Shown: piece by piece, positions 1 to 64,000 of the stretch | Layout: every line of letters begins with the position of its first letter | Position numbering within the stretch: position 1 is the first letter of the stretch | Assembly: GCA_020692355.1 (NCBI GenBank) | Contig: JAIMKP010000010.1 | Location: forward strand, 1-64,000 | Length of the DNA: 64,000 bases | DNA from: Desulfosporosinus sp. | Lineage (GTDB): Bacteria; Bacillota; Desulfitobacteriia; Desulfitobacteriales; Desulfitobacteriaceae | Direction: 5' to 3' | The notes under the pieces: model-generated | Database searches by the model: none | Seen by the model: only the letters and a program-made list of their open reading frames with translations | What the model was told of the DNA's origin: nothing | Translations under genes and position numbers: made by a program

Positions 1-14
1 TGGCGGCGCACAGT

Positions 15-515
15 TTGCAGTATAAAAACGGGGGAAATGTGCCAGAAGGTGTCGGATTGCTGATTTCCATTTTGCTGCGTTATGCTGAAGTGGGCTCTGT
101 ATATTACTGGCCTGAGAGGCAGGCGCTTAAGTTTACGTTTATGCTTATGGGCGAAGCGGATATCGAGCGTTTACGCAACAATTTACCGCTGGCACTTGAG
201 GTCTATCATCAACTAGAAGGGCATACGATGCATGATTGCGAGATAGGATGCCGCAGCGAGGATAACATTCATGTCTTGACGATCGTGCGTGATGTGGATA
301 GTATGACGCAAAATGAGGTTGGGCTGATTGTGGATTTTGTGAAACGGGAATGTGCAGAATTTCTGGTCTGTGACGAAGTGAATTTGCCTGAGGATGAACT
401 ACAGTTCCAAGAAGAACTCATTGACCATATGTTGGCCAACATCCATAACAACGTGATGGATAAGAACGTAGTAGCAGTTCGTGAAGAGGGGCGCGTTCTC
501 GTCTTCAGAAACTGA
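15..515 (+). CDS. Conserved-looking hypothetical protein, start uncertain
   Basis: I do not recognise this family. The product is acidic, about 150-166 residues, with no membrane segment, signal peptide or cysteine cluster. The frame is open to the left edge of the window, so the 5' end may be missing; in-frame candidates are TTG at 15 and GTG at 39, neither with a convincing ribosome binding site. It ends 95 bp before ymdB on the same strand. In many Firmicutes the gene before ymdB is the RNase Y gene, but nothing here looks like RNase Y. Coding is supported by an uninterrupted frame and regular protein-like composition. No function is proposed. Confidence 0.6.
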   Translation: MQYKNGGNVPEGVGLLISILLRYAEVGSVYYWPERQALKFTFMLMGEADIERLRNNLPLALEVYHQLEGHTMHDCEIGCRSEDNIHVLTIVRDVDSMTQNEVGLIVDFVKRECAEFLVCDEVNLPEDELQFQEELIDHMLANIHNNVMDKNVVAVREEGRVLVFRN

Positions 516-609
516 AGTTCGCCCTGTCCGGATGCCCATGTTTCACGACGTAGTTCGCGTGACATACTAGGTTCAGAGGTTTAGGACTGAATGTTAAAGG
601 AGATTTCAG

Positions 610-1392
610 ATGAACGTACTCTTCATCGGCGATGTTGTCGGAAAGGCAGGCCGCCAAGCGGTTCAGGCTTTTTTAAAACCGATCCAATCTGAGTATCACA
701 TTGACTTGACGATCGCCAATGGGGAAAATGCGGCTGGCGGTAACGGCTTAACTAAGGATGTGGCTCAAGAACTTTTTGGCTTTGGTATTGAGTTTATTAC
801 GATGGGTAACCATGTTTGGGATAAACGGGAGATCATGACCTATATTGAAGAGGAGGCGCGCATTATCCGCCCAGCTAATTATCCGCTGGGTGCGCCGGGC
901 AAAGGGTATGGTATCATCCGGCGTAAAGGGGTAAAAGTGGGGATCGTCAATCTTTCCGGGCGAATTTTTATGCCAACGTTGGACGATCCTTTTAGCATGG
1001 CCAGTCGGCTGGCGGAGATGATCCGGCAGGAGACCCCTAACATTTTCCTGGATTTTCATGCAGAGGCGACGTCAGAGAAAATTGCTTTGGGATGGTTTTT
1101 AGACGGAAAGGTATCTGCAATTCTCGGCACCCACACGCATGTGCAGACGGCGGACGAACGTCTGCTCACCCGAGGGACAGCCTATATTACGGATGTCGGC
1201 ATGACAGGCCCACGGGATTCGGTTTTGGGTGTCAAAAAGGAACTCATCATTAATCGCTTTTTGACACAGTTGCCGGCGAAATTTGAGATTGCTGCAGGGG
1301 TGCTGCAATTTAATGCTGTCGTTGTCGATCTGGACGAAACCAGCGGCAGAGCCAGGAGTATTACCAGGATTCAGCGTCTTTCCCAAGATTGA
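610..1392 (+). CDS. ymdB: YmdB-family metallophosphoesterase
   Basis: The 260-residue product matches the YmdB/TIGR00282 family in length and motifs: FIGDVVGKAGRQA at the N-terminus, NGENAAGG, GNHVWDKRE, DFHAEATSEK and GTHTHVQTADER. These supply the metal-binding Asp, Glu, Asn and His residues of a calcineurin-like di-iron phosphoesterase. In Bacillus the family acts as a cytoplasmic phosphodiesterase on cyclic nucleotides and influences biofilm versus motility decisions and sporulation genes. ATG at 610 follows an AAAGGAGATT ribosome binding site. spoVS comes next, an order I recall from other clostridia. Family assignment is firm; the physiological substrate is not. Confidence 0.95.
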   Translation: MNVLFIGDVVGKAGRQAVQAFLKPIQSEYHIDLTIANGENAAGGNGLTKDVAQELFGFGIEFITMGNHVWDKREIMTYIEEEARIIRPANYPLGAPGKGYGIIRRKGVKVGIVNLSGRIFMPTLDDPFSMASRLAEMIRQETPNIFLDFHAEATSEKIALGWFLDGKVSAILGTHTHVQTADERLLTRGTAYITDVGMTGPRDSVLGVKKELIINRFLTQLPAKFEIAAGVLQFNAVVVDLDETSGRARSITRIQRLSQD

Positions 1393-1415
1393 AAAACTAA
1401 GGGTCAGGCCTTTAA

Positions 1416-1535
1416 AGTGAACTCGTTCAACTAAAGTTAAACATCGAGACTTCGGTGGGGGAGTCTACCCCCACCGAAGCAAAGTACGAGGTACCACTCC
1501 CACTTGTAGAAGTGGGAGTCTCACGATTCGATCAA
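1416..1535 (+). repeat. Double-hairpin repeat, copy A
   Basis: A roughly 120-bp element begins AGTGAACTCG and contains two strong hairpins: CTTCGGTGGGGG pairing with CCCCCACCGAAG, then ACTCCCACTT pairing with AAGTGGGAGT around a GTAG loop. Almost the same sequence recurs at 51458-51577 and a diverged one at 48003-48115. It occupies most of the gap between ymdB and spoVS and lies upstream of the spoVS promoter. It resembles the structured ends left by IS200/IS605-type elements, but no transposase is present here. Confidence 0.8.
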
Positions 1536-1578
1536 TTAGGAAACCTACGCTAAAAGTCAGAAAATTCATGGAAACAAA

Positions 1579-1606
1579 AAAGGATTTTTTGATTTTGTCT
1601 AGAATA
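1579..1606 (+). promoter_or_regulatory. Candidate sigma-H promoter of spoVS
   Basis: AAAGGATTTT (from about 1579) and GAATA (from 1602) are separated by about 14 bases, close to the sigma-H consensus (RnAGGAwWW and RnnGAATww). The B. subtilis spoVS gene is sigma-H dependent, so position and gene identity agree. The call is by consensus only. Confidence 0.55.
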
Positions 1607-1662
1607 CCTTTAGAACAGAAGAAGTGGAAATACATGTAAGCGCAGAACAGGAGGTTGTCGGT

Positions 1663-1923
1663 ATGGATGTGTTAAAAGTCTCAGCCAAGTCAAGCCCAAA
1701 TTCAGTGGCCGGAGCATTAGCCGGGGTTCTTCGCGAACGGGGTGGCGCCGAATTACAGGCCATTGGGGCGGGCGCACTCAACCAAGCGGTGAAAGCAGTC
1801 GCTATCGCTAGAGGATTTGTCGCCCCAAGTGGAGTAGATTTGATTTGCATTCCAGCCTTTACGGACATTAAAATTGACGGGGAGGAGCGAACAGCGATTA
1901 AGCTTATTGTTGAACCGCGTTGA
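1663..1923 (+). CDS. spoVS: Stage V sporulation protein S
   Basis: The 86-residue product starts MDVLKVSAKSSPNSVAGALA and continues through QAIGAGALNQAVKAVAIARG, the near-invariant SpoVS core. SpoVS is a small Alba-like DNA- or RNA-binding protein needed for spore coat assembly and for progress through stage V. The ATG at 1663 is chosen over an upstream frame extension from 1624 because AGGAGG lies about eight bases before it and the resulting 86 residues equal the usual family length. A sigma-H-like promoter lies 60 bp upstream and a strong terminator follows, so it is probably a single-gene transcription unit. Confidence 0.95.
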   Translation: MDVLKVSAKSSPNSVAGALAGVLRERGGAELQAIGAGALNQAVKAVAIARGFVAPSGVDLICIPAFTDIKIDGEERTAIKLIVEPR

Positions 1924-1938
1924 TTTAGTAGCGATCAG

Positions 1939-1971
1939 AAACCTGTCTGCAGGCTGCAGACAGGTTTTTTT
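1939..1971 (+). terminator. Rho-independent terminator after spoVS
   Basis: AACCTGTCTGCAG pairs with CTGCAGACAGGTT and is followed by a run of seven T, just after the spoVS stop codon. Confidence 0.85.
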
Positions 1972-1984
1972 AAACCAGTCAGAA

Positions 1985-2108
1985 AGTGTAAGCAAAGGTA
2001 AGCAAAGGAAAGCAAGGGGACGGTTCTTGTGCTTCCAGGTAAGCAAGGGGACGGTTCTTGTGCTTCCAGAAAGTAAGCAAAGGGCGGTTCTTGTGCTTCC
2101 ATATTTTC
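1985..2108. repeat. Tandem REP-like repeats
   Basis: Three imperfect units of AGCAAGG-GGACGGTTCTTGTGCTTCC lie head to tail at about 2011-2038, 2041-2069 and 2071-2101, preceded by short AGCAAAGG repeats. The reverse form (AGAACCGTCCC) follows at about 2196-2210. I recall this GGACGGTTCT family as dispersed repeats in Clostridia, often near REP-associated tyrosine transposases; none of those is in this window. Any reading frame across it is an artefact. Confidence 0.75.
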
Positions 2109-2141
2109 GGTGCTAGTCCTACTAAATTGTGTCTAAATTAT

Positions 2142-2215
2142 GTTGGGGTCAGACCCCTGGTGACGCGTGCCTGGTGACGCGTGTGTAAAGAAGCAGGAGA
2201 ACCGTCCCTGTGATT
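2142..2215. repeat. Palindrome and short direct repeats
   Basis: GGGGTCAGACCCC (2145-2157) is a palindrome, followed by two copies of CTGGTGACGCGTG (2157-2169 and 2171-2183), then AGCAGGAGAACCGTCCC in inverse orientation to the REP-like units. With the preceding cluster this fills the 380-bp gap between spoVS and the dipeptidase. I see no gene in it. Confidence 0.65.
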
Positions 2216-2304
2216 TTCCCTAATTTTAGCAGAGTGGTGAAAACCGCGCACCATTTTTCATTACTATTTGTGCCGCCAGCAGTAGCGGCGGAATGGAGGT
2301 TTGT

Positions 2305-3255
2305 ATGGATGGAATGTGGGTGGTTGATGGGCATTGTGACAGCTTGATTGATTTCTGTTCCGGGAAGCGCTCCTTGAGAGAGGAGCAGGAAGGACAGTGG
2401 GAACTCGAACGCGCACGTCAAGGGAAGATAGGGCTGCAATTTCTGGCAGCCTATATCGAAGCGGAATATAAGCCTGAACGCGCTCTCTCCCGAGGGCTCG
2501 AACTCATTCAGGCAGCCCACCGTTTTCTCTCAGCGAATCCCGAAACGGTCTTTCTCGTCCGCGAGCCTAAGGATCTGGAGCGACTAGCACCCGAAGGGAA
2601 GCTGGGGGTCTTGCTGAGTGTAGAAGGCGGGGAGATCCTCGGAGAGAACCTCTACCTGCTGGATATCATTCACCACTTGGGGGTTCGGGCCTTGGGGCTT
2701 ACCTGGAATCAGCGCAATGCGATCGGGGATGGGGCCGGTGAAACAAAAACCCAAAGCCGCTTGACCCGTTTTGGGGAATCGGTGGTGCGGCGGATGAATG
2801 AACTTGGGATGGTTGTGGATGTGTCTCATCTCAATGAAGCAGGGTTTTGGCATGTCTTAGAGATTTCTTCTCAGAGTGTTGTCGCTTCTCACTCCTGTGC
2901 GGCTGCGCTTTGTCCTCATCCCCGTAACCTGAGTGATGCTCAGTTACAGGCTTTGGCGCAGTGTGGCGGAGTGGTCGGAGTCAACTTTTACCCGAGTTTC
3001 TTAAATTCTAGCGGGCAGGCCAAGCGAGAGGATGTTATCAGGCATATTGTGCATATTGCAGATGTGGCCGGAGTGGATGCCGTCGGGCTGGGCTCCGATT
3101 TTGACGGGATTTCGGAGGTGCCAGAGGGTTTGGAGAGTGTAGAAAAGATGGCTCTTTTAATCGGCGATCTGCAGCAGGCCGGCTTTATTAAGGATGAAAT
3201 CCGCAAGATTTGCTATGGAAACTTTATGCGTTTACTGGCGAACGTGATAAAATAG
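2305..3255 (+). CDS. Membrane-dipeptidase-family (peptidase M19) enzyme
   Basis: The 316-residue protein has the M19 renal dipeptidase signature: VDGHCDSL near the N-terminus, LLSVEGGE with the bridging Glu, VDVSHLNEAGF, VASHSCAAALCPHPRN and GLGSDFDG. The family forms zinc TIM barrels that cleave dipeptides, often of mixed stereochemistry. ATG at 2305 is preferred to the in-frame ATG at 2293 because GGAGG at 2295-2299 sits five bases before it. There is no signal peptide, so it probably acts in the cytosol. The downstream PHP gene begins 57 bp after the stop, suggesting an operon that runs into the aminotransferase. Confidence 0.9.
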   Translation: MDGMWVVDGHCDSLIDFCSGKRSLREEQEGQWELERARQGKIGLQFLAAYIEAEYKPERALSRGLELIQAAHRFLSANPETVFLVREPKDLERLAPEGKLGVLLSVEGGEILGENLYLLDIIHHLGVRALGLTWNQRNAIGDGAGETKTQSRLTRFGESVVRRMNELGMVVDVSHLNEAGFWHVLEISSQSVVASHSCAAALCPHPRNLSDAQLQALAQCGGVVGVNFYPSFLNSSGQAKREDVIRHIVHIADVAGVDAVGLGSDFDGISEVPEGLESVEKMALLIGDLQQAGFIKDEIRKICYGNFMRLLANVIK

Positions 3256-3311
3256 CAACAGAAACGCATGTGCCACATCAGCACAGATGCAGGTGGAAAA
3301 GGGGTATTAGG

Positions 3312-4169
3312 GTGGGCTTCATTGAAGCAGATTTGCACTGCCATACCACGGCTTCCGATGGGCTGCTGACTCCCTCTGAGGTGGTCAAGCTGGCTCAGGG
3401 CCGTGGTCTCAAAGCGGTGGGAATTACGGATCATGATACCGTTCAAGGATGGCAGGAGGCAGAAAGAGCTGGGCAGGAATGGGGAGTGGAAATCCTCAAA
3501 GGAATTGAGCTGAATACGGATTGGCAGGGAACCGAAGTGCACATTCTCGGCTATGAATTGGATCCGGATGCTCCGAATCTGATGGAGCGCCTGGAGACTT
3601 TGCGCAGGGCTCGCGAAGCACGGATGTTGGAAATTATTGAACGACTGCGCACGTTGAAGATCGCGCTGACTGCGGAGGATGTCCGGAAGTTTGCCTCCGG
3701 AGAATCCATTGGCCGCCCGCACGTCGCGCAGGCCTTAATGGCTCAGGGCTATGTCGAAAGCATTCGTGATGCCTTCGAGCGTTATATCGGCCAAGGGGCA
3801 CCCGCCTATGTTCCGCGCTCTAAGTTGAGCCCGGAGGAAGGCATTGCTTTAGTGCACGAAGCCTCTGGAGTCGCCGTGTTGGCCCATCCAGGGGTGCATC
3901 GCTTAGAGCGGGGGATTCCAGCCTGGGCTGAAAGCGGTTTACAGGGGATTGAAGTGAGCCATTCGGAACATTCTCCAGAAGATGAAAGGCGCTGTCGCGA
4001 GATGGCAACGAAGTACGGTCTTTTGATGACGGGAGGCTCGGATTTTCATGGAGAAAAGCGGAAACCGGGCGTGAAGTTGGGCAGCTGGGGGGTTCAAATG
4101 GAGGTCGTGCGCCAGATCAAGGAGTTGGCAGAGCGAGCGCGGCGCCTTTCATTTACACCGAAGCCTTGA
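3312..4169 (+). CDS. PHP-domain phosphoesterase, RNase AM/TrpH-like
   Basis: The 285-residue product carries the four PHP metal motifs: DLHCHTTASDG at the start, GITDHDT, then IGRPHVAQAL and VLAHPGV, ending with GGSDFHGE. This is the TrpH/YciV family, some members of which remove nucleotides from short RNA 5' ends or hydrolyse 3',5'-bisphosphonucleotides. The GTG at 3312 is chosen because the conserved domain begins six residues later and an AAAAGGGG stretch precedes it; an open frame from 3210 would overlap the dipeptidase gene. The exact substrate cannot be read from sequence. Confidence 0.85.
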   Translation: MGFIEADLHCHTTASDGLLTPSEVVKLAQGRGLKAVGITDHDTVQGWQEAERAGQEWGVEILKGIELNTDWQGTEVHILGYELDPDAPNLMERLETLRRAREARMLEIIERLRTLKIALTAEDVRKFASGESIGRPHVAQALMAQGYVESIRDAFERYIGQGAPAYVPRSKLSPEEGIALVHEASGVAVLAHPGVHRLERGIPAWAESGLQGIEVSHSEHSPEDERRCREMATKYGLLMTGGSDFHGEKRKPGVKLGSWGVQMEVVRQIKELAERARRLSFTPKP

Positions 4170-4207
4170 TCACTCCAGGGAAAAAGAGAAAAGGAAGGGA
4201 TGTTTCT

Positions 4208-5374
4208 ATGTTAGCCGAGCGGATGCAGGGGTTGGGGGTTTCTGTCTTTTCGCAAATGGATCAACTACGCTCGGAACTCAGCCGCCAGGGCAAAGAGTTT
4301 ATAAATCTAAGCATTGGGAGTCCAGACCGGCCTCCCGCATTAGCAGTGCGTCAGGCTTTGAGTAAAGCGGCATTAGATGGGTCGCTTTATGGCTATACCT
4401 TGACCAGGGGTACGGCAGCTTTTCGCCAAAGTTGTGCGGCTTGGTATCAGCACCGTTTTGGAGTAAGCTTGGATCCCGAACGCGAGGTATTGCCCCTCAT
4501 GGGCTCGCAGGATGGGCTTGCCCATGTTTTTTTGGCCTATATTAACCCTGGGGATCTGGCTTTAATCCCCGATCCGGGGTATCCGATCTATACAGCAGGG
4601 CTTATGCTTTCAGGAGGAAGGAAGGTAGCGCTCCCGTTGCTGGAGGAAAACGGGTTTTTGCCTGATCTTCAGGCTATTGCGCCGGAAATTGCTGGGCGGG
4701 CCAAACTTATGTTCTTAAATTATCCCAATAATCCCACGGCCGCGACGGCATCACTTTCCTTTTTTGAAGAGGTTGTCGCGTTCGCTGGGGAATACGGTAT
4801 CCTGGTTTGCCACGATGCGGCTTACTCCGAGTTAGCATTTGACGGCTTTCGGCCTGTGAGTTTTCTTCAGGCTAAAGATGCTAAAACGGTGGGGATTGAG
4901 TTTCATTCTTTATCGAAAACCTTTAATTTTGCCGGGGCGCGGTTGGGGTTTGTAGTCGGCAACCCGGACGTTATTGCACAATTGACCCTGCTGAAATCTA
5001 ACATTGATTACGGGGGTTTCGCTCCGGTCTTGCGGGCCGGTGCAGCCGCGTTGGCCGGTTCTGGGGCCGAAGTGGAAGAGAACCGTCAAGCTTACCAGCG
5101 GCGGCGGGATGTGTTTCTCCAAGGATGTGCCGAGGTCGGTTGGCAGATTCCTGCCCCCAAGGCATCTATGTTCGCCTGGGCTCCCGTGCCCACGAGGCAG
5201 GACTCTTTCACCTTTGCGGTTAAACTCGCCAGAGAAGCGGGGGTTTTAGTCGTTCCTGGCGTGGCCTTCGGCGGATATGGGGAAGGGTTTGTGCGGGTCG
5301 CCCTGGTGCAACAGGATGATGTGATGCAGGAAGCGGCCAAACGGATCCAGGAGTTTTTGCGTCATCAGGGTTAA
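4208..5374 (+). CDS. PLP-dependent class I/II aminotransferase (DapL/aspartate-type)
   Basis: A 388-residue fold-type I aminotransferase. SLSKTFNFAGARLGF contains the Schiff-base lysine (about K237); NYPNNPTAATAS and the substrate-gripping Arg near the C-terminus (FVRVALV) are also present. Overall similarity is to LL-diaminopimelate aminotransferase and related alanine/aspartate enzymes, but several subfamilies share these motifs. ATG at 4208 follows AAGGAAGGGA; an in-frame ATG at 4166 overlaps the upstream stop by a few bases and lacks a good ribosome site. It is the last of three close genes with the dipeptidase and PHP enzyme, perhaps linked by peptide or amino-acid turnover. Confidence 0.85.
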   Translation: MLAERMQGLGVSVFSQMDQLRSELSRQGKEFINLSIGSPDRPPALAVRQALSKAALDGSLYGYTLTRGTAAFRQSCAAWYQHRFGVSLDPEREVLPLMGSQDGLAHVFLAYINPGDLALIPDPGYPIYTAGLMLSGGRKVALPLLEENGFLPDLQAIAPEIAGRAKLMFLNYPNNPTAATASLSFFEEVVAFAGEYGILVCHDAAYSELAFDGFRPVSFLQAKDAKTVGIEFHSLSKTFNFAGARLGFVVGNPDVIAQLTLLKSNIDYGGFAPVLRAGAAALAGSGAEVEENRQAYQRRRDVFLQGCAEVGWQIPAPKASMFAWAPVPTRQDSFTFAVKLAREAGVLVVPGVAFGGYGEGFVRVALVQQDDVMQEAAKRIQEFLRHQG

Positions 5375-5420
5375 AAGGGTGCAGCCTGGCATAGAATATC
5401 AGTGTAGTTTCTAGCCGGGG

Positions 5421-5714
5421 GTGCATAACGATTTGGATGCGCAGGAAGAGTTAATCATGCTGAGGCTCCGTACGACTGGGCTGGAGCAAAAGGTCTGCGA
5501 ATTGGAGCAGAGGGTGGAACACTTGCGGGTCAGCCGACGTGTGTTGATGAATCTTCTGGAGAAGGTTGAACGGGAGAAGATTGCCCTCGTCCATAACCTA
5601 GAAAAGGAAAACACGCGCTTACAGCGGGATAACACCCGTTTTGCGCAGTGGCTTTTTTCGAAGAATCGTCAGATCGTCGAACTGCAAGGACGGATTGAAG
5701 AAGAAAAAGCATGA
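5421..5714 (+). CDS. Small coiled-coil protein, unknown function
   Basis: The 97-residue product is almost entirely heptad-like: ELIMLRLRTTGLEQKVCELEQRVEHL and onward, ending with a charged tail. It has no membrane segment or catalytic motif. GTG at 5421 is used because no ATG occurs until 5458; a shorter product is possible. It follows the aminotransferase by 46 bp and is closed by a terminator whose stem includes its own stop codon. It resembles other short coiled-coil proteins of spore formers, but I cannot name a family. Confidence 0.65.
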   Translation: MHNDLDAQEELIMLRLRTTGLEQKVCELEQRVEHLRVSRRVLMNLLEKVEREKIALVHNLEKENTRLQRDNTRFAQWLFSKNRQIVELQGRIEEEKA

Positions 5715-5737
5715 GACCTAAGGGTTTCATGCTTTTT
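5704..5737 (+). terminator. Rho-independent terminator
   Basis: AAAAAGCATGA pairs with TCATGCTTTTT across a short loop. The stem overlaps the end of the coiled-coil gene. The A-run on the 5' side means it may also serve the convergent HD-domain gene. Confidence 0.8.
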
Positions 5738-5802
5738 GCAATATGCAATATCTAAGACATACTTGGGCCAAGGCACGCTCGCCAGAGCGACGGGACTACT
5801 TG

Positions 5803-6297
5803 CTAGGATAAGTTGTCTGCCTTTTGGAGGAGGCGACCGAGGGCGGTTGTGGGGTGATGGTGTTCTTGAATGAGATAGCAGACGAGGGGAGGAAGCCCGG
5901 ACGCTCGCGCCAAAGCGCAGCCCCAGTCAGCGTGTTGGGAGGCGATTTGGAGCGGATGTGCGAAGAGACGGCTTCTCGTGATCGTAGGCTTGAGCCAGCC
6001 GGGGGCCTGATTCGCTAGGACAATAAAAACGCGCTCCCAAAGTTTGATTCCCACCCTGGACTTGCCACAGTCGTGAAAGAGAGCTGCTAGAACCAAGGTC
6101 AGATATTCATCCGCTGTGAGGGACTTCCATGCTGCAAGGTGTTTAACCACATTAAGAGCATGCCGCTGTTCGGCAACGGATTGGCTTAGAAAAAGGGGTA
6201 GCGCTTCAGGCGGAACCGTATGCTGGACATACTGGAGTTCCACCGGTGTGATCCGGGGATACAGGGCCTGAAGAAATTGCTTGACCCGATAGAACAT
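5803..6297 (-). CDS. HD-domain protein, putative metal phosphohydrolase
   Basis: The 164-residue product has an HD-superfamily arrangement: an upstream His in QRHALNVVKHL, the doublet in LAALFHDCGKSRVG, a further His in SQHADWG and IQEHHHP near the C-terminus. HD proteins hydrolyse nucleotides or cyclic dinucleotides using one or two metals. The domain is compact, with no GGDEF, EAL or response-regulator partner, similar to the small HDIG proteins common in Desulfitobacterium relatives. It is convergent with the coiled-coil gene and divergent from guaB. Confidence 0.75.
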   Translation of the reverse strand: MFYRVKQFLQALYPRITPVELQYVQHTVPPEALPLFLSQSVAEQRHALNVVKHLAAWKSLTADEYLTLVLAALFHDCGKSRVGIKLWERVFIVLANQAPGWLKPTITRSRLFAHPLQIASQHADWGCALARASGLPPLVCYLIQEHHHPTTALGRLLQKADNLS

Positions 6298-6520
6298 CTT
6301 TGCCTCCCAAGGGCTGATTCGAATCTCTGCTATGAACCATGCGAATCAGAAATGAGTTCTAAACTTGTTCTGATCTTAACCGTTCTTTAGAATCCTGGCA
6401 AGCCCAATAACCACGCATCATCATTTTTGTGCTCGATTAATATATTTTCCGTCAATTTGTTGAAAAAGAACCTGTCCAGTAGTCATAATATCTGCTATAC
6501 TATTAGGAAAACTAAAATAA

Positions 6521-7996
<1,476 letters not shown>

Positions 7997-8006
7997 GGGG
8001 GCGGAA

Positions 8007-9149
8007 ATGAATATAGTCATTGCCCCAGATTCTTTCAAAGGGTGCTTGAGCGCCATTGAAGTGGCAAAGGCCTTAGCTCGAGGCGTACAGCGCGTGTTTC
8101 CAGAGGCCGGGATTGCCCTGATCCCCATGGCTGACGGGGGAGAGGGTACAGTGGATGCGGTCTTGGCGGCTGCCGGAGGCAAAAAAGTGAGCGTGAGGGT
8201 CACTGATCCTCTAGGGCGGTCCCGCCAGGCTGATTACGGGTTGTTGGACGGGGGACAAACCGCCATTTTGGAAATGGCAGCGGCTTCGGGTTTGCCGCTA
8301 CTTACAGACACTGAGCGTAATCCACTTACGGCTTCAACACATGGCACCGGGGAATTAATCAAGGATGCACTGGCTAAGGGAGTGAAGAAAATCCTGATCG
8401 GGATCGGTGGCAGTGCCACTAACGATGGAGGGGCCGGGATGGCGGAGGCTTTGGGAGTTCGCTTTCTTGATGCAAAGGGTCACTCTCTCCGGCCGGGAGG
8501 AGCCGACCTTGAGCGTTTGGCCAGGATTGATCCGTCTGGGCTGGACCCGCGTCTTCAGGATGTAGAGATCGAGGTAGCTTGTGACGTGCAAAACCCGTTG
8601 TGTGGTCCGCAAGGGGCAAGCGCGGTTTATGGCCCTCAAAAAGGGGCGACTCCTGAAATGGTTGAGCGCTTGGATAGAGCCCTCTTGAACTATGGACTGC
8701 AGCTGAGTGAACTGGCTGGACAAGATATCATTAATCTGCCTGGGGCCGGGGCTGCCGGCGGCTTAGGGGGCGGTCTGGTCGGGTTCCTAAGCGCCAAGCT
8801 GCGCTCAGGGACGGAGATCATTCTCGAGGCGGCCCGCGCCTCGGAGACAATTCCGCAGGCTGATCTTGTGCTTACCGGAGAGGGAAAGACGGATTTTCAG
8901 ACCGCTTATGGTAAGGTGCCGGTCGGCGTGGCGCGTTTGGCTAAGGCGGCTGGGGTGCCGGTCGTGGTGCTTTCCGGAGCGGTCGAGGGCGATCCGGATA
9001 TGCTTAAAGATTATGGGATTACGGCCTGTTTCAGTGTGGCTGAAGGCCCCATTACCTTAGCCGAGGCTCTGGAGCAAGCCCGAGAGCAGTTGGAGCGGGC
9101 AGCCTGGAGGCTACTTCTTATCTGGAAGGCAGTACAGGGCAGAGCCTAG
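8007..9149 (+). CDS. Glycerate kinase (GarK/GlxK family)
   Basis: The 380-residue product starts MNIVIAPDSFKGCLSA and contains MADGGEGTVDA, GIGGSATNDGGAGMAEALG and LTGEGKTDFQT, all diagnostic of PF02595 glycerate kinases. These phosphorylate D-glycerate, normally to 2-phosphoglycerate. ATG at 8007 has GGGGGGCGGAA before it; an open frame from 7953 overlaps guaB and is not conserved in character. Glycerate can arise from glyoxylate, which the malyl-CoA lyase at 41 kb could produce, but the intermediate enzymes are not in this window. Family membership is firm. Confidence 0.93.
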   Translation: MNIVIAPDSFKGCLSAIEVAKALARGVQRVFPEAGIALIPMADGGEGTVDAVLAAAGGKKVSVRVTDPLGRSRQADYGLLDGGQTAILEMAAASGLPLLTDTERNPLTASTHGTGELIKDALAKGVKKILIGIGGSATNDGGAGMAEALGVRFLDAKGHSLRPGGADLERLARIDPSGLDPRLQDVEIEVACDVQNPLCGPQGASAVYGPQKGATPEMVERLDRALLNYGLQLSELAGQDIINLPGAGAAGGLGGGLVGFLSAKLRSGTEIILEAARASETIPQADLVLTGEGKTDFQTAYGKVPVGVARLAKAAGVPVVVLSGAVEGDPDMLKDYGITACFSVAEGPITLAEALEQAREQLERAAWRLLLIWKAVQGRA

Positions 9150-9252
9150 TGAACTTATTAAAAAAAATATGAGCAATCCCCCCAATAGCCGGAAGGAAAT
9201 TTATGGTAGATGCCGAATTGGTATCTAAAGTCCGGTGACGGGGGGGTTTTTT

Positions 9253-9831
9253 ATGGAAGAATCGCGTCGCGAAAGAAAGAAAAGGGAAACGCAAGAAAAG
9301 ATTTATGCATCAGCGATGCAGTTGTTTCGCCAGCGGGGATTGGCAGGAACATCCATTGAGCAGATTACCCAACATGCAGATGTAGGCAAAGGGACGTTTT
9401 ATAATTATTTCTCTTCAAAAGAAGCGGTTGTTCTGGAGTTTTCACGGCGGGCCTACCGGGATATTTTAGCGCAAGGCCGGGAGAAAAGGAGTTTGGGGAT
9501 TCGACACCGTCTAGAAGAACTGCTTGAGGATTGGGCGGAATTTATGATCGCAGAACGGGAAATGGCTTGGGTTGCGGTGCGCAGCCGTGAGGGAGCTGAA
9601 TCTGATTTAGGCCTTCACTATGCGATTCAGGGAATCTTAACCTTAGGCCAGAGGGAAGGGCAGATTCGAGCGGATTTTGACCCGGTTTTCCTGGCGGAAA
9701 CCTTGGAAGGGATGATGATCCAGCATTTTATCAGCTGGTTTGTGCAAAGCCGCGGGGATTTGAAGGAGGAACTTCGCCGTGTCTTGAAAGTGTTCTTGGA
9801 TGGGCTCAGCGAGGAAAAACACCGCGCCTAG
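9253..9831 (+). CDS. TetR/AcrR-family transcriptional regulator
   Basis: A 192-residue regulator with a classic N-terminal TetR helix-turn-helix: LFRQRGLAGTSIEQITQHAD followed by KGTFYNYFSSKEAVV. The C-terminal ligand domain is typical in length and gives no clue to its ligand. ATG at 9253 follows a GGGGGG run; a GTG at 9235 would add six residues. It is a single gene with no obvious target beside it. Its downstream hairpin is where the composite transposon inserted, so whatever originally lay downstream (now uppP at 22.3 kb) has been moved 12.4 kb away. Confidence 0.9.
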   Translation: MEESRRERKKRETQEKIYASAMQLFRQRGLAGTSIEQITQHADVGKGTFYNYFSSKEAVVLEFSRRAYRDILAQGREKRSLGIRHRLEELLEDWAEFMIAEREMAWVAVRSREGAESDLGLHYAIQGILTLGQREGQIRADFDPVFLAETLEGMMIQHFISWFVQSRGDLKEELRRVLKVFLDGLSEEKHRA

Positions 9832-9849
9832 CGGTTTGGGGCAACCCGG

Positions 9850-9873
9850 AGGCCTGCCCGGTTTGGCAGGCCT
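9850..9873 (+). terminator. Hairpin after the TetR gene, invaded by the transposon
   Basis: AGGCCTGCC pairs with GGCAGGCCT, nine base pairs with a six-base loop. It has no T-run, so termination strength is unclear. The 3' arm overlaps the 9-bp target duplication of the composite transposon, so insertion was at the foot of this hairpin. Confidence 0.6.
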
Positions 9874-9877
9874 GACG
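9869..9877. repeat. Left 9-bp target-site duplication, GGCCTGACG
   Basis: This 9-mer abuts the left terminal repeat CAGAGGTGAAG at 9878 and is repeated exactly at 22265-22273, immediately outside the far right end. Confidence 0.85.
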
Positions 9878-10407
9878 CAGAGGTGAAGTACTAAACTAAA
9901 GCAGGCGTATGGTAAGGCTCTTAGAGAACCTCAAAAAAATTATTTCGCAAAACAGCTGTGAACAACCACAAACGGAGATGTTATGCTAGTATTGGAAAGG
10001 TGAATGACGCATTATCTGATGAAAATTGGAAGGTTCCTGAATGTGATGGCTTTAAACAGTGAACTGCTGGTTGAAAAGGTAAAAGAGCTTGGTCTACGAG
10101 GTTTTATTGTCTACTTGAAAACCACATGTAGAGGTAATTTGCTGGATAAGAAGAAGCTTACGAAAGCAGCTAATAAGGAAATCCGATGGAGATTGGTGGC
10201 ATAAAGACCATAAGGCTCAAACTAAAAAAGCATGAATAGGCTTTTTTGGCATGTCTGGAAGTCTTGTTATGGTCCACATATCGCTCTGGGAAAGGCATTC
10301 ACATGAAGCAAGTGAGGAGAACCGAGCGATTTACATACTGTCTTGAATCACAAAATGAATTGGAGGACCCTAGTTTCCTTAAAAACAATTTTGATGCTTC
10401 ACCTCTG
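9878..10407 (+). mobile_element. Short (530-bp) DruA-less copy of the element
   Basis: The left arm (9878-10012) and right arm (10036 onward) match the longer copy at 20683-22264 almost base for base, but a 23-bp filler replaces the roughly 1.1 kb holding the druA-like gene and most of ORF2. The ends are CAGAGGTGAAG and CTTCACCTCTG. It keeps the small ORF3 and carries about 45 bp near its right end that the long copy lacks. This is the structure of a non-autonomous derivative. Confidence 0.8.
10046..10204 (+). CDS. Element ORF3, 52-residue basic protein (short copy)
   Basis: The product starts MALNSELLVEKVKELG and ends NKEIRWRLVA. It is identical to the ORF3 of the long copy at 21947-22105. 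The frame can be extended upstream to ATG 10004, but that extension crosses the filler and is not shared. The conserved length and amphipathic basic character suggest a real peptide, although conservation here could equally reflect a needed DNA end. Function unknown. Confidence 0.4.
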   Translation: MALNSELLVEKVKELGLRGFIVYLKTTCRGNLLDKKKLTKAANKEIRWRLVA

Positions 10408-10424
10408 CTCCTACTAAAAATCTA

Positions 10425-10453
10425 TTGCATTTCTTAAATGTCAGTAATATAAT
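10425..10453 (+). promoter_or_regulatory. Sigma-A-type promoter of the transporter operon
   Basis: TTGCAT (10425-10430), a 17-base spacer, then a perfect TATAAT (10448-10453). It lies 18 bp inside the element's right end, so it travels with the cargo. Downstream, CATA-TGACG-TATG (about 10469-10481) is a small inverted repeat that could be an operator. Confidence 0.7.
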
Positions 10454-10488
10454 GACAGAAAAATAAGCATATGACGTATGAAGCAATG

Positions 10489-10529
10489 AGGCTTCCAGTG
10501 AGATTAGTATCATCACTTGGAAGCCTTTT
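10489..10529 (+). terminator. Leader hairpin, possible attenuator
   Basis: AGGCTTCCAGTGA pairs with TCACTTGGAAGCCT (one bulged base) and is followed by TTTTG. It lies between the promoter and the first permease gene, about 100 bases before the start codon, so it could act as a transcription attenuator. I saw no purine, guanidine or other riboswitch core that I know around it. Confidence 0.55.
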
Positions 10530-10633
10530 GTTATCCGATATCGAAGGGGGTGGATCGATAGCAATGGTGCTCGATTTTGAGAACCAAGGTACGATGTCAC
10601 ACATATTTGAATTTCTTAAGGAGTGTATATTAT

Positions 10634-11737
10634 TTGAACACACAATATAGAAATATTATTAAACAAATCACGATCTTATTGGCTGCTCTTGTAGGGGCCT
10701 TACTCGTGGGTGGAATTTTCTTGGTTCTGGCCAAATCGGATCCAGTTAAAGCCTATACCGTTATGTTGACAGGTCCTATCAATGATAAATTCGGGATTAC
10801 AGAAACTCTTGTGCGGTCAGTTCCCTTACTGTTGGTTGGATTGGGTATTATTATTTCCTTCCGTAGCGGAATTATTAATATCGGGGCCGAAGGTCAAATG
10901 TTGGCTGGGGCCATTGGGGCTGCTGCTGTAGCCACATCTTTCTCAGAGTTACCCTCAATGATTCTTATGCCCTTAGTTTTTCTCGCAGGGATGGCAAGCG
11001 GTGCATTTTGGGGAGGAATTGCGGGTTGGCTAAAAACCCGTCTCTCAGTAAACGAGATTCTGAGTACAGTAATGCTCAACCAGATTGCTTTGCAGTTATA
11101 TTTATTTCTTATTCGCGGTCCACTCATTGACCCAAAAGAAGTTTCTTACGGCACGGGTGCACCGCAAACGGCTTTAATCCCTGAAGGAATCTGGCTTGAT
11201 CGACTTATCCCCGGAACTCGACTTCATTCGGGGTTGATACTGGCTTTGGTGCTCGCGATATTGACTTATCTATTTTTATGGCGAACCAGCACCGGATACC
11301 GTTTGCGGGCGGTGGGGGAAGGCCCTGAAGCTGCACGGTATGCAGGGATTAAGGTTGAAAGGTACGTAATTCTAGCGATGGTTATGGCTGGGGGAATGGC
11401 TGGCCTTGCTGGCACAGTTGAGGTAACAGGTGTTCACCACCGCGCCTTGGAGGGTATCTCTGCGGGGTACGGATTTAGTGGTATTGTTGCCGCGCTGTTC
11501 GGACGTCTTCACCCCTTAGGTACAATCCCGGCCTCCATACTGTTCGGGGCGCTCCTTCTAGGGGCGGATATGATGCAAAGAGCAGTCGATGTTCCTGCAG
11601 CTATGGTTATGGCAATCCAGGGACTTGTGGTCCTGTTTGTGGTAGCAAGCGATTATTTCTTAATGAAACCCGTCAACGGGGCGCGTTTAAAGGAGAAGTG
11701 GTTGGGTAAGAAAATAGTAACGGAAGGCGGCGAGTAA
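10634..11737 (+). CDS. BMP-type ABC transporter permease, system 1, subunit A
   Basis: A 367-residue polytopic membrane protein of the BPD_transp_2 family, with SFRSGIINIGAEGQMLAGA, the hallmark of nucleoside/BMP-type permeases (YufP-like). TTG at 10634 is chosen because AAGGAG lies ten bases before it and the first membrane segment (QITILLAALVGALLVGGIF) follows soon after. The upstream open frame from 10577 is leader. It is the first gene of a P-P-S-A operon: two permeases, binding protein, ATPase. It pairs with the next permease, three bases away. Confidence 0.9.
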   Translation: MNTQYRNIIKQITILLAALVGALLVGGIFLVLAKSDPVKAYTVMLTGPINDKFGITETLVRSVPLLLVGLGIIISFRSGIINIGAEGQMLAGAIGAAAVATSFSELPSMILMPLVFLAGMASGAFWGGIAGWLKTRLSVNEILSTVMLNQIALQLYLFLIRGPLIDPKEVSYGTGAPQTALIPEGIWLDRLIPGTRLHSGLILALVLAILTYLFLWRTSTGYRLRAVGEGPEAARYAGIKVERYVILAMVMAGGMAGLAGTVEVTGVHHRALEGISAGYGFSGIVAALFGRLHPLGTIPASILFGALLLGADMMQRAVDVPAAMVMAIQGLVVLFVVASDYFLMKPVNGARLKEKWLGKKIVTEGGE

Positions 11738-11739
11738 GC

Positions 11740-12672
11740 ATGGAAGGCATTAACTCTGAGATTATCATCGTAATACTCGCTACTGGAATTCGCTTAGCTG
11801 CTCCCTTCCTGCTGGCAGCCCTAGGAGAAATGTTCACCCAACGTTCGGGTGTCTACAACCTCGGGGTAGAAGGGATTATGATGATGGGTGCCTTTGTTGG
11901 TTTTTTCATTACTTTGATAGGGGGGAGTCCTCTCCTCGGAATTGCTGCAAGTTTGGTGGTAGGGGCGTTGATGGGTCTGCTAATGGCCGTTGTCAGTGTT
12001 ACCTTTAAGGCCGAACAAGGAATTAGCGGTATCGGGCTTTACATGTTGGGATGGGGGCTTTCTGGTTTGCTTTTTCGTCTGTATGTCGGAGCAATCACAA
12101 CCATAGATGGGTTAAAACCTGTAGCGATTCCCTTGTTAAGTGACATACCTTTCTTGGGACCTATTTTATTCAACCAGAACGGATTAGTTTATTCGGCTTT
12201 CCTGCTTGTTCCCATTTCTGCCTTTATTCTTTATAAAACCACTTGGGGTCTAAATGTAAGGGCGGTAGGGACAATGCCGGAGGCGGCAGATACCTTGGGG
12301 GTAAGTGTTCAAGGGATACGGTATCAGTGTCTAATTGTTGGTAGTATGTTAGCCGGTCTTGCCGGGGCTTTCCTAACGGTGGGTCACGCTAATATGTATG
12401 CGGACAATATCACAGCGGGTAGAGGCTTTATTTCTATTGCCCTTGTGTATTTTGGACGCTGGAGCCCTTGGGGCATTATGCTGGGGGCACTCTTATTTAG
12501 TATGGCAGATTCCTTTCAAAGTATGGTACAAGTCCTTGGGATTAACTTCCCCTATGAATTGGCGGTTGTCTTACCGTATGTGATTACCATTTTCGCTCTA
12601 GCAATTTCCTTTGGCCGCGTCTGGGGTCCGGCAGCCCTTGGGAAGCCTTTTCAGCGTGGAACTAGAGGTTGA
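11740..12672 (+). CDS. BMP-type ABC transporter permease, system 1, subunit B
   Basis: The 310-residue hydrophobic protein has FLLAALGEMFTQRSGVYNLGVEGIMMMGAF, typical of YufQ-type permeases that partner YufP-type ones. About eight or nine membrane segments are visible. It starts two bases after the upstream stop, so translation is probably coupled. The substrate is inferred as a nucleoside or related base because characterised members of this permease pair with BMP binding proteins import guanosine and other nucleosides. Confidence 0.9.
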   Translation: MEGINSEIIIVILATGIRLAAPFLLAALGEMFTQRSGVYNLGVEGIMMMGAFVGFFITLIGGSPLLGIAASLVVGALMGLLMAVVSVTFKAEQGISGIGLYMLGWGLSGLLFRLYVGAITTIDGLKPVAIPLLSDIPFLGPILFNQNGLVYSAFLLVPISAFILYKTTWGLNVRAVGTMPEAADTLGVSVQGIRYQCLIVGSMLAGLAGAFLTVGHANMYADNITAGRGFISIALVYFGRWSPWGIMLGALLFSMADSFQSMVQVLGINFPYELAVVLPYVITIFALAISFGRVWGPAALGKPFQRGTRG

Positions 12673-12702
12673 TTATAAATATTTAAGAGGAGGAAATTTA
12701 TA

Positions 12703-13731
12703 ATGAAAAGAGTTCTTACAGTGTTCCTAACAATTGTCATGTTATTTGCGATTGCTGGCTGTAGTAACAGTGGCACAACAGCAAACACCCCTCAGAAGCC
12801 AGCTGAATCCCCTAAAGCGGAAAAGATCCGTATTGCCTTGGTGCTTCCAGCTACTGTGGATGACATGGCTTGGGGTCAGTCTATGGTCGAAGGTTTGAAG
12901 GCAGTTCAAAAGAGTATGGGAGAAGACAAAGTTGAGCTTGCTACCAGCGAAAAACTGGGTAATGCGGTGGACGCTGGGGCGGCGATACGTCAGTACGCAA
13001 CCCAAGGTTATGATATTATCTTGGCGCATGGTTCCCAATACCAAAGTGTATTAGGGGAAATTGCCAAAGACTTCCCGAAAACAACGTTTGCCTATGGGAC
13101 AGGCTTTACGACCGGACCCAATATCTTCGCTTATGATCCACAAGCCCAGGAAGGCGGCTATCTGTTAGGGATGCTGGCTGGAAAGATGAGCAAATCAGGT
13201 ATTGTGGGGATTGTGGGACCTGTGGAATCAGGGGATGCCGTAAAGTATAACTATGGTGTTCAACAAGGGGTTGCCAAAGCTAAATCTGATGTACAAACAC
13301 GCATTGCTTATACCGGTTCGTTCAATGACATTGTCGGGGCAGGTAATTTAGCGAAAACACATATCAGTGCTGGGGCAGATTTTCTGACAGGCTCTTCACA
13401 GCAGGCGGTTGGAGCATTAAGGGCAGTTGCTGAAACCGAAGGCAAGTATTGGCTCTCTACGGATATGGATCAAAGCAGCCTTGCACCCAATCATGTTTTA
13501 GCCTCCCAAGTCTACAACTGGGAAAAAGTCGCAACCAAAATTATTGAATTACGGAAACAAGGAACCCTTGGTGGTCAACGACTTAGCTTAAATCTTGCAG
13601 ATGGAACGATTCAGTTTAAATACAACGAAAAGCTGGCGGATAAGGTTCCTGCGGAGGTTAAAGCAGCTATCGAGCAAGCCAAACAGGACATCGTTAGCGG
13701 CAAAGTTAAAGTAGAATTACCTAAAAAATAA
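12703..13731 (+). CDS. BMP-family substrate-binding lipoprotein, system 1
   Basis: A 342-residue lipoprotein: the signal ends in LFAIAGC, with Cys20 as the lipidation site, then a Thr/Pro/Lys linker. The mature part begins IRIALVLPATVDDMAWGQSM, the usual BMP start where an aromatic and Asp contact the nucleoside. TGSSQQAVGALRAV and WLSTDMDQSS are also family-like. It should sit on the outer face of the membrane and deliver ligand to the two upstream permeases. AGGAGG lies nine bases before the ATG. It clearly differs from the second BMP protein at 15.35 kb, so the two systems probably differ in ligand. Confidence 0.9.
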   Translation: MKRVLTVFLTIVMLFAIAGCSNSGTTANTPQKPAESPKAEKIRIALVLPATVDDMAWGQSMVEGLKAVQKSMGEDKVELATSEKLGNAVDAGAAIRQYATQGYDIILAHGSQYQSVLGEIAKDFPKTTFAYGTGFTTGPNIFAYDPQAQEGGYLLGMLAGKMSKSGIVGIVGPVESGDAVKYNYGVQQGVAKAKSDVQTRIAYTGSFNDIVGAGNLAKTHISAGADFLTGSSQQAVGALRAVAETEGKYWLSTDMDQSSLAPNHVLASQVYNWEKVATKIIELRKQGTLGGQRLSLNLADGTIQFKYNEKLADKVPAEVKAAIEQAKQDIVSGKVKVELPKK

Positions 13732-13756
13732 CAAGAAGTAAAACGGGTGATGTAAG

Positions 13757-15277
13757 ATGGCCGAAAATATGCAGCACCTGGAGATGCTTGGGATTACTAA
13801 GAGGTTTCCTGGTGTACTTAGTAACAATAATATAAATATCCAATTAGGAACTGGAGAGGTATTAGCTATCCTGGGTGAGAACGGAGCCGGGAAAACGACG
13901 CTCATGAATATTCTTTACGGCCTTTATCAGCCTGATGCAGGGGAGATCTTGCTCAAGGGTAAATCGGTGAAGATAAATTCTCCCCGCGAGGCGATTGCGT
14001 TAGGGGTTGGAATGGTGCATCAGCATTTCATGCTGGTGCCCAACCTCACCGTCACTGAGAATGTTATTTTGGGGTTATCTAGGAAAATTTTGGTGGATCT
14101 AAAAACTGCAGCCATAAGAATCAAGGAAATTTCTGATTCCTATGGGCTAGCCATTAATCCTGATGCCTATATCTGGCAGCTTAGTGTGGGGGAACAACAG
14201 CGTGTTGAGATTATTAAAGCACTCTATCGCGGTGCCAACCTGTTGATTCTTGACGAGCCAACCGCGGTACTTACTCCGCAGGAATCTAAAGAATTAATCC
14301 TGCTCCTTAAAAATATGGCCGCTCAGGGCAATTCGATTATCGTGATCAGCCATAAATTAAACGAAGTTATGGCTGTCAGTGATCGGGTTACGGTGCTCCG
14401 GGATGGTGAGGTGTGTGCAGACGTTAAAACTCGGGAAACTTCTTCGGAAGCCTTGGCTCGGCTTATGGTAGGTCGAGAAATGACTCGACATAAAAGGGAA
14501 GGTAAGTCTTCTCCGGGAAAACCCGTTCTGGAACTTCAGGAAGTGTTTGCCAAGGGGGATAAGGGAACCGAAGCTTTATCCGGAATTACACTCGAAATCA
14601 GAGAGGGAGAGATTTTGGGAATTGCTGGGGTTTCAGGAAATGGGCAAAAGGAATTGGCCGAAGTGATCAGCGGGCTTAGAAAAGTAACGAAAGGCAAGTT
14701 ATGTTTAAACGGGAAGGAAAGTACGAATCATCCCCCGATAGATCTAATTAAGATGGGTCTCGGTTATATCCCCGAGGATAGGATGCATGTCGGAACGATT
14801 CCGTCCTTTAGTATTTGGGAAAACTTTATTCTCAAAGATCATCATAAGTCTCCCTTTGCCAAGGGAACATTTCTACAAAACCGATGGATTCGATCTCACA
14901 GCTCCTCTTTAGTGGAAAAGTACGGAATCAAAACTCCGAATCTAGAAACTCCAACGGGTAGGCTCTCGGGTGGAAATATTCAGAAAATCGTATTAGCCAG
15001 AGAAATAAATCGTAATCCTAAGACACTTGTGGCGGCATATCCGACGAGAGGACTGGACATCGGAGCAACCGATTACATCCACAGTAAACTCCTGGAAGCT
15101 CGAAGTAACGGTATTGGGGTAATGCTTATTTCCGAAGATTTAGAGGAACTGATAAACATTTGTGACCGCATTGCAGTTCTTTACGATGGAAGGATTATGA
15201 AAGTCATGCCCGTTGAGGAAGCAGATGAAAGTACACTGGGTCTTTTAATGGCCGGTTTATCTGAGGCTGCATCCTGA
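13757..15277 (+). CDS. Double ABC ATPase, system 1
   Basis: The 506-residue protein has two ABC modules, as in RbsA and YufO. The first has an intact Walker A (GENGAGKTTL), signature LSVGEQQRVE and Walker B LLILDEPTAVL. The second has a degenerate P-loop (GVSGNGQKEL) but keeps LSGGNIQKIVLARE and AAYPTRGLD, normal for this class in which one site is weak. It powers the importer formed with the two permeases upstream. The gap to the binding-protein gene is 25 bp. Confidence 0.93.
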   Translation: MAENMQHLEMLGITKRFPGVLSNNNINIQLGTGEVLAILGENGAGKTTLMNILYGLYQPDAGEILLKGKSVKINSPREAIALGVGMVHQHFMLVPNLTVTENVILGLSRKILVDLKTAAIRIKEISDSYGLAINPDAYIWQLSVGEQQRVEIIKALYRGANLLILDEPTAVLTPQESKELILLLKNMAAQGNSIIVISHKLNEVMAVSDRVTVLRDGEVCADVKTRETSSEALARLMVGREMTRHKREGKSSPGKPVLELQEVFAKGDKGTEALSGITLEIREGEILGIAGVSGNGQKELAEVISGLRKVTKGKLCLNGKESTNHPPIDLIKMGLGYIPEDRMHVGTIPSFSIWENFILKDHHKSPFAKGTFLQNRWIRSHSSSLVEKYGIKTPNLETPTGRLSGGNIQKIVLAREINRNPKTLVAAYPTRGLDIGATDYIHSKLLEARSNGIGVMLISEDLEELINICDRIAVLYDGRIMKVMPVEEADESTLGLLMAGLSEAAS

Positions 15278-15349
15278 AAAATCAAAATTGCTTAAAAACC
15301 TACATTGGATTATGGAAAATAGTTTGAGAAAGAAAGGGGTAACTATAAA

Positions 15350-16480
15350 ATGAGCTGGAAACGCAGAAGTGCATTTTTTGCCGTTATGCTTGTATCGCTT
15401 ATGTTAATTCTCGCAGGCTGTGGGGGGAGTAAGACTGCAAGTGCACCGAAGTCCCCTGCAGATTCCCCAGCCTCAGAGGAAAAAATTAAAGTCGCCTTTG
15501 TTTATGTTGGGCCTGTAGGAGATGCCGGTTGGACCACATCCCATGACAACGGACGGAAATACCTCGTTGAAAAAATGCCTAATGTAGAAACGACTATTGT
15601 TGAAAATGTACCTGAGGGAGCAGATGCGGAGAGGGTGATTACTCAGCTGGCCGAGAAGGGCAATAAGATAATATTCACAACGAGTTATGGTTACATGGAC
15701 CCAACCATAAATGTCGCAGCCAAATATCCTGAGGTCGTTTTTATGCATAATTCCGGCTTTAAAACGGCAAAAAATGTTGGAACATATTTTGGCCGTATAT
15801 ATCAAGCGCGTTATCTAAGCGGTATTGTGGCAGGAAAAACAACCAAAAGCAATACTATTGGTTATGTTGCAGCACATCCCATTCCTGAGGTCATCCGAGG
15901 GATCAACGCTTTTACTTTAGGGGTTCAATCCGTGAATCCTAATGCCAAAGTGAAAGTCATTTGGACGAATACCTGGTATGACCCAGCGGCTGAAAAAGAA
16001 GCCGGAAATACACTACTCGCTGCGGGTGCGGATGTCCTTGCCCAGCATCAAGATACACCTGGACCTATGCAAGCAGCAGAACAACAGGGCAAATTCGGTA
16101 TTGGCTATAACACCGATATGTCCAAAATGGCTCCAAAGGCAGTACTCACCTCTGCAATTTGGAATTGGGGTCCTTACTACGTGAAGACCGTAGAGGCGGT
16201 TAAGAACAAGACCTGGACGAATGAACAGTACTGGGGTGGCCTGAGCGATGGAATAGTTGATCTAGCTCCTTTTGGCCCGATGGTGGATGAGGGGACAAAG
16301 TCCCTTGTAGCAGAGGCTAAACAAAAAATCTTAAGTAAGAAATGGGATGTCTTTACTGGCCCGATTAAAGATCAAACGGGTGCAGTAAAAGTCGCTGAGG
16401 GTCAAAAGATGACGGATGCAGAAATGCTTAGTTTTAACTGGTTTGTAGCGGGAGTGGATGGCACAATTCCTAAAAACTAA
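15350..16480 (+). CDS. BMP-family substrate-binding lipoprotein, system 2
   Basis: A 376-residue lipoprotein with signal end LILAGC (Cys24). The mature domain has VAFVYVGPVGDAGWTTSHD, a canonical BMP ligand motif, and the stretch NTWYDPAAEKEAGNTLLAAG followed by QHQDTPGPMQAAEQ, typical of the Med-like BMP subgroup. It begins the second operon, ordered S-A-P-P, the mirror image of system 1. AAAGGGG precedes the ATG. A hairpin just downstream may set the ratio of binding protein to membrane parts. Confidence 0.9.
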   Translation: MSWKRRSAFFAVMLVSLMLILAGCGGSKTASAPKSPADSPASEEKIKVAFVYVGPVGDAGWTTSHDNGRKYLVEKMPNVETTIVENVPEGADAERVITQLAEKGNKIIFTTSYGYMDPTINVAAKYPEVVFMHNSGFKTAKNVGTYFGRIYQARYLSGIVAGKTTKSNTIGYVAAHPIPEVIRGINAFTLGVQSVNPNAKVKVIWTNTWYDPAAEKEAGNTLLAAGADVLAQHQDTPGPMQAAEQQGKFGIGYNTDMSKMAPKAVLTSAIWNWGPYYVKTVEAVKNKTWTNEQYWGGLSDGIVDLAPFGPMVDEGTKSLVAEAKQKILSKKWDVFTGPIKDQTGAVKVAEGQKMTDAEMLSFNWFVAGVDGTIPKN

Positions 16481-16492
16481 AGATTCGCTGAA

Positions 16493-16526
16493 CAGGGAGC
16501 TGAATTAAAACCTGCTCAGCTCCCTG
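16493..16526 (+). terminator. Intercistronic hairpin after BMP gene 2
   Basis: CAGGGAGCTGA pairs with TCAGCTCCCTG, eleven base pairs. There is no T-run, so partial termination or 3'-end stabilisation of the binding-protein transcript is more likely than full termination. Such hairpins are common after binding-protein genes. Confidence 0.6.
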
Positions 16527-16562
16527 TGCTTATCATTTCGTCAATGTGAAGGGGAAAAAAGA

Positions 16563-18107
16563 ATGAAGGAACCACTGATTAGCTTACAAGGGATTGTCAA
16601 AAAGTTTCCAGGGGTTCTGGCCAATGATCACGTGAACATGGAACTTTACCCTGGTGAAATTCATGCCGTATTGGGGGAAAATGGATCCGGAAAAAGCACT
16701 TTAATGTCTATCCTTGCCGGTCTTTACCGTCCTGATCTCGGCAAGATTATGGTAAGTGGTGTTGAACAAAAATTCCGTTCACCTAGGGATGCCATTTTCT
16801 ATGGTATTGGGATGGTTCATCAGCACTTTAAATTGGTGGAACCCTTTAGTGTGGCGGAAAATATTACCCTTGGGGAAAAAGACTCCTTTTTGCTATCCAA
16901 AGAAAAACTTAAGACGAAAATCCATGAGCTAGGCGAAAAATATGGTTTAAAGATTAATCCAGATGCAAAGATTTGGCAGCTGTCGGTGGGGGAAAAGCAG
17001 CGGGTAGAAATTGTTCGCATGCTTTACCGTGGTTCTAAAGTTCTGGTGTTAGATGAACCCACTGCCGTACTTACCCCTCAGGAAGCCCAAGAGTTGTTTA
17101 ATAACTTGCGTCGCTTGGCTTCTGCCAATTGTGCCGTCGTTCTGATTACGCATAAATTGAATGAAGTTCAGGAGATAGCGGATCGTGTAACGGTCCTACG
17201 TCAGGGAAAAGTCGCCGGGGTATTGGAAAAAAACCAAATCACAGCGCAAGAGATGGTGCGTTTAATGGTTGGCCGAGAAGTGGCGTTAAATTATGAGCGA
17301 AAACCATCGTCTGCGGGCCGTGTTGTTTTGGATTTAGAGAAAGTGACGGCTCTCAATGATCTGGGCATTCCTTCTTTACGCGAGTGTTCTCTGCGTGTTC
17401 GTGAAGGGGAAATATTCGGTCTAGCGGGTGTTTCCGGTAATGGTCAGCGCGAATTGGCAGAGGTCATTGCGGGTTTAAGAAGGATTGAGAGTGGCAAAGT
17501 TAGCTTAGACTCTCAGGAAATTTCTCATCGATCTCCCCGCGAGATCATCGATCTCGGGGTAAGTTATGTTCCAGAAGATCGTTTGGGCATGGGGCTGGTA
17601 CCTCAGCTGAATACCATGGAAAATCTTATTTTGAAAAATTATCATCAGCCGGAGTATTCGGGACGTTGGTTATTGAAACCCAAGGTCATCCAAAAACATG
17701 CGGAGGTGCTGGTGGACCAGTATCAGGTTAAGCTGGCCAGTCTACATCAACCCGTAAAGAGTCTCTCCGGAGGAAATCTCCAAAAGCTTTTGTTAGCAAG
17801 GGAAATCTCTGGTGCTCCCAAACTGATGGTTGTGATTTATCCGGCACGGGGTCTCGATATTGGGGCGACTGAAGCAGTGCATAAACTTTTGCTAGAACTA
17901 AAGAGCCGTAAGACGGCGATTCTTTTGATCTCTGAGGATTTGGATGAAATTCTAAAATTGGCTGACCGAGTTGGGGTCATCTTTAATGGTCAACTGAATG
18001 GGGAATTTCCCATTGAGCAAACGAATTTGGAAGAAGTGGGCCTTTTAATGATGGGTTCCCGCTCAGTCGAAGAAAGGATCGATGACAATGAACCGGCTTG
18101 CCTTTAA
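16563..18107 (+). CDS. Double ABC ATPase, system 2
   Basis: The 514-residue protein has the same two-module layout as the ATPase at 13.8 kb: Walker A GENGSGKSTL, LSVGEKQRVE and LVLDEPTAVL in the first module; GVSGNGQREL, LSGGNLQKLLLARE and VIYPARGLD in the second. The two ATPases are clearly paralogous but far from identical, so this is not a recent duplication. Its 3' end overlaps the next permease gene by about 20 bases, indicating translational coupling. Confidence 0.93.
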   Translation: MKEPLISLQGIVKKFPGVLANDHVNMELYPGEIHAVLGENGSGKSTLMSILAGLYRPDLGKIMVSGVEQKFRSPRDAIFYGIGMVHQHFKLVEPFSVAENITLGEKDSFLLSKEKLKTKIHELGEKYGLKINPDAKIWQLSVGEKQRVEIVRMLYRGSKVLVLDEPTAVLTPQEAQELFNNLRRLASANCAVVLITHKLNEVQEIADRVTVLRQGKVAGVLEKNQITAQEMVRLMVGREVALNYERKPSSAGRVVLDLEKVTALNDLGIPSLRECSLRVREGEIFGLAGVSGNGQRELAEVIAGLRRIESGKVSLDSQEISHRSPREIIDLGVSYVPEDRLGMGLVPQLNTMENLILKNYHQPEYSGRWLLKPKVIQKHAEVLVDQYQVKLASLHQPVKSLSGGNLQKLLLAREISGAPKLMVVIYPARGLDIGATEAVHKLLLELKSRKTAILLISEDLDEILKLADRVGVIFNGQLNGEFPIEQTNLEEVGLLMMGSRSVEERIDDNEPACL

Positions 18108-19161
18108 ATTAGAGAAGCGTCTGAATCCATCGCCGGCAATGATTGCTATCGTACCTTTGATATCCGTACTACTGGCCTTGTTATTGGGGGCGATATTTTT
18201 ATCATTAACTGGACAAAATCCCCTTGCAGTTTATGCCACCATGTTTGGAGAAGCGCTCGGTTCAAAATATGGATTTACTGAGACGTTGGTCAAGGCGATC
18301 CCTCTGATGCTTTCTGCTTTAGGCATCTCTATAGCCTTCAAAATGCAATTGTGGAATATTGGTGCAGAAGGACAGCTTTACATGGGGGCACTTGCTGCAA
18401 CCTGGCTCCCTTTGACTTATCCTAACTTACCGGCCTATCTGATGTTACCGGGTATGGCAATGCTCGCAATGGCGGCAGGAGGAATTTGGGGTCTTATTGC
18501 GGCGATACCGAAAGCGATCTGGAAGGTTGACGAAATTATAACGACCCTGATGCTCAATTATGTAGCCATTCTTTGGGTGGACTACCTCGTTTACGGTCCC
18601 TGGAAGGATCCAAAGGGGTTTAACTTTCCTTTCACGGCCCAGTTTCCTGGGGCTGCAAGGTTGCCGGGATTGGGAGATTCCCGTGTGAATGCTGGTTTAG
18701 TCCTGGCAGTCCTTTTGGCGATTCTCCTAGCAGTGGTCTTTAAGTACTCGCGGTGGGGATATGAGCTTAAGGTCATTGGCGCAAGTGAACAGTCCGCTCG
18801 CTATGCGGGAATGCATATTAAGAAAAAGATTTTAGTGGTACTATTTTTAAGCGGAGCGATTTCGGGATTAGCTGGAATGACTGAAGTGAGTGGAATTGTT
18901 GGACGCTTACAGCATGGTATCAGTCCAGGATATGGGTATACCGCCATCATCGTGGCTTGGTTGAGTAAATTGAATCCCTTGGCGATCGTCTTAGTCTCTA
19001 TCTTGTTTGGAGCACTACAGGTGGGAGGTTATGCAGTCCAAGTTGTGGGTGTGCCCGCTGCCGTGGCCTCAATGCTCCAGGGGGCGATTCTATTCTTTGT
19101 ACTCGGCGGGGAAGTATTGACAAACTATCGGATACGACGAGCCCAGAGAGGAGAGAAATAA
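18088..19161 (+). CDS. BMP-type ABC transporter permease, system 2, subunit A
   Basis: A 357-residue membrane protein with IAFKMQLWNIGAEGQLYMGAL, matching the INIGAEGQ motif of the system 1 permease. ATG at 18088 is preferred to 18082 because AAAGGA at 18073-18078 is nine bases before the former and only three before the latter. It overlaps the ATPase gene. Its GFTETLVKAIPLMLSALGISIAF region parallels system 1 (FGITETLVRSVPLLLVGLG), supporting paralogy of the two importers. Confidence 0.9.
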   Translation: MNRLAFKLEKRLNPSPAMIAIVPLISVLLALLLGAIFLSLTGQNPLAVYATMFGEALGSKYGFTETLVKAIPLMLSALGISIAFKMQLWNIGAEGQLYMGALAATWLPLTYPNLPAYLMLPGMAMLAMAAGGIWGLIAAIPKAIWKVDEIITTLMLNYVAILWVDYLVYGPWKDPKGFNFPFTAQFPGAARLPGLGDSRVNAGLVLAVLLAILLAVVFKYSRWGYELKVIGASEQSARYAGMHIKKKILVVLFLSGAISGLAGMTEVSGIVGRLQHGISPGYGYTAIIVAWLSKLNPLAIVLVSILFGALQVGGYAVQVVGVPAAVASMLQGAILFFVLGGEVLTNYRIRRAQRGEK

Positions 19162-19165
19162 GAGC

Positions 19166-20098
19166 ATGAGTGGTCTGGAATTTTTGATCCCTTTACTGGC
19201 AGCTGCGATTACCGCGGGTACTCCAATACTCTTTGCAGCGCTGGGGGAATTGATTACGGAACGGGCCGGAATCACGAATTTGGGTGTGGAAGGAATCATG
19301 CTCGTGGGTGCGGTGGCCGGGTTTATGGCGGCGGTTGCGACAGGAAGCCCTTGGCTGGGTTTATTGGCCGCAATGCTTGCAGGAGGGGGCATGGCATTCA
19401 TACATGCAATTTTAACCATTACTTTAAGGGCAAATCAAGTGGTAAGCGGTTTATCCTTAGTTATTTTTGGAACGGGACTAAGTGGATATTTGGGCAAAAA
19501 CTATGTGGGAATCCCAGTACCACAGTCGTTCACTCCTGTCCCCCTTGGCCCCCTGGCAGATATTCCGTTTCTTGGGCCTATATTTTTTAAACATGATATC
19601 TTAGTATATCTCAGTTTTGTGTTAGTTATTATCTTATTCTTTTACTTGTATCGTACCCGACCGGGATTGAATTTGCGTGCTCTGGGTGAAAATCCTGCGG
19701 CAGTGGATGCCTTGGGTTTAAATGTTTTTGCTTTAAAGTATATTTATGTTGTGATCGGAGGCATGTTGAGCGGGATCGGAGGTGCCTACCTTTCCCTGGC
19801 CTATGCCCCAAGTTGGTTGGAAAATATGACTGCGGGTCGAGGTTGGATTGCAGTGGCTTTGGTTATCTTCGCCCTCTGGAATCCAGTTCGTGCCATGTTG
19901 GGTGCTTATCTCTTTGGCGGGATTGATTCCCTAGGTTTTCGTCTTCAAGTCGTTGGAGTGGGGATTTCTCCATTTATCCTCGATATGCTGCCTTATCTAT
20001 TTACCGTTTTAGTACTGGTTTTTGTGGTCGCACGTCATAAGGGACGGCTCACTGCTCCTGGAGCCCTAGGTTTGCCCTATGATCGAGAGGAGAGATAG
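19166..20098 (+). CDS. BMP-type ABC transporter permease, system 2, subunit B
   Basis: The 310-residue hydrophobic protein has ILFAALGELITERAGITNLGVEGIMLVGA, the YufQ-type signature, equal in length to its system 1 counterpart. It starts four bases after the previous stop. It completes the S-A-P-P second importer. The regulator gene starts 35 bp later on the same strand. Confidence 0.9.
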   Translation: MSGLEFLIPLLAAAITAGTPILFAALGELITERAGITNLGVEGIMLVGAVAGFMAAVATGSPWLGLLAAMLAGGGMAFIHAILTITLRANQVVSGLSLVIFGTGLSGYLGKNYVGIPVPQSFTPVPLGPLADIPFLGPIFFKHDILVYLSFVLVIILFFYLYRTRPGLNLRALGENPAAVDALGLNVFALKYIYVVIGGMLSGIGGAYLSLAYAPSWLENMTAGRGWIAVALVIFALWNPVRAMLGAYLFGGIDSLGFRLQVVGVGISPFILDMLPYLFTVLVLVFVVARHKGRLTAPGALGLPYDREER

Positions 20099-20133
20099 TT
20101 TTCCCCTTAATTCGGAGAAAGAGGGATTTGATT

Positions 20134-20670
20134 ATGCTTGGAGATAAAATTCGCAAAAAAAGAATGGAAAAGCAATTAACCTTAAGGGACTTGGCAGAAC
20201 GGACGGCAGTAACCCAGGGTTTTTTAAGTCAAGTCGAGCGAGGTCTTACAGATCCCTCGATTATGTCTTTACGACGAATTTCCCAAGCTCTTGATGTCCC
20301 CATGTTTTATTTCTTAATGGATGAAGCCCAAGCGAATCCTGTGGTGAGAAAAAATGAACGACAGATTTTGAAGTTTCCTGACTCCCATCTGATCTTTGAA
20401 TTGCTCTCACCGAATCTGAACCGGAGTATTGAAATGATGATGGCGCGCTTAGAACCCGGTGGGGTAACCTGTGAGGAACCGCTAACCCATGTGGGGGAGG
20501 AGAACATCGTCGTGATCCAAGGCACGATGAAAATTCAAATCGGTGAGGAAGTTTATTGCTTAGCCGAAGGGGATAGTATCTATTACTTTTCGAGTATACC
20601 TCATAAAATTTGGAGCATCGGAAAAGAGGACTTGGTCTTTATTTCTGCCATAACTCCCCCAGCCTTTTAA
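20134..20670 (+). CDS. XRE-cupin transcriptional regulator
   Basis: A 178-residue regulator with an N-terminal lambda-repressor-type helix-turn-helix (LRDLAERTAVTQGFLSQVER, about residues 17-37) and a C-terminal cupin sensor domain (about 105-175, HVGEENIVVIQG and LAEGDSIYYFSSIPHKI). ATG at 20134 has GAGGG eight bases upstream. Such proteins (PuuR-like) usually sense a small metabolite and control the adjacent uptake or catabolic operon; here the target is probably the two importers. It is the last cargo gene, ending 12 bp before the second element copy. Confidence 0.88.
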   Translation: MLGDKIRKKRMEKQLTLRDLAERTAVTQGFLSQVERGLTDPSIMSLRRISQALDVPMFYFLMDEAQANPVVRKNERQILKFPDSHLIFELLSPNLNRSIEMMMARLEPGGVTCEEPLTHVGEENIVVIQGTMKIQIGEEVYCLAEGDSIYYFSSIPHKIWSIGKEDLVFISAITPPAF

Positions 20671-20819
20671 ATGGGTAGAGATCAGAGGTGAAGCACTAAA
20701 CTAAAGCAGGCGTATGGTAAGGCTCTTAGAGAACCTCAAAAAAAATTATTTCGCAAAACAGCTGTGAACAACCACAAACGGAGATGTTATGCTAGTATTG
20801 GAAAGGTGAATGACGCATC

Positions 20820-21725
20820 TTGGACAATATTAGCAAAGTATTTGCGGGAAGGACATTCAGTCAAGAAGATATAGAGATAATTAAATGGGCAAGAAAAAGA
20901 TATCCCAAACTGTCAAGACGCGAGCTTGCGGGAACGGTTTGCGAGATTTTGAATTGGACCACCCCAGCTGGGCGAGCAAAAATTAAGCAATGTCTGGATT
21001 TCCTTGAGATATTGGAAGCGGATGGGATTGTACAACTACCGGCAATTCAAACGTTCATGCAGCGCAAGCAAAAGGTCTATATTCTTGAGATCAAGTTTAA
21101 AACCGAAGAAATAGATGGAGATATTCAGGAGTACGAACCTATACAATTAGTAAAGGCAACACCCGGCGAGGAACTGAAACGCTGGCGGTCCTATGTGAAC
21201 CAGTATCACATGCTGGGGGACAAGTGGGTATTTGGTTCACGCTTGCAGTATTTTGTAAAATCAGGGGACAAAGAACTGGGCTGCCTTCAGTTTTCAGCCT
21301 CTGCATGGTCTCTGGCGGACCGGGATCAATGGATTGGATGGACACAGGAAGACCGAAAGGTCCGTCTGCATTTGATTGTAAACAATAGCCGGTTTTTAAT
21401 CTTTCCAGGGGTTCACATACGAAATCTAGCCAGCAAAGCCCTTTCGCTTGCGGTAAAGCAAATTCAGCAGGATTGGCTCAGAGAGTATTGTTATGCTCCG
21501 GTATTATTGGAGACATTTGTGGATACGGAACATTTTAAAGGGACGTGCTATAAAGCGTCTAACTGGATATATCTTGGTGAGACAAAAGGCAGTGGACGTA
21601 GCGGAGTAAAAGAAGGACTTGTTTCCAGGAAAACGATTTTTATGTACCCCTTGCAGAAAAACTTCAAGGCCTGTTTAAGAGGAGAAGAACCTTATAAGGT
21701 GGTGGATCCCGATGAGCAGGTCTAG
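20820..21725 (+). CDS. DruA / DUF4338-domain protein of the insertion element
   Basis: The 301-residue protein is recognised by the central DUF4338 core: HLIVNNSRFLIFPGVHIRNL, LASKALSLAVKQIQQDW and LLETFVDTEHFKGTCYKASN, then WIYLGETKGSG. An N-terminal part (about 1-75) resembles a small helical DNA-binding region (KLSRRELAGTVCEILNW). The domain is best known from the Druantia phage-defence system, but here there is no DruE helicase, only element ends. The only usable start is TTG at 20820, ten bases after AAAGGTG; a stop lies in frame just upstream. Whether it is a mobility enzyme or an accessory is unknown. Confidence 0.85.
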   Translation: MDNISKVFAGRTFSQEDIEIIKWARKRYPKLSRRELAGTVCEILNWTTPAGRAKIKQCLDFLEILEADGIVQLPAIQTFMQRKQKVYILEIKFKTEEIDGDIQEYEPIQLVKATPGEELKRWRSYVNQYHMLGDKWVFGSRLQYFVKSGDKELGCLQFSASAWSLADRDQWIGWTQEDRKVRLHLIVNNSRFLIFPGVHIRNLASKALSLAVKQIQQDWLREYCYAPVLLETFVDTEHFKGTCYKASNWIYLGETKGSGRSGVKEGLVSRKTIFMYPLQKNFKACLRGEEPYKVVDPDEQV

Positions 21726-21963
21726 GGAAAAGCAAGAGAAGCAGCAGCACAAGAACCAGGAAGAAAAGATGCTGGAACGAATTCATTCTGCTAAAATGAC
21801 CCCGGTTGCCCATGAAGAAAGAAAAAAGAAACTGGCTTTACCGAACCGTTTAAATAGGGGAGAAAGTACAGAAGAAGAGCAAAAGGAACAACAGGATACG
21901 GTTGAAAAAGCGACCATGGTCTACCGCCAAATGCTGCCTGAATGTGATGGCTTTAAACAGTGA
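21712..21963 (+). CDS. Element ORF2, 83-residue charged protein
   Basis: Starts MSRSREKQEKQQHKNQEEK and is very rich in Lys, Glu, Gln and Arg, predicted largely helical or disordered. It overlaps the druA-like gene by 14 bases (ATG inside its 3' end) and ORF3 by 17 bases. The chain of overlaps suggests coupled translation. I recognise no family. Most of it is absent from the short copy of the element. Confidence 0.5.
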   Translation: MSRSREKQEKQQHKNQEEKMLERIHSAKMTPVAHEERKKKLALPNRLNRGESTEEEQKEQQDTVEKATMVYRQMLPECDGFKQ

Positions 21964-22105
21964 ACTGCTGGTTGAAAAGGTAAAAGAGCTTGGTCTACGA
22001 GGTTTTATTGTCTACTTGAAAACCACATGTAGAGGTAATTTGCTGGATAAGAAGAAGCTTACGAAAGCAGCTAATAAGGAAATCCGATGGAGATTGGTGG
22101 CATAA
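21947..22105 (+). CDS. Element ORF3, 52-residue basic protein (long copy)
   Basis: Identical in sequence to 10046-10204 in the short copy (MALNSELLVEKVKELG to IRWRLVA). It lies in the +1 frame relative to ORF2 and begins inside its end, so either an independent ATG start or a +1 frameshift from ORF2 could express it. It could be the remnant of a larger transposase, but I cannot align it to one. Confidence 0.4.
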   Translation: MALNSELLVEKVKELGLRGFIVYLKTTCRGNLLDKKKLTKAANKEIRWRLVA

Positions 22106-22264
22106 AGACCATAAGGCTCAAACTAAAAAAGCATGAATAGGCTTTTTTGGCATGTCTGGAAGTCTTGTCATGGTCCACATATTGGGAAAGGCATTCACAT
22201 GAAGCAAGTGAGGAGAACCGAGCGATTTACATACTGTCTTGAATCACATGATGTTTCACCTCTG

Positions 22265-22273
22265 GGCCTGACG
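22265..22273. repeat. Right 9-bp target-site duplication, GGCCTGACG
   Basis: Exact repeat of 9869-9877, directly adjoining the right end of the long element copy. The pair supports a single insertion event of the whole 12.4-kb unit. Confidence 0.85.
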
Positions 22274-22341
22274 CTACAGCTTTGCAGACCGACACCTTTG
22301 TGATATATTTATGTTATCTATGTAGCTTGGAGGTTGAAAGT

Positions 22342-23121
22342 GTGACTGTTTTTCAGGCATTGGTCTTAGGTGTTGTGCAGGGTTTGGGGGAATTCTTGCC
22401 GATTTCAAGTTCGGCACATCTTGTGCTCATTCCCTGGTTGTTCGGCTGGGCTGACCCCGGACTCACGTTCGATGTAGCCTTACATATGGGCACCCTGCTT
22501 GCCGTCGTGCTCTATTTCTGGCATGACTGGCTCAACCTTTTGCGGGGGGCTGTGAGAAGAGGTCCTTCGGATGAAAAACGTTTGTTTTGGTACTTAGTTC
22601 TAGCAACAATACCTGGAGGCCTCTTTGGTCTGGCCTTAGAGAGCAAGGCCGAAACGGCTTTCCGTGCACCGCTTTTGATCGGCATCATGCTCATCGTGAT
22701 GGGGGTTGTCCTCTATCTGGCAGATAGACAACGGCAGGCGCGCAACTTAGATACCGTGACTTTGGGGGATGCGGTTGGAATTGGTCTGGCCCAAGCTTTA
22801 GCGATCATTCCCGGGGTTTCGCGTTCGGGGATCACGATGGCTGCCGCCCGTTGGTTTAATCTAGGCCGGGAGGCCGCCGCGCGCTTTTCCTTTCTCATGT
22901 CAACGCCCATCATCTTAGGGGCGGGTGTGCTCAAGCTCAGGCACTTGAGTTTAGCGGATGTCAATTTGCCCTTTGTAACGGGAGTTGTGTCCTCCTTTTT
23001 GGTTGGAATCCTGAGCATCTCCTTTTTGCTGCGCTATTTACGACGGAGCAATTTCGGTGTTTTTGTCATTTATCGTTTCCTTTTTGGTGCGGTCGTGATT
23101 CTTGTTGCCTTAATGCGCTAA
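22342..23121 (+). CDS. uppP: Undecaprenyl-diphosphatase
   Basis: The 259-residue membrane protein has both UppP/BacA motifs: GEFLPISSSAHLVL near the N-terminus and IPGVSRSGITMAA in the middle. It dephosphorylates undecaprenyl pyrophosphate, recycling the lipid carrier for peptidoglycan and giving bacitracin tolerance. GTG at 22342 is chosen because GGAGGT lies seven bases before it and the first membrane helix starts at once; the open frame from 22282 partly adjoins transposon DNA. Before the transposon inserted, this gene lay close to the TetR gene now at 9.25 kb. Confidence 0.95.
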   Translation: MTVFQALVLGVVQGLGEFLPISSSAHLVLIPWLFGWADPGLTFDVALHMGTLLAVVLYFWHDWLNLLRGAVRRGPSDEKRLFWYLVLATIPGGLFGLALESKAETAFRAPLLIGIMLIVMGVVLYLADRQRQARNLDTVTLGDAVGIGLAQALAIIPGVSRSGITMAAARWFNLGREAAARFSFLMSTPIILGAGVLKLRHLSLADVNLPFVTGVVSSFLVGILSISFLLRYLRRSNFGVFVIYRFLFGAVVILVALMR

Positions 23122-23239
23122 AACCTCCTCCATAAGTCTCAGTCAGAAATATACAACTAATTCCCTTCGCTAGCAGGATTTTTATACTTTAGATCGAAGT
23201 GATAGATAGGAAGTGCCTTCAAGAAGGGGGGTATATGAT

Positions 23240-23986
23240 ATGGGAGAAAAGGCTTTTGACCAGAAGCTTGACAAACTTTACACATGGGTTGGGCAAAGCC
23301 TGAGTGCTTGCCCAATTCGAGATGGGGTCACGTTTTACCATCGCACCGAAAAGGTGTTTAAGGTGGTGAAACAAAAGGCAGGATGGCACCTGCAGTTTAA
23401 TGTTCCAGTTCCAGAGTGCTCTGGATTGGTAAAGCTTGCGCCCGAGGAAGCCCGGAAACGCAAGTTGGGTAAGACCCAGTGGATCTATAAAGGGGATTCA
23501 GATAGTGATGCACAACATCTCGTTCGAGCGGCTTTAGACAGTTTGCCCCAGCGCTGGGTGATTGAACCCGCCTTAAGCCGGGATATCGCGACCGTCTGCA
23601 GAGGAACGTGTCCTTGTTTTAGGAAGATGGAACGCTTGGCAAAGGCGACAGGTCTGCCCGAGGATTTGCGGGGCCTATTGGAAAATGCTTATTCCTTGTT
23701 ACTGAATGGCCAATACGTTGAGTTTGTGGAACGTATGCAGGTGGGGATTGCTGAAGCCGTCGGCTATCTGCTTCGGGAACAAGGAGAAGAACCCGACGGG
23801 GATGTCCAAACGAAAATACAGGCACTTGTTCGTTTACATGTTATTCCGCAAAGCATGGGGGCTGAAGGGGAAGTGCTCTTTACCCGCCGAGGGTACGAAA
23901 GCTATTACACGATGCAGGAGAGGGTATATCCTCTGGCCTTGATGTTTATATCCTTCTTGACGAAACTTCTGAAAGACAAAATATAA
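23240..23986 (+). CDS. Unknown 248-residue protein
   Basis: I do not recognise this family. The product is soluble with a mixed composition. Cys residues occur in SACPIRDG, VPECSG and as VCRGTCPCFRKM (a C-x3-C-x-C pattern near residue 125) that might bind metal. The C-terminal half is helical (RGLLENAYSLLLNGQYVEFV) and ends with a hydrophobic helix YPLALMFISFLTKLL. ATG at 23240 follows AAGGGGGG. It ends 53 bp before the peptidase gene. A conserved role in this lineage is possible but unproved. Confidence 0.75.
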   Translation: MGEKAFDQKLDKLYTWVGQSLSACPIRDGVTFYHRTEKVFKVVKQKAGWHLQFNVPVPECSGLVKLAPEEARKRKLGKTQWIYKGDSDSDAQHLVRAALDSLPQRWVIEPALSRDIATVCRGTCPCFRKMERLAKATGLPEDLRGLLENAYSLLLNGQYVEFVERMQVGIAEAVGYLLREQGEEPDGDVQTKIQALVRLHVIPQSMGAEGEVLFTRRGYESYYTMQERVYPLALMFISFLTKLLKDKI

Positions 23987-24039
23987 GGATGGGTTCTAAC
24001 CACCTTGGTCAACCGATAGGGTTCATTGAGGTGGTTTTT

Positions 24040-25137
24040 ATGTTGACTCGCCGGAGTGCTCGGGAGTACGGATTTTGGCTAGGGATGCTGTCGCCTGGGT
24101 TTAATAATGACATTACAGACGTCCCCGGGGTTTGTGTTGGCCATGTCTCTCTGATGTCAGGGGAAGGCCCACTGCTCCCAGGCAAGGGCCCGGTGCGCAC
24201 AGGGGTTACGGCGATCCTGCCGCACGGGGGGAATCTCTATCGACACCCCTGCAAGGCGGGAATTTATGTGTACAATGGTTTTGGCAAGTCGCTCGGGGTA
24301 CCCTATATTAGCGAAACCGGGGTGCTGAATTCTCCCATTCTTCTCACTAACACCCTGAGTGTAAATGATGTAGCCCAGGGAGTGCTCACACATTTGTTGC
24401 GACAGAACCCAGAGATTGGGAATGATGCCCATACGCCCAATGTGGTTGTGTTTGAGTGTGATGACTCTTATCTCAATGATGTTCGGGGACGCCATGTTAA
24501 ACCCTGGGATGCCCTATTGGCCATCTCTCGGGCAGTACCAGGCCCCATAAGCCAAGGCAATGTGGGAGCCGGAGTGGGAATGTCTTGTTTCCAGCTCAAG
24601 GGAGGGATCGGCAGCTCTTCGCGGAAAGTATGTTTGCCTCAGGGAACGGAATACATGATCGGTGTTTTGGCTTTAGCCAATTTTGGGCTCTTGGAGGATC
24701 TCTGGTTGGCTGGGGTCCCGCTCGGGTGGTTGTTGCTAAGGGAATGGCCGGACGGGGATCCAGGAACGGATTATGTTCCGGGATCCCTTATTTTCGTTGG
24801 TCTAACAGATGCCCCTCTCACAAGCCCACAATTAGAAAAGTTGGCCAAACGCACGGCTTTGGGGCAGGCACGTACAGGCTCGCTTTCACGTACAGGAAGC
24901 GGGGATTTTGCGCTCATGGCTAGTACGACATCGGAAGGCGCCAGCGCAATCTCGGATTGGGAACTGGATGTCTTCTATCAGGCGGTGGTGGAAGCCAGTG
25001 CGGAGAGCATTTGGAATGCTCTTTTCTATGCTGAGACCATGGTGGGACGGGATGGGCATCGGCGTCAGGCTTTGCCGATAGGAAAAGCCCTACAATTTCT
25101 CCGGAATTGGCAGGGTGGGGTTGTGATTGACAATTAG
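24040..25137 (+). CDS. DmpA/P1-family aminopeptidase (peptidase S58)
   Basis: The 365-residue product has the P1 family features: FNNDITDVPGVCVGHV at the N-terminus, GNVGAGVGMSC in the middle, and the self-cleavage site in SRTGSGDFAL, where Ser about 287 becomes the N-terminal nucleophile of the second chain. These Ntn-hydrolases are L-aminopeptidase D-Ala-esterases/amidases. GAGGTGG precedes the ATG at 24040. The mapped self-cleavage Gly-Ser pair is intact, so the enzyme should mature normally. The natural substrate is unknown. Confidence 0.92.
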   Translation: MLTRRSAREYGFWLGMLSPGFNNDITDVPGVCVGHVSLMSGEGPLLPGKGPVRTGVTAILPHGGNLYRHPCKAGIYVYNGFGKSLGVPYISETGVLNSPILLTNTLSVNDVAQGVLTHLLRQNPEIGNDAHTPNVVVFECDDSYLNDVRGRHVKPWDALLAISRAVPGPISQGNVGAGVGMSCFQLKGGIGSSSRKVCLPQGTEYMIGVLALANFGLLEDLWLAGVPLGWLLLREWPDGDPGTDYVPGSLIFVGLTDAPLTSPQLEKLAKRTALGQARTGSLSRTGSGDFALMASTTSEGASAISDWELDVFYQAVVEASAESIWNALFYAETMVGRDGHRRQALPIGKALQFLRNWQGGVVIDN

Positions 25138-25182
25138 GGTGAATCCGATCTAATCTATTTGCGAAAGAAAGGATAAGTATGG

Positions 25183-25785
25183 GTGAGTCCTATGGTAAAA
25201 AACCAACGCTACTGGAACTGGGCCTTCATGAGCGTAATGTTTTTTTTCTTCTTATTGCTTGCCCAGATTAACTGGAAACTTGCCCTAAACCTGGGGTTAG
25301 GGATTGGGCTTGGATTTGCTTTGGAAAAATCACGATTTTGCTTTGTGGCTGCCTTCCGTGATCCGATCCTGACCGGGATGACGGCGCTAAGCCAGGCGGT
25401 TATCCTGCTCCTTGGCGTGAGCATTCTTGGGTTTGCGCTGGTCGCTGGATCCGGACAAGGGTATGCCCTGAATGTTTATCCACTTGGGGCGAACACGATC
25501 GTGGGCGGGCTTCTCTTTGGCATCGGGATGGTCCTGGCCGGAGGGTGTGCGAGCGGGATTCTGATGCGAATTGGCGAAGGATTTGCCATGCAGATGCTGG
25601 CATTGGCCGGGGCTTTGGTGGGTGTCTTTTTCGGGGAAAGGAGCCTCAGGTGGTGGCAAGGGTGGGGCTGGGAGCAGCCCGGAATCTTCTTGCCAGCTAA
25701 GCTAGGCTGGCTTTCTACCTTGAGTTTGGAAATGGCCGTTCTTGTGGCCTTATGGCTTCTTGCCCGCTGGTGGCAAAATCGATAA
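25183..25785 (+). CDS. YeeE/YedE-family sulfur transporter, N-terminal half
   Basis: The 200-residue membrane protein has the sulfur-transport repeat: ALEKSRFCFVAAFRD and LAGGCASGILMR, with Cys residues in places where YeeE (TsuA) uses them to pass thiosulfate. It is about half the length of a full YeeE; the second half is encoded separately at 26.0 kb, with a TusA-like gene between. GTG at 25183 has AAAGGA ten bases upstream; ATG at 25192 is also possible. The order transporter half, TusA, transporter half points to one transport complex. Confidence 0.85.
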   Translation: MSPMVKNQRYWNWAFMSVMFFFFLLLAQINWKLALNLGLGIGLGFALEKSRFCFVAAFRDPILTGMTALSQAVILLLGVSILGFALVAGSGQGYALNVYPLGANTIVGGLLFGIGMVLAGGCASGILMRIGEGFAMQMLALAGALVGVFFGERSLRWWQGWGWEQPGIFLPAKLGWLSTLSLEMAVLVALWLLARWWQNR

Positions 25786-25801
25786 GGACAGGGGCATTGG
25801 T

Positions 25802-26029
25802 ATGGAATACTATCTGGATATTTGGGGCGAAATGTGCCCGATCCCGATCATTAAGTCCCAGCGCAAACTCAAGGTGATGGCCATTGGGGACAGCTTGGTT
25901 CTGGAGACGGAGCACAGTTGCACGGCTCGGGGGCTTGTGGTCTGGGCCCAAAAAGAAGGCTACCCCATTTCTGAAAGTGAGGTAGCGGCTGGGATCTGGC
26001 GTTTAACGATTGCGAAAACGCATGATTAA
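25802..26029 (+). CDS. TusA/YedF-like sulfurtransferase
   Basis: The 75-residue product has WGEMCPIPIIKS with the CPxP motif (Cys about 12), the persulfide-carrying cysteine of TusA proteins, and the typical beta-alpha-beta pattern (SLVLETEHSCTARGL, GIWRLTIAKT). In YeeE/YeeD-type systems such a protein receives sulfur from imported thiosulfate on the inner face. ATG at 25802 fits; an open frame from 25742 would overlap the transporter gene. Spacing to both transporter halves is 15-20 bp. Confidence 0.9.
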   Translation: MEYYLDIWGEMCPIPIIKSQRKLKVMAIGDSLVLETEHSCTARGLVVWAQKEGYPISESEVAAGIWRLTIAKTHD

Positions 26030-26043
26030 GAAAAGGGTGTTGC

Positions 26044-26535
26044 ATGATGAAGAAGATCTGGCGAACTGCCGTGCATGGCCCTTGGCCATATTGGGTCGGA
26101 GCCATGGTACTGGGCGGACTGAACATCCTGGTTCTTCTAGTGCGCAAAAGGCCTTGGGGAGTGACATCAAACCTTCAAGATTGGGCCGTGTGGCTTGCTC
26201 ACTTGCTTGGGCTGGCTTCTGAACGCATTCCCGTGAGCCAGTTGCTGCTGGCTGAAGGGACATATCTCAATCTTGGGGTTGTTCTTGGAGCTCTCTGGGC
26301 GGCTTTAGCAGCCTCCCAGTGGCGATTTCGCCCGCTGCGTCAGCGCAAATTTGGGTTTTCAGCCTTGATCGGCGGTCTATTCCTAGGGTATGGGGCCAGG
26401 ATTGCCTATGGGTGCAATGTTGGCGGACTCCTAAATGGGATTGCCTCCAGTTCTCTGACGGGCTGGGTATTTGCCCTGGCTGTTTTTCTTGGCACCTGGA
26501 TCGGGGCAAAAATTTTACTGAAATTCCTGGTCTAA
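26044..26535 (+). CDS. YeeE/YedE-family sulfur transporter, C-terminal half
   Basis: The 163-residue membrane protein has GGLFLGYGARIAYGCNVGGLLNG, the third conserved cysteine motif of YeeE-type channels. Together with the 25.2-kb half it restores a full transporter. Its stop overlaps by four bases the end of the convergent LysR gene, so the two transcripts collide here. Confidence 0.85.
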   Translation: MMKKIWRTAVHGPWPYWVGAMVLGGLNILVLLVRKRPWGVTSNLQDWAVWLAHLLGLASERIPVSQLLLAEGTYLNLGVVLGALWAALAASQWRFRPLRQRKFGFSALIGGLFLGYGARIAYGCNVGGLLNGIASSSLTGWVFALAVFLGTWIGAKILLKFLV

Positions 26536-27434
26536 CAGAAGAAGTTTTCGTCAGGATTCGTTAAAAACTTTATGAAGCGCTTGACTGGGCTGGACATGGA
26601 TTTATGGGCGGGATAAACAATATGGTAGGTAAGCGGCATGGGAAGATCCTCTATTTGCATGACACTTAACGTTTTGAGGTAGGCTTCCTTGCGCACCGTT
26701 AACTTGGGAACCACCGCGCCCCCTAGCCCCGCTTCCACTGCAGATTTGATCGCATCAATCGTGCTCATCTCCGCAATCACATTTAAGTCATTGACGGAAT
26801 AGCCATGGCGTTCTAGTGCTGCAGCCAGGATTTTGCGCGAACCGGAGCCATCTTCACGCAGGATGATCGGGTGGTGGAGGAATTCCTTAAGCGGAAACGT
26901 ATCCCCGGTGCGGGGGTGATCCATAGGGACAATGAGCAGGAGTTCGTCCGAGGTTACGGGGATGGCTGCTAGATCAGGCGAATCGGTATAGGTTTCCACG
27001 ACCCCAATGTCGGCTTCATCGGCCATGATTTTCCGAATTACTTCTTCTGAATTGGCAATATCTAAACGAATGGTGACTTCTGGGTGTTCTTCCTTAAATA
27101 AATAAATCGTACAGGGAAGGGAAACGTTTCCGATCGTGGTGCTGGCAGCTACAACCATATGGTTATTTTCACGGAGCAACACGGCTTCCAATTGCTGCTC
27201 CATTTCATCTTGGAGTTCAAGAATTCGCTTTGCATAAACGTAAAAGGTATCGCCAGCCTTGGTCAGAGTTACGCCATGTGGAGTGCGTTCAAAAAGCTGG
27301 CCCCGATAGTACTCTTCGAGGTTCTTAACATGTGTGCTCACCGCAGGTTGGCTCATGTGCATTATTTTGGCTGCTTTTGAAAAACTCTGTAACTGGGTTA
27401 CCATACAGAAGATTTTCAATTGATAACTATCCAT
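26532..27434 (-). CDS. LysR-family regulator (CysL/CysB-like layout)
   Basis: The 300-residue product starts MDSYQLKIFCMVTQLQSFSK and has the LysR helix-turn-helix AAKIMHMSQPAVSTHVKNLE, then a periplasmic-binding-like effector domain (VTIRLDIANSEEVIRKIMADEADIGVV). The start at 27434 is used because GGTGG lies just before it and the conserved domain begins there; the upstream in-frame extension is not LysR-like. It lies between the sulfur uptake genes and the reductase operon, and probably regulates one or both in response to a sulfur metabolite. Confidence 0.9.
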   Translation of the reverse strand: MDSYQLKIFCMVTQLQSFSKAAKIMHMSQPAVSTHVKNLEEYYRGQLFERTPHGVTLTKAGDTFYVYAKRILELQDEMEQQLEAVLLRENNHMVVAASTTIGNVSLPCTIYLFKEEHPEVTIRLDIANSEEVIRKIMADEADIGVVETYTDSPDLAAIPVTSDELLLIVPMDHPRTGDTFPLKEFLHHPIILREDGSGSRKILAAALERHGYSVNDLNVIAEMSTIDAIKSAVEAGLGGAVVPKLTVRKEAYLKTLSVMQIEDLPMPLTYHIVYPAHKSMSSPVKRFIKFLTNPDENFFC

Positions 27435-27634
27435 ATAAACCACCTGCCTTACGGTATAAGCATTTTTAATACCATTGTAAAGCGCCCAGCCTAAAATATC
27501 AAATTGAGTTTTAGGCCCGTCCGACAAAGCAAGGAATAACAACTAATCCGAATCATAAATAGTTCTTATAGTCACATAAACATGTTGAATAAAAGAACAA
27601 AAGGAAAGTACATAAGATATGTCGAACTTAATAC

Positions 27635-27663
27635 TTGAGATAAAATTCTCAAAGATATACAAT
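27635..27663 (+). promoter_or_regulatory. Promoter with overlapping inverted repeat, reductase operon
   Basis: TTGAGA (27635-27640), 17-base spacer, TACAAT (27658-27663). The -35 is also the left arm of TTGAGA-N6-TCTCAA (27635-27652), a perfect inverted repeat with the TN11A form typical of LysR boxes. The divergent LysR gene next door is the natural candidate to bind it. Confidence 0.6.
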
Positions 27664-27709
27664 CTTTCAATTGGAACTAATGGGTACAAATAGGGATAGG
27701 AGGGAACGT

Positions 27710-29953
27710 ATGAAAAGGAGAGACTTCTTAAAAGGAGCGCTCTATGGGACGGGCGGTACCATGATCGCCTTGGGGGGCTTCGGCACCTTGACGAAGCTCG
27801 ATCCGAAAAAAGCAGCAGCGGCCGAGCAGGACGCTCTGTCCACTGTCTTTTCGACATGCGAAATGTGCACTTCTCGCTGCACGGTGGCCTTAAAGGTCAA
27901 GAACGGAAAAGTGGTTAAGGCGGAGGGGCATCCCAATGATACGTCAACCGGCGGCTCTATCTGTGCCAGAGGCAATGCTGCACCATCGCTTCTGTATGAC
28001 CCGGAGCGCATTAAGAAACCGATGATTCGGACGGGTGAGCGTGGCGATGGGAAGTTCAAAGAAGTGAGCTGGGACGAAGCCTACAGTTATATTACTGAGA
28101 AGCTAAAGAATGTACAGAAACAGTACGGTGGGGAAGCCTTGGCTGTGACGAGCCGGGTCAATCCCAATGACATCTTTTTCCGTTCGCTTGCCCGGGCTAT
28201 GGGCAGTCCGAATATGTTTTCACATGAAGCGACTTGTCCAATGACGCGGACGGTGGCGCTCGAGGCGACCTTTGGTAATCCCTATATCGGGGCTGATTAT
28301 GGCAATGCCAAATATATCATTACCAATGGACGCAATTTCTTCGAAGGAATTCATGTCCCGATGGTTAAAGGGGTTATGAAATCCATTAGTAATGGAGGCA
28401 AGCTGGTCGTCCTTGATCCGCGTTTTAGTGTGACGGCGGCCAAAGGGGAATGGGTTCCCATTAAAGGGGCGACAGACCTGGCTTTCATCATGGCTATGGC
28501 CAATGTCATGATTAGTGAAAATCTTTATGACAAGGAGTTTATTGCGCAATATTCGGTTGGGTTCGACAAATGGGTTGAAGCGGTCAAAGACAAGACCCCA
28601 GCCTGGGCTGAACAGGAAACGGGGATTCCCAAGGATAAGATCGTGCAAATCACCCGTGATTTCGCCAAAGCAAAGCCAAATTGCCTGCTCGAATACGGCT
28701 GGCGGACACCGTGGACCGGAAATGATTATCAACTACGCCGAGCGATCATGATCGTCAACATGATGATGGGCAACTGGGAAGTCCCGGGCGGGTACTTCCG
28801 TAAAAAGGGCGCGGCCCTCTTGAAGCCCTATCCGGAGCTGCAGCAATACGCCAAAAGCCTAGGGGGGGGAATGGTACAGCCCGCGTTCCCCAAGCCGGTG
28901 AAAGGACGGATCGACGGAACGGGGGTCAAGGGTACACCCGGGCAGGTCATCCCGGTTCCGGACGGAGCAGTGGGTCAGATTCCCGAGAGCATCCTGACGG
29001 GCAAGCCTTATCCGATCAAAGCGTGGATGGTTTACCGGTTCAATCCCGTGATCAGTATGCCGGAAAGTGAGCGGGTGATCGAGGCGATTAAGAAGCTGGA
29101 TCTGATGGTTACTTGTGATGTCTATATGACCGATGCCGCCTACTACTCGGATGTCGTACTGCCAGAGTGCACCTATATGGAACGCTATGATCCGATGATC
29201 GACAATACCGGGCTGACTCCCAAGTTTCAGATCCGGCAGCCTGCCGTGTCCGTGGTTTACCCAGATACAAAACCAGCTTGGCAGATTTTCAAAGAACTGG
29301 GTGAGAAAATGGGCTATGGTCAGTATTTCCCCTTCAAAGATATGGAGGAATATTTGACGAAGCAACTCGCAGCGGCAGGACTCACCTTAGCCGAGATGAA
29401 GGAGAAAGGTTTCTGGGTACCGCCGGGAATGAAGCCCTTCTTTATGCGGGGTAAGGATCCCAAAGCTCCGGCTCCGACGGCGACCGCCGATCAAAAGATC
29501 CAGATCTTCTCTGAAGAACTGGAAGAAGCGACCAAGCAGGGGATACCTGAGTACAAGCACTATCCACAGCCAGAAAATGGGAAGTTCCGCTTCATCCAGG
29601 GCAAAGTGGCTGTGCACACCAATGCCGGAACCCACAACGTGCCGGTGCTAAATGAACTCATGCCCACCAATACCCTTTGGATCAACTCTGTCAGTGCCGG
29701 GAAGCTCGGGATCAAAGAAGGGGATAGCATCATCATCTCGGCAGGCAAATATGAACACAAAGGGATCGCCAAAGTCACGGAAGGCATTCGCCCGGATAGC
29801 GTGTTTACGTATCACGGATTCGGACGCATCTCGCCCAAGATGACACGGGCCTATGGCAAAGGAATTAATGATAACAAACTCATCCCGAATGAGCTTGGGG
29901 AAATCGGGAATGTTGTGAGTTCGACGACGTTTGTCACGGTGCGCAAGGCCTAG
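27710..29953 (+). CDS. PhsA/PsrA-type molybdopterin oxidoreductase catalytic subunit
   Basis: The 747-residue protein begins MKRRDFLKG, a Tat signal, so it works outside the cytoplasmic membrane. Cys50, Cys53, Cys57 and Cys85 (CEMCTSRC ... SICARG) bind a [4Fe-4S] cluster. Cys about 176 in EATCPMTRT is the probable Mo ligand, as in thiosulfate and polysulfide reductases rather than Ser-type DMSO reductases. A TorD chaperone, four-cluster Fe-S subunit and NrfD anchor follow, as in Phs/Psr complexes. Tetrathionate or arsenate substrates are less likely. AGGAGGGAACGT precedes the ATG. Confidence 0.92.
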   Translation: MKRRDFLKGALYGTGGTMIALGGFGTLTKLDPKKAAAAEQDALSTVFSTCEMCTSRCTVALKVKNGKVVKAEGHPNDTSTGGSICARGNAAPSLLYDPERIKKPMIRTGERGDGKFKEVSWDEAYSYITEKLKNVQKQYGGEALAVTSRVNPNDIFFRSLARAMGSPNMFSHEATCPMTRTVALEATFGNPYIGADYGNAKYIITNGRNFFEGIHVPMVKGVMKSISNGGKLVVLDPRFSVTAAKGEWVPIKGATDLAFIMAMANVMISENLYDKEFIAQYSVGFDKWVEAVKDKTPAWAEQETGIPKDKIVQITRDFAKAKPNCLLEYGWRTPWTGNDYQLRRAIMIVNMMMGNWEVPGGYFRKKGAALLKPYPELQQYAKSLGGGMVQPAFPKPVKGRIDGTGVKGTPGQVIPVPDGAVGQIPESILTGKPYPIKAWMVYRFNPVISMPESERVIEAIKKLDLMVTCDVYMTDAAYYSDVVLPECTYMERYDPMIDNTGLTPKFQIRQPAVSVVYPDTKPAWQIFKELGEKMGYGQYFPFKDMEEYLTKQLAAAGLTLAEMKEKGFWVPPGMKPFFMRGKDPKAPAPTATADQKIQIFSEELEEATKQGIPEYKHYPQPENGKFRFIQGKVAVHTNAGTHNVPVLNELMPTNTLWINSVSAGKLGIKEGDSIIISAGKYEHKGIAKVTEGIRPDSVFTYHGFGRISPKMTRAYGKGINDNKLIPNELGEIGNVVSSTTFVTVRKA

Positions 29954-29982
29954 GAATTTGGAAAGAGCCGGGGGTGGTCATT

Positions 29983-30552
29983 ATGGTTCAGGAAACACGC
30001 GGCGAACTCTATCTTTCCTTTGCCGGGATTTGGCAAAGGCCCCGCCGTGAGATAGCCGATCATCTGGAGGAAATCATCGAACTTTGGTCAGAGGAAATAG
30101 AGATCCCCCCGGAGACCGTTGCCGTCTTGTCGGCGTTTTGCCAAAGGTATCCAGCGGGGGAGGAGCGGCTGAATGCCCTTTGGGCAGAGTATATTCCTCT
30201 TTTTGAAACGGGTGCCGTGGAGGCACCGCCCTACGCTTCGGTTTACCTGGATAAGGGAAGACAGGTGCTGGGAGCAGAGACTCGGGCCGTGCAGGCATTT
30301 TATGCCTCGACTGGGTATGGCATGGGGAATGATAAGCAGGAATTATCGGATCATTTGGCCGTTGAACTCGAATTCTTGGCCCTGCTTGCACGCGACGGCG
30401 AAGAAACGTCTGGCGAGACCTTTCGGCAAAAGCATCTGCTCCCATTCCTTCAGGCTATCCTGCCTCGGATTAAAGGTTCACGACGCCCGGTTTATGCACA
30501 GGCCGCTGAGATCCTGGATAACTGGCAGTTAAAATCTTACGAAAGAGGGTGA
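29983..30552 (+). CDS. TorD-family molybdoenzyme chaperone
   Basis: The 189-residue, all-helical product lies between the catalytic and Fe-S subunit genes, the usual place of a TorD/DmsD-type chaperone. LNALWAEYIPLFETGAVEAPPYASVYLD is the family's central signature (the Y-x-x-x-F and P-P-x-x-S/Y region). It binds the Tat signal and apo-enzyme during cofactor loading in the cytosol. ATG at 29983 has GGGGG eight bases upstream; the GTG at 29974 is less likely. Confidence 0.88.
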   Translation: MVQETRGELYLSFAGIWQRPRREIADHLEEIIELWSEEIEIPPETVAVLSAFCQRYPAGEERLNALWAEYIPLFETGAVEAPPYASVYLDKGRQVLGAETRAVQAFYASTGYGMGNDKQELSDHLAVELEFLALLARDGEETSGETFRQKHLLPFLQAILPRIKGSRRPVYAQAAEILDNWQLKSYERG

Positions 30553-30557
30553 CTTGA

Positions 30558-31118
30558 ATGGCAAAGCATTATGCCATGGCCGTTGTCGTTGCGAAGTGCA
30601 TCGGGTGCCAGGCTTGTACCGTTGCCTGCAAGTTTCAGAATAATGTCCCGGAAGGCCAATACCGGACCAAGACCCCGGTGGTCGGGCCTAAGGGAACTTT
30701 TCCGAATGTGAGCATGTATTTTCTTAAAGAAGCGTGTCAGATGTGTCAGGATGCTCCCTGTGTTAAGGTGTGTCCGACAAAGGCTTCTCATTATAATGAG
30801 GCCGGGGTTGTTTTAGTGGATGTCGATAAATGTGTGGGCTGCAAGTACTGCTTAACGGCTTGCCCGTATGATGCTCGTTTTATTAACAAAGACACCGGAG
30901 CGGCCGACAAGTGTACGTTTTGCTGGGAAGCACGCGTATCTCAAGGGCAAGCGCCCGCCTGTGTCTCCACCTGCGTCGGAGGGGCCCTGGTGTTTGGAGA
31001 CGAAAAGGATCCCAATAGCGAGATTGCGAAGCTCCTGTCTAAAAACAAGGGAGAAGTGCGTAAAGAGGAGTTCGGCACCCGCCCAAGTATCTACTATATC
31101 TTCCAGGGGGTGAAGTAA
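30558..31118 (+). CDS. Four-[4Fe-4S] ferredoxin subunit (PhsB/PsrB-type)
   Basis: The 186-residue product has four cysteine groups: CIGCQACTVAC, CQMCQDAPCVKVCP, CVGCKYCLTACP and CTFCWEARVSQ with a distal CVSTC. It passes electrons from the membrane anchor to the Mo subunit. It has no signal of its own, so it should be co-exported with the Tat-bearing partner. Operon spacing to TorD is five bases and to the anchor gene two bases. The family is shared by DmsB, PhsB and PsrB. Confidence 0.94.
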   Translation: MAKHYAMAVVVAKCIGCQACTVACKFQNNVPEGQYRTKTPVVGPKGTFPNVSMYFLKEACQMCQDAPCVKVCPTKASHYNEAGVVLVDVDKCVGCKYCLTACPYDARFINKDTGAADKCTFCWEARVSQGQAPACVSTCVGGALVFGDEKDPNSEIAKLLSKNKGEVRKEEFGTRPSIYYIFQGVK

Positions 31119-31119
31119 T

Positions 31120-32049
31120 ATGGATATCACTTGGGGTGCAAGTGCGAGCCATGAAATAGCCTGGGGTGGCATGATTGCCGTTTACCTCTTCTTAGCCGGG
31201 ATTGCCGCTGGGGCTTTCCTCACAGCCGCGCTGACGGATCTTTTTGGCAAAAACCGGCCGGCGAAACTGATTCGGGCTGGGGCCTATATCCCACCCATCG
31301 CTATTGTGGTTGGACTTCTGCTTTTAGTCTTTGACTTGGGGCGTCCGCTCAGTTTTTGGAAGCTGATCTTTAACGTCAACTTCGGTTCAGTGATGTCACT
31401 GGGCACGTTTATCATCTCCTTCTTTACCGCCGTCGCGTTGGTCTATGCCTACTTGATCTGGACTTGGCCTGTCGCTCAAGCGCGCGGGATTCAGATTACC
31501 GTGGCTGGAGTGGAAGCGGCGGCTGCTCGGGAGGTTCCGGCTTCGGGGCTCCAAGCTTTGCGCAAACCGGTAGCGGTTGTCGGCTCCCTGTTGGCGTTCG
31601 GAACTGCAACCTACACGGGCTTTCTTCTCTCCGCTGTTTCCACCAACACGTTTTGGAGTGTGCCTTTTCTTGGAATTTCAGGTGTGCCGTTTTTGCCGTT
31701 TTTGTTCCTCGTTTCGGCCATTTCCACCGGTTTGGCGGCTACCCTGATCGGAGCAATTGACTGCAGCGACTTGACGTTGTATAAGAAAGTAGATATCATC
31801 CTCCTGGCGATTGAAATTCTCCTCCTCATCATTCTCTACACGTCTGTGAGTTCGGCCTTCTTCCAAGGTGGTCTGGCTAGCTTGTTCTGGATTGGCGTCG
31901 TTGTTATCGGCCTGCTCATGCCTTTAATCCTAGCTATCTATGGGGTGAGCAAACACAAGAACTTGGTGGTTCCCGTCTGCGGCATGGTGGTTGTCGGAGG
32001 GTTAGCGCTGCGTTACTTCGTGGTTTATGCGGGACAAATGGTAAGATAG
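31120..32049 (+). CDS. NrfD/PsrC-type membrane anchor
   Basis: The 309-residue membrane protein has about eight helices and the family pattern GGMIAVYLFLAGIAAGAFLTAA at the N-terminus and LLVFDLGRPLSFWKLIF. NrfD/PsrC proteins oxidise menaquinol and hand electrons to the Fe-S subunit, usually without haem. The composition supports a menaquinone-dependent, membrane-bound reductase. A terminator follows at 32081, which closes the reductase operon of four genes. Confidence 0.92.
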   Translation: MDITWGASASHEIAWGGMIAVYLFLAGIAAGAFLTAALTDLFGKNRPAKLIRAGAYIPPIAIVVGLLLLVFDLGRPLSFWKLIFNVNFGSVMSLGTFIISFFTAVALVYAYLIWTWPVAQARGIQITVAGVEAAAAREVPASGLQALRKPVAVVGSLLAFGTATYTGFLLSAVSTNTFWSVPFLGISGVPFLPFLFLVSAISTGLAATLIGAIDCSDLTLYKKVDIILLAIEILLLIILYTSVSSAFFQGGLASLFWIGVVVIGLLMPLILAIYGVSKHKNLVVPVCGMVVVGGLALRYFVVYAGQMVR

Positions 32050-32080
32050 GCTGCAAGTGGGCTTTGTAGCGTGCTAAAGC

Positions 32081-32110
32081 AAGAAACCGGGAATTACATC
32101 CCGGTTTCTT
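32081..32110 (+). terminator. Terminator of the reductase operon
   Basis: AAGAAACCGGGA pairs with TCCCGGTTTCTT around a six-base loop, 31 bp after the anchor gene. Confidence 0.75.
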
Positions 32111-32268
32111 GGCATATCAGGAAGTAATTTGTGGGTGCATAAGGGCAACTAGGCGGCCGTCTTCGCTAAGGCTTGGCGCCAGCCAAGTTTTCTTTACTGT
32201 CTACAGGTATTTTGCTTGCTTCAGGCGCGTACATATGGATAGGAGTAATACTAGGGGAGGATGCCTTT

Positions 32269-33480
32269 GTGAGCAGCACCTGGAACACGACTTGGGAAGC
32301 CCATCCAGACCTATTCCTAGCGCAGAATTGGCAAGAATGCCCGCCTGAAAAGAAAAAGGCCTGGCATTTGCCAAACAAGTTTGCTTTTTTCCAAGGGGGA
32401 GAAACCCCGTTAAGGGTTGGAATAGTGGCTAGTTCCAGCATTCCTCGCGAGGAGGAATTTTTATTGGCCGGCATGCTCTGGGGGAATCGGCTGAGCAATG
32501 GGGCCAAGACCGTAATCTATTTTGTCGCTCCCGATTTTTCACCCTTTTTTCTCCATGCCTTGGGGAAGGTTGGCGGGACGCTCAGCGTACGAGCGGTCTA
32601 TTTTCGGGAACGCCTGAACCCGAGCCTGTATCTGATCCCAGAGAACCAATATGGAAAAGGGGTTTCAGCTGAATCTCTGGGGGAACTGCGTCCGGATTTT
32701 CAGCGCTGGGGTATGGGATTGAACCCAGTGGCTCGTGGGCAGTTGGAAGTCGTCCGCGAATTTTTTAATAGCTTGGCCGGGCGCGGGGTGAGAACCTATG
32801 TCAAATCCCAGGCTGTTTCAATTCTCTGGGGTAATCTGGAAATAGCCGAAATTACAAGAAGAGGCAAGAAATTTGAACTCTTGACCAAGACCAAATGGGC
32901 CAAAAGTGCGGAAGAAGCCCAGGCGTTTCAAAAGGCAGGCTGGGTTGATGCGTCAGGAAAATTGAACCCAGAGTTTTGTCAGGTCGTCGAAAAAATAATT
33001 CATTACTTGGATGAATTTAAAGAAAAGGGCGAGTTGCGGCTAAAAGATTTGCTGAGTGCCAGGCTTTACCAAAGTGAAGGGATCATTTCTACGCTATGGG
33101 GGAGACCCTGGGAATGGCCCTGGCAAGCCACAGACCGAAATCAGAGCTGGGTCGGAGTTTTGAGCCAATGGTTCTATTTCCAGGGAGAGGGGCAGCTCAG
33201 CGTGGTCTGCCCGATTTTGGAAAAACCGCTACAAGAGGGAAGCTTAAGCTTTCTTTTAGCGTGCGTTCTGGAGAGAAGCCGTTTGCTCGTCGGGGTTAAA
33301 AGCCAGGGAGAAACCATTGAGTGGGATGGTCGGATCCATTGGTTAACGCTGCCGAGCTTGGAGGAAGAATTGAGGCGTTGGCATTTTTGGCTGCAAGCCC
33401 CAGAACAGTTTCCAATTTGGACTTTGCCGGAATCCTGGAGGAGGGAAAAGTTAGAACACTTATCCGGGAGTTTTGGCTAG
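32269..33480 (+). CDS. Unknown 403-residue protein
   Basis: I do not recognise this protein. GTG at 32269 is chosen over the earlier TTG at 32173 because GGGGAGG lies eight bases before it; the 96 bp before it are then leader. The sequence is rich in Trp (for example ILWGN, WEWPWQATD) and soluble. The opening (WEAHPDLFLAQNWQECPP) and GIVASSSIPREEEFLLAGML could belong to a nucleotide- or nucleic-acid-linked domain, but no motif is diagnostic. It sits alone between the reductase operon and a convergent kinase gene. Coding is supported by length, a strong ribosome site and even composition. Confidence 0.7.
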   Translation: MSSTWNTTWEAHPDLFLAQNWQECPPEKKKAWHLPNKFAFFQGGETPLRVGIVASSSIPREEEFLLAGMLWGNRLSNGAKTVIYFVAPDFSPFFLHALGKVGGTLSVRAVYFRERLNPSLYLIPENQYGKGVSAESLGELRPDFQRWGMGLNPVARGQLEVVREFFNSLAGRGVRTYVKSQAVSILWGNLEIAEITRRGKKFELLTKTKWAKSAEEAQAFQKAGWVDASGKLNPEFCQVVEKIIHYLDEFKEKGELRLKDLLSARLYQSEGIISTLWGRPWEWPWQATDRNQSWVGVLSQWFYFQGEGQLSVVCPILEKPLQEGSLSFLLACVLERSRLLVGVKSQGETIEWDGRIHWLTLPSLEEELRRWHFWLQAPEQFPIWTLPESWRREKLEHLSGSFG

Positions 33481-33539
33481 ACAAGTGCTCCGTGCCTACG
33501 GACGAATGAGTTGGAGTCTCCAGAAGTTAAGTTGCTAAA

Positions 33540-35147
33540 TTATAGTTCGGAAAGTCTGGGAAAGGTGAGGGTAATGCGAGTGCCCTGCCCAGAGGCTGGG
33601 GTTGCCAGAAGAAGGTCACCGTGATGGGCGAGCATGATCTTTTGGGCAATAGTCAGCCCCAGCCCTGTTCCCTCCCTGCGTGTCGTAAAAAAGGGGTCAA
33701 AGACCCGTTCTTTGATCCCTTCTGGAATACCGGGGCCGTCATCTTCCACGGTGACCAAGACTGTATCTTTCATGACAGCCGATTTGAGCCGGATGGTCGC
33801 TCCGCAGGGAGATGCCTCAATGGCATTTTGCAGGATGCTCAGGAGTGCATGGAGGAGTTGATCCTGATCCCCCAAGATATACGGGCCGACATTCGGCCAG
33901 TCAAGTGTAAAGTCCACCTCCGACATGAGAGCGGTCGGATGAAGCATTTGCGTGGCGGAGACGGATAATTTTTTGAGATCAAGGGTATCGAGCCTCGGGG
34001 CGGGGGGATTTGTGAGGAGCAGGAAATGACTGAGGATTTGGTCTGTTACTTTAATTTCATCGAGAATGAGCTGATGGTATGACCTTAGGTGGCTGGGCCA
34101 CTGCTCTGGGGTTATGAGCTGCATGAAGCCCTTGATGGTTGTCATGGGGTTGCGCAGTTCATGGGCTAGTCCAGCCGAAACTTGGCCGATGACGGTAAAC
34201 TTCGCCGCCTGCAGATATGCTTCAAAGCGTTTCCGTTCTGCGCTGATGTCTGAGAGGATGAGGAGAACCCCGCGTGGCACCCCTCGCTCAAGGAGCGGGC
34301 GCCTGTGGTATTGCAGGGTCATGGTTTCATTGTGCCTGTTCCAGGGGAATTCCCCTTGGGTGCTGCTGGGCAGGGGATAGGCCAACGGAGGGATGCCGAG
34401 GATTTTGCAGGCGGTTTTCCCGTGAAGGGCGCTTTTGGGGAGACCCAGTAGGGTGCATGCTTCGGGAAAGGCATCCTCGATCACCCCCCTGAGGTTTAGG
34501 ATGAGTGCCGCTTCCTCGGTGAGATCGAGCGTCTGGCTCTCGTTTGACCTGAGGAGAATCTGAAGCGTCCGCAGGTTTTTTTGATGTTCGCTATGAAGTG
34601 CTCTGTGACTTTGCTGGACGAGGGCGAAGAGCATCAAAAGGGATGTGCCATGGATTAAGACCAAGAGTTTCGGCGAGTCCGGATACAGTTCTTGGGAGAT
34701 AACGAGCAAAACCCCTGATAAAGCGGCCCAGACTCCCCAACGGTAGTTTAGACCGAGGCTAAAGAGAAGGGTGGCTGTCATCCAGAAGAAAGTAGAAAAG
34801 ATAGGGGAAAAGGGCAGAAAAAGATAGAGCAAGACAAAGGCGAAGCTCAAGAGGGGAAAAACCCTCTGTTTCGCGTTCGCCAAAAGGGTTTCACTAGCAA
34901 GCAAGATTGACCAGGCTCCTTCCCGATAAAGAAACAATTCTTGTTCTAGTGTAGCATAAGGAATTCGAGAATAATGTAAAAATATAGGGTAAGCCATGAA
35001 ATAGGACTCAAATGGCCCGATCCCGCTTGCCAACCCGTTTGAAATTGTCGACACAAGGTAAAGTATAGAAAATACGACAAAATAGGGCAGCCGACCCCCA
35101 GCGTTGACCCCGTAAAAGACGCCGGACGTTAGGAATGGACTATCCAT
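33540..35147 (-). CDS. Membrane-bound orphan histidine kinase (KinB-like)
   Basis: A 535-residue kinase. About 160 N-terminal residues form several membrane segments (VVFSILYLV, LLSFAFVLLYLFLPFSPIFSTFFW, LLVLIHGTSLLMLFALV), followed by a PAS-like linker and a full catalytic core: H-box HELRNPMTTIKG (His about 329), N-box LQNAIEA, G1 DDGPGIP, F FDPFFTT, G2 GTGLGLT. The start ATG (35147) leaves 69 bp to the divergent cyclase gene; an in-frame extension to 35318 would overlap that gene. There is no adjacent response regulator, like the sporulation kinases that feed Spo0F/Spo0A. Confidence 0.88.
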   Translation of the reverse strand: MDSPFLTSGVFYGVNAGGRLPYFVVFSILYLVSTISNGLASGIGPFESYFMAYPIFLHYSRIPYATLEQELFLYREGAWSILLASETLLANAKQRVFPLLSFAFVLLYLFLPFSPIFSTFFWMTATLLFSLGLNYRWGVWAALSGVLLVISQELYPDSPKLLVLIHGTSLLMLFALVQQSHRALHSEHQKNLRTLQILLRSNESQTLDLTEEAALILNLRGVIEDAFPEACTLLGLPKSALHGKTACKILGIPPLAYPLPSSTQGEFPWNRHNETMTLQYHRRPLLERGVPRGVLLILSDISAERKRFEAYLQAAKFTVIGQVSAGLAHELRNPMTTIKGFMQLITPEQWPSHLRSYHQLILDEIKVTDQILSHFLLLTNPPAPRLDTLDLKKLSVSATQMLHPTALMSEVDFTLDWPNVGPYILGDQDQLLHALLSILQNAIEASPCGATIRLKSAVMKDTVLVTVEDDGPGIPEGIKERVFDPFFTTRREGTGLGLTIAQKIMLAHHGDLLLATPASGQGTRITLTFPRLSEL

Positions 35148-35216
35148 AAACTGCACGCGTTTCCTTATGCCACCATAGTATGGGGTGGAAGACGTTACCA
35201 GAATGGAGACGGTGCA

Positions 35217-36782
35217 ATGAGACTGGAGCGGGATGTTCAGCCCTGCCTTGTGGAGGCAAAGGGCTTCGTAGAAGATGGGGTCAAACAGATTCTTAGGGGC
35301 CAAGTCGATGAACGGCATGGGGTCTCACCGAGCCCTGGAGCTACGGCCTTAGCCACATTGGCCCTCCTCGCCTCAGGACGAAGTTTCGAAGCCGTTGAAC
35401 GTCGGGGTAGCCAGTGGCTGTGGCGACAACGGCGGACCTCGGGCTGGGGTAAATTCCCCGGCGGGCCAGCGGATGCAGAGATTTCCCGTCTGGCCCAGGC
35501 CGTGATTCAGGGAAGTCAAGGAGGCCTTTTGGGGCGGATTAGCTTACTCGGCAAGGCCCGGCAGTTTTCCGAATTAATCCTGACGCTGGGTGAACGGGTG
35601 GTCCCTGGGCTTGAGGGTCCGGGGGCTGATGAAATTCTCCTGCCGCACATCTTAGAGCGGAGCGTTTTGGCAAAACTCCCACCTTACGGGAGACCGGTCG
35701 TGATTGCAGCCTCCCTATTGGCTGCGGGGAATCAGCAAACGGGGGTGAGCCAAGCCCTGGAATTTCTGGCACATTCCCAGATGTCGGATGGCTCCTGGTC
35801 AGAGGATATCGTAGCAACGAGCATGGGGATTCTGGCTTGCGTGCGCTTTCGTTTTGCCCTAGAAGGGGCCAGGAGGGCCGGGCTTTGGCTGGCTAAAAAA
35901 CAATATGCAAGCGGGGCTTGGCCCGCGTTTGATCAGTTGCATACTTGGTCAGTTGGTTGGGCTTTAACTATATTGGGAAACAGCGATCGCAGGACTGAGA
36001 AATGGCTTACGACTACAGCAGAATGGCTGCGTGCCGGCCAAAATGGGGATGGGAGTTATGGAAGCACGCCCCCTTCAACACATCCGGATTTAGATGATAC
36101 GGCTGTAGCACTCATGGGGCTCCCAACCTCGAAGGATAGTCGCAGGAGTGTCGACCTTTTAAAGCGTTTGCAGAACAAAGATGGGAGCTGGGGGACATTT
36201 CCGGATTTTGACGGCGTGCCGCCCGAAATCACCTCAAAGTTTCCGGTCTATATCCCAAGCCCCGATGTGACGATCCATGTCCTGGAGGCCCTCTGGAAAC
36301 ACCGGTTGCCTGCTGACGAGCAAGCCATCCGCCAGGGTCTTCATTGGCTTATCGGTCAGCAACGGGAGGATGGTGCGGTTCATTCCAGTTGGTACGAGGG
36401 GAACGTTTATGGGACAGCTCAATGGGTTGAGCTTCTGGGCAAGTGGCGTTTTAGCTGGGAGTATTGGAAAACGGCTCGGACGCTCGAGCAAGCACGAAAA
36501 AAAGCCCAAGACTTCCTCTTTTCCGCGCAGAACGAGGATGGAAGCTGGGGTTCTTCGACGGTAGAGACTGCCTTGGCACTGGACGCCTTATGGCGGTCTA
36601 AACAGGAAGTGTCCGAAGCGTGTATGGAAAGGGGGATTAAGAAGATATTGTCATGGCAAAAGCCAGATGGATCATTTCAAGCGGCCTATGGCGGAATCTA
36701 TGCCAAGGGTTGGAATTATGAAGAACCTTTAGCAACCGCCTTAACGGTCATTCGTGCCTTAGAAAGCTATCTGTTGGCATGA
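35217..36782 (+). CDS. Squalene-hopene-type terpene cyclase-like protein with DxDD motif
   Basis: The 521-residue protein has repeated QW motifs (MSDGSW, QNGDGSYGS, QNKDGSWGT, REDGAVHSSW, QNEDGSWGSS, QKPDGSF) of the prenyltransferase/squalene-cyclase alpha-barrel family. HPDLDDTA at about 291-294 provides DxDD, the acid motif of class II cyclases. It is about 100 residues shorter than SqhC/sporulenol synthase, so part of a barrel may be missing or the substrate may be shorter. No prenyl synthase is adjacent. It lies back to back with the orphan kinase, perhaps sharing regulation. A spore-envelope terpenoid is a plausible product. Confidence 0.8.
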   Translation: MRLERDVQPCLVEAKGFVEDGVKQILRGQVDERHGVSPSPGATALATLALLASGRSFEAVERRGSQWLWRQRRTSGWGKFPGGPADAEISRLAQAVIQGSQGGLLGRISLLGKARQFSELILTLGERVVPGLEGPGADEILLPHILERSVLAKLPPYGRPVVIAASLLAAGNQQTGVSQALEFLAHSQMSDGSWSEDIVATSMGILACVRFRFALEGARRAGLWLAKKQYASGAWPAFDQLHTWSVGWALTILGNSDRRTEKWLTTTAEWLRAGQNGDGSYGSTPPSTHPDLDDTAVALMGLPTSKDSRRSVDLLKRLQNKDGSWGTFPDFDGVPPEITSKFPVYIPSPDVTIHVLEALWKHRLPADEQAIRQGLHWLIGQQREDGAVHSSWYEGNVYGTAQWVELLGKWRFSWEYWKTARTLEQARKKAQDFLFSAQNEDGSWGSSTVETALALDALWRSKQEVSEACMERGIKKILSWQKPDGSFQAAYGGIYAKGWNYEEPLATALTVIRALESYLLA

Positions 36783-36786
36783 TGCC

Positions 36787-37020
36787 TTAGGCAATCGTTG
36801 CTCTTTTCTTCCGAGGAGTAAAATTTTGGGCACTGCGCCCCGCTGAACGCCGTGGGCGCAACGGATGTTTTTGGAGTATGGTATGTAGGAATTGCCACTG
36901 CAATTCGAGGTGGGCGTTCGCAACATCGTGTTCGCCCACTCCTTTCGAGCGCAAGTATTCGCGGGAAGTGATCTCAAACTCGTTAAGAAAACGCAAAACC
37001 TCTTCTTGATGTGACAGCAT
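36787..37020 (-). CDS. Small 77-residue hypothetical protein
   Basis: The product starts MLSHQEEVLRFLNEFEITSR and ends with a basic, disordered tail rich in Arg. On its own strand GGGGGGCAGAAAA precedes the ATG, a good ribosome site. The stop is five bases from the end of the convergent cyclase gene. The first part could be a small helical domain. The overlapping frame ending at 36759 is its shadow. No family is recognised. Confidence 0.6.
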   Translation of the reverse strand: MLSHQEEVLRFLNEFEITSREYLRSKGVGEHDVANAHLELQWQFLHTILQKHPLRPRRSAGRSAQNFTPRKKRATIA

Positions 37021-37166
37021 TTTTCTGCCCCCCAATCATTTTAACCCCTTAATTTTCAGTTCTTAGCAGCGAGCGAACGAGTTAACACCATTATAGACAG
37101 TATTGAGCGTGAATTCTGTTGGAATACGGAGGTTGATTCGGATAAATTGAGGAAAAGAATGGAGAA

Positions 37167-37949
37167 TTAGCTGGATTTAGTAAAAGATTTCGCGGAACGC
37201 CGCGATAACCCTTGCTTAGTGGAGCGCCAAAGCGAAATATCGATGAGGCGCAGATTACCTGCGCGGTAATGTTTTTTTGCTGAGGGAATATCTTTCAAGA
37301 TTGTGTAACAATCGGCTAAAGCATGATGAATGCTCGCAGTATAGCTCAGCGTGAGCAGAAATTGGGTGAAGGGGTGGGCTCCATTGTGGGGAAATCCAGC
37401 TTCCTTGGCTAAACGGAGGCTGCGTTGATAGAGCCGTGCGGCTTCATTGATTTTGCCGTTTCGTCGTAGGATATGTCCTTGCGTGGCTAGGAGTAGCGGG
37501 TTGGCCAGGGCATAAGGATTCTCACGCAAAATCGATAGGGCTTTGCGCGATTTGCCTTCGCGTAAAAAGATCTCTGCCAGAGTGGCACAGAGCAAGGGGT
37601 CTTGGCTCGGCAGGAATTTCTCCAGGAGGGCCACTGAACGTTCAGTATCATTGAGATAGTAATAGAGCTGGCTGGCGAAGCGGGCAATGGCAAGCGGGCT
37701 TGTATCTTGAGAAATTTCTTTCGCCATGCGTTTGGCGATCCGCTTTTTGTCCGGCATAGCAAAGGAGCGTTTGATGATCATGGCGATGTAGGATAGAGAA
37801 AGCCCCACACCAAACGTCAAAGCCCCCCTGTACAAGCCCAATTTCCAGCCTGCAAAAACAGCGGCTATTGCTGAACAGGTTGCGAGAAACAAAAAATAAT
37901 AGAGTTTTTGGACATAAAAGACTTCTGGATCCAGTTGGCTATTTTTCAT
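37167..37949 (-). CDS. Membrane-anchored tetratricopeptide-like protein
   Basis: The 260-residue product has two N-terminal membrane segments (FLFLATCSAIAAVFAGW and ALTFGVGLSLSYIAMII) then a cytoplasmic helical-repeat region: DTERSVALLEKFLP, LCATLAEIFLREGKSRKALSILREN and GHILRRNGKINEAARLYQRSL fit TPR periodicity. TPR domains carry protein contacts. GGGGGGATGTC precedes the ATG. It stands alone just upstream of the tRNA gene on the opposite strand. The partner is unknown. Confidence 0.75.
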   Translation of the reverse strand: MKNSQLDPEVFYVQKLYYFLFLATCSAIAAVFAGWKLGLYRGALTFGVGLSLSYIAMIIKRSFAMPDKKRIAKRMAKEISQDTSPLAIARFASQLYYYLNDTERSVALLEKFLPSQDPLLCATLAEIFLREGKSRKALSILRENPYALANPLLLATQGHILRRNGKINEAARLYQRSLRLAKEAGFPHNGAHPFTQFLLTLSYTASIHHALADCYTILKDIPSAKKHYRAGNLRLIDISLWRSTKQGLSRRSAKSFTKSS

Positions 37950-38061
37950 GACATCCCCCCTGATTTAGTTTACGTTCTTGAATTTGAAGTTAGAACATAC
38001 ATAGAACACACAGGATAAGCCTTGCAATTTCTGCGTGGGTTAGTTATACTAAAAAAGGTTC

Positions 38062-38137
<76 letters not shown>

Positions 38138-38141
38138 ATTT

Positions 38142-38212
38142 GGAAGTCAGAAGTCGGAAGTCAGAGGCCAGAGGCCAGAGACTAGGGGTCAGGGGTCAGG
38201 GGTCAGGGGCCG
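38142..38212. repeat. Degenerate tandem GTCAG/GGGGTCAG repeats after the tRNA
   Basis: A purine-rich tract made of GGAAGTCAG-like then GAGGCCA-like and finally three AGGGGTCAGGGGTCA-like units. It is simple-sequence DNA directly after the tRNA. It contains no gene and does not resemble a CRISPR array (unit under 10 bp, no spacers). Confidence 0.7.
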
Positions 38213-38227
38213 GAGACCAGATATCTG

Positions 38228-38267
38228 GAAGGGGTTTAGCGTTTGTACATTACGCTGAACCCCTTCT
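38228..38267 (+). terminator. Hairpin terminator-like element after the tRNA
   Basis: GAAGGGGTT(T)AGCGT pairs with ACGCT(G)AACCCCTTC around a loop TTGTACATT, followed by TTAC. It could end the tRNA transcript. Confidence 0.6.
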
Positions 38268-38332
38268 TACGCTGGGTTGCATCAAAAAGCACGTGGTGTA
38301 GCAAAAAAAATATTTTTCTTCTTCAGGAAATC

Positions 38333-38361
38333 TTGACTAATCGCTTCGGAATAGAGATAAT
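38333..38361 (+). promoter_or_regulatory. Promoter of the malate-CoA ligase operon
   Basis: TTGACT (38333-38338), 17-base spacer, GATAAT (38356-38361). The 500-bp gap from the tRNA to the first gene holds the tandem repeats, a hairpin, this promoter, an operator-like palindrome and a long leader of about 270 bases. I see no gene in it. Confidence 0.65.
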
Positions 38362-38380
38362 ATACCTATATTTCCGACAA

Positions 38381-38407
38381 TGAAACGTCGTTTCAAATAT
38401 TGAAACA
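38381..38407 (+). promoter_or_regulatory. Operator-like palindrome
   Basis: TGAAACG-T-CGTTTCA (38381-38395) is a perfect inverted repeat about 20 bases after the -10 box, with an extra half-site TGAAACA at 38401-38407. The position suits a repressor. No regulator gene adjoins the operon, so the protein is not identified. Confidence 0.6.
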
Positions 38408-38516
38408 TATACTGACTGTCCTCAGAAACTATCTTAAAAATGTGTATTGGGGGTGTTTGCATTTAACAGTTCGTCCAGGGGTAAGCTAAAGGGCAGAAAA
38501 TCTAGCTAGCAAAAGG

Positions 38517-38554
38517 TCATTACAGGCTGTGTGTTTTGTTCTTGGCTGTAATGA
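38517..38554 (+). promoter_or_regulatory. Leader hairpin upstream of the ligase operon
   Basis: TCATTACAG pairs with CTGTAATGA (nine base pairs, 20-base loop) in the long 5' leader. There is no T-run. Its function, if any, is unknown; mRNA protection or a binding site are possible. Confidence 0.45.
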
Positions 38555-38639
38555 GATGGCTGAAGGGTGGGATTCTCTTCAGATATGGTGGCCTGATCAT
38601 CTGGCTATTTAGAAATTTCTATGTGGAAGGGATCAGAAG

Positions 38640-39917
38640 ATGGCAAAATTCTTAGAGTATCAAGGAAAGGAATGGCTGAGGAAAGCTGGCCTCCCCGTTC
38701 CGAATGGGCGTGCAGCTTCATCTCCTGAAGAAGCGAAGAAGATCGCCCAGGAAATCGGCAAGCCGGTGGCTGTGAAAGGCCAGGTCCAAGCGGGTGGACG
38801 TGGCAAAGCCGGGATCGTTAAACTGGTGAATACGCCGGAAGAAGCGGAAAGGGCTGCTCGCGAAATCATGGCCAAGACGGTGAAAGGTCTTTCGATTCGC
38901 CAAGTGCTTATCGAGGAAAAGCTTGACATCAAAAAGGAGTTTTATTGTTCCTTTGTTGTTAATGGTGCTCGGGAAGCCCGTTCCCCTATGCTCATGTTCA
39001 GTACTGAGGGGGGGATGGATATCGAGAGTGTTCCCGAAGAGCAGCTTTTCAAAGTCAATATCGATCCGATTTTCGGGCTGCAGACTTATGATGCAGTTGA
39101 TATCTGCGCACAGGCCGGTATCCCGGCTCAAGATTTGAGTAAGTTTGCAAACTTTCTCTCTCGACTCTCGCAGACGTATAAGAAATATGATTGCCAGACT
39201 TTGGAAATAAATCCGTTTGTCCTGACCGGGAGTGGGGAACTGGTCTGTGCGGACTGCAAGATGGAAATTGACAATAGTGCCGTCGGACGCCATCCGGAAT
39301 TCGCCATCAAAATCGCGCGTGACCTGCCGGGTGAACCTACTGAGCTAGACTACATGGGTTGGAGTATTGAAGAGACGGATTCCCGTGGAACGGGTTTTCT
39401 CATGAACATGGGTTATGATGAAGTAAGCCCTGGCTACATCGGATATCACCCTATCGGTGGTGGTTCAGCGATGATGGGCTTAGATGCCTTGAACCAGGTA
39501 GGGTTGAAACCTGCGAACTATGCTGACACGAGCGGCAACCCCGTGGCCTCCAAAATTTATCGGGTGGCAAAGTCGGTACTTTCCCAGCCGAACATTGATG
39601 GGTATTTGTTGGGTGGTTTCATGATGGCTAACCAGGAGCAATGGCATCATGCCCATGCGATTGTCAAGGTACTTCGGGAAGTTCTACCGGAGCAAAAACC
39701 GGGACTACCCTGTGTCTTGCTTCTGTGTGGCAACCGGGAAGCGGAATCTTTGGAAATTCTCCGTAAAGGCTTAGACGATCTCATGGTACCGGACGGTCCA
39801 GGGAAGCGGATTGAGATTTACGGCAAGGAGCATGTGACCGATACAAAATTCATCGGGGAACGGCTCGCGGCTCTGAGCAAGGAATACAGGGCTGAGAAAG
39901 ACGCTCAAGGAAAGTAG
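38640..39917 (+). CDS. Acyl-CoA synthetase beta subunit, probably malate-CoA ligase (SucC/MtkA family)
   Basis: The 425-residue protein belongs to the ATP-grasp succinyl-CoA synthetase beta family: MAKFLEYQGKEWLRKAGLPVP start, VAVKGQVQAGGRGKAG (Gly-rich ATP loop), LEINPFVLT and GGGSAMMGLDALNQ. It is longer than SucC (about 390), with a divergent C-terminus. The neighbours encode the alpha subunit and a CitE-type lyase, so the best guess is malate-CoA ligase (malate + CoA + ATP to malyl-CoA). Ordinary succinyl-CoA synthetase or another dicarboxylate:CoA ligase remains possible. ATG 38640 follows AAGGGATCAGA. Confidence 0.8.
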   Translation: MAKFLEYQGKEWLRKAGLPVPNGRAASSPEEAKKIAQEIGKPVAVKGQVQAGGRGKAGIVKLVNTPEEAERAAREIMAKTVKGLSIRQVLIEEKLDIKKEFYCSFVVNGAREARSPMLMFSTEGGMDIESVPEEQLFKVNIDPIFGLQTYDAVDICAQAGIPAQDLSKFANFLSRLSQTYKKYDCQTLEINPFVLTGSGELVCADCKMEIDNSAVGRHPEFAIKIARDLPGEPTELDYMGWSIEETDSRGTGFLMNMGYDEVSPGYIGYHPIGGGSAMMGLDALNQVGLKPANYADTSGNPVASKIYRVAKSVLSQPNIDGYLLGGFMMANQEQWHHAHAIVKVLREVLPEQKPGLPCVLLLCGNREAESLEILRKGLDDLMVPDGPGKRIEIYGKEHVTDTKFIGERLAALSKEYRAEKDAQGK

Positions 39918-39927
39918 GGGAAAACCA

Positions 39928-40221
39928 GTGCTGGAATTTTCAGAAAAAAGCATTAAGGTTCGTATCGAAACCAGCAAGTGTGATACGTGCGAAACCAAGG
40001 CCTGTGCCGATGCGTGCAAAAAGTATGCTCGTGGCTTGCTTGGGATTGATGATCAGGGCAGAGCCTCCGTGGCTCACCGCAATGAAGAAGAAGTCATGCG
40101 CTTGGGTACTGAGTGTTTGGCGTGTGAATTCGCCTGTAAGTTTTATGGTAACGATGCGATTAAGATTGATGTAGCGGTTGAAGGGTTGGATGAGTACGTC
40201 AAGAAGCGCGGTCTAGCCTAA
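39928..40221 (+). CDS. Small Fe-S protein between the ligase subunits
   Basis: The 97-residue product has a first cysteine group CDTCETKACADACKK (C-x2-C-x4-C-x3-C) and a second CLACEFAC (C-x2-C-x3-C), joined by 46 residues, seven cysteines in all. It could hold one or two [4Fe-4S] or [3Fe-4S] clusters. It begins 11 bp after the beta gene and precedes the alpha gene by 58 bp, so it belongs to the same operon. Acyl-CoA ligases do not normally use iron-sulfur partners, which makes its position notable. It is not a close match to an ordinary 2[4Fe-4S] ferredoxin. Confidence 0.75.
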   Translation: MLEFSEKSIKVRIETSKCDTCETKACADACKKYARGLLGIDDQGRASVAHRNEEEVMRLGTECLACEFACKFYGNDAIKIDVAVEGLDEYVKKRGLA

Positions 40222-40279
40222 GGCGTTCTTGCTGCACTGCACGGTATGACAAAAGCAAACTGTTAAAGAGGGATTTAGA

Positions 40280-41176
40280 ATGGGCATTTTGATAAGCAAA
40301 GAGACCAAGGTCGTAGTCCAGGGGATCACCGGTCGTGAGGGATCGGTGCGGACCAAATACATGAAAGAATATGGGACAAAGCTTGTTGGGGGCACTAGCC
40401 CCGGCAAGGCCGGACAAGAAATCCACGGTGTTCCCGTATTTAATACCGTGAAAGAAGTCGTGCGTGAACACGGCGAACTTGATTTCAGTGTTATTTTCGT
40501 TCCTGGCCGGGGGCTAAAGACGGCGGTGATGGAAGCGGCTGATGCCGGAGTCAAAAATATTGTCCCCTGTGTCGAGGGAACTCCCATCCATGACATCATG
40601 GAAATGATCGCTTATGCTAAGATGAAGGGTTCACGGATTATTGGGCCGGGATCCATTGGCATTATCACCCCGGGCGAAGCCGTTGTCGGCTGGCTGGGCG
40701 GGAACACGGAATGGGCCAACCAATTTTTTAAACGGGGGAGTATCGGCGTGTTCTCACGCAGTGGCGGGCAGTCAGGAACCATACCCTGGGTTTTACGCGA
40801 AGGTGGTTTCGGGGTCAGCACGGTGGTACATACCGGAACCGAACCAGTACTCGGTACATCCATGGCGGATCTGCTGCCATTCTTCGAAGCTGACCCGGAA
40901 ACCCAAGGAGTCGCCGTCTACGCAGAAATCGGTGGTACCCAGGAAGAGGAATGTGCTGAGGTCATAGCAGCGGGTAAGTTTACTAAGCCCTTTGTTATTT
41001 ATGTTGCAGGAGCATGGGCTCCTGAGGGGCAGCGTTTCTCCCATGCGTCCAACATCGTGGAGCGGGGACGTGGCTCAGCGAAAAGCAAAATGGAAGCGAT
41101 TCGTCAAGCCGGCGGTTTTATCGCCGACACACCCACGGATATTCCTCTGATCCTTAAAGAGAAGGTCAAAGCCTGA
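40280..41176 (+). CDS. Acyl-CoA synthetase alpha subunit, probably malate-CoA ligase (SucD/MtkB family)
   Basis: The 298-residue protein is a SucD-type alpha subunit: VVVQGITGREGSVRTKYMKEYG (CoA-binding Rossmann), GTKLVGGTSPGKAGQEIHGVPVF, and FSRSGGQSGTIPW. The phosphohistidine is His about 255 in APEGQRFSHASNIV, where SucD has GHAGAI, so the active residue is kept but the surrounding loop differs from classical SucD. The difference supports a substrate other than succinate. The start follows AAGAGGGATTTAGA. Confidence 0.8.
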   Translation: MGILISKETKVVVQGITGREGSVRTKYMKEYGTKLVGGTSPGKAGQEIHGVPVFNTVKEVVREHGELDFSVIFVPGRGLKTAVMEAADAGVKNIVPCVEGTPIHDIMEMIAYAKMKGSRIIGPGSIGIITPGEAVVGWLGGNTEWANQFFKRGSIGVFSRSGGQSGTIPWVLREGGFGVSTVVHTGTEPVLGTSMADLLPFFEADPETQGVAVYAEIGGTQEEECAEVIAAGKFTKPFVIYVAGAWAPEGQRFSHASNIVERGRGSAKSKMEAIRQAGGFIADTPTDIPLILKEKVKA

Positions 41177-41258
41177 TCAGCTCAAAGCGTTTTGCCTTGA
41201 GGGGTAAACTCATATAAGGTAAACTTATATAAGAGGAATTTTAGGAGGTAGAAAGCCA

Positions 41259-42146
41259 ATGACAATCATGCGCTCAATCATGTACATCCCTGGAAACAAC
41301 CCGAAGATGCTCGCCAAAGCTCCGGAGATTCCGGCAGACATCATCACCCTGGATTTGGAAGACTCTGTTCCACCGGCGGAGAAAGAAACGGCCCGCAAGC
41401 TGGTTCGGGAAAACCTGAAATTGGCAGGATCGGGCGGAGCACAAGTCTATGTTCGGATCAACAACTGGGAAACCGAGCTGACCAATGATGACTTGGAAGC
41501 CATTGTCTATGAGGGTTTAGATGGGGTTACCCTGGCTAAGACCGGGTGTGCTGATGATGTGTTGCGGCTCGAATGGAAGTTGGAAGAATTGGAGCGTCGC
41601 CGGGGTCTGAAAGTCGGAACGGTTAAGATTTCTATGCTCCTGGAAACGGCCAAGGGAGTTATCAACGCAGCTGAATGTTGCCTTGCCAGCAAACGGAATG
41701 TGAATGCGATCTTTGGTGCGGTGGATTACTGTCGTGACATGCGGGTTAAACTGACATCAGAAGCTGTTGAACAACAATATGCCCGTGCTCATGTGGCCGT
41801 TGCGTGCCGGATGGCAGGAATTGTGGCGATTGATGCCCCGTTCGTCGACTTCAAGAACATTGAAGCCTTTGAAAAGAACGTGGCCGAAGGTCGCCAAATG
41901 GGTTATGAAGGCCGTATGATCATCCATCCAGGACAAGTGGAGCCCTCTAATAAGATGTACTCGCCTGATCCGGCTGATGTTGAATGGGCACATGGCGTCG
42001 TAAAAGTCTTCGAAGAAGAAGGAATCGCCAAAGGAAAAGCCGCTGTATCCTACAACGGGAAGATGGTGGATACTCCGGTATATCTAAACGCAAAAGATAT
42101 CTTGGCTGCTCAGGCAGAAATTGATGCCAAGACGGCTGGTAAGTAA
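41259..42146 (+). CDS. CitE-family lyase, probably malyl-CoA or citramalyl-CoA lyase
   Basis: The 295-residue protein is an HpcH/HpaI-CitE family lyase: MRSIMYIPGNNPKMLAKAPE, ITLDLEDSVPPAEK (metal-binding Asp/Glu region), NVNAIFGAVDYCRD and GYEGRMIIHPGQV. Free-standing members with AGKT-type CoA contacts are malyl- or citramalyl-CoA lyases; no citrate lyase alpha or gamma subunit is present. Following a malate-CoA ligase, the product would be acetyl-CoA and glyoxylate. AGGAGGTAGAAAGCC precedes the ATG. Confidence 0.85.
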   Translation: MTIMRSIMYIPGNNPKMLAKAPEIPADIITLDLEDSVPPAEKETARKLVRENLKLAGSGGAQVYVRINNWETELTNDDLEAIVYEGLDGVTLAKTGCADDVLRLEWKLEELERRRGLKVGTVKISMLLETAKGVINAAECCLASKRNVNAIFGAVDYCRDMRVKLTSEAVEQQYARAHVAVACRMAGIVAIDAPFVDFKNIEAFEKNVAEGRQMGYEGRMIIHPGQVEPSNKMYSPDPADVEWAHGVVKVFEEEGIAKGKAAVSYNGKMVDTPVYLNAKDILAAQAEIDAKTAGK

Positions 42147-42196
42147 ACTCGTGTTGCACAATAACCGATAAAGTGTGAATCCGAACCCAAGGTTAA

Positions 42197-42231
42197 ACAG
42201 GCTGGTCAGCTTCAGTGAGTGGCCAGCCTGT
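42197..42231 (+). terminator. Hairpin after the lyase gene
   Basis: ACAGGCTGG pairs with CCAGCCTGT, nine base pairs, with a 17-base loop. No T-run follows, so strong termination is not assured and the malic enzyme gene may be partly cotranscribed. Confidence 0.45.
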
Positions 42232-42397
42232 GGCTTCATTCTGTTCGGGGATATTTATACAATATTTAGAATTCAGAATACCACCAGTCCGCTACACTTT
42301 TCTGTTAGAATATTCCTGGGAAGGCGGAAAGGTTTGCCAAGCCGTGCTGTGCCGAATGGCCTTACCCACTACAAAAAGAAAGGAACGGTGTTTGCCT

Positions 42398-43627
42398 GTG
42401 TCTCTTCGTGATGACGCGTTAAAACTTCATCTTGATAATCGAGGGAAAATTTCTGTCGAGAGTAAAGTCGCTGTCCGCGATGCGCGGGATCTCAGTTTAG
42501 CGTATTCCCCAGGAGTAGCTGAGCCCTGCAAAGACATCGCTCAGAACAGAGAGCTGGTCAATGTCTACACTAACCGCGCCAACATGGTCGCGGTAGTCTC
42601 GAATGGCACGGCAGTTCTTGGCTTAGGAGATATTGGAGCCTATGCCGGGATGCCGGTTATGGAAGGAAAGGCAGTCTTATTTAAGACGTTTGCTGGAGTT
42701 GATGCGTTCCCGCTCTGCCTGGATACGAAAGATATCGATAAAATAGTGGAGGCTGTTAAACTGATCGCTCCCACCTTTGCGGGGATCAACCTGGAAGACA
42801 TTTCTGCTCCCAGCTGTTTCGAAATCGAAGAGCGGTTAAAAGCACAAATGGATATTCCGGTTTTCCATGATGACCAACATGGGACAGCCGTCGTCGTCAT
42901 GGCGGGTCTAATCAATGCGCTTAAGCTAGTCAAAAAAGATTTAAAGAGTATCAACGTTGTGACCAATGGTGCCGGAGCGGCCGGAACAGCTATTATTAAC
43001 CTCTTGATGAGCATGGGTGTACAAAATGTGATCATGTGTGACAGTAAAGGTGTGATCTATGAAGGCCGTCCGACGGGAATGAATAAATATAAAGATAAAA
43101 TTGCCAAAGTGACCAATCGGAAAATGCTTAAAGGTTCTCTGGCCGATGCTTTACAGGGTGCGGATGTCTTTATTGGTGTGTCTGTAGCCAATGCGGTCAC
43201 TCCGGAAATGGTGAAGAGCATGGCTAAAGACCCGATTATCTTTGCCATGGCCAATCCGAATCCGGAAATTCTCCCCGAACTCGCGCTAGAAGCAGGGGCT
43301 GCGGTTGTGGGTACTGGACGTTCGGATTATCCGAATCAAGTGAACAACGTCACGGCTTTCCCTGGGATTTTCCGGGGCGCACTTGATACCCAGGCCCGTA
43401 CCATTAACGAAGAAATGAAAGTGGCGGCGGCCTATGCAATCGCCAGTCAAGTCTCTGATTCTGAACTCAAAGCGGATTATATCACGCCGAAGGCTTTTGA
43501 TCCGCGGGTCGGCCCGGCCGTTGCCGCAGCGGTAGCGAAAGCGGCCATGGACAGTGGGGTAGCCAGGGTTAAGGTGAATCCGGATGATGTGGCTGAGCGG
43601 GTTCGCCAATTGACCGGTCGCCGGTAA
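42398..43627 (+). CDS. Malic enzyme (NAD(P)-dependent, decarboxylating)
   Basis: The 409-residue product has SLAYSPGVAEPCKDIA, FHDDQHGTAVVV and the Rossmann motif TNGAGAAGTAIINLL, the small bacterial malic-enzyme type. It oxidatively decarboxylates malate to pyruvate. GTG at 42398 is selected because the conserved domain starts soon after and the upstream in-frame extension from 42215 crosses the hairpin region. The kor genes after it could oxidise its pyruvate, so malate is a common input for two branches in this block. Confidence 0.93.
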   Translation: MSLRDDALKLHLDNRGKISVESKVAVRDARDLSLAYSPGVAEPCKDIAQNRELVNVYTNRANMVAVVSNGTAVLGLGDIGAYAGMPVMEGKAVLFKTFAGVDAFPLCLDTKDIDKIVEAVKLIAPTFAGINLEDISAPSCFEIEERLKAQMDIPVFHDDQHGTAVVVMAGLINALKLVKKDLKSINVVTNGAGAAGTAIINLLMSMGVQNVIMCDSKGVIYEGRPTGMNKYKDKIAKVTNRKMLKGSLADALQGADVFIGVSVANAVTPEMVKSMAKDPIIFAMANPNPEILPELALEAGAAVVGTGRSDYPNQVNNVTAFPGIFRGALDTQARTINEEMKVAAAYAIASQVSDSELKADYITPKAFDPRVGPAVAAAVAKAAMDSGVARVKVNPDDVAERVRQLTGRR

Positions 43628-43678
43628 GAGGCTTCGAGAGATTTTAGAATGGCTGAGTGAAAACTGAACTGAGATGTG

Positions 43679-43714
43679 AACCCTGTTTTTCTGTTGGGGA
43701 AAACAGGGTTTTTA
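43679..43714 (+). terminator. Terminator after malic enzyme
   Basis: AACCCTGTTTT pairs with AAAACAGGGTT followed by TTTTT. A strong intrinsic terminator that separates the malic enzyme gene from the kor genes. Confidence 0.85.
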
Positions 43715-43814
43715 ACATTTAGAAGCAGCAGGAAACATTCAGAATTTGTCGAATAGAATTCATAGGTTATCTCAAATTATGAGGGACGCGAAATGGTGAG
43801 GAGATGGTTCAGTT

Positions 43815-44024
43815 TTGGTAAGTCACAGCAGCAAAATTATCGTTAACCAGGATTGGTGCAAGAAATGCGGTATCTGTGTTGCTTTTTGCCCGAAGAAAGT
43901 CTTAGGGAGCGACGAGCTGGGCCGGGTCGTCATTGTAGAGCCTGAGCAGTGTATCGCCTGCAAAATCTGTGAGCGCCTGTGTCCGGATTTTGCCATCAAC
44001 ATCGAGGTGAACAAAGATGAGTAA
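43815..44024 (+). CDS. korD: 2-oxoacid:ferredoxin oxidoreductase, ferredoxin-like delta subunit
   Basis: The 69-residue protein has two [4Fe-4S] motifs, CKKCGICVAFCP and CIACKICERLCP, typical of KorD/PorD subunits. TTG at 43815 is the only suitable start, with GGAGA about 10 bases upstream. The gene overlaps korA by eight bases, so translation is coupled. Together the four proteins make a heterotetrameric ferredoxin oxidoreductase. Confidence 0.9.
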   Translation: MVSHSSKIIVNQDWCKKCGICVAFCPKKVLGSDELGRVVIVEPEQCIACKICERLCPDFAINIEVNKDE

Positions 44025-45144
44025 AGCAAGATTAATGCAAGGCAATGAGGCCTGTGCCGAAGGCGCGCTCGCGGCCGGAGTTAAATTTTATGCCGGTTAT
44101 CCCATTACCCCCTCAACCGAAATTGCCGAAATCATGGCCGAAAAACTACCGCTAATAGGCGGAACCTTCATCCAAATGGAAGATGAGATCGGGAGCATGG
44201 CCGCCATCATCGGGGCCTCCCTCACGGGAGCCAAAGCCCTGACTGCTACGAGCGGTCCTGGCTTTTCCCTTAAACAAGAAAACCTAGGCTATGCCATCGC
44301 CACCGAAGTTCCCTGTGTCCTCGTCAATGTCCAGCGCGCAGGCCCAAGCACCGGGCTGCCGACCTCTCCAGCCCAGGCGGATGTCATGCAAGCCCGCTGG
44401 GGCACGCACGGAGATCACCCGATCATCGCCCTTTGCCCCTCATCGGTGCAGGAGTGTTATGAACTCACTGTCAAAGCCTTTAACTTTGCCGAAGAATTCC
44501 GCCAGCCCGTGATCATGCTCATGGACGAAGTCGTCGGACATTTGCGGGAAAAAGTGGAACTCCCGGACGCAGTCGAAGTGGTTGAACGCAAGAAACCAAG
44601 CGTCTCCCCGGATGAATATATTCCCTATGCAAACAATGAATCCATGATCCCGGCCATGGCCAATTTTGGAGATGGCTACCGCTATCACGTCACCGGGCTC
44701 ACGCACGGCGAAAACGGTTTGCCCACGGGCAAACCTGCTGTCGCGGAGAAATATCTGGAGCGCCTCACCCGCAAGCTTGACCCTTATCTTGACCGCATTC
44801 AGCTCTATGAAGAAATCCTCCTGGAGGATGCCGAACTCATCGTCGTCGCCTATGGCGGCCCGGCCCGTTCCGCCCTTGAGGCGGTGCATGCAGCCCGCTC
44901 TGAGGGGCTCAACGTTGGTTTTTTTCGTCCCATCACCATCTGGCCCTTTCCTCAAGAGGCCCTCGAGAAATATGCCGGGCGCCAATTCCTCGTCCCAGAA
45001 ATGAACAGCGGCCAGCTTGTCGGAGAAATTGAACGGGTCGTGGGTCGCCGTCAGGTTCAACGCTTGAACCGCATTGACGGGGAACTCATCACGCCAGACC
45101 AGATATTGCAGAGAATCCGGGAGGTGATGACCCATGTTCAGTGA
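44017..45144 (+). CDS. korA: 2-oxoacid:ferredoxin oxidoreductase, alpha subunit
   Basis: The 375-residue protein has the Kor/Por alpha core: LMQGNEACAEGALAAGVKFY, AGYPITPSTEIAE, ATSGPGFSLKQENLGYA, and RAGPSTGLPTSPAQAD. It binds CoA and the pyrophosphate half of TPP and decarboxylates a 2-oxoacid (2-oxoglutarate, pyruvate or branched), with reduced ferredoxin as product. Substrate cannot be told with certainty from sequence. Coding DNA is unusually C-rich at third positions compared with neighbours. A 154-bp piece of it (44052-44205) recurs at 55.5 kb. A sibling pathway use is pyruvate made by the adjacent malic enzyme. Confidence 0.92.
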   Translation: MSKARLMQGNEACAEGALAAGVKFYAGYPITPSTEIAEIMAEKLPLIGGTFIQMEDEIGSMAAIIGASLTGAKALTATSGPGFSLKQENLGYAIATEVPCVLVNVQRAGPSTGLPTSPAQADVMQARWGTHGDHPIIALCPSSVQECYELTVKAFNFAEEFRQPVIMLMDEVVGHLREKVELPDAVEVVERKKPSVSPDEYIPYANNESMIPAMANFGDGYRYHVTGLTHGENGLPTGKPAVAEKYLERLTRKLDPYLDRIQLYEEILLEDAELIVVAYGGPARSALEAVHAARSEGLNVGFFRPITIWPFPQEALEKYAGRQFLVPEMNSGQLVGEIERVVGRRQVQRLNRIDGELITPDQILQRIREVMTHVQ

Positions 45145-45934
45145 AATCGCCCAATACTTTCGCACCGAGGCCCTGCCCCATATCTGGTGTCCGGGATGTG
45201 GCATCGGTACCATCACTGCCGCCATTGTCCGCTCCATCAAGACCCTCCAGCTGGATCAGAACAACGTCGTCATCGTCTCCGGCATCGGTTGTTCTTCACG
45301 CATGCCAGGTTACCTCGACTTTAACACCCTGCACACCACGCACGGGCGGGCCCTGGCCTTCGCCACCGGCATCAAAGCATCTCGGCCAGAACTCGACGTC
45401 TTCGTGATCATGGGAGATGGAGATGCCTCCGCCATCGGCGGCAATCACTTCATCCATGCGGCCCGACGCAATATTGATTTAACGGCCATCATCATCAATA
45501 ATAGTATCTATGGGATGACCGGGGGCCAAAGCTCGCCCATGACCCCGCACGACAAACGGGCGACAACCTCTCCGTATGGCAACCTAGAGCGGCCCTTTCA
45601 AATCCTTGATGTAGCCAAAGCGGCTGGAGCCACCTATGGTGCCCGAGCCACCGCTTTCCACAACCAGCTCCTCACCAAACTCATCGTCAACGCCTACAAT
45701 AACCCCGGATTTTCCGTCGTTGAAACCATCTCCCAATGCCCCGTGTCCTATGGCCGGCGCAACAAATTCAAAACCCCTGCCGACATGCTCATGTGGCAGA
45801 AAGAGCATGCCGTCATGATCGGACAAAAAGAAGCGGTAGGAGAAGACTTTTCCATCGGCGAAATCTTTAAGTCCGAAGCCCCAGAATACACTGGGGAGTA
45901 TGCCAAACTGCGTCAGCGCCTGAAGGGGGAATGA
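45134..45934 (+). CDS. korB: 2-oxoacid:ferredoxin oxidoreductase, beta subunit
   Basis: The 266-residue protein has the TPP-binding region: HIWCPGCGIGTITAA with Cys residues for a cluster, then FVIMGDGDASAIGGNH and IIINNSIYGMTGGQSSPMT. This GDG...NN pattern is the Kor/Por beta signature. It overlaps korA by 11 bases and is followed at once by korC. Confidence 0.93.
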   Translation: MFSEIAQYFRTEALPHIWCPGCGIGTITAAIVRSIKTLQLDQNNVVIVSGIGCSSRMPGYLDFNTLHTTHGRALAFATGIKASRPELDVFVIMGDGDASAIGGNHFIHAARRNIDLTAIIINNSIYGMTGGQSSPMTPHDKRATTSPYGNLERPFQILDVAKAAGATYGARATAFHNQLLTKLIVNAYNNPGFSVVETISQCPVSYGRRNKFKTPADMLMWQKEHAVMIGQKEAVGEDFSIGEIFKSEAPEYTGEYAKLRQRLKGE

Positions 45935-45936
45935 GC

Positions 45937-46485
45937 ATGGCGAAACAGCAATTTATCTTCAGCGGAACCGGTGGCCAAGGGCTAATACTTGCCGCCATCA
46001 TGCTCGCCGATGCGGCCGTCCTAGCCGGACAGAATGTCGTCCAGTCCCAAAGTTACGGCCCGGAAGCCCGCGGAGGAGCGAGCAAAGCGGAAGTCATCAT
46101 CAGTGATGAAGCTATCAACTACCCGAAAGTGCAAAGGCCGGATCTCGTACTCTCCATCAGCCAGGAAGCGTATAAAAAATATGGACTCACCCTAGACGAA
46201 AAAGCCAAACTCATCGTGGATGACACCTACGTCCCTGAAACCAAACCCAGAAGCCGCAACTTCTATTCCCTGCCGCTCACCAAAGTGACGCGCACAGAAT
46301 TTGGCAGTGAACAAAGTGCCAATGTTGTGGCCCTGGGAGCCGTGGCCGCCATCAGTCGCCAACTCAGCCTGGAACACGTGCGTGAAGCGGTTCGCCAGCG
46401 CGCACCGAAAGGAACCACCGATCGTAACCTTAAAGCCCTGGAACTCGGCTGGCAGCTCGGGGTAGGAGCGCTAAACCAAGCTTAA
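45937..46485 (+). CDS. korC: 2-oxoacid:ferredoxin oxidoreductase, gamma subunit
   Basis: The 182-residue protein has FIFSGTGGQGLILAAIMLADA, SYGPEARGGASKAEVIIS and DDTYVPET, typical of the POR gamma domain. ATG at 45937 is chosen because GGGGGA lies six bases before it; ATG at 45931 overlaps the korB stop codon and is also possible. It ends the kor gene set. Between it and the next gene are two tandem 14-bp units (TCGAACATCGAATA). Confidence 0.9.
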   Translation: MAKQQFIFSGTGGQGLILAAIMLADAAVLAGQNVVQSQSYGPEARGGASKAEVIISDEAINYPKVQRPDLVLSISQEAYKKYGLTLDEKAKLIVDDTYVPETKPRSRNFYSLPLTKVTRTEFGSEQSANVVALGAVAAISRQLSLEHVREAVRQRAPKGTTDRNLKALELGWQLGVGALNQA

Positions 46486-46536
46486 CTCGAACATCGAATA
46501 TCGAACATCGAATATCGCGTTCGCGGAAGGTGATGA

Positions 46537-47928
46537 ATGGAAGTGCTTGATTCAAAAGATAAGGAATGGACAAAAGATACCCTAAATCGTTTAAGCGAAG
46601 CCTTAGCGGCTGTCTTTCTGGAAGACTGGGGCGGCCCGCGCAGCCCCATGGCCTTGCGCTACATCCATGAGACGATCATCCCTGATTTGATGCATTGTCT
46701 GCGCCATAATGGGGACTTGCTCCAGAACCCGAGCTTTGCCGAAGTGATCAGTTGGAAACTTAAAACCCAATTCGCCTACCCAACCAGCATTGCCGGTTCT
46801 TTAGCTACGGATCTCCTGCAAGTGGCCCAAGACATGGTCATTATCCCGCAGGTCACCGATCCCAGAGAACCCTGGCGGCGGACTTTCCGCCTCTGGGTGA
46901 GCGGAGAAACACTGCCCAACATCGTGGAACGAACCGGCTATCCGTTGGATTACCTGGATCTCCTCCTGCTCCGGCTTAAAAAACTGCGCCGCTTTATTGC
47001 CGGACGCCGAGTGAGCCTTCTCGAATGTCTGCAGCACGAGGAACTCAAAGCTTATGGCTTTGAACAACTCAGTTTCCTCTACCAGTTTGAATCCTCCCTT
47101 GCAGGGGAACCCCTCTTTAGGGAGAGGCTCGCTCTAGAGCAGGTCATTCACGAACTCGGAGTGCCGCTGGAAGTCTCCGACCTCGTAACCCTCCTCGAAG
47201 TCATCCACCAACAGGAAGGCCGGCTGGATGAGCCCTCCTTAATCGCGGCGTTAAGGGAAGTCACTGTCCCCGTGGGTGCTGGAGGGAGTGGCAAAGCCTA
47301 TCTCTTCCCGGAAATTCTTCAAGGGCTCATTTCCGTCTATTGGGTGCACAAAAACAAAGCGGGGAAACTGGCTTTAAGTGAAAAGAGCGCCCAAATCCTC
47401 GCCGGATTCCTCCTACCCCGTTTGGCTGAACGGGTAGAGGAAGCGATTAACGCCAAAGATATGGCAAGAGCGAAGGAAATCCTTTTAGAGCAAAACCCAG
47501 AGATTCTGGCCAGGCTCATCGGCAGGCTTGCGAAAGAGCTGAACGCGGCGGCAAGCTTTGAACTCTTAACGAGTGCTTATAAGCAAGTGAGTCGGAGAAT
47601 TGACCTGCAGATCCTTGAGGGTCTCGGAGGGGTCGACATGGCACTCGGGTTCCTGCTGGGAGCCTTAAGTGACAAGGACAGCCTGCTCCGGGCGAAGGCG
47701 TGCGAAGCCCTTGGCCGCCTAGGGAAGGAAGAAGCCATAGCGCCGCTCAGCGAACGTTTAGAAGACGAAGTCCCCGGCGTGCGGGAAAAGGCAGCGGAGG
47801 CGTTGGGCAAGCTCAAAGCCCAGGCTGCTGCCGAGGCCTTGGCTGACAGGGCCGGGGATATCGCGGAGGCTATCTTGGTGCGCGAAGCGGCGCGAGAGGC
47901 GCTGCAGCAGATATCGGTAAGGAAGTAG
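46537..47928 (+). CDS. HEAT-repeat protein, unknown function
   Basis: The 463-residue protein has no membrane segment. Its N-terminal two thirds is helical and unrecognised (EWTKDTLNRLSEALAAVFLE); the C-terminal 110 residues form HEAT repeats: LLGALSDKDSLLRAKACEAL, GRLGKEEAIAPLSERLEDEV, and PGVREKAAEALGKLKAQAAA. HEAT repeats usually bind proteins. It starts 51 bp after korC in the same C-rich composition. Its last 208 bases recur in the chimeric scar at 55.7 kb. A link with the oxidoreductase is suggested by position only. Confidence 0.85.
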   Translation: MEVLDSKDKEWTKDTLNRLSEALAAVFLEDWGGPRSPMALRYIHETIIPDLMHCLRHNGDLLQNPSFAEVISWKLKTQFAYPTSIAGSLATDLLQVAQDMVIIPQVTDPREPWRRTFRLWVSGETLPNIVERTGYPLDYLDLLLLRLKKLRRFIAGRRVSLLECLQHEELKAYGFEQLSFLYQFESSLAGEPLFRERLALEQVIHELGVPLEVSDLVTLLEVIHQQEGRLDEPSLIAALREVTVPVGAGGSGKAYLFPEILQGLISVYWVHKNKAGKLALSEKSAQILAGFLLPRLAERVEEAINAKDMARAKEILLEQNPEILARLIGRLAKELNAAASFELLTSAYKQVSRRIDLQILEGLGGVDMALGFLLGALSDKDSLLRAKACEALGRLGKEEAIAPLSERLEDEVPGVREKAAEALGKLKAQAAAEALADRAGDIAEAILVREAAREALQQISVRK

Positions 47929-47942
47929 CCATTTGATCATAG

Positions 47943-47971
47943 GGCCTCAACTTTTGAGTTGAGGCCTTTTT
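47943..47971 (+). terminator. Terminator after the HEAT gene
   Basis: GGCCTCAACT pairs with AGTTGAGGCC followed by TTTTT. This closes the kor-HEAT transcription unit. Confidence 0.85.
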
Positions 47972-48002
47972 GTGTGCCAGGCAGTTTGTACCTACAATGG
48001 AG

Positions 48003-48115
48003 AGTGAACTCGTTTAGCTTTCGCTAAACATCGGGGCTTCGGTGGGGGACGCTACCCCCACCGAAGAAATTGAAGCAGTAACCCCCGCTTATAGAAGCGG
48101 GGGTCTTAGACGGCG
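48003..48115 (+). repeat. Double-hairpin repeat, copy B
   Basis: Starts AGTGAACTCG and has GCTTCGGTGGGGG with CCCCCACCGAAG, then ACCCCCGCTT with AAGCGGGGGT around an ATAG loop. The second stem differs at several positions from copy A, yet every change is matched in the other arm. It lies between the HEAT terminator and the tctC promoter. Confidence 0.8.
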
Positions 48116-48170
48116 ATAAACGTTACTCTATTTAATAACGAAAATATTGTGAATTTTGGATAAAGACGTC

Positions 48171-48200
48171 TTGACGACAAGGAGAGAAGTGTAATATACT
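48171..48200 (+). promoter_or_regulatory. Promoter of the tct operon
   Basis: TTGACG (48171-48176), 18-base spacer, TATACT (48195-48200). The 450-bp gap before tctC holds a terminator, repeat copy B, this promoter, the palindrome below and an A/T-rich leader. Confidence 0.65.
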
Positions 48201-48209
48201 TTAATAAAT

Positions 48210-48225
48210 TGGAACGTTCGTTCCA
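48210..48225 (+). promoter_or_regulatory. IclR-type operator candidate
   Basis: TGGAACG-TT-CGTTCCA is a 7-bp inverted repeat with a two-base gap lying about ten bases after the -10 box, a repressor position. Its GGAAC...GTTCC form is like IclR-family sites, and an IclR gene closes this gene cluster at 53.9 kb. Confidence 0.6.
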
Positions 48226-48379
48226 CTAGATGGTACAAATCTAAAATGGTTAAGCCTATTTTAAGTAAAGCGATGAGGTGATTTTATAGACTCAAAAACT
48301 ATCGTGCAATGGGGGCAGAATCAATTAACAAGCGAGGGATACTCAGGGGATTTTTCAAGTTGAAGGGAGAATTGTTTTG

Positions 48380-49387
48380 ATGAAAAAGAAATCGGGTTTA
48401 ATAGCTTTAATTGGGCTGATGCTTATTTTGTTGGTTACGGCTTGTGGACAACAGCCCACAAAACAAACGCAGGCGAATGAAGGTGCCGATTATCCCAACA
48501 AACCTGTAAAAATAGTTGCACCCAGTGGTACGGGAGGCGGTTGGGATACCACTGCCCGACTTATGTCCAAAGTTATGGGCGAAACAAAACTGATCAAGGT
48601 TGGTTTACCCGTTGAAAATATCGAAGGTGGAAGTGGTAAGGTTTTTCTGGAGGGATTCCTGAAAAATAATGTAGGTGATCCCTATACCATTTTTGTTAAC
48701 TCTCCGCCCATACTCATTAATACCGCACAGGGATTTAAGTATTCTTATAAAGATGTAACTCCGATTGCAGGAATTATTTCGGAATATGATTCCTTTGTCG
48801 TTCCAGCAAATTCCAAATATAAGACTCTCAAAGAAGTTATGGATGCCTTAAAGCAAAATCCCGCGTCTGTTAAGATTGGAGGGGGTTCCGCCCCCGGAGG
48901 AATGGATCATCTGGCGTTTATGGCAGCAGCGAAGAAAGCCGGAATTGAGATTACAAAGATCAATTATGTTCCCTTCCAAGGTGGAGGTCAGGTTATGACG
49001 GCTTTGTTAGGCAACAATATTGATTTGGCTTCTACGGGAATTTCCGAAGTACAGGGACAAATGCAAGCAGGTACGGTTCGCATGCTTGCAGTCACTTCAG
49101 CTCAACGGATTGAGGGGTTAGATGTGCCTACGGTAAAAGAAGCAGGCTATGACGCCACTTTTGATATCTGGCGCGGATTCTTTGGAGCTAAGGACATGCC
49201 CGCCTATGCCAAAAAGTATTGGGAGGATAACTTAGCCAAGATGGTAAAGACTCCAGAGTGGCAACAGGTCGTAAAGAACCAAAAATGGACGAGTTCCTAT
49301 CGCAACAGTGAGGAATTCACCAAATTTCTGGGTGAACAAACTCAAGTGATTTCCAATTTGATGAAAGAACTGGGTCTAACCAAATAG
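48380..49387 (+). CDS. tctC: TctC-family tricarboxylate-binding lipoprotein
   Basis: The 335-residue protein has a lipoprotein signal ending LLVTAC (Cys22) and the TctC fold: YPNKPVKIVAPSGTGGGWDT, GGGSAPGGMDHLAFMAAAKK and IDLASTGISEVQGQ. It captures a tri- or dicarboxylate outside the membrane for the TctAB permease. ATG at 48380 is chosen over TTG 48377; AAGGGAGA lies ten bases before it. It is the first gene of a TctCBA transporter, driven by the promoter and operator just upstream. Confidence 0.93.
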   Translation: MKKKSGLIALIGLMLILLVTACGQQPTKQTQANEGADYPNKPVKIVAPSGTGGGWDTTARLMSKVMGETKLIKVGLPVENIEGGSGKVFLEGFLKNNVGDPYTIFVNSPPILINTAQGFKYSYKDVTPIAGIISEYDSFVVPANSKYKTLKEVMDALKQNPASVKIGGGSAPGGMDHLAFMAAAKKAGIEITKINYVPFQGGGQVMTALLGNNIDLASTGISEVQGQMQAGTVRMLAVTSAQRIEGLDVPTVKEAGYDATFDIWRGFFGAKDMPAYAKKYWEDNLAKMVKTPEWQQVVKNQKWTSSYRNSEEFTKFLGEQTQVISNLMKELGLTK

Positions 49388-49399
49388 GGAGGGAATCAG

Positions 49400-49885
49400 T
49401 TGGAGAAGAACTCGGTATTCGACCGATATGTCAGTGGATTTACTTTCCTATTAGGCTTATTGGTTATTATCTATTCAATGGTACTTCCTAAGCCAATTTT
49501 TGCAGGCCAGATGGGCCCGGGAATTTTTCCGACAGGGATAGGTGTTTTAATCGTCATTGTTTCTGCTGTTTTATTTCGCGAAAGTGGAAAGGAAGGTCGA
49601 ACTGGAACTATCGCCCAACCGACATCGGATCAGCAAGTAACAACGGAGAAACTGTTTAATCGTCATCTGCTCATTGTCATCGTGGCCTTGATCATCTATA
49701 TACTGCTATTTCAAATACTTGGTTTTGTCATCAGCAGTATGGCCATGATTTTAGCCCTAGGATGGTTGTTAGGAGCACGAAAATGGATTCCCCTGACGCT
49801 TATCAGTGTATTATTTCCGACAGCCTTATTTCTGCTATTTGGCATGCTTGGGGTAGAACTACCAGCAGGAATAATTCACTTCTGA
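49400..49885 (+). CDS. tctB: TctB small membrane subunit
   Basis: The 161-residue protein has four hydrophobic segments: FLLGLLVIIYSMVL, IGVLIVIVSAVLF, LIVIVALIIYILLFQILGF and LISVLFPTALFLLFGML. Length and topology match TctB. TTG at 49400 follows GGGAGGG seven bases upstream. It accompanies TctA in an ion-driven tripartite tricarboxylate transporter. Confidence 0.85.
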   Translation: MEKNSVFDRYVSGFTFLLGLLVIIYSMVLPKPIFAGQMGPGIFPTGIGVLIVIVSAVLFRESGKEGRTGTIAQPTSDQQVTTEKLFNRHLLIVIVALIIYILLFQILGFVISSMAMILALGWLLGARKWIPLTLISVLFPTALFLLFGMLGVELPAGIIHF

Positions 49886-49901
49886 GAGAAGGAGGAGTTC
49901 C

Positions 49902-51416
49902 GTGGATATTTGGCAACATTTGCTCGGGGGATTCGGCATTGCGTTAACTCCTATGAATTTGTTCTATGCCTTTATCGGAGTTCTGATAGGTACAATGGTA
50001 GGGGTACTTCCGGGAATTGGTCCGATGAGCGGGGTGGCCCTTCTTATACCCGTTACTTACAATCTGAATACGGCAAGTGCGATTATCCTGATGGCCGGAG
50101 TTTATTATGGAGCCATGTATGGTGGTTCCACAACGTCAATTTTATTGAATACTCCTGGTGAATCTTCATCAGTCGTAACGGCGTTGGATGGCTATGAAAT
50201 GGCCAAACGTGGAAGAGCTGGTTCGGCTCTCTCTATAGCAGCGATTGGTTCATTTGTAGCCGGTACGTTTAGTGTTTTAATGCTTAATCTTCTCGGGCCT
50301 TCCTTAGCCAAAGTGGCCATTCGTTTTGGGCCGCCTGAATATTTTTCCCTCATGCTTTTTGGCCTGACTGCTGTAGCCGGTTTTGCAGGGAAAAGCAGGA
50401 ATAAGGCCTTCCTTTCGCTCTTTATCGGCATGCTCATCTCGATGATTGGAACCGATCTGGTTTCGGGTTCAGAGCGCTTTACCTTTGGCATTTCTAATCT
50501 CTCTGATGGCATAGATTTTATTATTGTATCGATAGGTGTCTTTGCTTTGGGAGAGGTCTTTACAACCATCGTGGAAATGAACAAAGGTAAGCAGACAAGG
50601 TTCCGGATCGAAGGGAAAATTTGGCCCTCCCGCGAAGAACTGCGCCGTTCTGTCGGTCCGATCGCTCGTGGTTCAGTATTGGGTTTTTTTATCGGGGTTT
50701 TGCCGGGGGCGGGAGCGACAATCGCCTCATTTATTGCTTATGATTTAGAAAAAAGAATTTCCAAGTTCCGTCATCTTTTTGGCAAAGGAGCAATCGAAGG
50801 AGTGGCGGCACCGGAGAGTGCCAATAATGGGGCCGCTGGTGGGGCTATGGTTCCGTTGCTTACCTTAGGGGTTCCCGGAAGCGGTACGACGGCCATCTTA
50901 CTGGGAGCACTGATGATTCATGGGATTACGCCCGGACCCCTATTGTTCGAGAAAAATCCCGATGTTGCCTGGGGGTTGATTGCCAGTATGTATATTGGAA
51001 ACTTGATGTTGTTGGTGCTCAACCTGCCGCTCGTGGGGCTATTTGCCAAAATCATCGACATACCACAAGTCTACCTTCTGCCGATGATCATCATCATTTC
51101 CACACTTGGGATTTACGGGGTTTCCGGTAATATCTTCGGTCTCTGGCTCTTGCTGTTCTTTGGGATTATTGGGTATTTTATGAAAAGGTATGATTACCCC
51201 GGTGCACCTATGATTTTGGGACTGGTTTTGGCACCGCTTATGGAACAGTCTCTACGTCAGGCACTGATCATGAGTAATGGTGCTTATACGATTTTTGTTG
51301 TAAGGCCGATATCACTTGTTCTTCTGCTATTGGCAGCCGCTGCGATCGTGGTACCGCTTCTCTTAAGGAAGAAGAACGGGAAGTTTGATCAGGTTGAAAA
51401 GGATATGGAACTTTAA
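49902..51416 (+). CDS. tctA: TctA large membrane subunit
   Basis: The 504-residue protein has the TctA signatures [20 protein letters not shown] and [20 protein letters not shown], one per inverted repeat, and about 11-12 membrane helices. GTG at 49902 follows AAGGAGGAG. It forms the ion-coupled channel that takes substrate from TctC. The substrate is inferred from the CoA transferase and lyase genes downstream. Confidence 0.93.
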
Positions 51417-51457
51417 GAAAGTATTCGGTAATGGTTGAGTGAAAAAGGGTTAAGTCC

Positions 51458-51577
51458 AGTGAACTCGTTCAACTAAAGTTGAACATCGAGACTTCGGTGG
51501 GGGAGTTTACCCCCACCGAAGCAAAGTACGAGGTACCACTCCCACTTGTAGAAGTGGGAGTCTCACGATTGGATCAA
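51458..51577 (+). repeat. Double-hairpin repeat, copy C
   Basis: Nearly identical to copy A over its 120 bp (a few substitutions, such as AGTTTAC for AGTCTAC in the first loop). It lies within the tct-catabolic gene cluster, between tctA and the CoA transferase gene, so it may influence expression of the latter genes. Confidence 0.85.
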
Positions 51578-51658
51578 AGGTACTAACATATGATCAAGGG
51601 CGGGATCTTGTCGGATCCTGCCCGCAGTATGTCATTGAAATGCAGGAGGAGAAAAACA

Positions 51659-52849
51659 GTGTCAGCATTGAAAGGAATTCGTGTATTGGATGTGACCACA
51701 GTCATTGCAGCACCATTTGCAGCAGGCTTAATGGCCGACTTTGGCGCTGACGTTATAAAAGTTGAATTACCGGGTACGGGGGATCCTTTTCGTAAATTAG
51801 GCCCGTATCATAAGGGACAGGCTCTTCGCTGGGCCACTATGGGTAGGAATAAGCGCTGCATTACCTTAGATTTACACCAGAAAGTGGGCAAAGATTTGTT
51901 CCTTCAACTGGTAGCAAAGAGCGATTTAGTCTTAGAAAATTTTAGAACAGGGACTTTGGCTAAATGGGGTTTGGATTATCAAACATTACGTAAAGCAAAT
52001 CCCAAGGTCATTGTTGTTCATGTTACAGGATATGGACAAACTGGACCTTATAAAGACAAAGCTGGATTTGGTACTCCAGCAACCGCTTTTTCTGGAATGA
52101 CTTATATTACCGGTTACCCGGATCGACCGCCGGTAAGCCCTTCGTTCTCCCTGACTGACTATATTAGTGGGCTCTATGCAGTGATGGGGGCTTTATTGGC
52201 TTTGTATCATCGCGACGCTCTAAAAGGGCCAGGTCAAGAGGTGGATATTTCTCTTTACGAAGGCATTTTCCGGATGTTAGAGTTCTTAGTTGCCGATTTT
52301 GATAAAAATCATGTGGTTCGGGAACGTAAACCGATGCTCAGCGGAACGTCAAGTCCCGGAGGCACCTATCAAACAAGGGATGGTCAATGGGTGGTACTTG
52401 TTACGAGTACTGATAAAACCTTTGAGTATTTAGCCAGAGCGATGAACAGGGAGGATCTGCTTACCAACCCACAATTCAGTACGAATGCAGCACGTTTAGA
52501 GAACGACGCTGAGGTAGACACCATTGTTCGTGACTGGATTGGCAGCCATAATTATAAAAACATGAAAGACATTCTTGACGATGCAGGAGTACCTGTCAAC
52601 CTTATCTATAGTATACAAGAGATATTTAAAGATCCGCATTATCAGGCACGGGAAAACATCGTAGAAATGCCACATCCCCAGTTGCAAACTATCAAGATGC
52701 CAGGAGTGGTACCAAAAATGAGCGTGACACCGGGTGAAATCAAATGGGTAGGTCCGGAATTAGGGGCCCACAATGAAGAAGTGTATCGTTCCTTATTGAA
52801 CTTAGATACGGAAGAAATAACTCGGTTGAAAGAACAACGGGTTATATGA
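51659..52849 (+). CDS. Class III (CaiB/BaiF-type) CoA transferase
   Basis: The 396-residue product has the family start ALKGIRVLDVTTVIAAPFAAG, followed by LMADFGADVIKVELPGTGDP, RNKRCITLDL and the central VTGYGQTGPYKDKAGF. Class III transferases move CoA between carboxylates by a catalytic Asp. GTG at 51659 has AGGAGG ten bases upstream; an earlier in-frame ATG at 51590 is less likely. It probably activates the acid imported by TctCBA before cleavage by the lyase that follows. Confidence 0.9.
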   Translation: MSALKGIRVLDVTTVIAAPFAAGLMADFGADVIKVELPGTGDPFRKLGPYHKGQALRWATMGRNKRCITLDLHQKVGKDLFLQLVAKSDLVLENFRTGTLAKWGLDYQTLRKANPKVIVVHVTGYGQTGPYKDKAGFGTPATAFSGMTYITGYPDRPPVSPSFSLTDYISGLYAVMGALLALYHRDALKGPGQEVDISLYEGIFRMLEFLVADFDKNHVVRERKPMLSGTSSPGGTYQTRDGQWVVLVTSTDKTFEYLARAMNREDLLTNPQFSTNAARLENDAEVDTIVRDWIGSHNYKNMKDILDDAGVPVNLIYSIQEIFKDPHYQARENIVEMPHPQLQTIKMPGVVPKMSVTPGEIKWVGPELGAHNEEVYRSLLNLDTEEITRLKEQRVI

Positions 52850-52858
52850 GTGCGACAA

Positions 52859-52900
52859 GGTGAACGCCCATTTATAGAAGTTGGCGTTTTAGATGTGGAT
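52859..52900 (+). repeat. Partial double-hairpin repeat, copy D
   Basis: GTGAACGCCCATTTATAGAA and the following GTTGGCGTTTTAG match the right-hand hairpin of the family, with the conserved ATAG loop. The stem is imperfect. The first hairpin is missing. Confidence 0.6.
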
Positions 52901-52916
52901 AAATGGAGGGTATTTT

Positions 52917-53858
52917 ATGCAACTACCTGAAAGTATCACGATTTGCGAAGTCGGCCCGAGAGATGGCTTACAGAATGAGAAGCATATCTTGAGTGCTCAG
53001 CGCAAAATCGAACTGATAAACGATGTTGTCAACGCGGGAGTAAAGGTTGTGGAAATAGGTTCATTTGTAAGTCCAAAAGCGGTGCCGCAGCTGGCAGACA
53101 CGGATGAGGTTGCAAAAGGAATTGCCCGCCGACCGGAAGTTGAGTACCGAGCTTTAATTTCGAACTTGAAGGGAATGGAAAGAGCGATTTTTGCGGGAAT
53201 AACCAAGGTTAAACTGACGGTTTCCGCCAGTGAATCACATAATAAAAGTAATTGGAACCGATCGACCACAGAGGTTATCCGAGGGTTTTATGACGCCATG
53301 GAATTGGCAGCTAAAAGTGGGTTAGAAGTGTCCGGCGCTATTTCGACAGCATTTGGATGCCCGTTTGAAGGCAACATACCAAGGAAACAGATTCTGGATC
53401 TTGTTCAAACATTTATTTCTATGGGTGTTACAGAAATATCATTGTCCGACACAACGGGGATGGCTTATCCCAGCCAAGTTTACGAAGTTGGTAAACGAGC
53501 GAGAGAATTGTTTCCCAGCGTAAGGTTTTGGCTTCATTTGCACAACACAAGGGGTCTGGCCATGGCTAATATGCTAGCTGGAATGCAGGCGGGAATTGTT
53601 CGTTTTGACGCGTCATTCTCGGGTCTGGGCGGTTGCCCTTATGCCCCTGGAGCTTCGGGAAATGTAGCCACTGAAGATGTCATTCATATGTGTGACTTAA
53701 TAAACATTAATACCGGAATTAATCTGGATAAAATGATTGAGATTGCTCAGGAAGTCCGGCAGGACGTTAGACATGAGACGGAGAGCTTTATCCTAAAGGC
53801 CGGAAAGTCTCTTGTTTTAAGTACAAGAGACCTCGATAAACTGAAAAGAGAGGTATAG
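52917..53858 (+). CDS. HMG-CoA lyase-family enzyme
   Basis: The 313-residue protein has ITICEVGPRDGLQNEKHIL at the start and the C-terminal signature GLGGCPYAPGASGNVATED, whose Cys (about 240) is the lyase active-site base. Family members split 3-hydroxy-3-methylglutaryl-CoA to acetyl-CoA and acetoacetate; close relatives cleave citramalyl-type CoA esters. GGAGGG precedes ATG 52917. With the CoA transferase next to it and a carboxylate importer upstream, catabolism of such an acid is the likely purpose. Confidence 0.88.
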   Translation: MQLPESITICEVGPRDGLQNEKHILSAQRKIELINDVVNAGVKVVEIGSFVSPKAVPQLADTDEVAKGIARRPEVEYRALISNLKGMERAIFAGITKVKLTVSASESHNKSNWNRSTTEVIRGFYDAMELAAKSGLEVSGAISTAFGCPFEGNIPRKQILDLVQTFISMGVTEISLSDTTGMAYPSQVYEVGKRARELFPSVRFWLHLHNTRGLAMANMLAGMQAGIVRFDASFSGLGGCPYAPGASGNVATEDVIHMCDLININTGINLDKMIEIAQEVRQDVRHETESFILKAGKSLVLSTRDLDKLKREV

Positions 53859-53886
53859 CAGGATTACGCCACGTTGGAGTTTCTTG

Positions 53887-54594
53887 CTACTCGGTCATAT
53901 AACCTAACTCTTTGGAAATGTCTTGCGCATGTTCTGTGACCAACTGGATAAAGGAAGGGAGTGCCTCTTCAGTATATCGGAAGGAGGGGCCGGCAAGAGC
54001 AATGGCTGCAATAACTTTTCCAGTCATATTACGGATGGGAGCGGCTACGGAAGATACGCCATATACTCTTTCACCATGACTTATAGCGTAACCTTTATTG
54101 CGGATTTTTTCAGCTTCACCAGGTGGCATGAGCGCATCACTTTCGGGCCGGTGATGGAACGCAAGGAGGATCTTGCCTGAAGCTCCTTTGAGGGGAAGAA
54201 TAGTTCCAACAGCGACAACTTGTTGAAGGGGTTCTCTGCTGGGGGCCCTTTCTACACATAGTCTCATTCCGTCTTGTTCAATGTATAAGCTTACAGATTG
54301 AGCCGTTAAATCTCTCAGACGTCGTAAATAAGGAAGAGCAATGAAACGATATTCCTGATCATCCAGATAAGCCGTACTGAGTAATAAGGCTCGGTAACCG
54401 AGCTGATAAGTTTTAGTTTCCTCATCCCAGGAGACATATCCTCTATGCAGAAGGCTCTGTAGGATCCGATGTACAGTTGCTTTTGGTAGTTGTACATATC
54501 TGGAAATATCTGAAACCCCCAACTTTCTATGGTTCTCTTGTGTAAAACATTCCAATATATCCATAGCTCGGTCTAACGTACGCAGAGTGTCCAT
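53887..54594 (-). CDS. IclR-family transcriptional regulator
   Basis: The 235-residue product has an N-terminal winged helix (VSDISRYVQLPKATVHRILQSLLHRGYV) and an IclR effector domain (GASGKILLAFHHRP, YGVSSVAAPIRN). It is convergent with the lyase gene, separated by 28 bp. IclR proteins typically repress or activate aromatic or carboxylate catabolic genes; the operator-like palindrome in front of tctC fits. Confidence 0.92.
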   Translation of the reverse strand: MDTLRTLDRAMDILECFTQENHRKLGVSDISRYVQLPKATVHRILQSLLHRGYVSWDEETKTYQLGYRALLLSTAYLDDQEYRFIALPYLRRLRDLTAQSVSLYIEQDGMRLCVERAPSREPLQQVVAVGTILPLKGASGKILLAFHHRPESDALMPPGEAEKIRNKGYAISHGERVYGVSSVAAPIRNMTGKVIAAIALAGPSFRYTEEALPSFIQLVTEHAQDISKELGYMTE

Positions 54595-54836
54595 CGTGGT
54601 TCATTCCTCTCCAATAATTATTATATAATTATAATATCATAGTCGTTAATTTCCAAAAACTTATGAAGCAAAGGTGATCACTGAACTTGACCCTTTTCGT
54701 TAGGTTATAACTGAATTTTGTCTAGTCTATACTAGCAGAAAGTGGATAGCTTCGCCAGATATTCTTGAACGGATGTTCTTGTACATAAAAGTATAACAAA
54801 ATAACGGATAAGACCGAAAAAGGGAGAAAATGGAGA

Positions 54837-55514
54837 ATGGACCTCGCATTTTTCAGTGCTCTTTTGAGTATTATCATCATCAACATTGTCTTGAGCGGAG
54901 ACAATGCCGTGGTCATTGCCATGGCCACGCTCCGGTTGGAGACAAGGCAGAGGAAAAAGGCGATATTTTGGGGAACCTTTGGAGCGGTAGGCTTGCGCGT
55001 GGCTTTAACGGCGGTCGCTGCCATGCTTTTAACCGTTCCCTATATTCAAGCCGTTGGCGGGCTTCTGCTGACTTGGATTGCGGTCAAGCTTTTAGCGGAA
55101 GATGAAAGCGGGGAAGATAAGGAAGCACCCGGCAGTATGGCTCAAGCGATTAAGACGATCATCATCGCGGATTTATTTATGAGTTTGGATAATGTCCTGG
55201 CAGTGGCTGGAGCTTCGGGCGGCAACCTTCCTCTTTTGATCGTTGGCCTCATGTTAAGTATTCCCTTGGTCGTATGGGGCAGCACATTCCTCTCTCAGCT
55301 TATGCGCAAATGGCCTTGGCTGGTGGGTTTAGGTGCCGGATTGTTAGGTTGGACGGCTGGGGAGATGCTATTAAAAGAGCCTTATTTAAAATTTCTAGCG
55401 GAGAATCAGTTCCTTGAATATTTAATTCCGGGTCTGTTAGCTGTGGGGGTTATCGGGATTGGCTACTGGAAAGGCAAGAAGAAGGAGAAGGAGAAGCAGG
55501 AGGTTGAACAATGA
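54837..55514 (+). CDS. TerC-family membrane protein (YjbE/MeeY-like)
   Basis: The 225-residue protein has FFSALLSIIIINIVLSGDNAV and IIIADLFMSLDNVLAVAG, the repeated TerC motif with Asp residues in membrane helices, and six to seven hydrophobic segments. Bacillus relatives (YjbE, YceF) export manganese, possibly to load secreted metalloenzymes. The tail is Lys/Glu-rich (GKKKEKEKQEVEQ). No manganese riboswitch core was found upstream. A chimeric gene fragment starts 13 bp after its stop codon. Confidence 0.9.
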   Translation: MDLAFFSALLSIIIINIVLSGDNAVVIAMATLRLETRQRKKAIFWGTFGAVGLRVALTAVAAMLLTVPYIQAVGGLLLTWIAVKLLAEDESGEDKEAPGSMAQAIKTIIIADLFMSLDNVLAVAGASGGNLPLLIVGLMLSIPLVVWGSTFLSQLMRKWPWLVGLGAGLLGWTAGEMLLKEPYLKFLAENQFLEYLIPGLLAVGVIGIGYWKGKKKEKEKQEVEQ

Positions 55515-55526
55515 TCTGAGTTCAGT

Positions 55527-55888
55527 CTGTACCGAAGGCGCGCTCGCGGCCGGAGTTAAATTTTATGCGGGTTATCCCATTACCCCCTCAACCGAAATTG
55601 CCGAAATCATGGCAGAAAAACTACCGCTAATAGGCGGAACCTTCATCCAAATGGAAGATGAGATCGGGAGCATGGCCGCCTAGGGAAGGAAGAAGCCATA
55701 GCGCCGCTCAGCGAACGTTTAGAAGACGAAGTCCCCGGCGTGCGGGAAAAGGCAGCGGAGGCGTTGGGCAAGCTCAAAGCCCAGGCTGCTGCCGAGGCCT
55801 TGGCTGACAGGGCCGGGGATATCGCGGAGGCTATCTTGGTGCGCGAAGCGGCGCGAGAGGCGCTGCAGCAGATATCGGTAAGGAAGTA
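55527..55888 (+). pseudogene. Chimeric fragment: korA 5' part joined to the HEAT-gene 3' part
   Basis: 55527-55680 matches korA 44052-44205 with about three changes, and 55673-55888 matches the HEAT gene 47712-47927 without a visible change. The two pieces meet within TGGCCGCC, an 8-mer present at both source points. So a copy of the korA-to-HEAT block (3.9 kb) was placed here, or formed, and lost its middle by recombination at the 8-mer. Neither piece has a start; a stop follows the junction. It is a non-functional scar. Confidence 0.9.
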
Positions 55889-55921
55889 ATCTTAGGGCCC
55901 ATTGTCACTTTAATACTCTTA

Positions 55922-55959
55922 ACTAAATCCCCTTGCTTCCTGTGGCGAGGGGATTTAGT
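55922..55959. terminator. Hairpin between the scar and the toxin gene
   Basis: ACTAAATCCCC pairs with GGGGATTTAGT, eleven base pairs around a 16-base loop. No T-run follows on either side. It could act for either the TerC transcript or the convergent toxin transcript. Confidence 0.5.
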
Positions 55960-55997
55960 GTGCTCCACAGGACTGATCTGTAATTGTCGAGGCTGAA

Positions 55998-56312
55998 TTA
56001 TAGTTGTTCTTCCACATTTCTTCCGCCATACATCACACCAAGAACATGTACCGTACAATCGGACTCTCTGGTAATGTAAAAAACAAGAAAATTACCAACG
56101 AGGAAGAATCTCAGTCCTCTCGAAAACCAAGGTTCTTTCTTGTATGGTGGATGCCTGTCTGACATGGTGTCCAATTTTAAGATTTCCTGTTCAATTCGAT
56201 CACACAGGTTGATTGCTGTTTGCGGCTCTAATAATTCAGTAGCAATATACCTAAAAATCTCCTGCAGATCATTTTCCGCAGCAGGTGTAATAATTATCTC
56301 GTATTGTCTCAT
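55998..56312 (-). CDS. RelE/ParE-family toxin
   Basis: The 104-residue product has the ParE/RelE fold pattern: YEIIITPAAENDLQEIFRYIA at the start, LCDRIEQEILKLD, and FFLVGNFLVFYI near the end with VLGVMYGGRNVEEQL. It is the second gene of a pair and overlaps the antitoxin gene by four bases (ATGA). Whether it cuts mRNA or blocks gyrase cannot be decided from sequence. Confidence 0.88.
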   Translation of the reverse strand: MRQYEIIITPAAENDLQEIFRYIATELLEPQTAINLCDRIEQEILKLDTMSDRHPPYKKEPWFSRGLRFFLVGNFLVFYITRESDCTVHVLGVMYGGRNVEEQL

Positions 56313-56614
56313 GCATGCAGTCCTTTTCGAATGTCAGAAAATACTTCTTTCGTAGGACGACCTTTGCCTGCCAAATAATCTGCATACCCGTTCTCTAACT
56401 CTGCATTAAATTCTATCTCTGTCATGGTATCGACAGATCTAATTTTCGCCGGTGTTAATGTTAATTCAAAAGGTATCGCCTGATTAATTACCACTTGCTT
56501 TAAGAAAAGTCCTACAGCATTTGACATTGAAATTCCCAGACCGTCAAACACTTTTTCCGCCTGTTCTTTCACATCTGGTTCAATTCGCACATAAAGATTC
56601 GCTGATTTTACCAT
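56309..56614 (-). CDS. RelB/DinJ-family antitoxin
   Basis: The 101-residue product starts MVKSANLYVRIEPDVKEQAE, a ribbon-helix-helix domain (GLGISMSNAVGLFLKQVV) typical of RelB/DinJ, and has a C-terminal tail that binds the toxin. ATG 56614 is chosen because AAAGGAAGTGG lies before it and the domain begins there, giving the normal length; the extension to 56707 is not conserved in type. The order antitoxin-toxin is standard. Confidence 0.88.
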   Translation of the reverse strand: MVKSANLYVRIEPDVKEQAEKVFDGLGISMSNAVGLFLKQVVINQAIPFELTLTPAKIRSVDTMTEIEFNAELENGYADYLAGKGRPTKEVFSDIRKGLHA

Positions 56615-56755
56615 AAAATCCACTTCCTTTCTTTCTGATACTATCATATGCTTTGTACGTACAAAAGCAATATAATATTCATCTTTTACATCGGCTCCGG
56701 TGGTCATGCGCGGTCAAACGAGTGACGATGGCATGGGATAGCTTATGGAGAATAA

Positions 56756-56843
56756 GGGGGTTGGAGCGTTGAACTATACACGGCAGAATGCTGCAGGGGC
56801 AGCAGGCTGAATTTCCTCACCTGACCAACCCCCGCAAACGCTC
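56756..56843 (+). ncRNA. Structured leader with possible pseudoknot
   Basis: GGGGGTTGG (56756-56764) pairs with CCAACCCCC (56825-56833), and GAGCGTT (56764-56770) pairs with AACGCTC (56837-56843). The order A-B-A'-B' forms either a pseudoknot or two exclusive folds. A GCTGC/GCAGC hairpin (56790-56803) lies inside. It is the leader of the YerC-hisZ genes. I cannot match it to a known riboswitch and no T-box sequence is present. Confidence 0.45.
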
Positions 56844-56977
56844 GGGAAGAATGGACTTGACTTTGAGGCAATACTTCACTAGAGTAAAGGCAGAAAGTAT
56901 TTTCGTGCTTGCTTTGAGACCTACTGTGAGATGGTTCAGTGGAGTACGGGAACAGTTCGGGTTACGGGGGGATGAAA

Positions 56978-57283
56978 TTGGGAATCAGTGAACGGCTCAA
57001 GGATCCATGGACAGATGCCCTGTTTGAAGCGGTATTGCTTTTAAAAGACAAGGAAGAGTGTTATCGTTTTTTTGAAGACATTGCCACGGTGGCTGAGATC
57101 AAAGCACTGGCTCAGCGTTTAGAGGTCGCCAAACTGTTAGATAAGAATGAGACTTATACCGAGATCGCGGCAAGGACAGGGGCGAGTACGGCTACGATTA
57201 GCCGAGTTAAGCGTTGCCTTTACTTTGGCGCGGATGGGTATCAGTTGATTTTAAAGCGTTTAGCCGAACAGGAGAGGAGCTAA
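56978..57283 (+). CDS. YerC/TrpR-like repressor family protein
   Basis: The 101-residue product matches the YerC family: LLLKDKEECYRFFEDIATVAEIK, then LAQRLEVAKLL and the recognition helix TGASTATISRVKRCLYFG. TTG at 56978 is chosen because GGGGGG lies six bases before it; ATG at 56972 lies too close to the same run. The length then equals typical YerC. It precedes hisZ by four bases, which hints at a role in histidine-gene control. Direct evidence is lacking. Confidence 0.85.
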   Translation: MGISERLKDPWTDALFEAVLLLKDKEECYRFFEDIATVAEIKALAQRLEVAKLLDKNETYTEIAARTGASTATISRVKRCLYFGADGYQLILKRLAEQERS

Positions 57284-57286
57284 CCC

Positions 57287-58435
57287 ATGCAACGTAATAT
57301 ATTAGGTACGCGCATTCCGGCGGGAATGCATGATTTTCTGCCAGCTGAATTGGGAATACTGGAAAAGTTGGAAGGAAAGCTGTTGGATCGGCTTCGGCGC
57401 TGGGGCTACCAGAAAGTACTGACCCCGGCTCTGGAATACGCTGCGTGTGTACAGCCGGAACTGGATAAAGACGACGAACTCTACAAATTTTTCGATCGCC
57501 AAGGGCACATTTTGGCCTTGCGACCGGAATTCACGACCCCGATCGCACGCATGGTGGGGGCGCGTCTGCGTACGCTGAGCCTGCCTTTGCGCTTTTGTTA
57601 TGCCGGGGATGTGTATCGCAGTTCTTCAGCCCAGTATCGTGAATTTCGTCAGGTCGGGGTGGAACTGATCGGATCCGGTTCGGCTCTGGCGGATGCCGAG
57701 GTGATTGCTTTGGCAGCAGAAGGAATGCGGGAACTCGGAGTGGCCGATTGTCAGCTCAATCTCGGGCATATGGGGATCTTTATGGGTCTCATGTCCGAGT
57801 TGGGGGTTCCGTCTGAGGTTCAAGGGGCGTTGGAAGAAAAACTCGCCCGCAAAGACCTGGTCGGGATCGAGAGCTTGGTTCGCCAGAGTGACCTCTCAGA
57901 TCAGGCTAAGGAGATTTTATTGAAACTACCCTACCTTCACGGTGGTGAAGAAATTCTGGATGAACTCGTACGCTTTAGCAAACAGGCTGAGATTCGCGAG
58001 GCGGTTAATGGGTTGCGTGAAGTCTATGGATATCTGAAAGACTTCGGTGTCCAGGACATGGTAGCTCTTGATCTGGGAATTTTACGCGGGTTTTCTTATT
58101 ATACGGGTGTGATCTTCGAGGGGTATGTGCCAGGAGTCGGTTTTCCGGTGGTTGAAGGGGGTCGATATGATGCCCTTTATGGGGATTTTGGCTTTCCTCA
58201 ACCTGCGACGGGTTTCGCTATTCACTTGGGGAGTCTGCTGGGGCTTTTTCCCCATGACGGCCTCGAACCAGCTGGCGTTTTGGTTTATGGGGCGGATCGC
58301 TCTGAGGTCATCCGTCGTGCGCAAGCCCTAAGGTCCGAGGGGAAGCGGGTGGAGATGGCTTTTGAAGTTGTATCTCCAGAAGTCGAGGAACGCTGGGTTG
58401 AGGAGAAAAATATTTCTCGGGTGGAGAAGGTATGA
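57287..58435 (+). CDS. hisZ: ATP phosphoribosyltransferase regulatory subunit
   Basis: The 382-residue product is a HisRS-like protein: GTRIPAGMHDFLPAELGILE, ALRPEFTTPIARMVGARL, LRFCYAGDVYR and FQLV-type RQVGVELIG. It has the class II tRNA-synthetase catalytic fold but no anticodon-binding domain, as in HisZ. HisZ partners short-form HisG for the first step of histidine synthesis. No hisG follows here (pfkA does), so the rest of the pathway is elsewhere or outside the window. Confidence 0.9.
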   Translation: MQRNILGTRIPAGMHDFLPAELGILEKLEGKLLDRLRRWGYQKVLTPALEYAACVQPELDKDDELYKFFDRQGHILALRPEFTTPIARMVGARLRTLSLPLRFCYAGDVYRSSSAQYREFRQVGVELIGSGSALADAEVIALAAEGMRELGVADCQLNLGHMGIFMGLMSELGVPSEVQGALEEKLARKDLVGIESLVRQSDLSDQAKEILLKLPYLHGGEEILDELVRFSKQAEIREAVNGLREVYGYLKDFGVQDMVALDLGILRGFSYYTGVIFEGYVPGVGFPVVEGGRYDALYGDFGFPQPATGFAIHLGSLLGLFPHDGLEPAGVLVYGADRSEVIRRAQALRSEGKRVEMAFEVVSPEVEERWVEEKNISRVEKV

Positions 58436-58448
58436 AGGAGGCTTAAGC

Positions 58449-59525
58449 ATGGCGAAGATAGCGGTGCTTACGGGCGGCGGAGATTGTCCGGGGCTTAATG
58501 CAGTCATCCGAGCGGTCGTGAAGTCCGCCTATCAATACGGAATGGAGGTTATTGGCATCCGTGACGGGTTTCGCGGGGCGGTGGAAGGGGATTTCATTCC
58601 CTTAGGGATTCAGGACGTTTCCGGGATCCTCCCCAGGGGCGGGACGATTCTCGGAACCACGAACCGGGATAATCCTTTTGCTTATCGGGGGGCAGATGGT
58701 TCCAAGACAGCGGAGGATCGCTCGCCAGTGGTGCTCGCGAATTTAGAGCAGGCGGGTGTTGATGCCCTGATTGTCATCGGTGGGGATGGGAGTTTGAAGA
58801 TTGCCTTGGAATTTTCCAGTTTGGGCCTTAAGGTCGTGGGTATCCCGAAAACGATTGACAACGATCTTATGGCTACGGATCAGACCTTTGGCTTTCAGAC
58901 GGCGGTGGCGACCGCTCAGGAGGCGTTGGATCGTTTACATTCTACGGCTGAATCCCATCATCGGGTGATGATTCTCGAAGTGATGGGACGGTATGCGGGC
59001 TGGATTGCTCTTTATGCAGGGGTAACCGGCGGGGCCGATGTCATTCTCATTCCGGAGATCCCCTATCAGCTTCATAAGGTGGCTTTGGCTGTCGAAGAAC
59101 GGGCTAAGCGCGGTAAGAAATTTAGCATCATCGTTGTGGCAGAGGGAGCACATCCTGAAGGCGGCGAGATGGTCGTGGAACGGACGTTTGAGAATCGGCC
59201 AGAACCTGTAAAATTGGGCGGAATTGGGGCCAAGCTTGGTCAGGATCTGGAAAGCCGTAACGGGGTGGAAACCCGGGTGACGGTACTCGGACACTTGCAA
59301 CGAGGCGGTTCGCCGGTGACATACGACCGACTTTTAGCTAGTCGTTATGGGGTGGCTGCAGTGGATGCAGTTCTGGAAGAGGACTTTGGCACGATGGTTG
59401 CCCTTCAAGGGAAGGAAATCGTTCGGATGTCCCTGGCTGAGGCCGTGAACAAGTTAAAACAAGTGCCTCCAACCGATCCAGTCCTTTTAGTGGCACGAAA
59501 TTTGGGGATTGAGATGGGGGATTGA
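58449..59525 (+). CDS. pfkA: 6-phosphofructokinase
   Basis: The 358-residue enzyme phosphorylates fructose 6-phosphate. Motifs: LTGGGDCPGLNAVIRAVV, GGDGSLKIA and PKTIDNDLMATDQTFGF. GGDGS (Gly where PPi enzymes have Asp) predicts ATP use, while the Lys in PKTIDND is typical of the mixed clade that includes PPi-linked enzymes. GGAGG precedes ATG 58449. It follows hisZ by 13 bp, probably in one transcript. Confidence 0.93.
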   Translation: MAKIAVLTGGGDCPGLNAVIRAVVKSAYQYGMEVIGIRDGFRGAVEGDFIPLGIQDVSGILPRGGTILGTTNRDNPFAYRGADGSKTAEDRSPVVLANLEQAGVDALIVIGGDGSLKIALEFSSLGLKVVGIPKTIDNDLMATDQTFGFQTAVATAQEALDRLHSTAESHHRVMILEVMGRYAGWIALYAGVTGGADVILIPEIPYQLHKVALAVEERAKRGKKFSIIVVAEGAHPEGGEMVVERTFENRPEPVKLGGIGAKLGQDLESRNGVETRVTVLGHLQRGGSPVTYDRLLASRYGVAAVDAVLEEDFGTMVALQGKEIVRMSLAEAVNKLKQVPPTDPVLLVARNLGIEMGD

Positions 59526-59556
59526 TATTTTTTATTCTTAAACATTATTTTTAAAG

Positions 59557-59621
59557 ATGTCCACTTCTATAAGTGGACGTTAATTTTAACTTAATTTCGC
59601 TTTGGCGAAATAAGTTCACTT
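59557..59621 (-). repeat. Partial double-hairpin repeat, copy E
   Basis: On the minus strand it reads GTGAACTTATTTCGCC and then GTCCACTT-ATAG-AAGTGGAC, the right-hand hairpin of the family, with its own stem sequence. AGCGAAAT and ATTTCGC also form an extra hairpin. It fills part of the 264-bp gap between pfkA and the LivG gene; the rest of that gap shows no gene. Confidence 0.7.
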
Positions 59622-59789
59622 CGGAAGAAATAAATTGCCTCTTCAAAACCGTTCGCCGACAAAAATAGGCGTCTCTACCCCTTGTACCTACCATTAATCT
59701 CGCCATAGGAGCCATTAAGATGATCTTATTTGAATAATGTTAAAATTCATATTATACTGATAATATTAAAAGAAAAGGGGAGATGTGGT

Positions 59790-60566
59790 TTGCTCCAAGT
59801 GATTAGGAATTCCCTTTATTTTGGAGGGGTGGCGGCTCTCAGTGATGTGAGCTTTTCAGTGGAGCGGGGGGAGATATTTGCCTTGATTGGCCCGAACGGT
59901 GCGGGCAAAACGAGTATGCTTAATTGCATCAGCGGGCTTTATCACCTTTCGGCGGGGAGAATTGTTTTCGACGGCAAAGATATCACTCGCCTTCCTGCTT
60001 ACAAGCGAGCTGAGTTGGGAATTGCCCGGGCGTTCCAAAACATCGAGCTTTTTAAACATATGACCGTCCTGGAGAATCTGATGTTGGGGCGGCATGTGCG
60101 CATGAAATCCGGGGTTCTTGCCGGTGGGATCTACTGGGGAAAAGCCCAAAAGGAAGAAGTCGAACACCGATATGCAGTGGAAGAGATCATTGATTTCTTA
60201 GAAATTGAGCATGTTCGCAACATGCCGGTGGGGACACTGGCTTATGGTCTGCAAAAGCGGGTTGAGGTGGGGCGGGCCTTGGCTTTGGAACCAAAGCTAC
60301 TTTTGTTGGATGAACCGATGGCTGGAATGAATTCCGAGGAAAAGGAGGACATGGCCCGATTTATTCTCGATATTCATGAGGAACGAGAGACAACCATTGT
60401 TCTGATTGAACATGACATGGGCGTGGTCATGGAGCTATCCCAGCATGTGGCCGTTCTAGATTTCGGGATGCTTATCGGTTTTGGCACGCCTGAGGAAATT
60501 CAAGCCAACCCCAAGGTCATCCAGGCGTATTTGGGTGAAGAGTCTCTCCTGGAGGTGCAGGGATGA
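59790..60566 (+). CDS. LivG-type ABC transporter ATPase
   Basis: The 258-residue ATPase has Walker A GPNGAGKTSM, signature LAYGLQKRVEVGRAL, Walker B LLLLDEPMAGMN and the LivG-specific long helical insert (about 95-140). TTG at 59790 is used because GGGGAGA lies six bases upstream and the domain begins directly; the frame upstream of it is leader. It belongs to the branched-chain amino acid (HAAT) family. It overlaps the next gene by four bases. Confidence 0.9.
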   Translation: MLQVIRNSLYFGGVAALSDVSFSVERGEIFALIGPNGAGKTSMLNCISGLYHLSAGRIVFDGKDITRLPAYKRAELGIARAFQNIELFKHMTVLENLMLGRHVRMKSGVLAGGIYWGKAQKEEVEHRYAVEEIIDFLEIEHVRNMPVGTLAYGLQKRVEVGRALALEPKLLLLDEPMAGMNSEEKEDMARFILDIHEERETTIVLIEHDMGVVMELSQHVAVLDFGMLIGFGTPEEIQANPKVIQAYLGEESLLEVQG

Positions 60567-62467
60567 TAGAGAAGACACTACCGCAATTGTTGCAGGAAAG
60601 GGCGCAGACGATGGGTAAGCGCATTGCTCTGCGAGAGAAGGATTACGGGATTTGGCAGGAGTTATCCTGGCAGGATTACTGGGGGCGGGTGAAAAACTTT
60701 GCCTTGGGGTTGGCTGCCCATGAGTTTGTCCGAGGCGATAAATTGGCTATCATCGGGGACAATCGGCCGGAATGGCTGATTTCCGAGCTGGCTGCGCAAT
60801 CACTGGGTGGAATTTCGATTGGGATTTATCAGGATTCCTTGCCCAAAGAGATTGCCTATATCCTCAACCATTCCGATGTGAAATTCGTGGTGGTGGAGGA
60901 TCAGGAGCAGGTCGATAAACTCTTGGAAATCGAAGCGGAGATTCCCGGGGTAGAGTGGATTATCTTCTATGATGAGAAAGGATTGCGCAATTATGAGCAT
61001 CCGCTCTTGGAGGATTTTTTCGCCGTTGAACAACGGGGCCGCTCCTATGAGCAGGATCACCCCGATTTTTTTGCGGTTCAGGTGCAGCTTGGGCAGCCCT
61101 CTGATATCGCCATCTTCTGCTACACCTCAGGTACTACCGGGTTTCCCAAAGGGGCCATGCTCAGCCACCGTAACTTGGTCAATATGGGCGAAAGCCTGAT
61201 GTCGATGGATCGTGCCGCAAAAGATGATCAGTTTCTCTCCTTCCTCCCCTTGGCCTGGATTGGGGAACAAATGATGGCCCTCTCAGCTTCGCTGGTGGTC
61301 GGTTTCACCGTGAATTTTCCGGAAGAGACGACGACCATTCAAGAAAACTTAAGGGAAATCGGCCCCCATCTCATCTTTTCGCCGCCTCGGATTTGGGAAG
61401 ACATGGTCTCCAAGGTCCAGGTGAAAATCCAGGAAACGAGTCGCTTAAAACGCTCTCTCTACACTTTCTTTCGTCAATTTGGGGAGCGGAAGGCCGATGC
61501 GGCTTTTCACCAGCGGACATTGAAACTCTGGGAGAAGCTGCTTTATGCCTTGGGGGACTATCTGGTATTTTCTGCGATTAAGGATCACTTGGGTCTTTTG
61601 CGGATGAAATGGGCTTATACAGGCGGGGCCGCCTTGGGTTCGGATGTGTTTCGCTTTTTCCATAGTCTAGGGGTGAATCTTAAGCAGATTTACGGACAGA
61701 CAGAAATCGCCGGCATTGCCGTCGTGCATCGGGATGGGGATATCAAGTTTGACAGTGTGGGCTTGCCGATTCCTGGGACGGAGATCAAAATTTCTGACAA
61801 AGGGGAGATTCTCTTAAAAAGCCTGAGTGTCTTCACCGGGTATTACAAGAGCCCTGAGGCAACGGTCGAGGCACTGGAGGAAGACTGGCTGCGAACCGGG
61901 GATGCGGGATACCTTGACGAGGACGGACATCTGCACGTGATCGACCGAGTGAAAGATGTGATCCGTTTAACGACGGGCGAACTTTTCTCGCCGCAGTTCA
62001 TCGAGAACAAACTCAAGTTCAGCCCCTATATCAAAGAAGCGGTAGCCATCGGCCAGGATCGGTCCTATGTCACGGCGATGGTCAACATCGACATGGCCAA
62101 TGTGGGGCGCTGGGCTGAACTCAATCAAATCCCGTATACAACCTATACGGATCTTTCCCAAAAGCCGGAAGTCCTCTCTTTCATTCAGAAAGAAATTACG
62201 GCAGTGAATACCGAACTCCCAGAAAAAGCCCGTATCGCAAAGTTTGTGCTCCTTTACAAGGAATTGGATGCCGATGATGAGGAATTGACCCGGACCAAGA
62301 AGGTTCGTCGCGCCTTTGTGGCTGAGAAATATGCGGTCCTGATTGAGGGACTTTATAGTCATTCGGGCGAGATCCAGGTGGAAGGGAAAGTCAAGTATCG
62401 GGATGGCAAGGAAACGATGATCCGGACCACTCTGAGAATTATGGATTTGGATGGGGAGGTGGCCTAG
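60563..62467 (+). CDS. Long-chain acyl-CoA synthetase-type AMP-binding enzyme
   Basis: The 634-residue ligase has IFCYTSGTTGFPKGAMLSH (AMP-binding), FLPLAWIGEQMM, IYGQTEIAG and the hinge region LRTGDAGYLDEDGHLHVIDR. It activates a carboxylic acid to an acyl-CoA with ATP. Its place within a Liv-type ABC transporter operon, overlapping livG and touching livH, implies that the imported substrate is a carboxylic acid that is esterified to CoA on entry, so branched-chain amino acids are less likely. The identity of the acid is unknown. Confidence 0.9.
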   Translation: MIEKTLPQLLQERAQTMGKRIALREKDYGIWQELSWQDYWGRVKNFALGLAAHEFVRGDKLAIIGDNRPEWLISELAAQSLGGISIGIYQDSLPKEIAYILNHSDVKFVVVEDQEQVDKLLEIEAEIPGVEWIIFYDEKGLRNYEHPLLEDFFAVEQRGRSYEQDHPDFFAVQVQLGQPSDIAIFCYTSGTTGFPKGAMLSHRNLVNMGESLMSMDRAAKDDQFLSFLPLAWIGEQMMALSASLVVGFTVNFPEETTTIQENLREIGPHLIFSPPRIWEDMVSKVQVKIQETSRLKRSLYTFFRQFGERKADAAFHQRTLKLWEKLLYALGDYLVFSAIKDHLGLLRMKWAYTGGAALGSDVFRFFHSLGVNLKQIYGQTEIAGIAVVHRDGDIKFDSVGLPIPGTEIKISDKGEILLKSLSVFTGYYKSPEATVEALEEDWLRTGDAGYLDEDGHLHVIDRVKDVIRLTTGELFSPQFIENKLKFSPYIKEAVAIGQDRSYVTAMVNIDMANVGRWAELNQIPYTTYTDLSQKPEVLSFIQKEITAVNTELPEKARIAKFVLLYKELDADDEELTRTKKVRRAFVAEKYAVLIEGLYSHSGEIQVEGKVKYRDGKETMIRTTLRIMDLDGEVA

Positions 62468-63352
62468 ATGGATTATTTTTTGCAGCTTACGGTGAGCGGG
62501 TTTGTCTTAGGTAGCATTTATGCTTTAGTGGCTCTGGGCTTTGTCCTGATCTACAAATCGAGTGATGCCATCAATTTTGCCCAAGGGGAGTTTCTCCTCA
62601 TCGGTACTTATGTGGCACTGACTTTGGTGAGCGCCTATCACATTCCTTTCCTGGCGGCATTTATTTTGACCCTCATTTTCAGTGCGGCTTTGGGTCTTTT
62701 AGTCGAGCGAGTGGTGCTTCGGCCTTTCATTGGCGAGCCGATACTGTCCATGATCATGGCTACTCTTGGGCTTTCGAGTTTGCTCGGGGGAATCGCGCAT
62801 GTCTTTTGGGGGACGGATACCCAGGTCTTCCCGCAGGTTTTCTCAGAGAATCCGCTGACTCTTGGGAAAATTATGGTGTCTCCTGTCTATGTTTGGTCGC
62901 TCGTCATCGTGTTTGTCTTGCTCGGGGTGTTTTCTCTCTTCTTTAAGTACTCGCGTATGGGGATCGCCATGCGTTCCAGTGCGGATGACCAGCAGGCTGC
63001 TCTATCCATGGGGATCAGCGTCAAAAAGGTTTTCGCCGTGACTTGGGCGATTGCGGCCGTGGTCTCCTCGGTGGGCGGGGTACTCTTGGCGAACATCAAC
63101 GGGGTGAACTCTTCGTTGGCTTCGATCGGACTAAAAGTGCTCCCCGTGGCCATCCTTGGGGGACTTGACAGCATTCCGGGGGCGATCATCGGCGGTTTTA
63201 TCATCGGGGTTTTGGAAAGCCTCGCCGGGGGATACATTGATCCCTTGGTCGGCGGAGGCGTGAAAGAGGTTCTGCCTTTTGTGGTCTTGGTGCTCATCCT
63301 GATGGTTAAGCCATACGGATTGTTCGGCAAACGGGAGATAGAAAGGGTGTGA
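62468..63352 (+). CDS. LivH-type ABC transporter permease
   Basis: The 294-residue membrane protein has the LivH signature GSIYALVALGFVLIYKSSDAINFAQGEF and IPGAIIGGFIIGVLESLAGGY. It begins the base after the stop of the acyl-CoA synthetase gene. With the LivM protein downstream and the LivG ATPase upstream it forms a HAAT-type importer. The binding-protein and LivF genes are probably beyond the window. Confidence 0.9.
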   Translation: MDYFLQLTVSGFVLGSIYALVALGFVLIYKSSDAINFAQGEFLLIGTYVALTLVSAYHIPFLAAFILTLIFSAALGLLVERVVLRPFIGEPILSMIMATLGLSSLLGGIAHVFWGTDTQVFPQVFSENPLTLGKIMVSPVYVWSLVIVFVLLGVFSLFFKYSRMGIAMRSSADDQQAALSMGISVKKVFAVTWAIAAVVSSVGGVLLANINGVNSSLASIGLKVLPVAILGGLDSIPGAIIGGFIIGVLESLAGGYIDPLVGGGVKEVLPFVVLVLILMVKPYGLFGKREIERV

Positions 63353-63357
63353 CGGCA

Positions 63358-64000
63358 GTGCAGAGTCCATTTGCCATTGGCTGCGGGGATTTTCGCGTGA
63401 ATTACACACAGGATATGGCTATCTATAAAAATGTGCGGGTGCGGCGGCGCGTTATTTTTCTGGTCATCTTGTTTTTTCTCTTTCCCATTTTGGCACCTGA
63501 ATATTATGTAAGCCTTGCGACCATGGCTGGGATCGCTTCGATCGGGGCAATCGGCCTCAATATTTTGACCGGGTTTACCGGACAGATCTCCTTAGGGGTG
63601 GGCGCGTTTCTCGGGGTGGGAGGCTATGCCTCCGCGCTCTTGACAACTCGGCTCGGTATACCTTTCTGGTTCGCTTTGCCGCTCTCCGGTATTTTTACAG
63701 CGGGGATTGGGGCCTTGTTCGGCATTCCTTCTTTGAGGCTTAAAGGGCTTTATTTGGCCATGGCAACGCTGGCTGCTCAAGTGATCATCTATTTCCTCTT
63801 TAACCACTGGGATGCTCTGACAGGTGGGACAGGCGGATTGGTGGTGCAGCGGCCTAGTCTTGCTGGGTTCTCCCTGGATTCTGAGATGAGTTACTATTAT
63901 CTCATGCTCGTGATTCTTATTCTTACGGCGTTGTTTACCTTGAACCTCTTTCGAAGCCGGGTTGGTCGGGCTCTGGTCGCGGTGCGCGACCGGGATCTAG
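63358..64000 (+). CDS. LivM-type ABC transporter permease (partial, cut by window end)
   Basis: The frame is open from GTG 63358 to the end of the window, giving 214 residues. It has ASIGAIGLNILTGFTGQISL and GVGAFLGVGGYASALL, the LivM signature, then LRLKGLYLAMATLAAQ and ends in RVGRALVAVRDRDL, a cytoplasmic loop typical before the last helices. It partners LivH. The 3' part is missing. Confidence 0.88.
   Translation, partial: MQSPFAIGCGDFRVNYTQDMAIYKNVRVRRRVIFLVILFFLFPILAPEYYVSLATMAGIASIGAIGLNILTGFTGQISLGVGAFLGVGGYASALLTTRLGIPFWFALPLSGIFTAGIGALFGIPSLRLKGLYLAMATLAAQVIIYFLFNHWDALTGGTGGLVVQRPSLAGFSLDSEMSYYYLMLVILILTALFTLNLFRSRVGRALVAVRDRDL

Follow-up and report, generated by a model that had tools for sequence, protein, structure and literature searches.

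We conclude, at a probability of roughly 0.83, that a 12,387-bp unit at positions 9878-22264 of the window (the 64,000-nucleotide stretch of Desulfosporosinus sp. DNA that we analyzed) is a non-autonomous composite transposon, bounded by MITE-like elements and resembling the TIME-COMP type in its working. According to the mechanism that we propose, two deletion derivatives of one insertion-sequence (IS) family would have come to flank an operon for two importers and its regulator in direct orientation. A transposase supplied in trans would then have taken the two outermost tips, the left one on the left copy and the right one on the right copy, as the ends of a single unit, which it would have inserted at GGCCTGACG between tetR and uppP. 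The locus would thus be a clean natural example, for which an empty site is known, of two defective element copies moving a metabolic module with two importers as a single transposon.

Unit boundaries, target duplication and the empty site

The outer ends of the unit are inverted, carry CAGAGGTGAAG-type tips, and are bracketed by a perfect 9-bp direct repeat, GGCCTGACG, at 9869-9877 and 22265-22273. The left 9-mer forms the 3′ foot of a terminator-like hairpin that follows tetR. GGCCTGACG has no further occurrence on either strand of the window, and the probability that nine bases at two fixed positions would be identical by chance is ~4e-6. The flanks of the inner ends are unlike each other, with CTCCTACTA following position 10407 and GGTAGAGAT preceding position 20683. 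The first-pass annotation had described inverted ends, identical bracketing 9-mers and differing inner flanks, and its coordinates, ends and 9-mers all proved exact.

All four tips of the two copies fit the consensus CAGAGGTGAAGCA with at most one mismatch. The outer left tip (CAGAGGTGAAGTA, 9878-9890, plus strand) and the outer right tip (CAGAGGTGAAACA on the minus strand, 22252-22264) are each one base off this consensus, whilst CAGAGGTGAAGCA is read at the inner right tip of the left copy (10395-10407, minus strand) and at the inner left tip of the right copy (20683-20695, plus strand). Two copies of an element surround unrelated cargo, and a duplication is found at the outer ends only, with the 9-bp length that characterizes the element itself in two loci of relatives (L041 and L141).

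The only same-genus relative compared, G001 (~83% complete), has an empty site. Its tetR adjoins uppP, the cargo is absent from the locus, and a single, diverged copy of the 9-mer, GGCTTGGCG, is present. The flanks are 95-97% identical to those of the window, with protein identities of 98% for TetR and 96% for UppP, and a search of the whole of this ~83% complete genome for the cargo returned trace matches at most. It had been predicted that removal of the unit and one 9-mer would restore a short tetR-uppP spacer. Such a removal would leave GGCAGGCCTGACG joined to CTACAGCTTTGCAGA, and the junction in G001 reads GGCAGGCTTGGCGCAATAGCTTTGCAGA. Counting G001, tetR directly precedes uppP without cargo in 11 loci of the family, which indicates that the cargo-free arrangement is ancestral.

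One might still suppose that the cargo resided ancestrally between tetR and uppP, was lost in relatives, and was flanked late by independent insertions at its edges, given that cargo homologues exist in the family. We consider this scarcely credible, since the empty site of G001 contradicts it, tetR and uppP are adjacent without cargo in all 11 loci, and independent insertions would each show a duplication of their own; they do not, and it is the outer flanks that match each other. The simplest reading is that the unit transposed by its outer ends. The earlier proposal that the whole unit moved as one and duplicated a 9-bp target is thus supported by both the empty site and the 9-bp habit of related elements.

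The unit is present as one copy in its own genome, and no second copy was found there or among ~100 relatives; nor did we find other composites of this element family among the relatives searched. Two candidates were considered and rejected. On contig G040:C73, two decayed druA/transposase remnants occupy one strand and are separated by ~8.5 kb (L109, 6600-7613 and 15500-16280), but they lack paired tips or a duplication. In G440, two copies lie 20 kb apart, but one of them, L141, has its own duplication.

The bounding copies and their parent insertion-sequence family

The bounding copies are both on the plus strand and share blocks of 136 bp and 317 bp that are ~98% alike. The claim that they are two direct copies of one element therefore holds as to orientation, but they are not equivalent. 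The left copy (9878-10407) is a 530-bp MITE-like deletion derivative comprising the left end, transposase codons for residues 443-506 and the right end, without druA. The right copy (20683-22264; 1582 bp) contains druA (20820-21725, plus strand), whose product matches PF14236 at 1.5e-42 and has weak Mom-family similarity, followed by a truncated transposase gene. Using the 509-aa L051 transposase as the reference, we mapped a 5′ remnant of the DDE transposase gene (21712-21963, plus strand; residues 1-76, with a stop after the deletion junction) and a 3′ remnant (21938-22105, plus strand; residues 453-506). Residues 77-442 are thus missing from both copies, the catalytic part is gone, and neither encodes a complete transposase. 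Residues 443-452 are found in the left copy only, and druA and residues 1-76 in the right copy only. Because each copy has stretches private to it, neither was derived from the other, and the sequences point to independent deletions of a common parent. Both ends of the unit are consequently non-autonomous derivatives of a parent family that is represented in L051, L141 and L047.

Beyond these remnants, no transposase match, and hence no intact transposase, was found in the unit's own genome assembly. Movement would have required a transposase of outside origin or one encoded by a copy that has since disappeared, and most likely used one acting in trans. In the absence of a related transposase the unit is now expected to be stable, whilst recombination between the direct copies can collapse it to a single element.

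Homologous recombination could also have built the locus stepwise. A lone element would first have inserted at GGCCTGACG, making the 9-bp duplication, and a circle or other donor carrying the cargo and a second copy would then have integrated by recombination with the resident copy, to give the same end product. The likeness of the direct copies over 136 bp and 317 bp is sufficient for such an exchange, and neither copy now has a transposase. However, two separate events would be needed, nothing in the data points to a circle or other donor molecule, and in none of the genomes searched did we find a single element at the tetR-uppP site. We regard this route, whether by a circle or by another donor, as improbable and less likely than transposition of the unit, which we infer took place with no homologous recombination step. 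An assembly artifact, in which cargo located elsewhere with its element copies was joined here through the repeat, is more improbable still. The assembly is a draft of 101 contigs and the 317-bp shared block exceeds a typical short read, but the copies are of unequal length and not identical in sequence, so that a false joint would have to fall within the shared blocks, and every match to the bounding elements in this genome is at this locus, with none at contig ends.

Among loci of relatives, collected by protein search and from whole genomes, a DDE transposase gene directly follows druA in 16. The loci without the pair are L150, which starts at a contig edge, and L052 and L054, which have druA only. 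This parent family has CAG-type inverted tips and a transposase with PF13808. L141 is an intact element of 2713 bp, with tips CAGTGCTGACGCAT and a 9-bp duplication, GTCCCCTGA; L041 (2013 bp) has a partly deleted transposase and a 9-bp duplication, CTGAGGAAT. As both have 9-bp duplications of their own, the 9-bp signature belongs to the element family, for which, judging from these sequences, 9 bp is likely to be the usual duplication length. The duplication of L143 appears to be 8 bp, and none is recognizable in L047, L051, L146 or L148.

The transposases of the relatives score 18-33 bits against the NCBIfam IS1380 model, the cut-off of which is 180; there was no hit to an ISAs1 model, and no NCBIfam IS family was reached. 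In Thiodictyon, a druA match lies within an ORF already annotated as “ISAs1 family transposase”. DruA itself is a passenger or partner gene, and not the transposase. The first-pass annotation's description of “DruA-type” bounding elements should not be read to mean that DruA moves them; their relatives are insertion sequences consisting of druA and a DDE transposase. A search for DruA gave no match in phages and two distant matches in plasmids.

An isolated left tip of the element family stands directly behind a terminator-like hairpin at seemingly equivalent positions in G014 and G029 (L039, position 3804; L040, position 7120), and a right tip was not found there. We considered whether the family targets terminator hairpins and did not adopt the idea; a hairpin abuts the window site and the L039 site, and the L141 site folds well, but most other sites have none.

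Relation to known systems

In a classical composite, such as Tn5 with IS50, at least one IS copy encodes an active transposase. The unit resembles such composites in that the outer ends of two IS copies mobilize the intervening block, and differs from them in that neither of its copies has an active transposase. Composites bounded by MITEs (TIME-COMP) are already known, and direct orientation of their ends is possible (PMC4133298); blaPER-1, for example, lies between 439-bp MITEs (PMC3934969). As in the unit, two copies that lack a transposase mobilize the intervening DNA and generate a target duplication, with transposase coming from elsewhere. Their ends, however, are Tn3-derived or are MITEs that duplicate 5 bp, and are near-identical in length, whereas those of the unit are unequal derivatives of a druA + DDE IS with 9-bp duplications, and its cargo is two importers. 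MITE-like composites therefore carry nutrient transport too, beyond the resistance-gene setting.

The parent family is similar to ISAs1/IS1380-related DDE insertion sequences in having PF13808 (DDE_Tnp_1_assoc) and weak DDE-model matches in its transposase, as well as CAG-type tips; it differs in falling far under the curated NCBIfam IS1380 cut-off and in having a druA gene upstream. The druA-linked lineage is apparently undescribed as far as our literature searches reach (ISfinder lay outside their scope); they returned no description of such insertion sequences, and DUF4338 is mentioned in three papers, with the passages from two of them not placing it in an IS. With Druantia, the elements have in common a PF14236 domain protein (DruA), but in them druA directly precedes a transposase gene, and the ORFs of the unit include neither druE nor druB-D. 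A druA gene in these genomes can thus be the partner of a transposase and not part of a defense system, which matters for the annotation of defense systems. A tentative and rather doubtful extension of this idea is that DruA has a functional role in an entire, uncatalogued lineage of DDE insertion sequences, e.g., as a Mom-like acetyltransferase acting on the DNA of the element or its target, and that Druantia either acquired its DruA from such elements or donated it to them.

The cargo and its surroundings

The unit does carry two whole ABC importers, as originally suggested; the number of cargo genes was put at ten, and we count nine ORFs between the copies. Each importer comprises a pair of permeases, a binding protein of the Bmp family and a double ATPase, and the ninth ORF is an HTH-cupin regulator; all are on the plus strand. 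Importer 1 consists of permease A (10634-11737; BPD_transp_2), permease B (11740-12672; 82-85% identical to its counterpart in relatives, permB1), a substrate-binding lipoprotein (12703-13731; Bmp/PnrA family, PF02608) and the double ATPase (13757-15277). In importer 2 the order is a substrate-binding lipoprotein of the Bmp/PnrA family (15350-16480), the double ATPase (16563-18107), permease A (18082-19161; BPD_transp_2) and permease B (19166-20098). The regulator (20134-20670; HTH_3 and Cupin_2) shares 83-84% identity with the regulators that accompany related importers in G036 and G039.

The cargo differs from its flanks in composition, as the comparison of GC and codon use suggested at the outset showed. 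Its GC content is 45.9%, whereas the flanks have 52.0% and 50.2%; its GC3 is 0.41-0.48, vs. 0.51-0.61, with every cargo gene below the flanking genes measured. In G019, of the neighboring genus g6, the eight importer genes occur in the same order with 73-84% protein identity, and the cargo may have arrived from a related genus. The four cargo blocks of relatives that were checked contain no match to the bounding elements. Importer 1 is grouped in G036 and G039 with an amidohydrolase, the same regulator and a more distant importer 2. The amidohydrolase in G036 is adenine deaminase, and in G019 a gene that by eye resembles queC directly precedes the related importer operon (L110, 2949-3650). These two neighbors are possible hints at the substrate of the importers; that it is of the purine type is a reasonable guess, no more.

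The cargo is preceded by a leader (10408-10633, plus strand) that contains a promoter-like sequence, TTGCAT-17-TATAAT, recognized by eye and not listed by a consensus promoter scanner. Between this sequence and the first permease lies a strong hairpin (~10482-10532; z = -6.3) with a T-rich tail, which is a candidate attenuator; similar hairpins precede the same operon in G019, G033, G036 and G039. As both the promoter-like sequence and the hairpin align with those of relatives, the unit apparently includes predicted signals for its own expression. There were no Rfam matches in 9000-23500.

Elsewhere in the window, a sequence of ~120 bp (1415-1535) contains two strong hairpins (z = -4.95). It has no Rfam match and is repeated, at 74-97% identity, in dozens of places across the genomes of the family, and is possibly a REP-like interspersed repeat.
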